Virus record (IMG/VR): IMGVR_UViG_3300004770_000037
Coordinates: 1-42,825 of that record
Length of the DNA: 42,825 nucleotides
Reading direction: 5' to 3' (one strand)
From: a virus
The notes under the pieces: generated by a model
What the model was told of the DNA's origin: nothing
Databases searched by the model: none
What the model saw: the letters and a program-made list of their open reading frames with translations, nothing else
Program-made: the position numbers and the translations under genes
Shown here: one piece after another, positions 1 to 42,825 of the stretch
Layout: the number at the start of each line of letters is the position of its first letter
Numbering within the stretch: position 1 is the stretch's first letter

Positions 1-60
1 GTATGGGATTGCCAGGAAGGACCCATGACCAATTGGCCGCGTCCATATATAGGGAGTTCC

Positions 61-97
61 AAAAAGAAATGCCTGCAATGGGACAACCACGCAGGCA
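61..97 (-). terminator. Intrinsic terminator ending the leftward early operon
   Basis: Read on the minus strand, TGCCTGC (97-91) pairs with GCAGGCA (76-70), with a further TGG/CCA pair inside the loop. The hairpin is followed by TTTCTTTTT (69-61). It lies about 50 bases past the stop codon of the last leftward early gene, the expected place for a rho-independent terminator. Confidence 0.7.
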
Positions 98-147
98 CAC
101 TTCGACCGTTCAGTGATGATGTCAATAGCACTTCGCAAAACTCAGTG

Positions 148-699
148 TCAAGCAGCATTTGAGAGCGACCACGGATAGGGTTCGATCTTGGGCTTTGTAA
201 CCTGATAGCCCTCAAGTTTAATGTTCAAGGATGACACCATGGACGATAACGCATCGTGCCAAGCCACATATAAAGTTCGCGCCGCATCAATGACCTTTTG
301 ATTGTACCCCATCATGATTGTTTTATCGGCAAGCTCTACCGCGCAGATTAACTTACAGAGCACCGGATGCCGATTATCATCATATACCTGTACCGGCTTC
401 CCCTTGACACTCAGCATTGGTAGCAGCACCACTTTTGCCCCGGAAAAATACGGCGGTGGTTCGGCGTTCTTGGCACATCCGATGATCAAACCTTGCATCA
501 TCTTGGACATCCGCTTGACCTCGGAATGAACGATGAAAGCATCTGCAGCCGGTTCATCTGGCGTATCAGACCCGTCCACATGGACATTCCACGACATCAA
601 AGAAACCTTTGGCCCGCTGATTTGATCGGGAAACTCATCAACGCCCTGATCTTTGTAGGCCCAAACCAGCAGATCCTGAATATCGATTTCTTGTTTCAT
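148..699 (-). CDS. Hypothetical early phage protein, 183 aa
   Basis: Last gene of the leftward early operon. The ATG at 699 is chosen because AGGGTGG lies 6 bases upstream; a GTG at 708 in the same frame would add three residues and has no better site. The protein is soluble, with no membrane segment. It begins with an acidic helix containing LLVWAYKDQ, a style of N-terminus I associate with uncharacterised proteins beside phage replication genes, but I recognise no catalytic motif. Its ribosome binding site falls inside one copy of the TGTCCACC-type repeat, so anything binding that repeat could affect its expression. A role near DNA replication is inferred from position only. Confidence 0.75.
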   Translation of the reverse strand: MKQEIDIQDLLVWAYKDQGVDEFPDQISGPKVSLMSWNVHVDGSDTPDEPAADAFIVHSEVKRMSKMMQGLIIGCAKNAEPPPYFSGAKVVLLPMLSVKGKPVQVYDDNRHPVLCKLICAVELADKTIMMGYNQKVIDAARTLYVAWHDALSSMVSSLNIKLEGYQVTKPKIEPYPWSLSNAA

Positions 700-701
700 T
701 C

Positions 702-933
702 TGTCCACCCTGTCTGGTCAAAACAAAACATCATGGACACCGCAAGGTGGCTGATTTGTTGAGTTTGTCTAGGTTGTCCACCTTGTCTAACCATTTTTGC
801 TCATCCCTTCGCACACACACGCCATATGAAGAACGATAAATACCCGGACAGCCTAGACAGGGTGGACAAGCCTTGCATTTCTGCGGCTTCCAGATGTCCA
901 CCCGATCAATTCACCCCCGGACAGCCTGGACAG
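702..933. repeat. Cluster of TGTCCACC(C/T)TGTCT repeats, candidate origin
   Basis: The gap between the 183-aa gene and the helicase gene holds several related repeats. Plus-strand copies are TGTCCACCCTGTCTGG (702-717), TGTCCACCTTGTCTAA (775-790) and a half copy TGTCCACCC (895-903). A minus-strand copy is at 853-868. CCCGGACAGCCTAGACAG (843-860) recurs at 916-933 with one mismatch. This is the only long gap in an operon whose other genes mostly touch or overlap, and it abuts the helicase and primase genes. A replication origin with iterons is the favoured reading; an operator array is the alternative. Confidence 0.6.
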
Positions 934-938
934 AAACC

Positions 939-2513
939 CTACAATTCAGGGATACCGTCATCGACCGGAAAATTTACCGCCGACTCTTCCCCACTCTTTC
1001 GCCCAGCAGAGAGAGGGGTTTCCGCCGCATTTTGCTCTGTGGAGACGGTATCTTCTTCCCAACGGATTTCATGGTTCAGCATCTTGGAAAAATGCGCGCG
1101 GCATTCATCCAGCGGGGGGAATAACTTGAAGCCATTAACCCGCTCTTGCTTCACCGACCCGTCATGCAGCTTGATGGGAATGCCTTCCGTATCGTAACAA
1201 TCCACATAGACCTTCTGACCGTCCTTCAATGGGCGCGGCAGCAGCGTGCGCAAGTTGATGCTCCACTGGCTCTTGGCCAGGGGGCGATTGCGCTTCATGC
1301 GATCCATCCATTTCAGGTAGCTCATAAAAAACCGATCTGTCGCCACTTCGTCAGACCACTTTCCACGCTCTCCCACTTGGCACCCCGTTCCCAGTCGGTC
1401 ATACCACCACTGGTACAGGTCCGGCATAGAGGCCAGCTTTTGCTCGAACAGCGCCTCGGTCTTGGGGATAGAGCGCACATCAACTTTCGACAAATCGAAG
1501 CGCCGCAAATAGGACAGCAAATGCTGTCGCCCGCCATCATCCATTTCCCGGTCGATTTGCTTGAAATAGGCGTGATCCTGCATCCGATTGTCCGACACAT
1601 GAAAAACCGCAAAGCGCCGTTCTTCCAGCCCCGCCGGAATCACCCAGTCATTGTTGCTGGTGACCATCAGACGGATCAGATTGCGGACAGGAATGGCGTC
1701 GACACCCTTCTTTTCGATCAGATGTATGTTAGAGGTAATAAGCGACTTCAGCCGCCCTTCCGCCGTCTTGTCACCCGCCCAAAACCCTTCGTCCGCTTGC
1801 AGCATCAGGCAAGAAACCATATGGGCGTTGAACGACCCGACCAGATGCTTGGGGTCATCGATCAACACCCAATGCGGCCCCAGCAGCGATCCAACAATTT
1901 CCCCCGGCTTGGACTTCCCCGTCCCCTGCCGCCCCTTCAGCACCAAAGCGGTGCCGATGCGTTCGGTCGGGTGCTGGATCATATGGGCAAACCAGCCCCA
2001 AATCCATTTGGCCCACTCCTCATTGCCACAGGCCACATTGTTCAAAATATGGTCATAGAATGTCCTGAAGTGTTTCACATGATCGCGCGGATCAACGTAA
2101 TAAGTGGCTTCTTCCACGGCAAAGCCGCGCCAGTAATTGAACCAGCGCCCATCCCCACCCGATTGTTTTTCGGGGGCAAAAATCACGCCGTCATAATCGC
2201 GGCGATCTGGATGTTTTTTCCAAAGTGATCCAATGCTGGAAATGCGGTTATCCTCGGCATCCCACACCCGTTCCTTTTCCATCATCGCCATAAAGGCGGA
2301 AATGGTCAGGAAGACCACCACATCTTTGCCTTGAAAATCTTTGGTTTCGCGCAGGATCAGGGCCTTATCGCCCACCAGGACCAAGGCGTATTCGCGGTTG
2401 ATTTCCGCCACCCGCGTCACCACGTCCTTATGGTCCGGGTCCATCGACCGCGATTGGTCGACACCCTTCCCTTGGGCCTTCCTGGCCTCTTGCAATGGAA
2501 TCGGTTCAGCCAT
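939..2513 (-). CDS. Phage replicative helicase, SF3 / DUF5906 type
   Basis: Probable ATP-dependent helicase that unwinds phage DNA at the fork. The 524-aa protein has the superfamily 3 signature in order: Walker A GRQGTGKS at about 194-201, Walker B LMLQADEG with the DE pair at 241-242, motif C LMVTSNN at about 282-288, and an arginine pair in EERRFAV near 299. This layout matches the DUF5906 primase-helicase family common in phages and plasmids. The N-terminal 100 residues are less distinctive. The ATG lies 3 bases after the primase stop codon, so the two are cotranscribed. With a DnaG-type primase next door, this protein is likely the helicase partner and not a stand-alone primase. Confidence 0.9.
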   Translation of the reverse strand: MAEPIPLQEARKAQGKGVDQSRSMDPDHKDVVTRVAEINREYALVLVGDKALILRETKDFQGKDVVVFLTISAFMAMMEKERVWDAEDNRISSIGSLWKKHPDRRDYDGVIFAPEKQSGGDGRWFNYWRGFAVEEATYYVDPRDHVKHFRTFYDHILNNVACGNEEWAKWIWGWFAHMIQHPTERIGTALVLKGRQGTGKSKPGEIVGSLLGPHWVLIDDPKHLVGSFNAHMVSCLMLQADEGFWAGDKTAEGRLKSLITSNIHLIEKKGVDAIPVRNLIRLMVTSNNDWVIPAGLEERRFAVFHVSDNRMQDHAYFKQIDREMDDGGRQHLLSYLRRFDLSKVDVRSIPKTEALFEQKLASMPDLYQWWYDRLGTGCQVGERGKWSDEVATDRFFMSYLKWMDRMKRNRPLAKSQWSINLRTLLPRPLKDGQKVYVDCYDTEGIPIKLHDGSVKQERVNGFKLFPPLDECRAHFSKMLNHEIRWEEDTVSTEQNAAETPLSAGRKSGEESAVNFPVDDGIPEL

Positions 2514-2516
2514 CTG

Positions 2517-4451
2517 TTATGCCGCCTTCGCCGCGCTCTGCGCCACGGCGATAAGCGGTGCTGGAATCTTCGGCGGCTTCACCGCCTTATCCAAGGCTTC
2601 GGCCACGGCCAAGCTCTCGCCCACCAGGGTGGACAATCCACCCAGGCAGAACCACAGCCGCCCCCAATCCACCGGCAACACAGCCGGAACATCGGCGCAT
2701 TTTTTCCGCAGCCAAGAGAGGGGGGACGAAGCGCAAAAAACCGGATGCTTCAACCCTGCCGCCTCAAACGCCGCCGCCTCGATCACCACATCTTCGCCCA
2801 GCACCACAGTGGTGCCGGTGAAACTGCCGATATCACCGGTATGGGGGTTCCACCCGATCAAATCCACCGGATAGTCCGGCACATCCCCCAGCACCGGAAT
2901 AATCACCAGCGGAACTTGCCCCTCTGGCTCCCACAAAGTGGGCTTGGGCGTATCTGACCACGCGCCTGAAACCCAAGCGCCCTTGACGATGCGACCATGG
3001 GTAAAACCGATGCCCCCCACCTTTTGGGTCAGCACATCCCACGGTAACCCATGCTTTTCCAGCCACAGCCGAACATTGGCCAGTTCCGTATGCGCCCGCG
3101 CCCGTTCCCACCAGACGGCAACACCGGTACTGGCTGGCATGGGGGCAAAGTTTTTAACCGAGCGCCCGCGCAAGATTTCCGGCTTGGTCCATTTTCGAAT
3201 ACTATCCATCCGGGTCATCAGATCCCCTAACCATTGCCGCCTGGTGGTCGCATCGGCAATGGCCGAAGCCTTGGCCAGCACCGACCGTTCCAGCGCCGCC
3301 ATACGTTCGGAGTTGATCGGATTGCACAGATCAAATTCCCGTTGCCACAGCAGATCGATCAAAGGCCGCGCTCCATCCCAAATCTGGGTTATGGCCCCCG
3401 CCCCTTCCGCCGCCACCAATTCATCAGGGTCAATGCCATCCGGCATGGCGCAGAACGTCACCCGGCGGCAATGGGAGATCTGCGGCAAGGCCCGCTCGAT
3501 CACCCGCGTTTGCGCCCGCTGGCCAGCGGCGTCACCATCCAAACAGACCACCAATTCGGGGGACAGCTTCCAAGCCTGTTCCAATTGCCGCTCGGTCAGG
3601 GCGGTGCCCAAGGGGGCCACCACATAATCCATCCCGGCTTGATGCAGGGCGATTACATCCATATAGCCCTCGACCACCACCAGCCGACCGCCTTGCGCCG
3701 CGCCTTGGCGGGAATGGGCCAAGCCATACAGATTGGCCCCCTTATCGAAGACGGAGGTAGAGGGGGAATTGATATATTTGGGCTTGCCGTCACCCAACAC
3801 CCGCCCACCAAATCCGATCACCCGCCCCGCTTTGTCGGTAATGGCGAACACCACCCGATTGCGCAACAAATCGACCAAGCGGCCATCTTCCAGCCGTCGG
3901 ATCAACCCCGCATCCAGCATCAAGGATTCGGCATATCCCGCAGCCCCCAAGGCCCGCCTCAAAGCGTCAAATTGGTCCGGCGCAAAGCCCAACCGAAACC
4001 GCGCAATGGTATCTTCCAAGACATTGCGCCCCACCAGATAATCCCGCGCCGCTTGCGCCGGGGGCGTCTGCAATTGTGCTTCGTACCATTTGGCGGCCGC
4101 TTCCAGAACGTCCAGAATTCCCGCCCGAACCTGTTCGCGCTCACGGTCAACCGGTTCCATGCGCGGAACTTCCATCCCGGCCTTGGCGGCCAAGGAGTCC
4201 ACCGCATCCATAAAGGCCAGCGAATTGGCCCGCATTTCGAACCCCAGCGCATCGCCATGTGCGCCGCAGCCAAAGCAATGGAAAAACCCCTTATCCTCGT
4301 TGACCGTGAAACTGGGTGATTTCTCATTGTGAAACGGACACAACCCAGAATATTCGCGGCCCTTGCGGGTCAGCTTGACCCTGGATGACACCACATCGAT
4401 CAACGATACACGGGACTTCAATTCATCAAGAAAGCTGGCAGGTAACGTCAT
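2517..4451 (-). CDS. dnaG: DnaG-type DNA primase with extra C-terminal domain
   Basis: Synthesises RNA primers for phage DNA replication. A CHC2 zinc finger is at residues 38-62 (CPFH then CFGC, giving C38, H41, C59, C62). The catalytic core and TOPRIM fold follow, with E261 in VVVEGYMD and the D305-G-D307 motif, then DPDE at 341-344. The 644-aa length is like bacterial DnaG, but the last 200 residues do not look like the helicase-binding domain of DnaG; they include the segments VDLIGWNPHTGD and PLSWLRKKC and probably serve a phage-specific purpose. The start codon overlaps the methyltransferase stop as ATGA (4451-4448), indicating translational coupling. Confidence 0.93.
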   Translation of the reverse strand: MTLPASFLDELKSRVSLIDVVSSRVKLTRKGREYSGLCPFHNEKSPSFTVNEDKGFFHCFGCGAHGDALGFEMRANSLAFMDAVDSLAAKAGMEVPRMEPVDREREQVRAGILDVLEAAAKWYEAQLQTPPAQAARDYLVGRNVLEDTIARFRLGFAPDQFDALRRALGAAGYAESLMLDAGLIRRLEDGRLVDLLRNRVVFAITDKAGRVIGFGGRVLGDGKPKYINSPSTSVFDKGANLYGLAHSRQGAAQGGRLVVVEGYMDVIALHQAGMDYVVAPLGTALTERQLEQAWKLSPELVVCLDGDAAGQRAQTRVIERALPQISHCRRVTFCAMPDGIDPDELVAAEGAGAITQIWDGARPLIDLLWQREFDLCNPINSERMAALERSVLAKASAIADATTRRQWLGDLMTRMDSIRKWTKPEILRGRSVKNFAPMPASTGVAVWWERARAHTELANVRLWLEKHGLPWDVLTQKVGGIGFTHGRIVKGAWVSGAWSDTPKPTLWEPEGQVPLVIIPVLGDVPDYPVDLIGWNPHTGDIGSFTGTTVVLGEDVVIEAAAFEAAGLKHPVFCASSPLSWLRKKCADVPAVLPVDWGRLWFCLGGLSTLVGESLAVAEALDKAVKPPKIPAPLIAVAQSAAKAA

Positions 4452-5197
4452 AGGAATTTCTCCTGCGGATGCCGGACTTTGGGGCTGGCAGCGATAAACA
4501 AATCGCGCTGTTTGGATTCGGATTCAATGCGCCGACAGGCAACGTCGAAATAATGCGGGTTAATCTCGATTCCGATGAATTTCCGCCCCGTCCGACAACA
4601 CGCCACTCCGGTGGTGCCAGACCCCATGAAGGGGTCAAGAACGACACCGCCGCGATCGGTAACATTGTTGACCACATGTTCAAGGATATAGGTTGGTTTA
4701 ACGCTGGGGTGATCCACATCCTTTTGCTGATAATTTGTATCGGCAAACCAAGATCGTTTGGTTTTATAATCGCCCTTTACCTTGCAATTTTTGAAGATAT
4801 GAACAGCAAATTCTTTGTCCGGCAGCCACTGATTATTGGTCAATGGGGCCGGGGTCGATTTCAGCAATACCAATTCATCAAAGGTGAACTTTTGGGCAAC
4901 CGCCCAATTCTCGATATCCAACTTCATCAGCTTATTGCAGAAGAAAACCATATTGGTTTCGGACAATAGATCCAGCAACATCCGGTAAAACGATGGCGAC
5001 AATTCAAACGTGACACTGATGCCATAATCCAGGCGCTCATAATAATCGCGCTTGGCAGCAAAACCGCGCCCATGAATCTCCATCTTGTAAGGCGGATCAC
5101 AAACCACAGCGTCCGCCCCCCCCGGCAAGGTCGGCAGAATATCCAGACAATCCCCCAGATACAGGGTGCAATCGCCGATCTGTTCCATGCGGCTCAT
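4448..5197 (-). CDS. DNA methyltransferase, beta-type, N6-adenine or N4-cytosine
   Basis: S-adenosylmethionine-dependent DNA amino-methyltransferase. In the 249-aa protein the catalytic DPPY is at about 34-37. HPSVKP (about 163-168) and the SAM-binding FMGSGTTG (about 190-197) follow, the order of beta-class enzymes; DPPY favours adenine. No restriction partner is adjacent, so it is likely an orphan enzyme protecting phage DNA or marking it for replication. The ATG at 5197 is preferred over one 21 codons upstream because it has GAGGTG at good spacing and overlaps the upstream stop as ATGA. The stop codon overlaps the primase start the same way. Confidence 0.9.
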   Translation of the reverse strand: MSRMEQIGDCTLYLGDCLDILPTLPGGADAVVCDPPYKMEIHGRGFAAKRDYYERLDYGISVTFELSPSFYRMLLDLLSETNMVFFCNKLMKLDIENWAVAQKFTFDELVLLKSTPAPLTNNQWLPDKEFAVHIFKNCKVKGDYKTKRSWFADTNYQQKDVDHPSVKPTYILEHVVNNVTDRGGVVLDPFMGSGTTGVACCRTGRKFIGIEINPHYFDVACRRIESESKQRDLFIAASPKVRHPQEKFL

Positions 5198-5346
5198 TCC
5201 ATCACCTCGAACATCCCATCGAAGCAATCCGGCGAATTGTTGGCGATCAGTTGACCCCACCAGGCGATAACAATAACCGGCAGCGCCAATACGGCGATCA
5301 CACCCAGAAACAGCACACCAAGGCTAAAGGCATCCCACCTGACCAT
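5194..5346 (-). CDS. Small single-pass membrane protein, 50 aa
   Basis: A short protein made almost entirely of one hydrophobic segment, roughly residues 8-32 (FSLGVLFLGVIAVLALPVIV), with a polar, acidic C-terminus. The ATG at 5346 has GGGGGAAG upstream, and the stop overlaps the methyltransferase start (ATGA), so it is a genuine operon member. Function is unknown. Expression with the replication genes suggests an early role at the inner membrane, such as host takeover or exclusion, but nothing in the sequence proves that. Confidence 0.65.
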   Translation of the reverse strand: MVRWDAFSLGVLFLGVIAVLALPVIVIAWWGQLIANNSPDCFDGMFEVME

Positions 5347-5348
5347 GA

Positions 5349-5504
5349 CTACTTCCCCCGTCGCTGGACGGAATAGGACCAGCCATTCAGCAAGCCCGCT
5401 CCGCGATAGGACAGGCGGCACAAATCATTGAACATGCCCCCGGCCATCCACAACAAACTAGCTTGCAACCGCAAAAAGCGGACGGTGAAATCGTTGATCT
5501 TCAT
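5349..5504 (-). CDS. Small early protein, 51 aa
   Basis: Reading leftward from the ATG at 5504 there is a 51-codon frame ending in TAG at 5349-5351. Its start overlaps the stop of the CII-like gene as ATGA, GGGGGC lies upstream as ribosome binding site, and its stop is 2 bases before the next ATG. This chain of junctions is strong evidence for translation despite the short length. The protein is basic, starts MKINDFTVRF and has a weakly hydrophobic middle (LLWMAGGMF). I do not recognise a family. Confidence 0.6.
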   Translation of the reverse strand: MKINDFTVRFLRLQASLLWMAGGMFNDLCRLSYRGAGLLNGWSYSVQRRGK

Positions 5505-6130
5505 GCTGCCCCCGCCGCAATCGTTGCCAATCGCACCTGTTGTTCTAATTCCCGGATCGCCTCAAACGCACTGCCCAGCGCATCCAGGATGCGAGCAGCA
5601 TCCACCGGCGACAAATCGCCATCTTTGCCATCGGCGGCCAGGATGATTTCGCGGGCCACATCGCCATGGGCAAAGGTTGATAAGGTCAGGGCATGGTGCA
5701 GACTAGGCAGACGGTTGACCACCTGGCTGGTTTCGCCCACATGGCACAAATAGCTGGTGAAGAACTCGGTATGCCCCATGGCCTTAAGTGCCGCAATCAA
5801 GCTGCCGACCTTAAAGATACCGATATCCGGCAGCAGCCGATCCGGCATGTTGGGGTTCAGCGCCTTGTACAACGAATCGCGCCCGATCCCGACCCGTTCG
5901 GCCACCGCATCAATGCCAATCTTGTCCACCGCATAGCGCAGGGCAAATTCCAAAGAATTCAACGGGTGCCGATTGGCTTGCTCACGCTTGGCATCCCGGC
6001 GTTTGTCCAATTGCTTGCGGATTGTGGACGGGTCTTTGCCGGTTTTCTGGGCTATGGCTTGTACCGTTGCCGCGCTGGTTAAGCGCGGCAAAACACCACC
6101 ATCCTTTTGCGGCGGACTAAAAATGGACAT
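5501..6130 (-). CDS. CII-like phage regulatory protein with two HTH segments
   Basis: Probable DNA-binding regulator of early transcription. The 209-aa protein shows one helix-turn-helix-like segment near residues 19-44 (VQAIAQKTGKDPSTIRKQL) and another near 69-90 (VAERVGIGRDSLYKAL), followed by a helical region. This resembles the phage CII/CP76 regulatory family, but I assign it by pattern only. The ATG at 6130 has AAGGAA upstream; a GTG at 6148 is an in-frame alternative. It is the second gene after the Cro-like gene in the leftward operon, the place of a delayed-early regulator. Confidence 0.65.
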   Translation of the reverse strand: MSIFSPPQKDGGVLPRLTSAATVQAIAQKTGKDPSTIRKQLDKRRDAKREQANRHPLNSLEFALRYAVDKIGIDAVAERVGIGRDSLYKALNPNMPDRLLPDIGIFKVGSLIAALKAMGHTEFFTSYLCHVGETSQVVNRLPSLHHALTLSTFAHGDVAREIILAADGKDGDLSPVDAARILDALGSAFEAIRELEQQVRLATIAAGAA

Positions 6131-6347
6131 TTCCACGTTTCCTTCCACGGCTGAAAAACAGGGTCAGACACACAAGCCCCAGGCGCAGCAAGCCGACGAC
6201 ACGGCGCTGAAAACCGCCGCCCACATCATGCGAAAGGCTGGGCAAACCGCCTTGACTGCTGCGCGGGCCAGTGGCGATAAACGAGCCGAGTTTCATGCTG
6301 CAAATTCCATCAGAATGGCCGGGTACATCTTGGGTTCTGGAAAATGA
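6123..6347 (+). CDS. Possible small protein antisense to the early leader, 74 aa
   Basis: A rightward frame between the CII-like and Cro-like genes. The C-terminal two thirds (TALKTAAHIMRKAG, RAEFHAANSIRMAGYI) look like a natural amphipathic helical protein, and codon third positions are GC-rich as in neighbours. Against it, the ribosome binding site is weak and it lies antisense inside the leftward operon, overlapping the 5' end of the CII-like gene. On the opposite strand a frame from 6365 overlaps the Cro-like stop as ATGA, but its product is Gly/Arg/Ser-rich and looks like a shadow. Only one of the two is likely real. Confidence 0.4.
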   Translation: MDISTFPSTAEKQGQTHKPQAQQADDTALKTAAHIMRKAGQTALTAARASGDKRAEFHAANSIRMAGYILGSGK

Positions 6348-6361
6348 CACGTTCATGGCAG

Positions 6362-6583
6362 TCATTGCCCCACCACAATCTTAATCGCCCGCCGCCTAGC
6401 GCTTTCTGGTGCATTTTCTGCCATCCACGCTCGCACGCGGGCTTCCGTTTCCGGCCACGTCCGTTTTCCAGCGCGAATGCGGGAGACGAATTTTCCGTCA
6501 TTTGCAGCTCGCAAACCGAATGTAGTTTCGGCGAGACCAGACAGAGACAGATATTCATCAATAGTTTCGATGAGTGTTTTCAT
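6362..6583 (-). CDS. Cro-like small DNA-binding protein, 73 aa
   Basis: First gene of the leftward early operon, divergent from the repressor. The 73-aa product resembles small HTH proteins of alphaproteobacterial phages: an N-terminal helix (LIETIDEYLSLSGL), TTFGLRAANDGKFVSRIRAGK as the likely HTH, and WPETEARVRAWM after it. Position and size are those of Cro, so it probably binds the same operators to switch off repressor synthesis. The promoter predicted at 6590-6619 would start transcription at the A of its ATG, so the mRNA may be leaderless; no Shine-Dalgarno sequence is visible. Confidence 0.72.
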   Translation of the reverse strand: MKTLIETIDEYLSLSGLAETTFGLRAANDGKFVSRIRAGKRTWPETEARVRAWMAENAPESARRRAIKIVVGQ

Positions 6584-6589
6584 AACGAC

Positions 6590-6619
6590 ATTAAAATGGG
6601 AAGTTTCCCATTAAGTCAA
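6590..6619 (-). promoter_or_regulatory. Leftward early promoter
   Basis: On the minus strand TTGACT (6619-6614) and TTTAAT (6595-6590) are separated by 18 bases. One whole operator (6595-6612) fills the spacer, so repressor binding would block it. The expected start is about base 6583, the A of the Cro-like ATG. Confidence 0.65.
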
Positions 6620-6671
6620 TGGGAATTTTCCCATTTGCTCCATTTAACCCTTTAATGGGATAATTCCCACA
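6595..6671. promoter_or_regulatory. Three repressor operators between the divergent cro-like and repressor genes
   Basis: Palindromes AATGGGAAGTTTCCCATT (6595-6612) and AATGGGAATTTTCCCATT (6618-6635) have perfect 8-base arms around 2 bases. A weaker third copy, AATGGGATAATTCCCACA (6654-6671), keeps the TGGGA-n4-TCCCA core. The strong pair covers the leftward promoter and the weak one covers the -10 of the repressor promoter, as in lambda-type switches. Two more copies occur at 8337-8387. Confidence 0.85.
6635..6664 (+). promoter_or_regulatory. Repressor promoter (PRM-like)
   Basis: TTGCTC (6635-6640) and GATAAT (6659-6664) with an 18-base spacer. Transcription would start near 6671, the first base of the repressor ATG, giving a leaderless mRNA as known for lambda cI. 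The third operator overlaps the -10, so autorepression is expected. Confidence 0.6.
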
Positions 6672-7030
6672 TGAAGAAGGACATGCATAAGAACGCCATA
6701 GCCCATTTATTCGATGAAGTGATGGAGGCCACAGGCTTAGAAGATAAGTCAGTTTCTATCGAAGCGGGTCTGGGGGGCACGTACGTCAGGGACGTACGGG
6801 AGGGCCGCGTCAAAAAGCCAGGATTCAATAACATCCTAAAGCTCTCAAAGCGATTGGGAGTAGATTTCTTCATCAGAGCAATGGAAATCATCGCTCCAGA
6901 TACACCGGAAGAAATGTTGCGCGTTGCGCATAAAATGATGCTGGCTAATCAGGCCGAACGTGAGCAGATTCTTGATCTAGTGGATGTAGCGACCCGCCCA
7001 AAATCCTCTGAACGGAATCAAGAAAACTGA
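6671..7030 (+). CDS. Phage repressor, short CI-like XRE protein
   Basis: Probable master repressor of lytic genes. Residues 23-62 form an XRE-type HTH (LEDKSVSIEAGLGGTYVRDV then GFNNILKLSKRLGVD), followed by about 55 helical residues. At 119 aa it lacks the S24 peptidase domain that lets SOS-induced RecA inactivate CI repressors, so induction probably works another way. The operators around the gene are the likely targets. ATG 6671 is the first start; ATG 6683 is possible, though AAGGA lies too close to it. The gene diverges from the Cro-like gene. Confidence 0.8.
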   Translation: MKKDMHKNAIAHLFDEVMEATGLEDKSVSIEAGLGGTYVRDVREGRVKKPGFNNILKLSKRLGVDFFIRAMEIIAPDTPEEMLRVAHKMMLANQAEREQILDLVDVATRPKSSERNQEN

Positions 7031-7121
7031 TGCGATCTTGAGGGGACATAACACTCATTCGGTCCATTACGCTTTTAATTTGCGCTATAATCGCATCATC
7101 ACCCAAACAATCCCTTGCCAT
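6945..7121 (-). CDS. Possible small protein convergent with the repressor
   Basis: A leftward frame whose 3' end overlaps the repressor 3' end by about 85 bases. From ATG 7121, with GGGGG upstream, it encodes 58 aa; the frame extends to an ATG at 7148. DDAIIAQIKSVMDRM and PQDRISFLDSVQRIL read like two amphipathic helices, more protein-like than a chance antisense frame. No family is recognised. The overlap with a confident gene keeps confidence low. Confidence 0.35.
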   Translation of the reverse strand: MARDCLGDDAIIAQIKSVMDRMSVMSPQDRISFLDSVQRILGGSLHPLDQESAHVRPD

Positions 7122-7300
7122 TCTGGCCCCCATATCTACAACAATCATCCAATTTTATTGCACATTCACATTGGGTAAACTGGTAGTTCTCCGCAATTAC
7201 CTATTAACCTAAAAGATGGAGCATAAAGGGTTTTTCCACCAACAGCCTATGTAGCATAGATACTACCCAAAAATATAGAACGCAACAAGAACATATGGTG

Positions 7301-8260
7301 TCAAAATTCCGAGGGAAGATTGTGATGCCATTTCAAAAACTCGCCCCCATCAATAAGAATCAGCTTCTCATTTTTAGCGGCACTCTCCGTTGCACCATCG
7401 GTAAATCTTGAGGTTGTCACAAGATAACCTCGATCTGCACCGTGTTCTTCAATGACCCCCTTGAATTTTTGCACATCCGGCCTTCCCACTGGATTCTCCA
7501 GAGCATAACGCTTGCACTGCACAATAATAAGACCTCCACCCCTAACTTTGGCGAAGCCATCTACCCCCATATCATTTGACTTTTTCGTAACCCAAGCCAG
7601 TTCAATCGCCGGAACATCAAAAAAGCTCATGACATGGCATTCGAAATCGTAAGGGTCCATCGACAATAGATGCCTCATGGCCGCCGATGGTTCGACGGGC
7701 ATATCTGACCGAAATGGCACCTGGCACTCTTGAACCATCGCCCGCCGTAAGCGAGAACTTGCTTGCCGCAATGCTTCATCTGCGGCAATCAATGCGACAA
7801 CTTCCATTAAAGCTGATGCCCCACCCCTACTTATAGCAATAGCCTCAATCACCGAGGTGATTCCAGCCGACCCAAGAAAAACCAATAGCAATATTGGAAC
7901 GCCCGTTGCGCTCCCAAGCGCGGCCACGCCGACAGCCTGACCTCCCATGACTGTTGAAGCCAACAAAGTCACGGGTATAGCAATTTTAACTGCGATAGGA
8001 AGATCTGAGTCCTTATAATTTTTAACACTCTCGCTAACACTATTAAATACAACCGACAGAGATGCCTTTGAATCCAACAAAGCATAAAGTCCTTTGGCCT
8101 TCTCTAATCGTGGCAAATCACTTTCAATCACCCCCCGTGAAGACTCAAGCCACGCAATGATTGCAATTCGATCCTCTTCCTTGGAAACATGACCAATCGC
8201 ATTCACAAAAACATCAACGAGCCAGTGGCGTATTTTTTCGATCATAGAATCAGAAATCAT
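7301..8260 (-). CDS. Membrane-anchored Mrr-family restriction endonuclease-like protein
   Basis: The C-terminal 110 residues of this 319-aa protein match the Mrr catalytic fold (PD-(D/E)xK): DPYDFECHV, then GVDG with D234, then IIVQCKRY with Q248 and K250, then GYLVTTSRFT. The N-terminal half is a helical region (1-85) followed by two hydrophobic stretches (about 89-110 and 118-143) rich in Gly/Ala, so the nuclease domain is probably held at the inner membrane facing the cytoplasm. The ATG at 8260 has GGGAGGG upstream. The gene sits alone between the repressor and the second operator cluster, and is visibly more AT-rich than its neighbours. A role in excluding incoming phage DNA is inferred. 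Confidence 0.8.
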   Translation of the reverse strand: MISDSMIEKIRHWLVDVFVNAIGHVSKEEDRIAIIAWLESSRGVIESDLPRLEKAKGLYALLDSKASLSVVFNSVSESVKNYKDSDLPIAVKIAIPVTLLASTVMGGQAVGVAALGSATGVPILLLVFLGSAGITSVIEAIAISRGGASALMEVVALIAADEALRQASSRLRRAMVQECQVPFRSDMPVEPSAAMRHLLSMDPYDFECHVMSFFDVPAIELAWVTKKSNDMGVDGFAKVRGGGLIIVQCKRYALENPVGRPDVQKFKGVIEEHGADRGYLVTTSRFTDGATESAAKNEKLILIDGGEFLKWHHNLPSEF

Positions 8261-8305
8261 TTTCCCTCCCCGCACACGCAGCAAACCAACCCGCAATAGA
8301 CGAAC

Positions 8306-8333
8306 AATCTATCACCCCTCACCCACTTATCAA
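8306..8333 (-). promoter_or_regulatory. Candidate promoter of the Mrr-like gene
   Basis: TTGATA (8333-8328) and TAGATT (8311-8306) on the minus strand with a 16-base spacer, about 45 bases before the Mrr-like ATG. The operator at 8337-8354 ends 3 bases upstream of the -35, the position from which a bound repressor could activate RNA polymerase. Confidence 0.45.
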
Positions 8334-8336
8334 TAA

Positions 8337-8387
8337 AATGGGAAATATCCCATTTTAGCCTTGACGGTTAATGGGAAATATCCCATT
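8337..8387. promoter_or_regulatory. Second repressor operator pair
   Basis: Two identical 18-base sites, AATGGGAAATATCCCATT, at 8337-8354 and 8370-8387, 33 bases apart (about three helical turns). They share the TGGGA-n4-TCCCA core with the three sites around the repressor promoter, 1.7 kb away. They separate the Mrr-like gene from the rightward early operon. Confidence 0.82.
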
Positions 8388-8390
8388 TTA
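8361..8390 (+). promoter_or_regulatory. Rightward early promoter
   Basis: TTGACG at 8361-8366 followed after 18 bases by ATTTTA (8385-8390). The second operator of the pair (8370-8387) occupies the spacer and reaches the -10, so repressor should shut it off. It would drive the genes from 8501 to the integrase. The -10 assignment is weak. Confidence 0.5.
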
Positions 8391-8500
8391 AAATCCATCA
8401 ACCAATTCCGGTTGATACCCCGACCTCAGACGGGGTCAGTCAGATGCGTCCCAGGCCCTTACCCTCCCGTGGCTTGGGACGCAGATTGGTGGAGGATGAC

Positions 8501-8818
8501 ATGGCGCAAGTAAACTCTCTGACCGCAGAAGACCACGCGCTGGCCAAATACAATCGCCTGTTGCGCGAAGCCAGAACGCTTGGACCCCTTTCCGCCCGCC
8601 TGCAGGTCGGCTTTGCCGCCGCCGAGGCCAAGGAAAATGGTCTGATCCTGACCAATCCCTTCGACCCCGCCCATGAAGCCGTGATGTTTGGACATTGGGC
8701 CGAGCATTATGCCAACGGCTACAACACCCCCATCCCCACCGCATCCATATCCGCGCTGAAAGATTGGAAACCCAAACCCGGTTCCAACGCCTGCGCCCGT
8801 TCCGCCGTCAACGATTAG
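8501..8818 (+). CDS. Hypothetical early protein, 105 aa
   Basis: First gene of the rightward operon. ATG 8501 has GGAGGA 5 bases upstream, which decides the start over an ATG at 8444. The product is helical in its first half (TAEDHALAKYNRLLREAR), with a central AHEAVMFGHWAEHYANGYN segment carrying two histidines and a glutamate, and a basic Pro-rich tail. No known family is recognised. Being first behind an operator-controlled promoter implies expression immediately on infection or induction. Confidence 0.7.
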   Translation: MAQVNSLTAEDHALAKYNRLLREARTLGPLSARLQVGFAAAEAKENGLILTNPFDPAHEAVMFGHWAEHYANGYNTPIPTASISALKDWKPKPGSNACARSAVND

Positions 8819-8826
8819 GAGACGTT

Positions 8827-9180
8827 ATGTCCAACCATGTTTTAAACAGTTTCAACGCCGTTGTGGCCAATTTGGAAGGCGGTCAAGTCCTTGATGATTT
8901 GACCACTGCCGTCGCCGAAGTGATCGCGGCCATATCCAATGAAGTCCATACGCGGGGCGGCAAGCCCAAAGGGTCAATCACGCTGCGCTTGGATTTCAAG
9001 CAAGATTCCGGCGTCATGGAAGTCAATGCCGATATCAAAACCACCGTCCCCAAGGCGGTCCGGTCGCGCACGGTGCTGTGGGCAACGCCCGACAACATGC
9101 TGACCACCATGAATCCCAAGCAACAAGAATTCGCCTTCCGGGATGTTAATGCCCAAGCCCAGCCGCGCGATGCGGTCTAA
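8827..9180 (+). CDS. Conserved-type early phage protein paired with DUF2303, 117 aa
   Basis: AGGAGA lies before ATG 8827, eight bases past the previous stop. The N-terminal half is an amphipathic helix (DLTTAVAEVIAAISNEV). The second half is a predicted beta segment (GSITLRLDFKQDSGVMEV) ending in an acidic, basic mixture with FAFRDVN. I recall similar short proteins next to DUF2303 genes in other proteobacterial phages, but no function is known to me. It probably works with the DUF2303 protein that follows after 23 bases. Confidence 0.72.
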   Translation: MSNHVLNSFNAVVANLEGGQVLDDLTTAVAEVIAAISNEVHTRGGKPKGSITLRLDFKQDSGVMEVNADIKTTVPKAVRSRTVLWATPDNMLTTMNPKQQEFAFRDVNAQAQPRDAV

Positions 9181-9203
9181 CCCAAAAACATAAGGATAAG
9201 TTT

Positions 9204-10130
9204 ATGTCTGACGAAGCTGAAAAAAACACCGCTACGGTGGTCGCTGATCTGGTCAAAGAACTCTACTTTGCCGAGATCTTGCAGATCGAACATAACGGCA
9301 TGAAGGTTCCGGTTCTTCAAACACCGGATTCGATGAAGATGTCATCGGTCAAAAGATTTTTTGACGAATACCGTGACAAGCCCGAACGTCGCACCGGAAC
9401 AGCCACCATGACCACCATGGGGGCGTTTGTTGACCATACCAACAGGTTCAAGGACGCTGATTCCGCCCTGTTCGCCGACGCCAATCCAACCAATCCCAGC
9501 ATTACTGCTGTCCTGGATTATCATCGCCAGACAGCCCAAGGAGACCCCCGTTTTGGCACGCACCGTACCCATTTTGCTTTCCCGCTGTCCGATGAATGGA
9601 AGATTTGGAATGCGGGCAATGGCAAGCGCATGGACCCCTCGACCTTCGCCGAATTCATTGAAAACCGCCTGACCGATATTCTGGTTCCGACCGATCTGTC
9701 CAACCCGGAAAGTGAAGCGGAAAAGGCACTGGCCAGCTTTGCCGCTCTGACCGGCGGTAACTTTGCGGACCCAGCCAAGATGTTGGAACTAAGCCGAGGT
9801 CTGTCCATCAATGTGGATGAAAAGGTCAAGCAGGTCACCAACCTGTCCAGTGGTGAAATCCAGGTGCAATACGAGGCATCGCACACCGACGGCAGTGGCC
9901 AGCCGATCAAGGTGCCCAACCTGTTCATGATCGCTATCCCGGTGTTTGATCGCGGCGATGTATTCCGCATTGCCGCCCGCCTGCGCTATCGCACTTTGGG
10001 TGGACGGGTTGAATGGTTCTACGACCTGTACCGCGCCGACAAAGTCTTCCGCGTGGCGATTGATGAAGCTGCAGCGTTCGCAGCCACCAACACCGGCCTT
10101 CCCATGTTCTCTGGCACGCCAGAAGCCTAA
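9204..10130 (+). CDS. DUF2303 family protein (YfdQ-like)
   Basis: The 308-aa product matches the DUF2303 family, whose E. coli member is YfdQ of the CPS-53 prophage. Family-typical segments are MTTMGAFVDHTNRF, LDYHRQ with a following RFGTHRTHFAFPLS, and the C-terminal FRIAARLRYR. The biochemical role is unknown. In E. coli, overexpression of the yfdQ-yfdR-yfdS-yfdT cluster has been reported to inhibit chromosome replication initiation. A YfdR-like HD protein lies two genes downstream here, so the module is partly preserved. AAGGATAAGTTT precedes the ATG. Confidence 0.85.
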   Translation: MSDEAEKNTATVVADLVKELYFAEILQIEHNGMKVPVLQTPDSMKMSSVKRFFDEYRDKPERRTGTATMTTMGAFVDHTNRFKDADSALFADANPTNPSITAVLDYHRQTAQGDPRFGTHRTHFAFPLSDEWKIWNAGNGKRMDPSTFAEFIENRLTDILVPTDLSNPESEAEKALASFAALTGGNFADPAKMLELSRGLSINVDEKVKQVTNLSSGEIQVQYEASHTDGSGQPIKVPNLFMIAIPVFDRGDVFRIAARLRYRTLGGRVEWFYDLYRADKVFRVAIDEAAAFAATNTGLPMFSGTPEA

Positions 10131-10179
10131 CCCAGCCCTTGGGACGCGCCCTGCAACCCATTTTCTGAAAGGACCAGTC

Positions 10180-10437
10180 TTGGTTGCTTTAGACGAGCGA
10201 AAAGGTCAACCGACCGAACAGGGTGCGTCCCTTCCCCAACCTTGCGCCATTTGCGGCGGGCAAGCCCCATTCGGGGTGGGTGTCCGCTTGCTAAGGGGTG
10301 AAATCGGCAAGTGGTATTGCCGCGATCATCGCCCGGTCAAAGCGGCCAAGCCAGAATCTGTCCAGACAAAACCGGCCACACAAATTCCTAATGCCAAGGC
10401 CGCAGCGCCGAAACCAAACCAAGGGAAGCTTCTATGA
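10180..10437 (+). CDS. Small zinc-ribbon protein, 85 aa, TTG start
   Basis: No ATG fits, but TTG at 10180 has AAAGGA 6 bases upstream and opens a frame that overlaps the next gene as ATGA. The product carries a CxxC (C22, C25) and a CxxH (C47, H50) about 20 residues apart, a typical zinc ribbon, followed by a Lys/Ala/Pro-rich flexible tail. Probably a DNA-, RNA- or protein-binding adaptor; the target is unknown. Tight coupling to the HD-domain gene suggests that the two act together. Confidence 0.68.
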   Translation: MVALDERKGQPTEQGASLPQPCAICGGQAPFGVGVRLLRGEIGKWYCRDHRPVKAAKPESVQTKPATQIPNAKAAAPKPNQGKLL

Positions 10438-11126
10438 ATGTCTTTCATAAACCCATCTCCGAGCAAGGCCCCTACGCCCATCCCTTTTCCGGCAAGTTGG
10501 TCCCAATTTTGAACGCGCAGCCGCACCATATTCACTGGCGCGATATCGCGATCATGTTGGGCGGTATTCCGCGCTTCAATCGGGGGACAACCGTCGCCTA
10601 TTATGTCGCGCAGCATCTGGTTTATGCCCTGGACATAACCCGCCTTGCCGTCCATCGCCCCATGTGGATGGCCACGTTGCTGTCCATCGTTCCCGAAAAA
10701 TCAGACCAGACCGCGCTGCACAAATTCATTCAATGCTTGGGACAGGATGACGAATTGGCCCGCCAGGTCTATCTGGCTGTTCTGATCCACGATGCCCACG
10801 AATATATCACGGGCGACATCACCCGACCGATGGGAAAAGCGATCGAGATCATTGCCGGAATTAATGTCCTTGACCCCATCAAGACGGCATTGGATCAAGC
10901 CATCTATCCCTCTGCCGGTCTGCCGTGGCCACTGCCCGCCAACTGGAAAATCCTGATTACGGCGGTCGATGACGTGATGCTGGCCATGGAAAAACGCGAC
11001 CTGTTGCTTGAATCCGACGAAGGCCGCGACATTCCCATTTCGGCGTCTTTCGCCATCAAGCCCGTCCCGGAATCGCAAGCGACCGACATGTTTCTAAATC
11101 GGTTTCTTGAACTGCGAAGGCCATAG
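10434..11126 (+). CDS. HD-domain phosphohydrolase, YfdR-like nucleotidase
   Basis: A 230-aa HD-superfamily protein. The metal-binding set is visible as H in VAQHLVYAL (about residue 61), HDAHE (about 118-122) and a later D (DPIKTALDQAI region). This is the 5'-deoxynucleotidase-like pattern of YfdR and of many phage HD hydrolases, which probably dephosphorylate dNMPs or adjust nucleotide pools. E. coli YfdR is also reported to bind DnaA. The start overlaps the zinc-ribbon stop (ATGA). The substrate cannot be told from the sequence. Confidence 0.8.
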   Translation: MNVFHKPISEQGPYAHPFSGKLVPILNAQPHHIHWRDIAIMLGGIPRFNRGTTVAYYVAQHLVYALDITRLAVHRPMWMATLLSIVPEKSDQTALHKFIQCLGQDDELARQVYLAVLIHDAHEYITGDITRPMGKAIEIIAGINVLDPIKTALDQAIYPSAGLPWPLPANWKILITAVDDVMLAMEKRDLLLESDEGRDIPISASFAIKPVPESQATDMFLNRFLELRRP

Positions 11127-11165
11127 AAAAAGCCCTGCGCCCGCTTTGGTTCGCCCAGCGGCAGG
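11127..11165 (-). terminator. Hairpin with T-run facing left, possible antisense terminator
   Basis: After the HD gene, CCCTG and CAGGG arms with inner CCGC/GCGG enclose a loop. On the minus strand the hairpin is followed by TTTTTC. All nearby genes run rightward, so it would only stop antisense transcripts; it could equally be a spurious fold. Confidence 0.3.
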
Positions 11166-11263
11166 GAGTCGAAATGCTGGTTACCCCCCTCACAGAGACA
11201 CAGCAGGACGGCAGAGGCACCAAGCCCCAAACGGTGGAAGGCCGAATGATCATGGAGATGACA

Positions 11264-11896
11264 ATGACGAACGCCACCCCCCAGTTTTTCCCGCCACCGC
11301 GCAAAATCGGCTATGCCCGCGTCTCGACCGACAAGCAAGACACCGCCTTGCAACTGGACGCTTTGAATGCGGCTGGCGTTCCCACCAGCGCCATCTTCAC
11401 CGATAAAATTTCCGGGTCACGCGATGACCGCGAAGGTCTGCGCGAGGCGTTGGAGTCCTTGGATCGCGGCGTTGTCCTGGTGGTGTGGCGGATCGACCGT
11501 CTTGGCCGTTCTTTGCGCCATCTGTTGACCCTGTCCGAAATCATCGAAGCCAAGGGGGCCACACTGGTTTCCCTGTGCGAAGGCATCGACATGGGAACAC
11601 CCGCCGGTCGCATGGTGTTTTCCATGCTGGGGGCCGTCGCCCAATTCGAACGCGATGTAATCAGTCTGCGCACCCGCGCCGGTCTGGCTGCCGCCGCCAA
11701 ACGGGGCGTCAAACTGGGGGCCAAGGCCAAGCTGCCGGTGGGAAGCCAATTATGGACCGATGTCCGCGCCGACATGCTGCGCGGCATGCAGGGCCACCGC
11801 ATTGCCCGCAAATACAAGGTCTCGGAAGCAACCTTATACAAAACCTTCCCCGGTGGCCGCGCCGCGCTTTTGGCTGCGGAATCCGGGGCGGAATAA
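11264..11896 (+). CDS. Serine recombinase, resolvase/invertase family
   Basis: A 210-aa small serine recombinase. The catalytic serine is S21 in IGYARVSTDKQD. Downstream are RIDRLGRS, the dimer-interface helix (AGRMVFSMLGAVAQFERD) and a C-terminal HTH (GHRIARKYKVSEATLYKTF). It would catalyse site-specific resolution or inversion through a covalent phosphoserine link. The ATG at 11264 has GGAGAT upstream; in-frame ATGs at 11246-11258 are possible. The phage also has a tyrosine integrase, so this enzyme is not needed for integration. No inverted-repeat crossover pair was found by eye. Confidence 0.9.
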   Translation: MTNATPQFFPPPRKIGYARVSTDKQDTALQLDALNAAGVPTSAIFTDKISGSRDDREGLREALESLDRGVVLVVWRIDRLGRSLRHLLTLSEIIEAKGATLVSLCEGIDMGTPAGRMVFSMLGAVAQFERDVISLRTRAGLAAAAKRGVKLGAKAKLPVGSQLWTDVRADMLRGMQGHRIARKYKVSEATLYKTFPGGRAALLAAESGAE

Positions 11897-12015
11897 CCTC
11901 GGATTTTGGGTCGGGTTTGAGCTTCTCGGTGCGAGGGAAGCACGCTCTAAAAGTACCTGACGTAAGCCAGCACCGGCCCATTTCGTAACCACCTAACTTC
12001 AAAAGAGGATCGAAT

Positions 12016-12258
12016 ATGATGCAGCCCAAACAACCGACCGACGAAGAAATATATGATGCGATTGATCGTTGGCATGAAAGCTCATCCACGCTTCCGTTGT
12101 ACGAGTTTTTGGGTTGGTCGAAAGCAGAATTCGACACATGGCTTGTTGACCGTTCTAAAGCGCCCACACGCCCATTAAAGCACAGTGAACCTGAAATCCC
12201 ATATTTCCTGCGCCGCCGCGATCCGGCAACAGGTCGATATGAGGATGGAACAATCTAA
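12016..12258 (+). CDS. Small conserved-type phage protein, 80 aa
   Basis: Preceded by AGAGGA at good spacing. The motif IDRWHESSSTLPLYEFLGWSK followed by EFDTWLVD resembles short phage proteins I have seen with a DLPLHEFLGMT-like core, but these have no assigned function. The C-terminus is basic and charged. It is separated from the recombinase gene by about 120 bases with no visible promoter or terminator. Confidence 0.68.
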   Translation: MMQPKQPTDEEIYDAIDRWHESSSTLPLYEFLGWSKAEFDTWLVDRSKAPTRPLKHSEPEIPYFLRRRDPATGRYEDGTI

Positions 12259-12287
12259 CCTCGCTCAACCCAAACCGGAACGTAACC

Positions 12288-12929
12288 ATGAACGCACCCG
12301 TTAAGCCGATAGTTTCAGGTTTATTTGTTGAAACCGACGGCGCTTATTTTGGCCTTGACGGGATCGACCCGTGGGACATTGCTCGTGATGCTCGGACATA
12401 CCGTGGACCATGGCCCGTGGTTGCACATCCGCCGTGTACTCGTTGGGGGAGATATTGGGGTGGAGCTCCCTGCAAGCCACATCAGCACCGGCTTGGGGAA
12501 GACGATGGGTGCTTTGCTTCGGCCCTGACTGCGGTTCGGAACTATGGTGGAGTGCTTGAACACCCAGCACACTCCCGCGCCTGGTCATATTTTGGGTTAA
12601 AAACGCCCCCATCTGCAGGTAGTTGGGTTACGGCTGATGATTTCGGCGGCTCTACCTGCCACGTCGAACAGGGACACTACGGCCACATGAGCCGCAAGGG
12701 GACTTGGCTTTATGCAGCCCACATCGAACTTCCTGAATTGATCTGGGGGCCGTCCGAACAACGCATCCATCCGACCGCCTTGGCAAAATACGGATACGCA
12801 AAAGCGCGACGGATCGGCGTCATGGCGATGGTCGGCGGCAAGGATAAAACCAAGATCAGAAACGCCACACCACCACAGTTTCGGGACGTGCTGATCGGCA
12901 TGGCTCGGTCTCGTTTCGTAACATCTTAA
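12288..12929 (+). CDS. Phage protein with HPPC motif, possibly methyltransferase-like
   Basis: A 213-aa protein with VVAHPPCTRWGRYWGG near residues 44-59, GGVLEHPAHSRAW, a GHYGH pair of histidines, and ATPPQFRDVLIGMAR at the C-terminus. The PPC triplet recalls the catalytic loop of cytosine-C5 methyltransferases, and LEHP recalls their ENV region, but no SAM-binding FxGxG motif is visible and the protein is short. Relatives in other phages are, to my knowledge, unassigned. It may modify bases or nucleotides, but that is inference. The ATG follows GGAACGTAACC. Confidence 0.7.
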   Translation: MNAPVKPIVSGLFVETDGAYFGLDGIDPWDIARDARTYRGPWPVVAHPPCTRWGRYWGGAPCKPHQHRLGEDDGCFASALTAVRNYGGVLEHPAHSRAWSYFGLKTPPSAGSWVTADDFGGSTCHVEQGHYGHMSRKGTWLYAAHIELPELIWGPSEQRIHPTALAKYGYAKARRIGVMAMVGGKDKTKIRNATPPQFRDVLIGMARSRFVTS

Positions 12930-12962
12930 CCTCCCTTTTATTAGACTCCGAAAGCCGCACAA

Positions 12963-13973
12963 ATGGCCGATAAAACGAACATCGAATGGACTGACTGCAC
13001 TTGGAATGCGATTCGCGGATGCACCCGCGTTTCGGGGGGGTGCCGGAATTGTTATGCCGAGAATATGGCGGCGCGGTTCAGCGACCCCGGACAATGGGGG
13101 CACGGCCTTGCCACCCGCAAACCCAACCGCTGGACGGGCAAGGTGGTGCTGGACGAAGCGGCACTGTTGAAGCCGCTACGATGGAAAAAACCACGCAAGA
13201 TTTTTGTCACCAGCATTGGCGATCCGTTCCATCCTGACGTGCCGGATGAATGGCTTGACCGGCTGTTCGCTGTCATGGCGCTGTGCCCGCAGCATACGTT
13301 TCAGCTTCTGACCAAGCGGCCCGAACGGATGTGGGAATATTTGAATGAATATCAGACGCCAATCCGCATATGCAGCGCGACCGTAGACCTAGCTACCGGA
13401 GACTTGCGCTGGAATAATCCGGCAGGAACTGACGATTGGTGGCCGCTGCCCAACCTCTGGCTTGGCGTATCGGTGGAAAACCAAGAACAGGCAGATCAAC
13501 GCATCCCACACTTGCTGGACACCACCGCCGCCATTCGGTTCTTATCCTGCGAACCGCTGCTTGGGCAGATAAATTTCGAGGGGCGCTTTCTCAATCACCC
13601 AGACCCGAGAGTGCATATCAATTGGCTGGAACGCCTTGATTGGGTCATCGTCGGTGGCGAATCCGGCCCCGCAGCCCGACCGATGCACCCAGATTGGGTG
13701 CGGGAACTGCTTGATCAATGCAACCAAGCGCAAACACCGATCATGTTCAAGCAGTGGGGCGAGTGGGCACCGGGTGAGACTGTCACACGGCAAACCGGAT
13801 GGATGCCAACGGCGTCCTGGTTCAATGACGAATGGCGGTTCAGCGAAGAAAACCTAGCGACAACCGACAATCACATTGACGACGAACCGGACCTTTATCG
13901 CGTCGGCAAAAAAGCCGCCGGTCGCCTGCTGGATGGCATCGAGCACAATGGATATCCGGAGGCAGGCAAATGA
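12963..13973 (+). CDS. Phage Gp37/Gp68 family protein (DUF5131), Cys-cluster
   Basis: A 336-aa member of the Gp37/Gp68 family. The N-terminal GCTRVSGGCRNCYAE gives C20, C27 and C30 (Cx6CxxC), a likely metal or Fe-S site. Further family marks are KIFVTSIGDPFHPDVPDEWL, FQLLTKRPERM, WLGVSVENQEQADQRIPHLL, FLSCEPLLG and WVIVGGESGPAARPMHPDWV. The fold is thought to be TIM-barrel-like and related to radical SAM enzymes, but no reaction is established. An adjacent three-Cys partner protein (TcmP), often found with the family, is absent. The 3' end overlaps the next gene as ATGA. Confidence 0.88.
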   Translation: MADKTNIEWTDCTWNAIRGCTRVSGGCRNCYAENMAARFSDPGQWGHGLATRKPNRWTGKVVLDEAALLKPLRWKKPRKIFVTSIGDPFHPDVPDEWLDRLFAVMALCPQHTFQLLTKRPERMWEYLNEYQTPIRICSATVDLATGDLRWNNPAGTDDWWPLPNLWLGVSVENQEQADQRIPHLLDTTAAIRFLSCEPLLGQINFEGRFLNHPDPRVHINWLERLDWVIVGGESGPAARPMHPDWVRELLDQCNQAQTPIMFKQWGEWAPGETVTRQTGWMPTASWFNDEWRFSEENLATTDNHIDDEPDLYRVGKKAAGRLLDGIEHNGYPEAGK

Positions 13974-14164
13974 CCGAATCCGACCAAATCGAACAATGGC
14001 TTAAGACTAACCGCCCAACTGCAGTTCCAGCGATGCCAGCCATGGGTGATTTCAGGGCAGCATCATCAGCGCGTCATGCCAAGGCCCGTGTCAATGGGCA
14101 AGTGGCTGCACAACGTTCTGGACGTGCAGGACAGGTCAAGCGGACGAAAGCAGGTGTGAAATGA
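13970..14164 (+). CDS. Small basic protein, 64 aa
   Basis: Linked by ATGA overlaps at both ends, to the Gp37/Gp68 gene and to the Cys-rich gene. The product begins with an acidic helix (TESDQIEQWLKTNRP) and ends in a strongly basic, Ala/Arg/Lys-rich tail that could bind nucleic acid. No family is recognised. Confidence 0.55.
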   Translation: MTESDQIEQWLKTNRPTAVPAMPAMGDFRAASSARHAKARVNGQVAAQRSGRAGQVKRTKAGVK

Positions 14165-14310
14165 CCGACCGCCGATGCCTTCTGTGCAAATTCATGTGCC
14201 GTGATCCAGGCGTTAAGCCGTCCTGCGTGTCGCCAAAATCCTGCATTGCCAAAAGTCAGTGGCAAGCTGCCACCGATGATATCGACCTTTCAGCGAAAGG
14301 ACCGTCATGA
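14161..14310 (+). CDS. Tiny Cys-rich protein, 49 aa
   Basis: From the ATG at 14161 a 49-codon frame runs to TGA at 14308-14310. It overlaps the upstream stop and the downstream excisionase start, both as ATGA, so it is likely translated. Five cysteines (C6, C9, C13, C22, C28) start with a CxxC pair, pointing to a small zinc-binding fold. I recognise no family. Confidence 0.55.
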   Translation: MTDRRCLLCKFMCRDPGVKPSCVSPKSCIAKSQWQAATDDIDLSAKGPS

Positions 14311-14639
14311 CCACCATGGAAATCCACGAACTTGGGACATTGCTGCGTGACGTTGTTGCCTCGACCGTCAAAAGCGTTCCAGATTTATTGACTGCGGACA
14401 AAGCGGCAGAACGCCTAGGGATTTCGGTCAAAGTTTTCCGCAGCGAAGTGCGCTCGAAAAGAATTCGCTTTATTTTAATTGGCCGCCGCCGGAAATTCAC
14501 CGAAGACGATCTTAACGCCTACATTGAAAAACAACGCGGGATGATTCCATGTCAGTCTACAAGCCGAAAGGTTCACCGCACTTCCACTATGACTTCCAAT
14601 TCAAAGGTGTACGACATTATGGCTCGACGGGGTGCGTAA
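14307..14639 (+). CDS. xis: Excisionase-like HTH protein
   Basis: Residues 29-77 form a winged HTH of the excisionase/MerR type: LLTADKAAERLGISVKVFRS, then the wing FILIGRRRKFTEDDLNAYI. The gene overlaps the integrase start by 91 bases, the usual place for Xis. It would bend attachment-site DNA and favour excision. The last 30 residues lie in the overlap and look unstructured, so the working domain is about 80 aa. Confidence 0.78.
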   Translation: MTTMEIHELGTLLRDVVASTVKSVPDLLTADKAAERLGISVKVFRSEVRSKRIRFILIGRRRKFTEDDLNAYIEKQRGMIPCQSTSRKVHRTSTMTSNSKVYDIMARRGA

Positions 14640-15745
14640 AACACACCGATGCGCTTGAGTTCGAGAACGCCGAACGCACCAAAGTTTCCCATGCCTATGC
14701 CTATGGCAAAGAGCCCGACAAGGCCAGTATGACGGTCCGCCAAGCCTTCGACCGCTATTATCAAGAAGTCAGCGAACACCGCGCCTTACCCAGCAACGAT
14801 CTTTTCCGTTTGATATCCATCGCCACCGCGCTTGGTCCAGATCTTCAATTCGCCCATATCACTGACGATAAAGTGGCCCTGATGGTGGCAAAATTGCGCG
14901 CACGCACAGTCATCACTAAACGCGGCAGCACTGACGGTAAGGCGCACCCGCAGATGATCGCCAATGCCACCGTCAATCGCTATACCGAATGCTTGCGCCG
15001 GGCCTGGCGACGCGCCGCCCGCGTCTGGAAAATCGCCTGCGCCGACGAACCTCTCTGGAATCAACACCTGTTGCCCGAAGCCACCGAGCGTGTACGCGAT
15101 CTGACGGAGGATGAAGAAACCAGATTGATGAAAGCGTTGCGCGTGGACTTTCACCCCATCGCCAAGTTCGCCTTAATGAGCGGTCTGCGATTGGCCAATC
15201 TGCGCCGCTTAACCTGGAAAGAAATCGATTTTGCCAATCGGTCACTGACCATCAAGGTCAAATCGAAAAAACAAGGCGGTGAAAATCACACCATCCCTTT
15301 GACCACATCAATGATCACAATGCTGGCCAACCTGAAAGGGCAACATCCCATCTTCGTGTTTACCTACGAATGCCACCGCCCCAGAACGATCAAGGGCCCG
15401 GACGGCAAGATAACGGGAAGGCGCAAAGGCGAACGCTATCCGTTCAGCCTGAATGGTTGGCGGAAGGTTTGGACTGAAGCCCTGGCGACGGCAAAGATTG
15501 AAGACTTCCGCTTCCATGATACCCGTCACACAGCGGCCACCCGCACCCTGCGCGCCAGTGGCAACCTAAAGGTGGTGCAGAAGATGTTGGGCCATACCGA
15601 CATCACGACGACGGCACGCTATGCGCACGCCCTAACAGACGACATCCGCGCCGCCATGGAACAGGCCCAGGCCCCGGACAAATCGAAAAATGAGTCCCGA
15701 AATAGCCCGAGCAAGCAAACGCGCAATGGCAAAAAAAGCGTTTAA
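14549..15745 (+). CDS. int: Tyrosine site-specific integrase
   Basis: A 398-aa phage integrase. The N-terminal 60 residues are an arm-binding domain, followed by a SAM-like core-binding domain (about 60-165). The catalytic set is R214 (SGLRLANLRRL), a Lys near 240 in the beta hairpin, H323 and R326 (FHDTRHTAATR), H349 (MLGHTD) and the nucleophile Y358 (ARYAH). It integrates the phage at the tRNA-Pro site whose half copy lies 33 bases after its stop codon. One integrase arm-type repeat (15691-15705) is inside its own 3' coding end. Confidence 0.93.
   Translation: MSVYKPKGSPHFHYDFQFKGVRHYGSTGCVKHTDALEFENAERTKVSHAYAYGKEPDKASMTVRQAFDRYYQEVSEHRALPSNDLFRLISIATALGPDLQFAHITDDKVALMVAKLRARTVITKRGSTDGKAHPQMIANATVNRYTECLRRAWRRAARVWKIACADEPLWNQHLLPEATERVRDLTEDEETRLMKALRVDFHPIAKFALMSGLRLANLRRLTWKEIDFANRSLTIKVKSKKQGGENHTIPLTTSMITMLANLKGQHPIFVFTYECHRPRTIKGPDGKITGRRKGERYPFSLNGWRKVWTEALATAKIEDFRFHDTRHTAATRTLRASGNLKVVQKMLGHTDITTTARYAHALTDDIRAAMEQAQAPDKSKNESRNSPSKQTRNGKKSV
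15691..15705 (+). repeat. Putative integrase arm site, left arm
   Basis: TGAGTCCCGAAATAG, identical to 15903-15917 on the other side of the attP core. It lies inside the last codons of the integrase gene, about 75-80 bases left of the core. Confidence 0.55.
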
Positions 15746-15777
15746 TATCAATGGAGTTAACGAGGATGAGAAACAAT

Positions 15778-15817
15778 CTCCCAAAGCTAGCGCTCTACCA
15801 GGCTGAGCTACACCCCG
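15778..15817 (-). other. attP core: 5' half of tRNA-Pro(TGG)
   Basis: On the minus strand from 15817, a 40-base stretch reads as the 5' half of an alphaproteobacterial tRNA-Pro: acceptor strand CGGGGTG, TA, D-arm GCTC...GAGC, anticodon stem CTAGC and loop TTTGGGA with anticodon TGG. Identity stops one base after the loop, where ATTG replaces the expected stem. No 3' half exists nearby, so this is not a complete tRNA gene. Next to the integrase gene it is best read as the attachment core, with strand exchange in the anticodon loop. It carries the 5' half of the tRNA, where most phages carry the 3' half. Confidence 0.82.
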
Positions 15818-15826
15818 TGTCAAGGT

Positions 15827-15855
15827 TTAGTAGGGGTTTCCGCAGTTTTGTGCAA
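15827..15855 (-). promoter_or_regulatory. Promoter reading into the tRNA-Pro half
   Basis: TTGCAC (15855-15850) and TACTAA (15832-15827) with a 17-base spacer on the minus strand. The expected start is near 15820, three bases before the tRNA 5' end at 15817. After integration it would transcribe a hybrid tRNA made of this half and the host 3' half. Confidence 0.6.
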
Positions 15856-15880
15856 GCATTAAAACAGGAACAAAATGGCA

Positions 15881-15926
15881 TATTTCGGACTATTATGGGA
15901 CTTGAGTCCCGAAATAGTCCCGAAGG
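15881..15926. repeat. Putative integrase arm sites, right arm
   Basis: Three related copies: TATTTCGGACTATT (15881-15894, inverted), TGAGTCCCGAAATAG (15903-15917, identical to the left arm) and AATAGTCCCGAAGG (15913-15926). Repeated sites on both sides of a core are expected for a tyrosine integrase attP. Confidence 0.55.
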
Positions 15927-15966
15927 GTGTTCTTGGGGTGTTCTCAAACGGAGGTGCGGTGAAACC

Positions 15967-16779
15967 GTGAAGGCATCTGTTTCTATATTGGTCCTGGTGC
16001 TGGCAACCACCGCGTGTTCGATGGCGCAGGATATACCGCCCACTGCCATCAATGCCCCACCCGCCGCCGCAGCCAATCCCACCGTCGTCAATGGTGTCCC
16101 ATTACCATCGACGGCTAAATGTGGGGCAGTGGTGACGCATGACGCCTATGTCGCTTGCGTCGACAATGATCTTAAAATTCCGCTGTGGGTAGCTTATCGG
16201 CTAACTGGCGAGCACACGTTGGGGTGCCTGCCCCGAACCAATGCCTTTCACGCCGACGAAGCTTTGCCAGCGGGACAGCGCGCTACGCCGAAAGACTATG
16301 CCAAATCGGGGTATGATATGGGGCACCAGGCCCCCGATAAAGATTTTGCCTGGGATGCCCAGGCCGAACATGACAGCTTCAGCATGGCCAACATGGCGCC
16401 GCAATTGCCGGGGCTGAACCGCATGGGCTGGGAATCTTTGGAAGAAGATGTGCGCGTATGGGCCTGGGATCGCGGTGCGCTGGTGGTCTATGTTGGGCCA
16501 GTGATGGACAAATCCCCCAAACGCATTGGCAATAATGGCGTGGCTGTACCGTCCGCCTTCTGGAAAGTTGTGGTGGACGAAAAAACCCGCGAGGCGTTGG
16601 CGTTTGAAATGCCCCAAGCCAATATTCCCAAAGGGGATATATCGCCCTATTTGAAGGGATTGAGTGATGTTGAGGCGGACAGCGGCACGGACATTCCGGG
16701 TCTGCTGGCGACATCATCCGCCATTTGGGCAATCAAGGCGAAGGATTGGCGTGCAGCGAAGAAGGCGGCTTGCAGATGA
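15967..16779 (+). CDS. Exported DNA/RNA non-specific endonuclease
   Basis: Secreted nuclease of the Endonuclease_NS (NucA/Serratia nuclease) family. The GTG at 15967 is chosen because it opens directly on a signal sequence (VKASVSILVLVLATTACSMAQ). TTAC could be a weak lipobox, or signal peptidase I may cleave near AQD. The catalytic block is YDMGHQAPDKDF with His at about 120, followed by NMAPQLPGLNRMGWESLE with the metal-binding Asn at about 142-151 and Glu. D-M-G-H differs from the usual DRGH by one residue, not at the histidine. The length of 270 aa is normal. Placed beside attP and outside the lytic operons, it looks like a lysogenic-conversion gene acting in the periplasm. Confidence 0.85.
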   Translation: MKASVSILVLVLATTACSMAQDIPPTAINAPPAAAANPTVVNGVPLPSTAKCGAVVTHDAYVACVDNDLKIPLWVAYRLTGEHTLGCLPRTNAFHADEALPAGQRATPKDYAKSGYDMGHQAPDKDFAWDAQAEHDSFSMANMAPQLPGLNRMGWESLEEDVRVWAWDRGALVVYVGPVMDKSPKRIGNNGVAVPSAFWKVVVDEKTREALAFEMPQANIPKGDISPYLKGLSDVEADSGTDIPGLLATSSAIWAIKAKDWRAAKKAACR

Positions 16780-16888
16780 CGCTTGCATTGATGTGAAGGC
16801 TAAAGACGAGGATCGCATCATCGTTCTTCATAAGACGCATAACACGTTTCTTCACTGTAGCAATTATCAAGATATTTACATCTCACAC

Positions 16889-16918
16889 TTGACAGCAAAA
16901 ACATGCACCACATATGAC
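16889..16918 (+). promoter_or_regulatory. Candidate promoter of the 109-aa accessory gene
   Basis: TTGACA (16889-16894), 18 bases, TATGAC (16913-16918), in an AT-rich 200-base gap and about 60 bases before the ATG at 16979. It supports independent expression of an accessory gene. Confidence 0.5.
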
Positions 16919-16978
16919 ATCGTCAACCACCTTCAATTGCGAAGGCGCACACGTGATGGGTTGCAAACGGAGAGTTAC

Positions 16979-17308
16979 ATGAAAGTGACATATCTAACCA
17001 TGCTGATCTTATGCCTGAATGCATTGATTGACGGTGGAAAGCATGACGACATTACCTTGGATGATATCAAAGATCATATCGATGATGGCACCGTCCTAGA
17101 TTTCATTAACCAGCGATGTGCTGGGGATATTGATCTGACTTGGGCCAATGAAGACTTTAAAAAGTGGTACGTTCCGCGACTGCAAGACATCTTGGGCGGA
17201 TATCGTGGCCGCGAACGCAGAAAGTGGGGCATTGAGAACAAAGGCCTTTGCCTGCTTTTGGCTTGGACCAATGAAATCGTTCAGCAAGGCGACGACCTCA
17301 CTTGGTGA
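16979..17308 (+). CDS. Hypothetical accessory protein, 109 aa
   Basis: ATG 16979 with GGAGAG just upstream. The N-terminus (VTYLTMLILCLNALID) is hydrophobic enough to be a buried helix or weak membrane segment. It is followed by an acidic stretch (DDITLDDIKDHIDD) and a region rich in aromatic and basic residues (FKKWYVPRLQDI, RGRERRKWGIENKGLCLLLAW). No known domain. It has its own promoter, is AT-richer than core genes and lies in the attP-proximal accessory zone, so recent acquisition is likely. Confidence 0.62.
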   Translation: MKVTYLTMLILCLNALIDGGKHDDITLDDIKDHIDDGTVLDFINQRCAGDIDLTWANEDFKKWYVPRLQDILGGYRGRERRKWGIENKGLCLLLAWTNEIVQQGDDLTW

Positions 17309-17318
17309 GGTTAGGTGG

Positions 17319-17534
17319 TTACGCGACCGGACGAAATTCCGACGGAACAGGTAATTCATTCCAAGCTGGTGGTTCACCGTCAGGGTACAGTTCAACGGGT
17401 GGGTGGTTGCTATAGCAGTCTTCACAAATCGTCGTTTGATCGGGCTGCACGCGAAGATCGGTTCGGTCGTAATGACCGCAGGTCTCTTGATTGTCTTCGG
17501 CGCATAGATCGCAAACGTACATAATCTGTGTCAT
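17319..17534 (-). CDS. Small zinc-finger-like protein, 71 aa
   Basis: The only leftward gene in the accessory zone. AAAAGGATA precedes the ATG. Cysteines form CxxC (C8, C11) and a second CxxC (about C37, C40) with another Cys and His (CGHYD) between, typical of a zinc ribbon or a small treble clef. The C-terminus is Pro-rich and acidic. Function unknown. It diverges from the next rightward gene across an 83-base gap that contains the palindrome TTGAAT-ACC-ATTCAA (17585-17599), a possible operator. Confidence 0.65.
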   Translation of the reverse strand: MTQIMYVCDLCAEDNQETCGHYDRTDLRVQPDQTTICEDCYSNHPPVELYPDGEPPAWNELPVPSEFRPVA

Positions 17535-17617
17535 GGTCGGTATCCTTTTCAGTTACAGTTCATGGCCGTCTGGCCGAGCTTTTCTTGAATACCATTCAAC
17601 TTTAATAGGAGAATACA

Positions 17618-17833
17618 ATGACAACCACCGCATGTCTTGACCGACAAAATGTCATTACTGCATGCACTGAGGCGATTAGGCATCTTGAGGGGCAAGAATT
17701 TAAACTTTTACCAGAAAAAGAGACCAAGATTAAACAGATTACCTCTGTTCTTCGTCTGGCAATGGCGTCAAATGAGAATACCATCCAAGTATCGGCGTCT
17801 GACTTTTATGAGTTTGGCGGATTCTGGCCTTAA
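17618..17833 (+). CDS. Hypothetical accessory protein, 71 aa
   Basis: AGGAGA is 6 bases before the ATG. The product is an alpha-helical, charged protein (RQNVITACTEAIRHLEGQEF, ETKIKQITSVLRLAMAS) ending in aromatic FYEFGGFWP. No family is recognised. The palindrome TTGAAT-ACC-ATTCAA lies 20 bases upstream. It is probably an accessory gene of the lysogenic state, judged by location only. Confidence 0.6.
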   Translation: MTTTACLDRQNVITACTEAIRHLEGQEFKLLPEKETKIKQITSVLRLAMASNENTIQVSASDFYEFGGFWP

Positions 17834-17893
17834 TTCCATATAGTTCCACCAAATATTATCCACATAACTTATGTAACCAGAAAGGATCGTCTA

Positions 17894-18274
17894 ATGTCGG
17901 CAGTTATTTTATCCTGTACACAAGGTGGGATTTGGCAATCAAACGGAAACGGCGGCTACAATGGGTTTGGTCCGGGCATTCAAGGTCAGATGTGGGTATC
18001 TGATGGCAACGGCGGGTTCAATGGATTTGGTCCGGGCATCCAAGGCCAAATGTGGAGATCCGACGGTAACGGTGGGTTCAACGGATTTGGGCCGGGAATT
18101 CAAGGTCAAATGTGGAGGTCCGACAGCAACGGTGGGTTCAACGGATTTGGGCCTGGGATTCAAGGCCAAATGTGGAGAACTGACGGCAAAGACGGATTAA
18201 ATGGGTTTGGCCCTGGAATTCAAAATAAGATGTGGCGTTCAAATGGCGCGGGCGGATTCAACGCTTTTTCATAG
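17894..18274 (+). CDS. Protein of five 20-residue Gly/Trp repeats, 126 aa
   Basis: AAAGGA precedes the ATG. After a short N-terminus (MSAVILSCTQGGIWQSNGN, itself a partial repeat) come five 20-residue units with consensus GGFNGFGPGIQGQMWRSDGN, then GGFNAFS. Each unit has one Trp, three positions for Phe/Tyr/Leu and many Gly/Asn/Asp turns, which suggests a small beta-solenoid or propeller-like repeat fold. There is no signal peptide or membrane segment. The DNA units differ at many synonymous third bases but little in protein, so the repeat has been kept by selection. The function is unknown; carbohydrate or protein binding are guesses. Confidence 0.75.
   Translation: MSAVILSCTQGGIWQSNGNGGYNGFGPGIQGQMWVSDGNGGFNGFGPGIQGQMWRSDGNGGFNGFGPGIQGQMWRSDSNGGFNGFGPGIQGQMWRTDGKDGLNGFGPGIQNKMWRSNGAGGFNAFS
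17951..18250 (+). repeat. Five tandem 60-bp coding repeats
   Basis: In-frame units start at 17951, 18011, 18071, 18131 and 18191. Codons for the shared GFGPGIQG block vary (for example GGTCCGGGCATT, GGGCCTGGGATT, GGCCCTGGAATT), showing age and protein-level constraint and arguing against fresh slippage. Confidence 0.85.
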
Positions 18275-18309
18275 CCTTATTCGATAAGATCAGCCAAAAA
18301 TGAGAAAAG

Positions 18310-18338
18310 ACCCCCGCCAGCTTAAAGCCAGCGGGGGT
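18310..18338. terminator. Bidirectional terminator between accessory and late genes
   Basis: ACCCCCGC (18310-18317) pairs with GCGGGGGT (18331-18338). The rightward side continues TTAGTTTG; the leftward side continues with a T-rich stretch (CTTTTCTCATTTTT). It separates the convergent repeat-protein gene and the end of the leftward late block. Confidence 0.8.
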
Positions 18339-18361
18339 TTAGTTTGTGGGGAGAACTTTTA

Positions 18362-18676
18362 TCACGGCACCAGCCGCGTATGATCTTCGATGCTTTTGGC
18401 TACAGCCACCGCCGCCCATTGTTTGATCAAGCCGCCAACATCCATGGGCAGATTGGCGCACCAGGCGGCGAAGGTCGGGGATTTGTCGGGGTGGCTGTCG
18501 CAGATGATCTGCTTAATCGGGCGGTCGGCGGCCAGAACCGTATCCACATCCTGATCGGCTTGTTTGACTACGGTGAAGATGCTGGCCCCTGCCCCCGCTA
18601 CGCCGATAGCCGGAACGGCGGCACAGCCTTGTAAGGCCAATACCGCCGCCATGGCCCCCGCCAAGCGGTAAATCAT
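18362..18676 (-). CDS. Small lipoprotein, candidate outer-membrane spanin
   Basis: A 104-aa protein with a lipoprotein signal: basic start, hydrophobic core and lipobox LQGC at about C18. The mature part has two further cysteines (IICDSHP, AAWCANL), which could pair. As the last gene of the late block, next to endolysin and membrane proteins, an o-spanin or other lysis lipoprotein is plausible, but it is longer and less Pro-rich than Rz1. The ATG at 18676 overlaps the upstream stop (TGATG). Confidence 0.68.
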   Translation of the reverse strand: MIYRLAGAMAAVLALQGCAAVPAIGVAGAGASIFTVVKQADQDVDTVLAADRPIKQIICDSHPDKSPTFAAWCANLPMDVGGLIKQWAAVAVAKSIEDHTRLVP

Positions 18677-19491
18677 CACGGCACCGCCCCGACCTTGGCC
18701 GTTGCTGTTTGCAAGGCCGTCAAAGCTTTATCCAGATCCGCTTGGACCGGCAGCCAGCCGCCATTGACCTGAACCACGGCCGAGATAACCCCAGGCAGGT
18801 TTTGCAAGGCCGCTTCGCCTGCCGTCAATGCAATCACATTGGGGTCAGCCGTAGCGCCATGCTTGGCATTCAAGACAGTGCCCAGATCAGAAACCGCACT
18901 GGCAACCGCCGACACCGCCGCACTGATAGCCTGTTGGTCCACCGTGCCGCCATTGGTCAAGATCGCAATCTGCGCCTGTACGGCGGATGCCATCACCTTG
19001 GCACCAGCCTTGATATCCGCCCGATCCAGATCGGACAGACCGGGTGCCGTGATCACATTGGCCGCCACGTTTTCAGCGGCGGTGCCGATGCTAAGTTCCA
19101 CATACGCCGTTTGGGCTGGCGTCCAGGGTATCTGACCAAACAGGGCGCAGGCTGACAGACCGAAACCCAGCACCAGGACCGCCAACATACCAATGACTCC
19201 ACCAGGCGCCGGGGTGGCGGGTGACGGCGCCGCTTCGGGCGCGGCATTGGCCTTGGCTTGCGCATCCAGCACCGGTTGGGCAATGCGGACAATCCAAGTG
19301 ACAAAGCTGGGCTGCCCCCCGTTGCTGGCCTGCGCCACGTTGATGGCGATGAAGCTGACAATCTTGCGCGGAATCAACCAATGGGAACCGGGACGCGGCT
19401 GCGGAATCGTTGCGTCCAAAGCCGAACAAACGGCAATCAAAGCGGTAATGACAGGCCACGCAGCGGCCCAAATTTCTACATAATCAGTCAT
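18676..19491 (-). CDS. Lysis-region membrane protein fused to a lipoprotein-like domain
   Basis: 271 aa from ATG 19491 (AAGGAAAG upstream). Residues 1-60 hold a membrane segment (WAAAWPVITALIAVCSALDA) and PRKIVSFIAINVAQASN, like small phage membrane proteins found beside holins. After an Ala/Pro-rich linker comes a second hydrophobic stretch with lipobox-like LSAC (MLAVLVLGFGLSACALFG), then PAQTAYVELSIGTAAENVA and a long Ala-rich helical part. That second half resembles separate phage lipoproteins with a TPAQTVY motif, so two normally distinct genes seem joined. An internal ATG at 19188 could give the lipoprotein alone, but its signal would lack basic residues. Confidence 0.7.
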   Translation of the reverse strand: MTDYVEIWAAAWPVITALIAVCSALDATIPQPRPGSHWLIPRKIVSFIAINVAQASNGGQPSFVTWIVRIAQPVLDAQAKANAAPEAAPSPATPAPGGVIGMLAVLVLGFGLSACALFGQIPWTPAQTAYVELSIGTAAENVAANVITAPGLSDLDRADIKAGAKVMASAVQAQIAILTNGGTVDQQAISAAVSAVASAVSDLGTVLNAKHGATADPNVIALTAGEAALQNLPGVISAVVQVNGGWLPVQADLDKALTALQTATAKVGAVP

Positions 19492-19511
19492 GACACTTTC
19501 CTTCTCGGGCA

Positions 19512-19531
19512 TAAAAAAACCGCCCGGCGGG
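19512..19531 (-). terminator. Terminator-like hairpin in the leader of the membrane-lipoprotein gene
   Basis: On the minus strand CCGCCGGGCGG folds into a short GC stem followed by seven Ts (19519-19513). It sits about 20 bases before the 19491 start codon and after the lipase gene. Confidence 0.6.
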
Positions 19532-19576
19532 ATGCGGAGCGGATAACAAGGCCAATCTTGTGGCATTTAAATCGGA

Positions 19577-20176
19577 TCAAAGGGCCGCGATGTACTCGGC
19601 AATTGAATGGTCTTCAATCCAGCTTTCCAATGGCTTGCCGACTTGAATTTGGGGCGCCGGGTGACGCCATCCAAGATCTTCGGGCGGCAGCATGGGAACG
19701 CGATCGGCAGCATGGGTAAACATCCAGACCGGCATTCCCGCCAATCTTAAGATGTCTTCCATATCCGTATCGACCGACACACGCGGCGCACCAAACGTCA
19801 CCACACCGGCCATGGCAATGCCACGCCGCGCCAGCTGAGCGGCCAAGATCAGCGCCACAGCACCGCCAAAGGAATGACCGGTCAAGAGGATCGGCAGCTT
19901 GCGCGCCTGGGCATTGTGGTGGATCAGGACGTAATCAAACGCTTCGGCGGTTGCTTCCCAGAAGCCGCGATGGACATGCCCCAAGCCGCCCACCGGCACG
20001 GTTTCAATGTCCAGGTCCAGCAGCGCCTTGGCAAATCCGTCGGTGCCGCGAATGGCGCAGCACCAGCCGTCATCGGTGATGCGGGTAATGGCCTGAAAAT
20101 CCTGATGGACTTCAATATCGGGTGGCGCGCTGTAGGCCGCCTGGCAAAGCTGCGCATAAAGTTTGGCATTAAGCAT
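19577..20176 (-). CDS. Lipase class 3 family hydrolase in the lysis cassette
   Basis: A 199-aa alpha/beta hydrolase of the Lipase_3 family. The Ser-Asp-His triad is visible as S102 in LLTGHSFGGAVAL, D158 in HAADRVPML and H190 in WIEDHSIAEY. CAIRGTD near residue 40 supplies the oxyanion region, and HRGFW follows. There is no signal peptide. It overlaps the endolysin gene by 8 bases, so it is made at lysis and presumably reaches the envelope after holin action or works on cytoplasmic membrane lipids. Esterases at lysis are known for mycobacteriophages (LysB) but are unusual in Gram-negative phages. Substrate unknown. Confidence 0.85.
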   Translation of the reverse strand: MLNAKLYAQLCQAAYSAPPDIEVHQDFQAITRITDDGWCCAIRGTDGFAKALLDLDIETVPVGGLGHVHRGFWEATAEAFDYVLIHHNAQARKLPILLTGHSFGGAVALILAAQLARRGIAMAGVVTFGAPRVSVDTDMEDILRLAGMPVWMFTHAADRVPMLPPEDLGWRHPAPQIQVGKPLESWIEDHSIAEYIAAL

Positions 20177-20687
20177 GGCCGAAGCTTTCGATGCGGGTTT
20201 CCCATCCGGCCAAAAACAGCCGCTGTGACGGATCTTCGGCCACCAGGCGACGGATGAACGCCAGACGCAGAGCTATAAGACTGGTCAGCAGGGATGCCGG
20301 ATCAAGTGCATTGGCGGCTTTGGCGGTGATCGGGCCAAGAATGCCGTCCGCATGGCAGCCAGACAGCAGAGATTGCAGCTGCTTGATGGCAGTGGCCGGG
20401 CCGGAATTGACCCCCCAATCAACCATGAACGACCGCACCTGATCGTCGGACAATTGGGAAAATCCGGGCTTCACTTCATAAAGGTCGGTCAGGATTTCGC
20501 TGGCTTCGGATGCTGTCAGATTGGCAACATCGTTGCTGGTGACCGATGCCTTGCGCCAAGCCGCCAAGGTGCCAAGCGTCACGCCATATTTGGTGGGGCC
20601 GCCTTTGTCGCTGGGATTGTCGACGTAACCGCCCTCGCGGGTGATGATATCGGCAATGATGTGGTCAGTGGTTGTGACAACGGTCAT
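20169..20687 (-). CDS. Endolysin, glycoside hydrolase 108 family
   Basis: Peptidoglycan-degrading enzyme. The family motif REGGYVDNPSDKGGPTKYGVT carries the catalytic E18. Central FMVDWGVNSGPATAIKQLQ and the C-terminal peptidoglycan-binding-like segment (DGILGPITAKAANAL) complete the usual 170-aa layout of GH108 muramidases. There is no N-terminal signal anchor, so export depends on a holin. The lipase gene follows directly. Confidence 0.92.
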   Translation of the reverse strand: MTVVTTTDHIIADIITREGGYVDNPSDKGGPTKYGVTLGTLAAWRKASVTSNDVANLTASEASEILTDLYEVKPGFSQLSDDQVRSFMVDWGVNSGPATAIKQLQSLLSGCHADGILGPITAKAANALDPASLLTSLIALRLAFIRRLVAEDPSQRLFLAGWETRIESFGHA

Positions 20688-20698
20688 GGCAGTTTTCC

Positions 20699-20986
20699 TT
20701 AGTGATTATCGATATGTCGGTTGATCCGATCGTCCAGCGCCTCGACTCGTGCCACCAAGGCCTCGTGGGTCTGGACGCCAACGAAGCTTTGCCGCAGATC
20801 GCGGCATTCCTGCTGAATATGAGTGTGGGTCAACACCGCCCGCGCTTCGCTGGCTGCGTTATTCTCTGAGATTTTTTCGCGGATTTTCTCGAACCGTCCA
20901 GATAAGGCCCAGACGCCCGTGGCAATAGAGATTGTTACCATCGCCCCAGTTCCGACCATCCAGGTAATTAAGGACTCTTCGGTCAT
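20699..20986 (-). CDS. Single-TM coiled-coil lysis protein, i-spanin or holin candidate
   Basis: 95 aa from ATG 20986, with GGGGGAAG upstream. A membrane segment at about 7-29 (ITWMVGTGAMVTISIATGVW) is followed by a charged coiled coil to the C-terminus. The layout is that of an inner-membrane spanin (Rz-like), but single-TM holins look similar. It is immediately upstream of the endolysin. No other clear holin is present, so the holin role falls on this gene or the membrane-lipoprotein fusion. Confidence 0.65.
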   Translation of the reverse strand: MTEESLITWMVGTGAMVTISIATGVWALSGRFEKIREKISENNAASEARAVLTHTHIQQECRDLRQSFVGVQTHEALVARVEALDDRINRHIDNH

Positions 20987-21007
20987 ACTTCCCCCTAGAC
21001 GCAAATT

Positions 21008-21514
21008 TTAAGGAATGGTCACCACATTTGTGGTGGGCCAATTGGCGGCCTGACCGTTGTAGGTGGCCAGCACCGCCGCCTTATTCTGCCCCACATATTT
21101 ACCCATGAAGGTGCCCAGGGCTTTGAACTGGGCAATAGTCATGGTCTGGGCGATACCTTGGGCATTGGCCCATTGAACGGTGCTGTTGCCGTCGACAAAG
21201 GTTCCATTCAGGATGATCGACAGCAATTCAGCGGTGACATCAAGGGTGGTCAGATCATCGCAGGGATAGGTGCCGTTCAAGGATGGCGTGCCGGTGCTGA
21301 TTACCGAGATGCCCAGACCCAAGTTGGCATCGGCAATGGCCTCGGGACCATTGGCGTATTGTTGTTGCAATGTCGCCAGCGTGTCCCGATCCGACATCAA
21401 CCGGGCCAAAAGGGTGCGGGCCTGATCGCTGGTGGGGTCCAAAGTCGCATAGGTCACCATGTCCGCCGCGATCACGGCGGTCAGGGCGTTGATTTGTTGG
21501 GTCAAAGATTTCAT
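21008..21514 (-). CDS. Tail-fibre-associated protein, DUF4376-like
   Basis: A 168-aa protein directly after the tail fibre gene. The N-terminus is helical (TQQINALTAVIAADMVTYATL). The second half has the style of DUF4376 (LNGTFVDGNSTVQWANAQGI, MTIAQFKALGTFMGKYV), a domain found at the ends of phage tail fibres and in their accessory proteins. It may be a fibre tip or assembly factor. The family assignment is by pattern and is moderate. Confidence 0.6.
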   Translation of the reverse strand: MKSLTQQINALTAVIAADMVTYATLDPTSDQARTLLARLMSDRDTLATLQQQYANGPEAIADANLGLGISVISTGTPSLNGTYPCDDLTTLDVTAELLSIILNGTFVDGNSTVQWANAQGIAQTMTIAQFKALGTFMGKYVGQNKAAVLATYNGQAANWPTTNVVTIP

Positions 21515-21522
21515 GATTTCTC

Positions 21523-24360
21523 CTAATTCCAGTAACAGCCCTCAGCGCGAATGCGCTGGGGTTTCGAGTTGGCAGTGCGGACGCGGCACAACATGGCGGT
21601 CGATCCACCAGTCAAGGTGACCGCCCCGCTGATGATGTTGTCGTTGGCGGTGCTCGACCACGGTTCATTCTTGGACAAGGTGACGGTGTTCCAGGTGGTA
21701 CCGCCGTTGCTGGAGATATCAGCCAACAGATCGGTGTTCAGTGCCACCGTGCCGTTGACATCCAGGTGCCGCAGCACAATGTGGCCAATACTTGGTGTGC
21801 CATTCATGGCTGTCAGTGCTTGGGTTTGAAGCGAGAACCCGGTGCCAAGCGAGGTGGCAGCGGTGGGCGGCGTGAAGGCACCCGACCACCGAGCGGTGTT
21901 GCTGAACCGCCATTCATCCATCAGGCCATAGAACCAAGAGCCGCCGCCGACGTCGTTGCCCATTAGGAATTTGCCATCAATCAGCTGATTGCTGTTGCTG
22001 TAGGTTCCAGCAGGCTGCCCCCCCACATATAACGTGAAGACGCCATTGCTGCGGACCAAGGCCACATGGGTATAGACCCCCGCCGTCAGTGCAATGCTCG
22101 AGGTAATAGCAGTGGAACCGTTGATGTTTACTGTCGGATAACCCGAGGTATTGATGGACAACAAAACCCCACCGGTTGAGCCGGTATTGGCCCTGGTATC
22201 GAACACAGGGCGCGATGCGCTAAAGTTGGTTGGATTGACCCAACCATCTGCCGTCATATCCCCCAGCCAAACCGTGGCTAGATTGGAGGTGCTTGACAGC
22301 TTGGTCGACGTGCCATTGAACGACAGGCCATAGGTGCCAAACTTGGCGGTCCCGTAAGAGCCGTTAGACAGCGTTGCCGTGATGGCGTTGCTGGAACTGT
22401 CGGTGACATTGTTGTCGAAATGGAACAGAGCCCCGGTATTGATATCGGTCGCGCTATCTGCAAAAGACTGGCTGGGACTAGACAGCGTAAAGGCCGCTGT
22501 CGGAGGGGTGAAATTTGCAGTGTAGCGGGCATACTGACTGATCCTAACTTCGTCGGCAGACCAACCGACATTGGCCCCGCCACTTGCCCCGGCATTCGGG
22601 TCATAATTGAGGTGAAAGTACCCGTCCGAGAAATTGGTGGAGACCGATGCAGATGTCCCCGTATAGGTTCCATCCACATAGACCTTCAATGTCCCGCTAT
22701 AACGGACGATGGCCAGATGGTGCCAAGCGCCAGCTGTAGGCGTATTGAACGTGATATAAGACGTTCCAGCCGTTTGGATGTTGAGCGTGGTCGAACTGGT
22801 GGTTTGTACTAAAAATCCACTGCTCGTATTGCCACTGCGAGTGGACATCAGCACACCACTGGTATAGCTCACGCCACTTCCCGTAAAATATACATTCATC
22901 TCGACAGTGAAATCACCGGATAGGCCAAGCTGTCCGCCCGTGTAAGACAGGTATTGAGTGTTTGCGGATAAATAAGCCGCCCCAGTTCCGAACTTAACCG
23001 TACCGCTGGGAAAGGTGACCGTTCCAACATTGGTGAAGACAACGCCGGTCGAAGAGCTATCTGTGGCATTGCCATCGAAATGGAAGAGCGCCTTGGTGTA
23101 GGGATCGACCGAATAATAATAGTTGGTGTACCACTTGTTGGTCGCATCGTAGGTTTGGCCGACGCTGTTATAGCCATCGGTGCCGGTCTGATCGTTGAAG
23201 GCATCGATCTGGCCATTATAGATGTGCCCCGCCGAACTGGTGAGGCCAAGGCCACGGATGCCAGTGATTGCCGTGTTGATGTTGGCGATGGGGTCATAGC
23301 CGTTGATCACCGGAACCGAGAATGCGCCCGTATTGTTCAAAAATGTGTTCGACACACCAGAACCGGTGCCAAGCTGGGTGACGGGAATGGTGCCCCCACT
23401 GCCCAAGGTGGCCAACCCATTGGCAGCCCCAGCCATATACGGTAAGCCGTTGGCCGTCTGGTAAGAAATCACCTTCCAATTGCCGCTGCCCAGGGCCAGG
23501 ACCACAGCACTATCGCCCGCAGCGGTCAGCATGTTGTTGCCGTTATTGGGCAGAATCAGGCCGGTGCCGTTGTTGGTCAGCACCAGCGCCCCGGCGAAGG
23601 TGACGATCTTGATTTGACCAGCTTGGGCCGAGCTGCCAAAGCTGGTGATGGTGGTGCTGCCGGTGACGGTAATCGCCGGGGCCGCAACCGAGCCCAGATC
23701 GGTGGTGGACGCACTGGCGATGCTGCCGGTGCCCAATACCGCTGGGCTGGAATTCACCCACCAATTGCCCGCCCCATCGGTCACGAAGTCGGCAGCGAAG
23801 CCAACCGGAATGGTTATGCCAACCCCTGCGCTGCCACCGTTGATCTTATCGGTACCGTTGATGGAAATGGTGATCGCGCCCCCTTGGGCGAACACATCAA
23901 AGCCGAAGCCGTTATAAAAACCGGTGGTCTGGGCCACGGTATAGGTGGCAGACGCGGTGGCGACGAACATGGAATAATGGTTGGTGCCACTGATGCCTTG
24001 CGTCGACCCAGACGCCAGCACTGGCGAGTTTCCCGCCGCTTGCTTGCTGGTTTCATCCAGATTGAACAAGACGATCCACGCACTGTCGGCCTGATCGCGG
24101 ATTTTTAAGGTGTTGGTGGTGGTGTCGTGCCAAACCACCCCCGCCAACGATGACAACCCCAACCCGGCAGCGGTCGGGGCCGTAGTCCCGGAATTGACCG
24201 TTTCCAGCGTTGCCATTGCCGCATTAAGGTCGTTGAGCAGGGTCAAGCCCGGCAATGGCCCGGTGGTCGGAATGGTAACGGCATTTTGTGCGGACCACGC
24301 TGTGGTTTGCAGCATGAGCATGGCCAGAAGGCCAAGCATCAAGCGTTTAAAGTGCGTCAT
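21523..24360 (-). CDS. Tail fibre with two LamG-like domains and signal-like N-terminus
   Basis: A 945-aa putative receptor-binding protein. About residues 430-640 and 655-860 are two concanavalin/LamG-like domains, each opening with an ALFHFD-n-N-TDSS motif and carrying FTVEMNVYFTG or MTADGWVNPTN, then HHLAIVRYSG or THVALVRSNG, then LKVYVDG or FTLYVGG, ending in DEVRISQYARYTANFTPP or DEWRFSNTARWSGAFTPP. The N-terminus has a clear Sec-type signal (RLMLGLLAMLMLQTTAWSA), odd for a virion protein assembled in the cytoplasm. AAGGATA precedes the ATG, two bases after the upstream stop, so the start is firm. Confidence 0.85.
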   Translation of the reverse strand: MTHFKRLMLGLLAMLMLQTTAWSAQNAVTIPTTGPLPGLTLLNDLNAAMATLETVNSGTTAPTAAGLGLSSLAGVVWHDTTTNTLKIRDQADSAWIVLFNLDETSKQAAGNSPVLASGSTQGISGTNHYSMFVATASATYTVAQTTGFYNGFGFDVFAQGGAITISINGTDKINGGSAGVGITIPVGFAADFVTDGAGNWWVNSSPAVLGTGSIASASTTDLGSVAAPAITVTGSTTITSFGSSAQAGQIKIVTFAGALVLTNNGTGLILPNNGNNMLTAAGDSAVVLALGSGNWKVISYQTANGLPYMAGAANGLATLGSGGTIPVTQLGTGSGVSNTFLNNTGAFSVPVINGYDPIANINTAITGIRGLGLTSSAGHIYNGQIDAFNDQTGTDGYNSVGQTYDATNKWYTNYYYSVDPYTKALFHFDGNATDSSSTGVVFTNVGTVTFPSGTVKFGTGAAYLSANTQYLSYTGGQLGLSGDFTVEMNVYFTGSGVSYTSGVLMSTRSGNTSSGFLVQTTSSTTLNIQTAGTSYITFNTPTAGAWHHLAIVRYSGTLKVYVDGTYTGTSASVSTNFSDGYFHLNYDPNAGASGGANVGWSADEVRISQYARYTANFTPPTAAFTLSSPSQSFADSATDINTGALFHFDNNVTDSSSNAITATLSNGSYGTAKFGTYGLSFNGTSTKLSSTSNLATVWLGDMTADGWVNPTNFSASRPVFDTRANTGSTGGVLLSINTSGYPTVNINGSTAITSSIALTAGVYTHVALVRSNGVFTLYVGGQPAGTYSNSNQLIDGKFLMGNDVGGGSWFYGLMDEWRFSNTARWSGAFTPPTAATSLGTGFSLQTQALTAMNGTPSIGHIVLRHLDVNGTVALNTDLLADISSNGGTTWNTVTLSKNEPWSSTANDNIISGAVTLTGGSTAMLCRVRTANSKPQRIRAEGCYWN

Positions 24361-24362
24361 CG

Positions 24363-27300
24363 TCAGTATCCTTGTGCTGTGACGTAAATGGTGCGGGCGA
24401 CATTGGAGCCGCCGTTGGTAACGGTGAAAATCACTTGAGACATGGTAACGGTGAAGGTCACCACGTCACCCACCTGCTCGTTTTGAATCGAGTATTGGAT
24501 ATGGGGGGTGGTCATGGTTCCGGGGGCGCCATTGAACGGCGCGTTGATTCCATTTTGCTTAAAGACCAGAGTGGCTGGGCCGGATGTGGTGGTGGTCACC
24601 TGGTATTTATCAACCCGATCCGGGACGTCGACCAAGAAGGTAAAGCCACTGCATTTGACGCTGATATTGCTGTCAGATGTGGTCAGCAGCAGCCGCGCCT
24701 TGATGCCCTTGAACTGATAAGACCCCGGCGCCCAATTTTGCCATGCGGCAAAGGTTACGCCATCTTGTGACAGACTAACCTGTGGGATCACCTTGGCGAT
24801 ACCGCCCGTGTTGTAAGACATCACATCGGCTACTTTGGTGATATCTGCTACCGTGGTCAAATCCAGTGAATTGATGTCAAAGGCGATGACATTGCCCAGG
24901 GTGATTTCAACCCTACATACCGCAGGGCAAGCCAGAGTGACGCCGGTACTGGATTGATAGGTTCCACTGGCAGCAACGCCACCATCCATCATGATGTCTG
25001 AAGTCTTGGTAATATCGGTGTCAATCAACACATCTCCACCTTCCAGGGCCAGATAGCCGCTGCTGATGAAGGTATTGCTGAAGGTTCCGGGCCAATTCAG
25101 TGCCGCCTGGTCACTGGTGACGATGACATTGGATGTCAAAACGGAACCCGCCACACCCAAAGATATGGGGTGCGCCGAATACAGCGTCGGACCATTGGGA
25201 ACCTGATAGCGGGCGGCAACCCAATACAGGCCATCACCGATCATGGCGCTTTCGCCCACGGTCGGGTTCCCGAGAATCTGCCCCGTCGCCCATGACGACC
25301 CCAGCCGAACTTCATAATCAATCCGCCGCGGGTCGTTGACCGGCGTCCAAATCAACTTGAATTGATCTGCCACATAAACAGTCGCCAGGTTGGTTACATC
25401 CGGCGGCGTTTCTTGGCCCAAGATGGTGTAGGAATAAGGCTCGACGTCGGACAAACCCTGCATCGCCCCACCGAAGGCGTTGAACGATAGCAGCTTGACC
25501 TTCAAAGTCTTGCCGATCTGCGATGCGGTGTAGGGGATTTTAAACACCGACTTGTCCATCAACACCATAGGTGCGCCCACTTTGTGAGCGGCATTGGCGG
25601 TGCTGAAACCACCCCGACGCAGGTAAGACAACGTATAGGCGTTGGCCCCGGTCAGATTGGCGGTGGCATAGGATACAATTTCGCCGTCAACCCAAACGCT
25701 GGTGTTGAAGCTGTCGGCATCGGTTTGCGAGCCGGACAGGATCTGACCGTTCTCGACCAATTGCAGGCTTAGCGAATTCACCGTGTCGGGATCACGCCCC
25801 GCAGACAACGCCGAGGTCAGCGACCCAATGCGGGCGCGGCCGGTAATGTTGCCCTGATAGGCATAGGTTTCGTCATCCGATGATACCCAGACCTGGGCAC
25901 CGGCCCAATTGGGACCGCCATTGGTGTACAGCCAGACTTCCATTGCTCCCGATTGCACCAATTCCAACGGGGCCTCGAAGATCACTGGGGTATCGACGCT
26001 GCCGGGAAGAATGGTGTATTTGCGCCCCGTGGATTGGGCGGCGGCCACCGCATAATTTACGGCGGTCCCGGCGCCGGTCTGAATCTCTTCAAAGGCAAAG
26101 GTCAGTGTACCATCCGACTGTTCGGTGATTTCGGTGACGCGTACCGGCAATGCCGGAACTCCCGACACCGCCGAAGCAACCGTGCCTAAGTCACCGATTT
26201 CCACACGGCAGCAATGTTCGCCCACAGTGCCCTGCCAGGTTCCCGGCTGGCGCGAGCGCTGCAATAACAATTGTGCCGACATCCGAGCGGCGGTAGCCGT
26301 GGCAAACAAATGGGCTTGACGCGACTGATCGGGGTTGAGGCCATATTGTTGGATGGCGGCCATATCTTGGGCCGTCACCGGTTCCGGCGCATAGGCATTC
26401 GCCCGGTTCAGATATTCGATGGTGACCTGATTGGGCAAATCGGCAGGATCAGCGCGGGTGCCGACCAAGGGGTCTGACACTTGACTGCCCGACGCCGTCG
26501 AAGCGTTGGAGACGGGCAGCCAATCATCATCGGTAAAGGCAAAAACCGACGGATAGGGGCTATAGGTGGAAACATCCAGATCGCCGCGCGGCAAGAAATT
26601 TAAAGTGGTAGTCCAGGCAATATCGGTGTTGGTGAAAGTGGCCAAATCGGACAGAATTTGAGCGCAGGTGGTTTGCTCGGTATAGGCGGCCGAAATCCCC
26701 AAGCCCAAGACGGTGGACCACAGATAAAACTTACTCAAATCACCAATCAAAGCGGAAGGGAACAGCTCCCCCATACCCCAAATTTTATTGGTCAACAGCA
26801 GGCTGACCACGTCAGCGGGATTGGCGTCATACCATCCGGCACTGGGGTTGGAGAGGAACCCAAAGACCTCGACCGAGTGGTTGGGAAGCGCTGCGGTCGA
26901 CCCAAGATCCAGGGTCAAATTGGCAATATAGGCCAAGCCGTTATAATTCAGCGCCTGCGATGCGGTCGGCGCATTTCCCGCATTATAATTGATGGTGATG
27001 CCTTGTCCGGCATTGGCCGAATTGAAGGTATAGGTGCCGTTGTTGACCGCGTATTGATCTGCCAGCGTGGGGTTTCCAGTAACCTTGGTAAAGATCAAGC
27101 CACCGCTGCTGGTTACGCCATTGTCGTTCCACGGCGTGCCGGTATAGTTGACCTTGACCTGAAGTGCGCCGCTGCTGGGAATAACATGCGGTTCCGATAC
27201 CGCTTTCCAATTGTTGAGCGATGACCAGCCCGCTTGCGGATAGGTGCCGGTGAACACCGTATATCCCAGATTGACGGCCGTATGGGCGGTAGCGCCCTGC

Positions 27301-27593
27301 CAAATGGTGCCGATTCCGGTGATGGGACCTTCGCATAGGCCAAACTGGACGCCATCGGTATAAGTATAGGTGCTCGAGGTTGGAGAACTGCCGCCCCCCT
27401 TGCCGCCGCCACCGCTACTGGAATGGGCAATGGCCTGAAAATTATTCGACCAAATGGCATTGGGCGGCAAAATTGTTGAGCCAAACACAATGGCCACGGC
27501 CTTGCCAAACACTGAGGTCTGGATATTGACACCGGACGCCGCCGTCGGTTGCGCCGCTTGCGCTGGTTGTCCACCACCAAACAGGCCACCCAT
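24363..27593 (-). CDS. Tail tip / host specificity protein, gpJ/GTA type
   Basis: A 1076-aa baseplate hub protein. It begins with a Gly-rich N-terminus and VFGKAVAIVFGSTILPPNAIWSNNF, then DGVQFGLCEGPITGIGTIW, the usual opening of GTA/lambda-J-like tail tip proteins in alphaproteobacterial phages. The middle carries the phage-tail domain (VTIEYLNRANAYAPEPV and ARMSAQLLLQRSRQPGTW). FN3-like repeats follow, and a C-terminal receptor-facing region. It caps the tail below the NlpC/P60 gene product. The start at 27593 overlaps the upstream stop (TAATG); a GTG at 27608 is less likely. Confidence 0.9.
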   Translation of the reverse strand: MGGLFGGGQPAQAAQPTAASGVNIQTSVFGKAVAIVFGSTILPPNAIWSNNFQAIAHSSSGGGGKGGGSSPTSSTYTYTDGVQFGLCEGPITGIGTIWQGATAHTAVNLGYTVFTGTYPQAGWSSLNNWKAVSEPHVIPSSGALQVKVNYTGTPWNDNGVTSSGGLIFTKVTGNPTLADQYAVNNGTYTFNSANAGQGITINYNAGNAPTASQALNYNGLAYIANLTLDLGSTAALPNHSVEVFGFLSNPSAGWYDANPADVVSLLLTNKIWGMGELFPSALIGDLSKFYLWSTVLGLGISAAYTEQTTCAQILSDLATFTNTDIAWTTTLNFLPRGDLDVSTYSPYPSVFAFTDDDWLPVSNASTASGSQVSDPLVGTRADPADLPNQVTIEYLNRANAYAPEPVTAQDMAAIQQYGLNPDQSRQAHLFATATAARMSAQLLLQRSRQPGTWQGTVGEHCCRVEIGDLGTVASAVSGVPALPVRVTEITEQSDGTLTFAFEEIQTGAGTAVNYAVAAAQSTGRKYTILPGSVDTPVIFEAPLELVQSGAMEVWLYTNGGPNWAGAQVWVSSDDETYAYQGNITGRARIGSLTSALSAGRDPDTVNSLSLQLVENGQILSGSQTDADSFNTSVWVDGEIVSYATANLTGANAYTLSYLRRGGFSTANAAHKVGAPMVLMDKSVFKIPYTASQIGKTLKVKLLSFNAFGGAMQGLSDVEPYSYTILGQETPPDVTNLATVYVADQFKLIWTPVNDPRRIDYEVRLGSSWATGQILGNPTVGESAMIGDGLYWVAARYQVPNGPTLYSAHPISLGVAGSVLTSNVIVTSDQAALNWPGTFSNTFISSGYLALEGGDVLIDTDITKTSDIMMDGGVAASGTYQSSTGVTLACPAVCRVEITLGNVIAFDINSLDLTTVADITKVADVMSYNTGGIAKVIPQVSLSQDGVTFAAWQNWAPGSYQFKGIKARLLLTTSDSNISVKCSGFTFLVDVPDRVDKYQVTTTTSGPATLVFKQNGINAPFNGAPGTMTTPHIQYSIQNEQVGDVVTFTVTMSQVIFTVTNGGSNVARTIYVTAQGY

Positions 27594-28051
27594 TACACTT
27601 TGCCCCACAGGGTGAAAAAGCGCGGGGCGCGGTTGATCAGAAGTTCCTTACAAAACGGTTCGCGGGCTGCATCGGTTGGCACTACGGCCTTTTGCCCATC
27701 CGATACCGCATGGATCACATGGGGCCAGTCGACAACGATAGCCCCGTGCGAATGGCTGCGACCGATCTTGAACAGGACAAAATCTCCAGGCTGCGGCGGT
27801 CCAGCACATTCCTGGGCATGGGCCAGAACCATGTCCAGATAGGCCTCGCGCGTTTGGTGCAGGTGAAATTGATGGGAATAGGGATCAAGCGGAATATGCG
27901 GAATCATCCCCGCCGATTCGTAAACGGCGGCGGGCAATTGGGCGCAATCGACCCCGATGCCTTTAAGTCTGGCCTGCGAATGATAGGGCGTCCCCAGCCA
28001 AGACTTGGCTTCGTCCACCACCCTTTGGCGCTGTTCGAGTTCTGTCATCAT
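27593..28051 (-). CDS. NlpC/P60 tail assembly peptidase
   Basis: A 152-aa cysteine peptidase of the NlpC/P60 fold. C36 in GVDCAQ, H102 in SHGAIVV and H114 in HVIHAV form the expected triad. In siphoviruses this tail-tip component probably cuts peptidoglycan during DNA entry (lambda gpK, GTA gp14). Starts with two ATGs; the first overlaps the upstream stop as ATGA. Confidence 0.92.
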   Translation of the reverse strand: MMTELEQRQRVVDEAKSWLGTPYHSQARLKGIGVDCAQLPAAVYESAGMIPHIPLDPYSHQFHLHQTREAYLDMVLAHAQECAGPPQPGDFVLFKIGRSHSHGAIVVDWPHVIHAVSDGQKAVVPTDAAREPFCKELLINRAPRFFTLWGKV

Positions 28052-28938
28052 TGGGTTTGACTCGGCAAGGGGACGTAAGGATGCCCCCGGAAGTTGGCGA
28101 TGTTGTTGAATTTCGGGCAGCCTTGCGGCCCAAAGGTTTTGTCGCAGCCGGGCAAGATAGTGAAGCTATCGCCAGCGGCGGGCGCGGTATGAAAGGGGGT
28201 TGCCAAAGTCAGGGTGCCCGGCACCCATGCCTCGACAGTGCGTGAAAATCCATTCAGCGCCCCGCTGGTGAAGGTGATCGCCCCGTGAACATAATAATCT
28301 TGACCCTGCGGCAAGGTGGTCTTCAGCACCAGGGCCGTTGACCCCGACGTCACCGTGCTGGACGCCACCAGAGTTGACAGGGTGATGCCGCAGGCCTGAT
28401 CGCCCAAGCAGCACTGACAGGAGGGCTGGTACAGATTGCGCGGGATCATCCGCTGCAGGATCTTCATCGGACTGTTGACCGAGAACACCATGTCGGCACC
28501 GCCGCCATCGATGGCGCCGATTTGACCGGTGAAGCGGGGCAGCACCCCGACCGGCACCAGGGGCCAGTATTGACCGGTCAGCGGCAGCGCGAAATAGGCG
28601 CGGGAATATTGCAGCCATGCCCCTTGGAACACGCCGATGCGCCGGGCTTCGCCCCACGGAACCCCTTTGATGGTCGAGGTTCCGGGCATGATCTGGACAT
28701 AAAATGTATCGACATCGGTGCCCAACTTCTGATGCAAGGTCGAACGCTGACCGTCCTTGCCCCAAAAGGGGCCAGCCAGGGCACCGCAGGAATAGGTGTT
28801 GCCGTTCCACAGCACATCGGCATCGCCACCGGAGTAATAGGTAATGGTGCCGTCAGCCAGGGTCAGGGCATACAAATCCACAGCCAGAAACACCCTGCTG
28901 GCCAGCAGGTTGATGAGGGACGTCGATGCGGTTTTCAT
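28048..28938 (-). CDS. DUF2163 / BR0599-type tail tip protein
   Basis: A 296-aa distal tail component equivalent to GTA gp13. The N-terminal DUF2163 part (LINLLASRVFLAVDLYALTL, YYSGGDADV) is followed by the C-terminal BR0599-like part with its cysteine cluster (CQCCLGDQACG) and GCDKTFGPQGCPKFNNIANF with GHPYVP. The cysteines probably bind iron or form a metal centre as in related hub proteins. Overlaps its neighbours by ATGA at both ends. Confidence 0.92.
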   Translation of the reverse strand: MKTASTSLINLLASRVFLAVDLYALTLADGTITYYSGGDADVLWNGNTYSCGALAGPFWGKDGQRSTLHQKLGTDVDTFYVQIMPGTSTIKGVPWGEARRIGVFQGAWLQYSRAYFALPLTGQYWPLVPVGVLPRFTGQIGAIDGGGADMVFSVNSPMKILQRMIPRNLYQPSCQCCLGDQACGITLSTLVASSTVTSGSTALVLKTTLPQGQDYYVHGAITFTSGALNGFSRTVEAWVPGTLTLATPFHTAPAAGDSFTILPGCDKTFGPQGCPKFNNIANFRGHPYVPLPSQTQ

Positions 28939-29543
28939 TTGACGCTTTGGAAGCCCACCTTCTGGGCGGAATAAAGCTGGCTCATGAACAAATCGAATTC
29001 CAAGGTGTCGGTGGTGAAGCGGCAGGGAAAATAATAGGAATAGCTGACGGCAATGGCCTGACCGGCACTGGGGGCTGTGGCAAAGACCAAGGTGCCGGGG
29101 GCAGCCGATCCATAGGCGTTGACGGTGTAAGATCCAGCCGAGACCGGCACCCCCGCCACCGTCACCTGGGTAACGGCATTGGGGGCAAAAATCGGCTCGA
29201 CCGAACCACCCAAAACCCGCACCAATTGGAAACTGGTGGTGCTGCCGTCGCCAGCCCCAACGCCTTGGCCGGTGACGCTGTTATCGTTGGGGGCGGGATA
29301 CAGAAACACCTGCGCCTGCCCTGCCATTTGATTGAAAAACCCCAACAGGGTTTGAAATTCCAAATCGGTCGGATCGGCACGCAGAAAGTCATAGCCCAAT
29401 TCCCAGCTATATTGCGGATAGGTCCACAGCTGAATGCGGGTTTCTTTGCCAGAGACCGCCGCTTGGACATTGGTCGACCAATGGGCGGTGCGCTTGGCCG
29501 GGAAGTTGATGCCGGACAAGACGGGGAAAATCGGTGTGGTCAT
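28935..29543 (-). CDS. DUF2460 distal tail protein
   Basis: A 202-aa homologue of GTA gp12 / phage distal tail protein. Typical segments are GINFPAKRTAHWSTNVQAAV, PQYSWELGYDFLR and the C-terminal FPCRFTTDTLEFD. It forms the ring joining the tail tube to the hub. It lies three bases after the tape measure gene and overlaps the DUF2163 gene by ATGA. Confidence 0.92.
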   Translation of the reverse strand: MTTPIFPVLSGINFPAKRTAHWSTNVQAAVSGKETRIQLWTYPQYSWELGYDFLRADPTDLEFQTLLGFFNQMAGQAQVFLYPAPNDNSVTGQGVGAGDGSTTSFQLVRVLGGSVEPIFAPNAVTQVTVAGVPVSAGSYTVNAYGSAAPGTLVFATAPSAGQAIAVSYSYYFPCRFTTDTLEFDLFMSQLYSAQKVGFQSVK

Positions 29544-29546
29544 GGT

Positions 29547-32500
29547 TTAGCGTCCAAACGGTGTCAGACGGGCACCCATGGCCAGCTGGCCTTGAATGGT
29601 TTTCATCAATGGCGATCCGGCACGGGTCAGCATGTTGTTGAAACTGGCCGCGTCGTTGGCTTGAATGGTGATGTGGGTGACCGACTGACCACCGCCCGGA
29701 CTGCCACCGCCCAAGGGGGCATTCGCATTGCTGGGGGCGGACAGGTTGGTATTGGCGGCCTGGGCAAAGCCAGGCGGCAGCCCGAAGCTGGGCATACCAT
29801 CCAGGATCGAACGCAGCGGATTGGCGATATGCGCGGGCAGCACCATTTCATCTTTGTGCAGTTCAGTCACGGCACCATCAAACGGCACCTTGTCCCAACC
29901 ACCCGCCGCCGAGGCCATCGGCAAAAAGGCCATGGCGGTGGCAAAGGTTTCCGCCCCCACTGCCGGGGCCATCGCCCAACCCACCACCGGAATGGCCGCG
30001 ACCGAGGCCATGGCGGCAGCTGCGGCTTCGGCCGCATAGGCCGGGATGATGGCCGCCGCTTGCAACTTGGCGGCAGTCACCGATGCCGCTGCTGCCGTAT
30101 CTTCGGCGGTGGAGCGTTCGGCAGAACCGGCTACGGTTTCCGCCGTCTTGCCGGTTTCTAAACCCAACCACCCCGCCACTTGCGCGGCAATGCGGCCAAA
30201 GAACCCCGCCTGCCCCGCCGTATCCGCCGAGGTGCGGGCGGCAGTGCCAGACACCGTGGCTGCCGTCTTGCTATGTTCGGCAAACAAGGTGGCCAGCACG
30301 CCACCGGTAGCGGTCTTTTGGTCCGAGGCCAGCCCCAAGGCATTGACCAATAATTTATGTTGCAGCCATTTGGCCAGGGCGGAGATTTCCTCACCCACCA
30401 TGCTTTGCGCCATGCGCGACATGGCCTGTTTGGCGGTCTGGGTGCCCATGACCATGCCTTGAATACTGGTATCGAAGGCGCGCGACACCGGGGCCAGCGC
30501 TTGGTCCCAGGCTTGCAAGGTTTCATCCGCCGCCTTTTTCTGCGCCTTGGCCATGTCCCGCGCGGATTTGTCCATATCCGCGCCGTGCTGGGCATCCAAC
30601 GCCGCCAAGCGGCCATACATTTGCTGCCAGGCGGCGGTGCCTTGATCCAAGCTGGCCAGCTGATCGGCCAGGATTTGGCGGTCGGATTCATAGGCGGCGT
30701 TGGTCAGACTGTCGAGAATGGCAATCTTTTGCTGTTCGGTGATCTTGCCTTCGGCCACTTCCGCTTCCAGCCGATCACGATCCGACTGCAAGCCGATATG
30801 CGCCAGCGTCTGCAAGGTATCGGCCTGGGCGCGGGCAATGCCGTCCTGTTCGGCCTGATATTCCTTATAGGATTGCAGCATGCGGCCCAATGTCGTCTTG
30901 TATTCCGACGACATCGCGCCCCAGGTTTGAAAGGCGTATTGAACCTCGGCCGAGATAGCATCGACCCGTTCAATCGACCCGGCGCGGGCGGCATTGCTGG
31001 ATTCTTCCAATTGGCGCAATTGGCCTTGGCGCTCTTGCTCTTGCGCCGTCGCTGCATCTTTTTGAGCTTGCTTGGCCTTAGCCTGCGATGCCAGAGCCAT
31101 CGCCTTTTCAGTTTCGGCCAAACGCTGTTGCATCAACCCCATCATCACCGAGTTTTCTTCCAAACCCTCGGCCCGTTCATCGGCAATTTTTTGCCGCCAA
31201 AATTCGGCTTCAATGGCATGGTCATCGGCCAGCCAATTTTGTTTCAACGCCTTTTTTTGCGCCAGTTCGCTTTGGAATTCAGCCAGCGCCTGCGATGATC
31301 CGCCTTTGGATAAATCTTCGGCATGCTCGGGCGGCGGTGTATTGGGGGATTCTGCCCGCGTGTCTTTGGGCGCATCCGGCACCGCAACCTTGCCGCCCGC
31401 GCTGGCCGTTGCCCAATCCTTGGCCCCTTTGATGGCGCGGTCCAGGGCGTCGGAATATGACACCACGCCGTCATAGGCTTCATGCCAGGCCGTGGTAATT
31501 TCCGATAAGGCATAGGCTTGAGACGCATGCAGCTCTTCGGATTTCGGCACCATCTGGGTGAAGCGGTCGGATACACCGTCCATCCAGTGTCCCAACTGAT
31601 TCCACCACCACAAATATTGTGGGTCGACGGTGGCAATACGGTCCTGACTGGCCTTGATGTTGGCCATGGTCGACGCGTTGATGCGGTCGACTTCGTTAAA
31701 GGCATGACTGACTTTGCCAGCACCTTGGGCGATTCCATCCATGGCCTTGATGCCGACGGCACCAAACACCTGCATGATATCGGCTGATTTCTGGGTGCCA
31801 TTGCGCACGTCATTCAAGCGCTGGGCAAAGGCATCCATCACAGCCGGGGCATCGCCCGCGCCCAGCCCCCGGACTTCGATACCATAGGCTTTCAAGACGT
31901 CGCGCGCCTTTTGCGCTTCCGCCGTCTGCGCCGTCAGCACCGTGGCCATTTGGGTCATCATGGCCGAGGCATCATCGCCAGAAATCTTATAATCGCGCGC
32001 GACATCGCTCAAATGCTGGAACGCCTGCGCCCCTTCGCCATATTGCAAGGCTAAGACCCGCAAGCTTTCCGCCTGCGCCAAATTCTCTGCCGACTGCAAT
32101 TGCTGCAAGGCCGCAATACCGGAAATTTTGTTTAGCCATTGGTCTGCGGCTTCAGCCGCATGGTACAAAGCCGACCCGACCTCATAGACCGCAAACGCCG
32201 CCAACGATGCTGCGCCCAACGCCTCCAAAGCCAAGGCTGCCGTTCCCAAGGCGGGAGCCGCAGCGGCCCAGGCAGCCCGCAAGCTGATGGCGGCAACGCC
32301 AACCTCGGCGGTGTCTTTACCCAACTCCTCCAGCTTGTCGATCAAATCATCGGTCACATGGGCAATGGCAGTGTCCCCCATCACCGACAGGATGTGCCCT
32401 CCCATGCTTTGCACATGCCCACCCACCACGTCGCTGGTGGCCTGAAAATGGTCGGAAATCTGATCAAGATGCGCCTTGGTCACATCTTCGGCTTCCGACA

Positions 32501-32564
32501 TGCCAGACTTCAGATCGGACAAATCGGTCGAAAATTTGACCTGGATATCTGAACCGTTGGACAT
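29547..32564 (-). CDS. Tail tape measure protein
   Basis: A 1005-aa protein, long and mostly helical, Ala/Gln/Lys-rich with coiled coil between about 430 and 700 and hydrophobic Ala-rich segments (AAWAAAAPALGTAALALEAL). At about 0.15 nm per residue this predicts a tail near 150 nm, so a siphovirus. The C-terminal part (GAVTELHKDEMVLPAHIANPL) is typical of tape measures. The ATG at 32564 has GGGGAATCC upstream and comes right after a terminator hairpin. It is the only late gene separated from its upstream neighbour by over 500 bases. Confidence 0.9.
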   Translation of the reverse strand: MSNGSDIQVKFSTDLSDLKSGMSEAEDVTKAHLDQISDHFQATSDVVGGHVQSMGGHILSVMGDTAIAHVTDDLIDKLEELGKDTAEVGVAAISLRAAWAAAAPALGTAALALEALGAASLAAFAVYEVGSALYHAAEAADQWLNKISGIAALQQLQSAENLAQAESLRVLALQYGEGAQAFQHLSDVARDYKISGDDASAMMTQMATVLTAQTAEAQKARDVLKAYGIEVRGLGAGDAPAVMDAFAQRLNDVRNGTQKSADIMQVFGAVGIKAMDGIAQGAGKVSHAFNEVDRINASTMANIKASQDRIATVDPQYLWWWNQLGHWMDGVSDRFTQMVPKSEELHASQAYALSEITTAWHEAYDGVVSYSDALDRAIKGAKDWATASAGGKVAVPDAPKDTRAESPNTPPPEHAEDLSKGGSSQALAEFQSELAQKKALKQNWLADDHAIEAEFWRQKIADERAEGLEENSVMMGLMQQRLAETEKAMALASQAKAKQAQKDAATAQEQERQGQLRQLEESSNAARAGSIERVDAISAEVQYAFQTWGAMSSEYKTTLGRMLQSYKEYQAEQDGIARAQADTLQTLAHIGLQSDRDRLEAEVAEGKITEQQKIAILDSLTNAAYESDRQILADQLASLDQGTAAWQQMYGRLAALDAQHGADMDKSARDMAKAQKKAADETLQAWDQALAPVSRAFDTSIQGMVMGTQTAKQAMSRMAQSMVGEEISALAKWLQHKLLVNALGLASDQKTATGGVLATLFAEHSKTAATVSGTAARTSADTAGQAGFFGRIAAQVAGWLGLETGKTAETVAGSAERSTAEDTAAAASVTAAKLQAAAIIPAYAAEAAAAAMASVAAIPVVGWAMAPAVGAETFATAMAFLPMASAAGGWDKVPFDGAVTELHKDEMVLPAHIANPLRSILDGMPSFGLPPGFAQAANTNLSAPSNANAPLGGGSPGGGQSVTHITIQANDAASFNNMLTRAGSPLMKTIQGQLAMGARLTPFGR

Positions 32565-32578
32565 GCGGATTCCCCAAT

Positions 32579-32607
32579 AAAAAAGCCGCCCCGGAATGGG
32601 ACGGCTT
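32579..32607 (-). terminator. Intrinsic terminator in the tape measure leader
   Basis: On the minus strand AAGCCGTCCC (32607-32598) pairs with GGGGCGGCTT (32592-32583) over 10 bp with one wobble, loop ATTCC, then six Ts (32584-32579). The tape measure Shine-Dalgarno sequence begins four bases after the T-run, so no promoter fits between. Confidence 0.75.
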
Positions 32608-32633
32608 GGACAAACGACCATAGAAAAACGGAT

Positions 32634-32658
32634 AAAAAGCAAATTTACTTTGCTTTTT
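32634..32658. repeat. Inverted repeat AAAAAGCAAA / TTTGCTTTTT
   Basis: Ten-base perfect arms with loop TTTAC, directly upstream of the -35 of the rightward cassette promoter. It could be a weak bidirectional terminator or an operator for the small HTH protein encoded downstream. Confidence 0.6.
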
Positions 32659-32661
32659 ATG

Positions 32662-32690
32662 TGGACAATGCAAACTTAGTTGGCTATATT
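32662..32690 (+). promoter_or_regulatory. Promoter of the embedded rightward cassette
   Basis: TGGACA (32662-32667), 17 bases, TATATT (32685-32690). Predicted start is about 32697, just before the 5' hairpin. It is oriented against the late genes on both sides. Confidence 0.65.
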
Positions 32691-32696
32691 AACTCT

Positions 32697-32880
32697 TGTC
32701 GACGGGGATTGTCCCCGGAGATAAACCGAAAGGAGGTGTTGCGGTAATGAAGTTCCTGAAACTCCTGACCTACGTTGTGTTGGCGATCCTAGCAGAAATC
32801 CACACAGCGCAGTAAACGGAAGGTGGGGTTGGGAAACCAGCCCCACCACAGGAAGGAAAAGCCGCAGCACCTCCTTAAGG
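32697..32880 (+). ncRNA. Structured RNA leader that sequesters a Shine-Dalgarno sequence
   Basis: The predicted RNA opens with hairpin CGGGGA-UUG-UCCCCG (32703-32717). AAGGAGGUGUUGCGG (32730-32744), holding the Shine-Dalgarno of the 22-codon peptide, pairs with CCGCAGCACCUCCUU (32862-32876) over 15 bp with one G-U. The helix encloses the peptide gene and an 11-bp hairpin (32822-32847) with a GAAA tetraloop. The fold was worked out by hand. It resembles type I toxin mRNAs that hide their ribosome binding site by a long-range pairing. Confidence 0.65.
32747..32815 (+). CDS. 22-aa hydrophobic peptide, possible type I toxin or leader peptide
   Basis: ATG 32747, TAA 32813-32815, with AAGGAGGTG 8-10 bases upstream, the strongest ribosome binding site in this part of the window. 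The peptide begins MKFLKLL with lysines at 2 and 5, has a hydrophobic run (YVVLAILA) able to insert in a membrane, and ends EIHTAQ. Size and charge pattern resemble small membrane toxins such as Ibs-type peptides, but no homology is claimed. Translation should be off when the 15-bp long-range pairing forms and on when it is opened. It could also be a translated leader controlling the HTH gene 80 bases downstream. Confidence 0.6.
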   Translation: MKFLKLLTYVVLAILAEIHTAQ

Positions 32881-32896
32881 TGAAAGGATTTTAACA

Positions 32897-33091
32897 ATGA
32901 CACCGGACGAATGCAAGGCTTGGCGCAAGCGCCTGAAACTGACCCAAGAACAAGCAGCCAAGGCATTGGGGCTAACACGTCAGGGATGGCAAAAACGCGA
33001 AGATGGCACCTTTGCCATCAACCGCGAGGCCGAATATGCCATGCGCTATTTGGAAGAACACCCGGAAATTTTGGAACAGACTAACCCGTGA
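32897..33091 (+). CDS. Small XRE-family HTH protein, 64 aa
   Basis: A complete HTH_3-type domain: ECKAWRKRLKLTQEQAAKAL then GLTRQGWQKREDGTFAINR, followed by AEYAMRYLEEHPEI. AAAGGA lies upstream of the ATG. It is cotranscribed with the hydrophobic peptide and runs opposite to the late operon, with its 3' end overlapping the tail chaperone frame by about 11 bases. It probably regulates the cassette promoter, perhaps through the inverted repeat at 32634-32658, or acts on late transcription. Confidence 0.78.
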   Translation: MTPDECKAWRKRLKLTQEQAAKALGLTRQGWQKREDGTFAINREAEYAMRYLEEHPEILEQTNP

Positions 33092-33370
33092 CCGCCTTAC
33101 CGCCCACCTCGCCCCACAGGGCCAGAAACTTGGCGGCACCCTCTTCGGTGGTGCAATCCAGCGTTCCGTCTGCAGAAGCGCGACCCGACGGTGAGGCCCC
33201 GGTTTTAATCCCCAGCGCCGCTTTCAGCAGCACCGGCAGGGGTGGCGTTTCACGCCATTCCTCGCACAAAGCAAGATAGCGGTGGACGGTAAGTTGCCCC
33301 ACCGTCCGCCAATCCCATCCAGTTAACGTGCACAGGCGGGCATAGAAACGCTCCCAGTTTAGGACTCCCC
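33081..33370 (-). CDS. Tail assembly chaperone C-terminal extension, made by -1 frameshift
   Basis: This frame (about 95 codons) continues the preceding tail chaperone in the -1 frame and has no start codon near its beginning; the first ATG/GTG/TTG-like codon is 30 residues in. The sequence NWERFYARLCTLTGWDWRTV, TVHRYLALCEEWRETPPL resembles the second tail chaperone of HK97/GTA-type phages. Placement just before the tape measure gene is where lambda G/GT-type frameshifting occurs. The likely slip is at five Gs (33371-33367), six bases before the zero-frame stop. It lacks the classical XXXYYYZ heptamer. Confidence 0.65.
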
Positions 33371-33685
33371 CAGGCCGCCATCTTTCGCGCTGACTTTCAA
33401 CTGATCCAATCCGGTCAAAGCCGAAATCACCACCAGGGCGGGGGCAAAATCCGACACCAACATGGGCGTGGACTTGAAGGTGTCTTCGGTCATGCCGCCG
33501 GTCGCCAAGGCCTTTTGTAAGATGGTGCGAATGGCAACCACCCGTTCGGTATGATCCTGGGTTTGGCCGGGGGCCAGTTTGGCGAAGCAATCCAGCACGG
33601 TTTGCAATTCGTCAAAGGTGAAGGCCTGAATGGGGTGCGACACCCCATTCAGAACGATATATCCGGTTTCGTGCGGATGGCTCAT
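33359..33685 (-). CDS. Tail assembly chaperone (gpG-like)
   Basis: A 108-aa protein following the tail tube gene after one base. It begins with a small beta part (TGYIVLNGVSHPIQAFTFDEL) and continues helical to a stop at 33359. Position, length and the -1 frame that follows make it the short form of the tail chaperone pair that loads onto the tape measure during tail assembly. Confidence 0.75.
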   Translation of the reverse strand: MSHPHETGYIVLNGVSHPIQAFTFDELQTVLDCFAKLAPGQTQDHTERVVAIRTILQKALATGGMTEDTFKSTPMLVSDFAPALVVISALTGLDQLKVSAKDGGLGES

Positions 33686-33686
33686 A

Positions 33687-34436
33687 TTAATCCGCCAAGC
33701 TCAAGACGCCGACATTGCCCGCACTGTCGGCCATCACCGACGCGGACATTTCCGGCATCATAAAATCATCCTGCTTTGCCGACATCTTCAAATCAGACGT
33801 GGTCATAACGTTGAATTGCAAGGTCATGCGTTTGATAACGCCCTGGATCGGCAACGCCGTGGTGTAGATGCCCTTGAATTGGACATTCGACCCCATGGCC
33901 TGGTTGATAATGGTCGCGGTATTTCCGGTGGCTGCCAGATTATAGGTATAATTGACCACCACACCACTGGACGTGCCGGTATCGCCAGCGGCAAAGGTAT
34001 AAACACCGGTACTGGAATTGACCGAATATTGACCGGTGGCGGGTGCCGAGGCAACCTTGGTCAAGGGCACACCGGTGGCCGCATAGGTCACCCCCAAATC
34101 GGTGGCAAAGGTCGCACCGTTCAAGGCGGTATAGGCATTGGATGCCACCACACCGGCCTCGTTGACGACAGTCATCAATTGACCAGCGGATTGGGTATTG
34201 CCGAAGAACAGGTTGTTCAGCATCGATCCATTGAGAATGGCATTTTTCAATTTGATTTCGATGCTGCCTTTACCGCGCGCCACCACCAGGGGGAATTGCG
34301 ATTGCCCCATCAGCTTCTTTTCTTCGAACTTGAAATCCATGTCGAAGGACTGCAACTGGCTTAGATGCAACGGGGTCGCATTGCTCGCCCCCAACGGAAT
34401 AGCGAAGAAATCACCACCACCAAAATGAGCTTCCAT
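33687..34436 (-). CDS. Major tail tube protein
   Basis: A 249-aa beta-rich protein (LHLSQLQSFDMDFKFEEKKL, GKGSIEIKLKNAILNG, QYSVNSSTGVYTFAAGDTGT) with an inserted Gly/Thr-rich domain and a C-terminal IKRMTLQFNVMTTSDLKM. Family-level similarity is to phage tail tube proteins. Its place between the tail terminator and chaperone genes fits. Tube monomers polymerise around the tape measure. Confidence 0.82.
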   Translation of the reverse strand: MEAHFGGGDFFAIPLGASNATPLHLSQLQSFDMDFKFEEKKLMGQSQFPLVVARGKGSIEIKLKNAILNGSMLNNLFFGNTQSAGQLMTVVNEAGVVASNAYTALNGATFATDLGVTYAATGVPLTKVASAPATGQYSVNSSTGVYTFAAGDTGTSSGVVVNYTYNLAATGNTATIINQAMGSNVQFKGIYTTALPIQGVIKRMTLQFNVMTTSDLKMSAKQDDFMMPEMSASVMADSAGNVGVLSLAD

Positions 34437-34437
34437 T

Positions 34438-34701
34438 TTACTCTCCTAAGTTTGACTGAATCAGGGATTTAATCTCGGCAACACGCGCCGTGATTTGGTT
34501 GGCCAACGGCGTATTGCGGGCGATGGCGGAATTGGGGATATGGGCGGCAAACCATGCGTCCAGGTCGGCAAGGATGGCGGGCATGGCGGGCGCAACAGCC
34601 AACGGATCGACTACGGGCGAAGCAGCCAACTGATCGGCTTCGGAAACAGCAGTGCCATCGGTGGCAGCCTGTTGCTGCCCCGGTTCGGGGGTCTCGGTCA
34701 T
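34438..34701 (-). CDS. Small tail-region protein, 87 aa
   Basis: Ends one base before the tail tube gene. The N-terminal half is acidic and Ala/Pro/Gln-rich, probably unstructured. The C-terminal half (ILADLDAWFAAHIPNSAIAR, ANQITARVAEIKSLIQ) forms two helices. No family is recognised. It may be an assembly factor or a minor tail component. Confidence 0.62.
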   Translation of the reverse strand: MTETPEPGQQQAATDGTAVSEADQLAASPVVDPLAVAPAMPAILADLDAWFAAHIPNSAIARNTPLANQITARVAEIKSLIQSNLGE

Positions 34702-34728
34702 GGTGGAAATCCTTAGAAGTTAGGGATT

Positions 34729-35172
34729 TTAAAGCGGGCGAATGGTAATGGGAACCCAGGCAATGCCATGCTGCCCGGTGGCGCCCTCATCGGTTTCGAT
34801 GGTGCCGGAAATGCGGCAATCATGGACTTGGCCGCCCAAGCTTTGCCGTCCAATGACCGGTTGCACCAGTAGCGCGGCGGTGACGGCATCCAAAATCATG
34901 TCGCGTAAATCCTGGGCAGACCCATCGGCAGCGCCCGTATCCACATAGACGTACAACCAGAAATCAAGTTCCCAATAGACCGGCTTTTGCCATCCGGCAT
35001 TGGGATTGCTGGACTTTCCCGCCACCACCGTGATCATCGGCTTTTTCGTCTTGGGAACATCATTCCAATGTTCCAATTTCTTAGAAAAATGCGACACCAG
35101 GGCCGCGACGGCATAATTGGCCTGTAGGGCAGAAAGCAAAGCATCACGAGCTTCAATACGCATTTTTGTCAT
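34729..35172 (-). CDS. Tail terminator protein, gpU/DUF3168-like
   Basis: A 147-aa protein with the layout of tail terminators: an N-terminal helix (RDALLSALQANYAVAALV), central strand pairs (WELDFWLYVYVDTG), a helix (AQDLRDMILDAVTAALL) and a C-terminal beta segment. It would cap the growing tail tube and later join the head. The first ATG overlaps the upstream gene by 20 bases; the ATG at 35163 is an alternative with GGA at better spacing. Confidence 0.72.
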   Translation of the reverse strand: MTKMRIEARDALLSALQANYAVAALVSHFSKKLEHWNDVPKTKKPMITVVAGKSSNPNAGWQKPVYWELDFWLYVYVDTGAADGSAQDLRDMILDAVTAALLVQPVIGRQSLGGQVHDCRISGTIETDEGATGQHGIAWVPITIRPL

Positions 35173-35620
35173 CCATCACTTCTGGAACTGTAGTTTCAAC
35201 AATTGCTGCCATTTCCTGCGCCCCCTCGATCACCAGGGGTCGTAGATCCACATGGGCGGTTTCATGGAAATGGCGACGATGGCCGCGCACTTGTTCCTTG
35301 ATCGGGTTCACCGGCTTGCCGAATGATAGGCTTTCAATCCTGGCATAGCCGCGCACATCAACCAGCGCATTGGCCCCTACCGCCCAATTACGGGCCTCGG
35401 GGTCGGTAATATAAATGCCGACGCCAAGACCTTTGGGCGACACGTCAAAATCAACCTTAACCGCTTGGCGAAACCGGGCAGGAAGCACCGAGCGCATCCG
35501 ATCAGCAACCCGGTTGGCAGCATCCTGCAACAGCGGAGTCAACCGGGCTATCGCCAGATCAGACAGCCCCTTTAAGCGAGCCGATAAGATATCGAAGCCC
35601 TGGACATCGCCCGTAATCAT
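35153..35620 (-). CDS. HK97 gp10-like head-tail connector / minor tail protein
   Basis: A 155-aa protein matching the HK97 gp10 family in layout: an N-terminal helix pair (LSARLKGLSDLAIARLTPLL, AANRVADRMRSVLP), then a beta domain (VKVDFDVSPKGLGVGIYIT) and a conserved-looking RHFHETAHVD. The family sits between the head-closure and tail-terminator genes in siphoviruses, as here. Overlaps its upstream neighbour by ATGA. Confidence 0.72.
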   Translation of the reverse strand: MITGDVQGFDILSARLKGLSDLAIARLTPLLQDAANRVADRMRSVLPARFRQAVKVDFDVSPKGLGVGIYITDPEARNWAVGANALVDVRGYARIESLSFGKPVNPIKEQVRGHRRHFHETAHVDLRPLVIEGAQEMAAIVETTVPEVMDDKNAY

Positions 35621-35925
35621 TCCGCCAATTCCAAAATCCAGAACGTCCCACCCGCATCCAGTTCAGATTTTTTGACAGTAAAGGTGCGGGTTCCCATGGT
35701 GAATTGATCCGACGTATCCGGCTGCGCCGGGATATCACTGAGTTTCACATGGGCAATGGGACCAAAGTGCGGACTGCGCAAATCATTCAAGCGGGTGCCG
35801 GTTGGGCGCTCCCAAAAGCTCCACACCAGCGGCACCGCAGCGCCGCTGGTCGGAACATAGACCGCATTCCGACCAAAGGATCTGAAACACGCATCGGTCA
35901 GACGTTGGAAGCGGTCGGTTGTCAT
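35617..35925 (-). CDS. Head-tail joining protein, gpFII-like
   Basis: 102 aa from ATG 35925, two bases after the upstream stop. DRFQRLTDACFRSFG starts it, then a beta sandwich (AVYVPTSGAAVPLVWSFWER) and DQFTMGTRTFTVKKSELD. This is the pattern of lambda gpFII-type head-closure proteins. It would complete the connector after DNA packaging. Confidence 0.7.
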   Translation of the reverse strand: MTTDRFQRLTDACFRSFGRNAVYVPTSGAAVPLVWSFWERPTGTRLNDLRSPHFGPIAHVKLSDIPAQPDTSDQFTMGTRTFTVKKSELDAGGTFWILELAE

Positions 35926-35927
35926 GC

Positions 35928-36257
35928 TTAGAACGATTCGTTCAAGCGCACACGCACAGTCACATCGCCAGCTTGTTGTGCTTGGGTGGCGACACCGATC
36001 AGAGTATTTCCGGTGGCCGTCGTCGTCACCACAAAGTTGGTGTTGTCCCAATAAACATGGGCACCAGGGGTTGGCGTATCGCCCGCATGCTTGGGCAGAT
36101 CAAACACACCAACCACCATGAAAACACCGACAACGCCAGAGGCCAAATCAGTCGCTGCCACACCAAAGATAGAACCGATCAGGGCACCGCTGCCGCTGGT
36201 CAGAGTGCGCGGGGCGGCCAGGTCAAGCCGGTCGCCAGATTCAACGTAGTTCTTCAT
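35928..36257 (-). CDS. DUF2190 capsid decoration protein
   Basis: 109 aa from ATG 36257, with GAAGGGAAG upstream. DRLDLAAPRTLTSGSGALIG, GVFDLPKHAGDTPTPGAHVYWD and LIGVATQAQQAGDVTVRVRL are characteristic of DUF2190, trimeric cement proteins on capsids. It follows the capsid gene and its terminator. Confidence 0.88.
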   Translation of the reverse strand: MKNYVESGDRLDLAAPRTLTSGSGALIGSIFGVAATDLASGVVGVFMVVGVFDLPKHAGDTPTPGAHVYWDNTNFVVTTTATGNTLIGVATQAQQAGDVTVRVRLNESF

Positions 36258-36274
36258 TTTAAAACTTCCCTTCA

Positions 36275-36306
36275 AAGAAAAAGCCCAGACTTTTTAGGTC
36301 TGGGCT
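36275..36306 (-). terminator. Intrinsic terminator after the capsid gene
   Basis: On the minus strand AGCCCAGAC (36306-36298) and GTCTGGGCT (36290-36282) form a perfect 9-bp stem with a 7-base loop, followed by TTTTCTTT. It lies 25 bases after the capsid stop and just before the ribosome binding site of the DUF2190 gene. Confidence 0.82.
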
Positions 36307-36331
36307 ATGGCAACATCGTTACCCGTCAGCG

Positions 36332-38326
36332 TTAAGCGCCGGGACTGCTTACAAAACCGCGCCAATCGACGGCATGGGCGGCGAAGTCTTCGCGGGCCTT
36401 GATTTCCAACCCGTCAACTTCCCAACCCACGCGGGTTTCCAGGAAGACGCCCTGTTGCCCATCCAGATAGGCGTATTCAATGGTATCGATCTGGCCGGGT
36501 GCGGCCACCATGTACCACTGGGTGGCGCTGGCCGCGTCCAGGCGCGGCTCGATGATGGGGGTCAAGGTGGAAGCGTAGGAAATATCCGCCTGCTTGGTGG
36601 CCAGGAAGTTGCTGCTGGTATACTGGTTGGCAACGGTTTCCAGCGCCGCCGGGGCCAGGATGAAAGCCGGAACCAAGTTCAGATTTTCACCGGCCAAGCC
36701 TTTCTGTACCCGCAACGCCGTGCGGGCCGCGCCTAAACCGGCAATGCCAATGGCGCTGCTGGCCCCCGAGGCCACCACGTTCTTATGGTTGGTGCCGTCG
36801 AACAGGTTAAAGCCGTCAGCCATGGCCTGGTTGCCGGTGATCAAAGCCCAGACAATATCCGATTCCATACGAGCCGCCGCTTGGCCAAAGGCGAAGGGGA
36901 TGCGGGTGAAAGCGTCCAGATCGTCGTTGATGATGGCCTTGCGGTCGATGGAGACGGTACGGCCATAAGTTCCCAGCGCGTAGGTTTCCTTGCCGTCCGA
37001 GAACGATCCACGCTGATACTCGCCCTGCTCATTCAAGGCTTGCAGGCTGGGAGCGCCAGACAATTGGGTGCGATTGACCGGCTTGAAATCAGGCAATGTG
37101 GTTTCACGGCAGAACGGCATGAAGGTGCGCGGGCTTTCATCATAGGCACGGCGCAAAGTTTTGTTGGCGACGTTGGCCAGGATGGCGGGGAAATCCGAGG
37201 TCGACATCATACCGCCCGAGCGGACATTCATCCCCAAGGCCATACCGGCGACTTCAGACTTGCTGAACCCACGGGTATTAATGCCCTGCATTCCCAACAG
37301 ATCACGCCCCATTTCCAACAGGGTTAGACCACGATAAGTGCGGCCCAAATCGGTCAATTGATGGACGCTGGGGGCATAGCGATGCAACAGGGCTTCTTCC
37401 ACCGCCGAGCGCGCCGTATCCACCGCATCGCGGGTGATTTGCACATGGTGGCGCACTTCGGTCTGTTCGGATTTGGCGGCCATGCCGTCAATCAGGTTGG
37501 CGCGCACTTGGTCCATGCTGAGATTTTCGGTTTCAGCGCGGGCAATCAGGTTTGTAATCTCCGCTTCCGGCAATTTGACCGCGCGGGCGGCGGCAATGAT
37601 ATCGGTAGCCTTGGCCGTGTTTACGACCTTGGGGGCGGAACGGCTTTCAGGGGCAGCGTCACCCGGAGGGGCGACGACGGGGGGGACAACAGTGGCGGTG
37701 CCACCGTTTTCTTGGGGTTCTGCAGGCATATTACTCTCCGAGGTTTGGGCGGTGGCCCGGTTAAAAACAAACTCACAAGGGTATTCGGGCGCTTGTGCCC
37801 GCACACCAGCCCCCGCATCGGCGCCGACCGGCACCATGGACAATTCCGCTGGTTGCCAATCGACGGCCCGACGCTGAGAGATTCCGCTATCGCTTTTGGT
37901 GACTTCAAATTTGCGCACGTTGTAGCCGACCGACACATTGCGGATGATGCCGTTTTGCACATCGCGCCAGATCGGCTCGACATCGGCACGGTCGGAAAAC
38001 CGCACGGTGGCGATGCCTTGGGTGCCATCGACGCGGGCGGTGCCATCGACCACCACGCCGATCACATCGGACAAATCATCGGCATTATGGGTGTTGAGCA
38101 ACGGCGCACCGGAATTCAGCCGCGACAGGTCGACGCTTTCCGGGCTCATATCCAAGGATTCTTCGTAATATTCCCAATCGCGGTAATCGAAGCGGCGAAC
38201 GGTTGCCCCGGTTGACCATACCAGATCAGCAGTCCGCGCATCGGCATTGACGCTTTGCGGCAAGATGGCCGCAGCACGATGCTGCAACGGCAATTGACGT
38301 GTATTTTCGGTAACGCTATCAGGCAT
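36332..38326 (-). CDS. Prohead protease-major capsid protein fusion
   Basis: 664 aa from ATG 38326 (AAGGAGGGG upstream). Residues about 1-175 are an S78-like prohead protease with H80 in LLNTHN and S132 in RNVSVGY. A Pro/Ala linker and helical delta region (about 200-330, LPEAEITNLIARAETENLS) follow. The HK97-fold capsid protein fills the rest (YDESPRTFMPFCRETTLPDF, GSFSDGKETYALGTYGRTVS, WYMVAAPGQIDTIEYAYLDG). Such fusions are known in alphaproteobacterial phages. The protease presumably cuts itself and the delta region off during maturation. It overlaps the portal gene by 8 bases. Confidence 0.93.
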   Translation of the reverse strand: MPDSVTENTRQLPLQHRAAAILPQSVNADARTADLVWSTGATVRRFDYRDWEYYEESLDMSPESVDLSRLNSGAPLLNTHNADDLSDVIGVVVDGTARVDGTQGIATVRFSDRADVEPIWRDVQNGIIRNVSVGYNVRKFEVTKSDSGISQRRAVDWQPAELSMVPVGADAGAGVRAQAPEYPCEFVFNRATAQTSESNMPAEPQENGGTATVVPPVVAPPGDAAPESRSAPKVVNTAKATDIIAAARAVKLPEAEITNLIARAETENLSMDQVRANLIDGMAAKSEQTEVRHHVQITRDAVDTARSAVEEALLHRYAPSVHQLTDLGRTYRGLTLLEMGRDLLGMQGINTRGFSKSEVAGMALGMNVRSGGMMSTSDFPAILANVANKTLRRAYDESPRTFMPFCRETTLPDFKPVNRTQLSGAPSLQALNEQGEYQRGSFSDGKETYALGTYGRTVSIDRKAIINDDLDAFTRIPFAFGQAAARMESDIVWALITGNQAMADGFNLFDGTNHKNVVASGASSAIGIAGLGAARTALRVQKGLAGENLNLVPAFILAPAALETVANQYTSSNFLATKQADISYASTLTPIIEPRLDAASATQWYMVAAPGQIDTIEYAYLDGQQGVFLETRVGWEVDGLEIKAREDFAAHAVDWRGFVSSPGA

Positions 38327-39851
38327 TTGATGCCCCTCCTTCAGAGCCAGTGGACCCGCCTTGCGCGTTGTCCATATTAGGAACAGGACCACCCGCCTTA
38401 GCGGATTTGCGCGGGTCGCTGTCCAGAACCAGATTGAGCTGATCGATCAAAGCGTTCGATTTGGAGATTTCCTGCATGTGCTGCACGGGGTCTGCCCCGC
38501 TTTCGGCAATCACTTGCGGCAGGGTTTTGGTCCCGGCACGAATCTGCAAGGTATCGGCTTCCGCTTCCTTTTTCGGATCAACCGACTCGAAACCGGGGGA
38601 TGACCAGCGCACCCCATAATTTTGCTTGGGAATAAGTCCGGCCACAAAGGCAGTATCGATAAAACGTCGCCAAATGGGGGTGCAATATTGCGGGATCAAC
38701 ACGCGTTTACGATAGGCCCGCACCGCTTGGCGAAACTCCATAGCGCCAGCACGGTAGGAGGAATAATTGACCTGCGACAAATCACCACTGATTTGCTCGT
38801 ACATGACATCCAGACCCGCCGCCACATCGCGCAGACGGGCGCGCTTATAGCCTTCATAGCCACCGGCAGCAGCCGGTTGATTGAACTTTACGTCTTCACC
38901 GGGCTGCAGATATCCGACCATGCCGGGATCGAATGATTCGATGCGGTTGCCTTTGCCATCGATCTTGGTGGTGCCCAAAGTGGGTCCAGCGGCCCCTTCA
39001 TTCTGAGTGACGAAGGCAGCCAGACAGGCTTCGATCTTTTTGCGAACGATTTCCGCCTGTTCGTATTCTCCCAGGTCGTTCAAGGTCATCATGACGGCGG
39101 CAAAATTGGTTACGCCACGCACCTGACCGGGACGATCCGGCCAGAACACATGCAACACTTCCGAGGCCGGGACCAGGTTGGAAACTAGCGCCTGCTTGGG
39201 TAGAACGATCATTTCACCGGGATGCTGGGAAAATAGCCAATAGCCGATCCGCGACCCGATCTGATCGAATTCAATGCCCTGTAAGGTGTAACTTCCGGCA
39301 CTGGTGGTTCCCCAGGCTTGGCGGGTAATGTCGCAGAAATCCGCTTCCAACACCTGCAATTGCAGAGGAATGGACAAACCGTCGGCAGCGCGTCGATTGC
39401 GAAAGCGCACGAACACTTCACCGGATTCGTATTCCGCCCCGGCCACCTGGGCTTGCAGTCCATAAAAGTCCAATGTACCGGCAGCATCGCATTCGGCGCA
39501 CCAGCGCAAAAAGGCCGCGTCTATTTTCTTGTCCAACGCCGCACTGCCGGTGGCGGCACGCGGAATGATCCCCTCGCCCACCACATTGTTGATCCAGACT
39601 TTCTTGGCCTTTTTTCCGGGAATGGAATTGCGGACCAAATCCCGAGCCCGCGCCCGCAGCCGCATGGCCGCTGGGAAGACTTCGGCGTTGGCCGAGGTTC
39701 CAGCAGCGACCCATCCCCCGGACAAACGCCCCGCATTGGCCCCGTCATAGCGCCGGGTTTCAGACAGCACATCCAGCACCGACCGAGCACGGGCACGGTT
39801 CAGCGCTGCATGCGGGCTGAAGAACCCGATCAGACGATCCAAAGCATTCAT
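38319..39851 (-). CDS. Portal protein, lambda gpB type
   Basis: A 510-aa portal of the lambda family. GAEYESGEVFVRFRNRR, PLQLQVLEADFCD, VLHVFWPDRPGQVRGVTNFA and AAGLDVMYEQISGDLSQVNY are the conserved blocks. Twelve copies form the DNA channel at one capsid vertex. The ATG at 39851 lies four bases after the gpW-like stop. Confidence 0.93.
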   Translation of the reverse strand: MNALDRLIGFFSPHAALNRARARSVLDVLSETRRYDGANAGRLSGGWVAAGTSANAEVFPAAMRLRARARDLVRNSIPGKKAKKVWINNVVGEGIIPRAATGSAALDKKIDAAFLRWCAECDAAGTLDFYGLQAQVAGAEYESGEVFVRFRNRRAADGLSIPLQLQVLEADFCDITRQAWGTTSAGSYTLQGIEFDQIGSRIGYWLFSQHPGEMIVLPKQALVSNLVPASEVLHVFWPDRPGQVRGVTNFAAVMMTLNDLGEYEQAEIVRKKIEACLAAFVTQNEGAAGPTLGTTKIDGKGNRIESFDPGMVGYLQPGEDVKFNQPAAAGGYEGYKRARLRDVAAGLDVMYEQISGDLSQVNYSSYRAGAMEFRQAVRAYRKRVLIPQYCTPIWRRFIDTAFVAGLIPKQNYGVRWSSPGFESVDPKKEAEADTLQIRAGTKTLPQVIAESGADPVQHMQEISKSNALIDQLNLVLDSDPRKSAKAGGPVPNMDNAQGGSTGSEGGASNA

Positions 39852-39855
39852 GGAA

Positions 39856-40050
39856 TTAGCTCCGGCCAAAGGTGGCAAGGGTGCAGCGGGTGGCGGGCGA
39901 TTGCGCCAGTTCTTGGGCGATTAGACCTTTGGCGCGGATCAGGTCGTTCATGGAGCGGTATTCGACTTCGCGGTCGCCTTGCCGCACCCGAAGCTCGCCC
40001 GACGCGATGGCGGCGTTGATCGCATCCAGGTCCGATTGTGTGTAAGCCAT
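39856..40050 (-). CDS. gpW-like head-tail joining protein
   Basis: 64 aa from ATG 40050, close to the 68 aa of lambda gpW. YTQSDLDAINAAIASGELRV, then VEYRSMNDLIRAKGLIAQEL matches the gpW family. AAGGAAT lies in the end of the terminase gene. gpW binds below the portal and stabilises packaged DNA. Confidence 0.88.
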   Translation of the reverse strand: MAYTQSDLDAINAAIASGELRVRQGDREVEYRSMNDLIRAKGLIAQELAQSPATRCTLATFGRS

Positions 40051-40055
40051 GGGGT

Positions 40056-42224
40056 TCAATTCCTTTGCAGCCATCCGGTTCGGTTGCCTAGCCAATTGGG
40101 CCGGGGCGGCGATTGGGCGGAACGGGATGGAGATGGGGGTAAAACAGGCAATGCTGATCCGCCCGCGTCCGGGGAATCGGACGCCAGGCGGGCCAGCGAG
40201 TTAAAGACAGATGTTTGCGCCCAGGCGGGCGGTTGATCCCAATTGATGCGGTCCCAACTGAAGGGGGGACGCAGCACCAGGGCGCGGGCGTACACCATAT
40301 GGTCAAAGGCTTCGTTGCGGATGCCAGGGCGGATTTTTTCCCAACATCCCTTGGCATCCGGCTTTTCCGCCGTAACCTGCAAATACCATTCATCCACCAG
40401 ATCATGGGGGGTATGGACATACCCCGGACCCGGTTCCGACCGCCGCAGACTGGCCGCCACATCGGTTTTAACGCTGTCGGTTCCGACCTTTAGAATTTTG
40501 CGGCCCTTGGCGATGATGGTGCCGTCGCGCATGAAATCGACCCGGTCCACCGCCACCTTGCGATTGCCGACGCGGGCATCGCCTTTCAACAGGATCAGGC
40601 GATCTTCCGACACGCCGTCATCGCGCAGGGCATTGGCCCAGAAATAAGCATTACCGGTAACACCTTGCGCCCCACCGGAATCCACGCCCATGGTCATCAC
40701 CCGCATGCGCCGGTCAGGATCATTGGCGAAGGGCCAGGTGCGATCCAAGATTGAGGTCAACAAATCCCAATCTTCCAGATAGGCCCCCGGATCAACCAAG
40801 CGGTCAGTGGCGGCATGGGCAATCTGCCAACGATCCACCACCCAGCTTTCGAACTGCGGACCCATGCCGGTAATCTGCACGTCGAAATAACGGCCCTGCA
40901 CGTCAACCGTGGCCACCAAAGCCCGCACACCGTCCGGGATGGTGCCCAATTTCCAATGCGGTTCGGCACGGGCCTGGATGGCAACCGGGTCCAACGCGTC
41001 TTTGTCTTCCACCGGGCGGCGAATATGGCAGTCGCCCAGATCCAAATTGACGAAGCCCATCAAACCTTCATCATTTCCGGTGCGTTGTTCTTCGTCTTTC
41101 AACTCGCACCAGCGCCGCGCCAGCTGGGACCATCCTTGGTATTTGGCCGCTGGGCCAAACATCCAGTAACTGACCACCGGGGATTTGGGCGCATAGCCCA
41201 ATCCGATCAGGTCGGCATCGTAAACTTCGCCTTCGGGCACCCACAAACAGCGGGCATTCAATCCGGGCTTTTGCCGTTCGCCGATCACAGATCCGCAATG
41301 GGGGCAAACCATGACTACCGGGGTACCGTCATTGATGGCGGCAGCCTGGTCTTTAAATCCCAGTTCGGCCCCATCCGCCGCCGTGGTCGGCCAGGACAGC
41401 CGGGCAAAGCTGGGTTCGAAGCCGTCCCCGCATTCCGGGCACTGCCAGAATAAGCGGCGACGGTCGCCCCGATTGTACAGGGACAAAATCCCGGTTTCGA
41501 CCGGCGGGGCAGCGTGCCCTTGCGGTTGCCAATTTCCTTCATACACCGCCTTGGGGCTTGATTCCGCCACCACCGTTCCCAGCGATCCGAAAGACCGGAT
41601 GCGGGCGGTGGCCAGAAAGAAGGCCGGACCCTCGCCGCCGATATTGGGCGGGTAACGGTCGTAATCGGTCATGATGACCAGCGGAACCGACTTTGACGAC
41701 AGTTCGGATGGCGCGGGCCAGCCGACCCGCAGCAACATCCCCGAAAAGCGTTTGTCGAAGGTGTTGTCTTCGGACTTCATAAACGACAGCCGCCCCTTCA
41801 AGGACGGGGAATTGCGCACCAACGGGCCAAGCCGGTTCTGCGACCAATCCCGCGCCGCCTGTTGGGTCATCTGCACCACCAGCGTATCGATGGGGTCGCA
41901 GGTGATAGCGTGGGCAACCGCGCCCTCGACCAGGGCCGTGGTTTTGACCGACTGGGCTGGACCGGCGAAGATAACGGCCTCGGTACTGCGCGACCGCACC
42001 ATATCGGCTGGTTCGCGCATATAGTCTGCGCCGTCGAATGATAACGGGCCGTGGTAATCCGGGCGGGATAAAACGATGTAGCGTTCGGCTGCCTCGGACA
42101 CTTTCATGCGCCGGGGCGGTCTTAGAACTTCCGAGGACCGGCGGTAAACTTGGTCAGGCGTCAGGTAATCCGGTAGCGGGGTGAACGGGAACAGCCGCTC
42201 CACTTCCTCCGCTGATAGCATCAT
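40056..42224 (-). CDS. Terminase large subunit, GpA family
   Basis: The 722-aa packaging motor and nuclease. Walker A-like GPAQSVKTT is at about 88-96 and the acidic TDYDRYP is downstream. Two CxxC zinc pairs follow (CPECG, CPHCG), and the C-terminal nuclease part has ATVDVQGRYFDVQ and MGVDSGGAQG. This is the Terminase_GpA family, associated with cohesive-end (cos) packaging. The gene overlaps the small subunit gene by about 70 bases. It starts with two ATGs. Confidence 0.93.
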   Translation of the reverse strand: MMLSAEEVERLFPFTPLPDYLTPDQVYRRSSEVLRPPRRMKVSEAAERYIVLSRPDYHGPLSFDGADYMREPADMVRSRSTEAVIFAGPAQSVKTTALVEGAVAHAITCDPIDTLVVQMTQQAARDWSQNRLGPLVRNSPSLKGRLSFMKSEDNTFDKRFSGMLLRVGWPAPSELSSKSVPLVIMTDYDRYPPNIGGEGPAFFLATARIRSFGSLGTVVAESSPKAVYEGNWQPQGHAAPPVETGILSLYNRGDRRRLFWQCPECGDGFEPSFARLSWPTTAADGAELGFKDQAAAINDGTPVVMVCPHCGSVIGERQKPGLNARCLWVPEGEVYDADLIGLGYAPKSPVVSYWMFGPAAKYQGWSQLARRWCELKDEEQRTGNDEGLMGFVNLDLGDCHIRRPVEDKDALDPVAIQARAEPHWKLGTIPDGVRALVATVDVQGRYFDVQITGMGPQFESWVVDRWQIAHAATDRLVDPGAYLEDWDLLTSILDRTWPFANDPDRRMRVMTMGVDSGGAQGVTGNAYFWANALRDDGVSEDRLILLKGDARVGNRKVAVDRVDFMRDGTIIAKGRKILKVGTDSVKTDVAASLRRSEPGPGYVHTPHDLVDEWYLQVTAEKPDAKGCWEKIRPGIRNEAFDHMVYARALVLRPPFSWDRINWDQPPAWAQTSVFNSLARLASDSPDAGGSALPVLPPSPSRSAQSPPRPNWLGNRTGWLQRN

Positions 42225-42804
42225 CCTCTAAGCCTTCAATGAAGCGGCGCACACGCAATGTGGCGTCAGCGCTTAAGAAACTGGTTTCAATCAGGTGACG
42301 GGCAAGGCGGTCCTGGAAGTCATCGACGGCGGTCGATATTTCAGCAACCACGCTTGTGGGGATATCGACGCGGCGGCTGATGAAATCAGGCAGACCCTGT
42401 AAAAATGTGGCGATAAACCGCATGCGCTTCTTATCGGTTTCTTCCACCAGGTGGGCTTCAACCAATTCTTCGCGCTCTTTGCGGGCGCGGTTGCCCATGA
42501 TTTCGGCTTCGTAAAACTTCTTGCGGATATCGGCCGGGACGAGATGCTCTCCCCGGACCTCTCCGCCGCCCAGCTGCATCGAAACTTGACTGGCAGCATC
42601 ACGCTTGCGCGCCTCTTCATCCTCGGCGGCGCGTTCTTGCGCTTCCAGCCAGGACACCAGGCGCGGCATATCGATACCGTACTTGCGACCGTTGCCGCCA
42701 AATACATCAACGAAAGGGTGATTGTCTTGTGGGCCTGCGCTTTTGATCCATCCCTTCAAGGTGGGAAGCGAGGCTTTGAACCGCGTTGGCTCTAATGCGG
42801 CCAT
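42154..42804 (-). CDS. Terminase small subunit candidate, possibly 5'-truncated by the window
   Basis: A 216-aa protein upstream of the large subunit. The N-terminus (FKASLPTLKGWIKSAG, DMPRLVSWLEAQE) looks like a Nu1/DUF1441-type HTH. A helical coiled middle (KKFYEAEIMGNRARKEREEL) carries a likely oligomerisation region, and the C-terminus is flexible. No ribosome binding site is visible before ATG 42804, and the frame stays open to the window end with plausible codons (NLDEV), so the true start may lie outside. Function is inferred from position and layout. Confidence 0.75.
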   Translation of the reverse strand: MAALEPTRFKASLPTLKGWIKSAGPQDNHPFVDVFGGNGRKYGIDMPRLVSWLEAQERAAEDEEARKRDAASQVSMQLGGGEVRGEHLVPADIRKKFYEAEIMGNRARKEREELVEAHLVEETDKKRMRFIATFLQGLPDFISRRVDIPTSVVAEISTAVDDFQDRLARHLIETSFLSADATLRVRRFIEGLEDDAISGGSGAAVPVHPATGLPDA

Positions 42805-42825
42805 GACTTCGTCAAGGTTTAAAAG

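Follow-up and report, generated by a model that had tools for sequence, protein, structure and literature searches.

A tRNA-Pro 5' half with a putative tRNA promoter at the attachment site of a probably alphaproteobacterial temperate phage

The virus genome IMGVR_UViG_3300004770_000037 (42,825 bp, analysed in full and referred to here as the window) carries next to its integrase gene the 5' half of a tRNA-Pro(TGG) gene together with a promoter-like sequence. We propose, with a probability of roughly 0.87, that this phage-borne 5' half and its promoter take over the tRNA-Pro gene of the host upon integration. The window contains genes for terminase, portal, head, tail, primase, excisionase and integrase, and the site in question very probably serves as attP for a temperate phage with a tyrosine integrase, which probably infects alphaproteobacteria.

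The tRNA half occupies positions 15778 to 15817 on the minus strand, with tRNA position 1 at 15817. Read from 15817 to 15778, its 40 nt (CGGGGTGTAGCTCAGCCTGGTAGAGCGCTAGCTTTGGGAG) correspond to tRNA-Pro(TGG) through the anticodon loop (TTTGGGA, 15785-15779), as the first-pass annotation had stated. Identity to the tRNA ends at 15778, where the next bases are ATTGT instead of CTAG, and ARAGORN detected no complete tRNA in the 42,825-bp window. The assignment is corroborated by an exact match of 39 nt to the complete tRNA-Pro(TGG) of an alphaproteobacterial genome (G171, locus L141); 13 further genomes among the 385 searched match at 1-2 mismatches, and the tRNA-Pro genes of G217 and G383 differ from the window half at one position. 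Judged from the sequences, this match is far beyond chance. G171 is a doubtful candidate for the host of this phage: its tRNA-Pro lies in DNA of 33% GC, versus 56% for the window, and no related integrase was found in 11 genomes of the order comprising G171, G217 and G383.

The half begins 33 nt past the end of the integrase gene (14549-15745, plus strand, 398 aa; PF00589, E=4e-28; phrog_1 integrase, E=8e-55), and the two are convergent. In the alignment the catalytic R/H-x-x-R/H/Y residues of the integrase are conserved. A probable excisionase gene of the HTH_17 type (14307-14639, plus strand; PF12728, E=6.5e-11; phrog_66 excisionase, E=4e-8) lies upstream of and overlaps the integrase gene. 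On the far side of the tRNA half we found repeats TTCGGGACTATTTCGGGACTC with a period of 11 (15904-15924, minus strand) and a second repeat pair, AGAACACCCCAAGAACACCC (approximately 15926-15946, minus strand), which may constitute the P' arm bound by the integrase; a matching repeat, GAGTCCCGAAATAGCCCGAG (15692-15711, plus strand), on the integrase side of the core and inside the 3' end of the integrase gene, is a putative P-arm site. Of 15 attP sites, 12 have period-11/12 repeats of the type CGGGACTATTNCGGGACT at a distance of 83-140 nt (mostly about 117 nt) ahead of the tRNA half; such repeats were present in none of 29 native tRNA-Val genes and in one of 27 other tRNA genes. We read them as putative arm-type integrase sites.

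Several other genes of the window deserve mention. A DNA/RNA non-specific endonuclease gene with a lipoprotein-like leader (15970-16779, plus strand; PF01223, E=2.5e-43) adjoins attP; a longer reading frame for it, starting at 15751 and overlapping the tRNA half and the promoter, is probably mis-started. The phage encodes a second recombinase besides the tyrosine integrase, a serine resolvase (11174-11896, plus strand; PF00239, E=6e-44), as well as a small tandem-repeat protein (QGQMWRSDGNGGFNGFGPGI; 17894-18274, plus strand) for which the PHROG search gave no match. An Mrr-type restriction endonuclease domain behind hydrophobic segments (7301-8296, minus strand; PF04471, E=1e-26) possibly belongs to an anti-phage (superinfection) defence gene.

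The promoter-like sequence consists of a -35-like hexamer TTGCAC (15850-15855, minus strand) and, after a 17-nt spacer, a -10-like hexamer TACTAA (15827-15832, minus strand), which falls into the same position class as the -10 of native alphaproteobacterial tRNA genes. TACTAA ends 9 nt ahead of tRNA position 1, so that the predicted start lies about 2-3 nt upstream of the tRNA, in agreement with the initial proposal of a start three bases before the tRNA 5' end. We scored such sequences with a -35/-10 model trained solely on 41 native tRNA upstream regions (consensus TTGCGC-17-TATAGG). The window promoter reaches a score of 7.3, which is the 89th percentile of control phage DNA; 387 of 85,594 window positions score at least as high, corresponding to about 0.09 expected per 20 nt. 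Taken singly, it is a weak match within chance and not significant. It gains significance through the conservation of its position across relatives. For 19 phage-side sites, which cover 5' halves of tRNA-Pro(TGG), tRNA-Pro(GGG) and tRNA-Val(TAC) with a host-tRNA-like promoter at the equivalent place, the median score was 10.4; native tRNA genes reached 9.0 and the control, 450 windows of neighbouring phage DNA, 4.0. The difference to the control is pronounced (p=4e-9; p=6e-8 without two near-copies), with the limit that these p-values overstate independence because the 19 sites share ancestry, some more closely than others. The -35 starts with TTG in 18 of the 19 sites, and the spacer measures 17 nt in 15. 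The model recognised no promoter at one of the 19 sites, the attP of L043, and several tRNA-Val sites score low, L004 and G001 having TTGACG with a 16-nt spacer. L038, a candidate for an attP without promoter, was rejected, being the host side of an integrated provirus whose phage side has a promoter. L047 was excluded from the final set of 19 because it resembles host flank.

Annotated phages, alphaproteobacterial genomes and IMG/VR (the last searched by alignment query) provided relatives of the integrase at about 35-52% identity; scans with degenerate peptides for close relatives yielded none in viral contigs and a single distant one in genome contigs. In these relatives the tRNA 5' half lies directly downstream of the integrase gene in convergent orientation, followed by the promoter and then usually by repeats. 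The equivalent layout occurs in the free phages Sphingopyxis VSN-002, Rhizobium RHph_I3_18, "Synechococcus" Yong-M3-232 and "Microcystis" Mvi-Yong1342-1 and in many IMG/VR contigs, and by this sequence comparison the members of a wide alphaproteobacterial integrase clade typically carry a 5' half plus putative promoter. Use of the 5' half as the mark of a single clade was considered and rejected, since L044, which carries a 3' half, branches inside the 5'-half clade (97/93). Its integrase is 51% identical to that of L043, and the two phages hold opposite halves of tRNA-Pro(TGG) (L043 the 5', L044 the 3' half), each adjoining the integrase gene. The most plausible reading of this contrast is that attP changed orientation at the anticodon arm, which is nearly palindromic.

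Some of these phages may be labelled misleadingly. The tRNA-Val half of "Synechococcus phage" Yong-M3-232 (L004, OM868076.1) has exactly the sequence found in Altererythrobacter and many Sphingomonadales, and the attP half of "Microcystis phage" Mvi-Yong1342-1 (L017, PP496355.1) looks alphaproteobacterial; the true hosts of both may be alphaproteobacteria in cyanobacterial cultures rather than the named cyanobacteria. The tyrosine integrase QVJ07677.1 of Sphingopyxis phage VSN-002 (L003, MZ127829.1) is annotated as "telomere resolvase", a label contradicted by the integrase-attP layout of this phage.

The alphaproteobacterial genomes searched contained no lysogen of the window phage or of any close relative. 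Junctions could be read in four integrated relatives, G001, G016, G492 and G510, with integrases about 42-52% identical to that of the window. In G001 (Altererythrobacter sp. CC-YST694) a tRNA-Val(TAC) fragment at C1:340926 adjoins the integrase gene and the complete tRNA-Val lies at 384474, with a prophage of about 43.5 kb between them. G016 has a tRNA-Pro(TGG) 5' fragment at C2:104900-104938 and the complete gene at 55109-55185, about 50 kb apart; a third copy of the 39-nt half was not found at up to 2 mismatches, so that this genome appears to have no near-identical spare tRNA-Pro(TGG). G492 is an IMG/VR provirus with both ends within one contig of 39,968 bp. Its complete tRNA-Pro stands behind arm and promoter (TTGCCT-17-TAAGGC), whereas its 5' fragment follows the 3' end of another tRNA, which places the native tRNA-Pro second in a tRNA cluster or operon. 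In G510, a decayed element with a truncated integrase gene and a mutated tRNA 5' fragment, the intact tRNA-Pro is found behind a phage-type arm (GTCGGGACTATGTCGGGACTC) and promoter (TTGCCA-17-TAGGAA); since the genes just inside look non-phage, this element may be an island or a much-replaced prophage. The integrase gene is intact in the other three.

All four junctions have the same architecture: the host upstream region stands on the 5' fragment, the complete tRNA gene lies behind the element's arm and promoter, and the element-internal promoter is the nearest one upstream of the rebuilt tRNA. At the sequence level this confirms the earlier suggestions that the host tRNA is parted from its own promoter, that it is rebuilt with a phage 5' half, and that the hybrid gene at the arm-side junction is complete; a host promoter left in place was looked for in the four relatives and was not seen. 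The block common to attP and the tRNA gene, from which the gene is rebuilt in the relatives, is likewise present in the window. What the phage-side and host-side promoters of G016 have in common is TTGCA, a 17-nt spacing, CCTAGTTT and every base of the final 26 nt before the tRNA; their spacer sequences differ. Selection on -35 and -10 would produce such a pattern, which would be expected if both copies must work.

Tyrosine integrases recombine inverted core sites that flank an overlap of 7 bp, an arrangement also presented by the anticodon stem-loop (PMC8371274). According to our proposal, the integrase would recombine within the anticodon stem-loop of tRNA-Pro(TGG), the exact crossover being a prediction. 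On the P' side of attP, the tRNA 5' half would lie nearest the core, with a complete -10/-35 promoter of tRNA type beyond it and the arm-type integrase sites farthest out. Recombination in the loop would join this side to the host 3' half, leaving the host promoter on a useless 5' fragment that faces the integrase gene. With its 3' half now behind phage promoter and phage 5' half, the tRNA gene of the lysogen would be transcribed from the phage promoter, and excision would return the host promoter to the tRNA. We infer both the activity of the promoter and a dependence of tRNA expression on the prophage from sequence. Because the anticodon arm is nearly palindromic, the P' side could hold either tRNA half; a promoter would be needed solely in the 5'-half orientation.

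Many phages carry whole tRNA genes, and the 40 nt could accordingly be a degraded phage-borne tRNA gene instead of an attachment core. This is hardly credible, as identity stops exactly at the anticodon loop, the 40 nt sit 33 nt from the integrase gene between arm repeats, and an equivalent half recurs at both ends of the four integrated elements. The hexamers, on the other hand, might simply be captured host flank, with the lysogen's tRNA transcribed by read-through from upstream phage genes. That the window promoter taken singly is within chance and that L043 has no recognisable promoter would fit such a history, as would the 26 nt shared by both G016 copies, which make a host origin of the G016 sequence ahead of the tRNA likely. 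Host origin is, however, no argument against present function. The -35/-10 pair is kept in G016 while spacer and surroundings diverge, and across the 19 sites it is kept amid mostly dissimilar flanks; moreover, the G492 host gene, following another tRNA, has no promoter directly ahead, yet the phage copy has one. We regard mere capture as quite improbable.

Alternatively, the promoter could serve the phage itself before integration by producing an antisense RNA to the 3' end of the integrase gene, tRNA supply being a by-product. The tRNA half indeed points at the integrase gene 33 nt away without a complete tRNA in between, and upon integration the host promoter takes the equivalent antisense position. 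The promoter model that fits is nevertheless one trained on host tRNA genes, and in G016 the integrated promoter is the nearest to a tRNA without near-identical copy. An antisense function as the promoter's actual purpose is thus unlikely, although such a role and the feeding of the tRNA are compatible. The preferred reading remains that the promoter drives the rebuilt host tRNA.

Traces of earlier events of this kind may be preserved in the host flanks. An arm model built without G001 matches not only the phage side of G001 (E=2.6e-6) but also its host side (E=0.0017), and gave no match in 59 native tRNA-Pro/Val loci; since the "host" flank carries a phage-type arm too, an earlier takeover seems to have occurred in G001. 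The host flank of G016 contains a perfect CGGGCAATTCAT tandem repeat. Together, these flanks suggest an earlier phage of like kind at the respective tRNA. G510 still has arm and promoter in front of tRNA-Pro, despite the decay of the element itself and mutations in the displaced host fragment. Where a tRNA has no spare copy and its promoter has given way to that of a phage, the piece with arm and promoter could no longer be lost. Repeated infections might in this way act as a ratchet that leaves bacterial tRNA genes permanently on phage-derived promoters, the phage tuning the supply of a single tRNA or, upon excision, withdrawing it. The traces in G001, G016 and G510 lend this idea support but no proof, and we put it forward tentatively, at somewhat less than even odds. 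Contrary to expectation, phage-arm relics do not abound at native tRNA-Pro and tRNA-Val genes: arm repeats were detected at none of 29 Val loci and at 5 of 30 Pro loci (6% in shuffles). By eye, a single native locus resembles a relic: in L157 (G391:C1:187417), 240 nt upstream of an apparently prophage-free tRNA-Pro, GTGTGCCATAAATTGTGCCA and TTCCGTTTCGTTC precede a -35-like hexamer TTGCGC in a layout resembling the L017 arm, with a transposase-like ORF nearby. L157 is possibly the scar of a lost phage.

Element-borne tRNA 5' halves are known but rare. In the Islander collection, 159 of 3919 mapped islands have tDNA 5' fragments and 3760 have 3' fragments (PMC4383910), which bears out the first-pass remark that tyrosine-integrase phages usually carry the 3' half. 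The window phage resembles the 5'-fragment class in its tyrosine integrase and tDNA target; as judged from the junctions of its relatives, the element supplies the 5' part and the displaced fragment is 5'. Anticodon-loop sites are among the crossover classes recognised there. The word "promoter" is absent from the Islander paper, whereas in the window clade a promoter travels with the 5' half and is kept across the clade. The usual design is exemplified by Sinorhizobium phage phiLM21 and relatives (PMC5537653; L012, L027), which have a related integrase and target tRNA-Pro(GGG); as these phages carry the 3' half, the host promoter stays with the tRNA. As summarised in PMC8371274, recombinant tRNAs in bacteria retain their native promoter "with very few exceptions" (citing Williams 2002), and a tRNA driven by an element promoter, as in the pTN3-like archaeal elements (citing Cossu et al. 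2017), is "seldomly encountered in bacteria". The element promoter of pTN3-like elements is described there as the integrase promoter, and integration splits the integrase gene (suicidal integrase), whereas in the window clade this gene is intact and convergent, with a separate sigma70-type tRNA promoter behind the core. Mycobacteriophage Fionnbharth (PMC10865867) offers another parallel: its lysogens depend on a tRNA function that comes, promoter included, from the phage, a dependence predicted here from sequence. Fionnbharth brings a whole separate tRNA gene because its integration inactivates the host gene; the window, devoid of a complete tRNA, would instead rebuild the host gene with a 5' half and a promoter. 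No earlier description of such a clade was found in the literature searched, with most subscription literature beyond its scope. What appears new is a wide alphaproteobacterial clade with this norm, together with its dedicated tRNA-type promoter, the flips in attP orientation and the scars left by phage promoters.

Integration into bacterial tRNA genes is commonly regarded as promoter-neutral, whereas phages and proviruses of Rhizobium, Sphingomonadales and other alphaproteobacteria would routinely take the promoter. Prophage maintenance would be tied to a tRNA needed by the cell, predicting that such prophages are not freely deletable. As a natural experiment, the clade would also reveal how much sequence change a tRNA promoter tolerates without loss of output, and attP sequences can name hosts of environmental phages.
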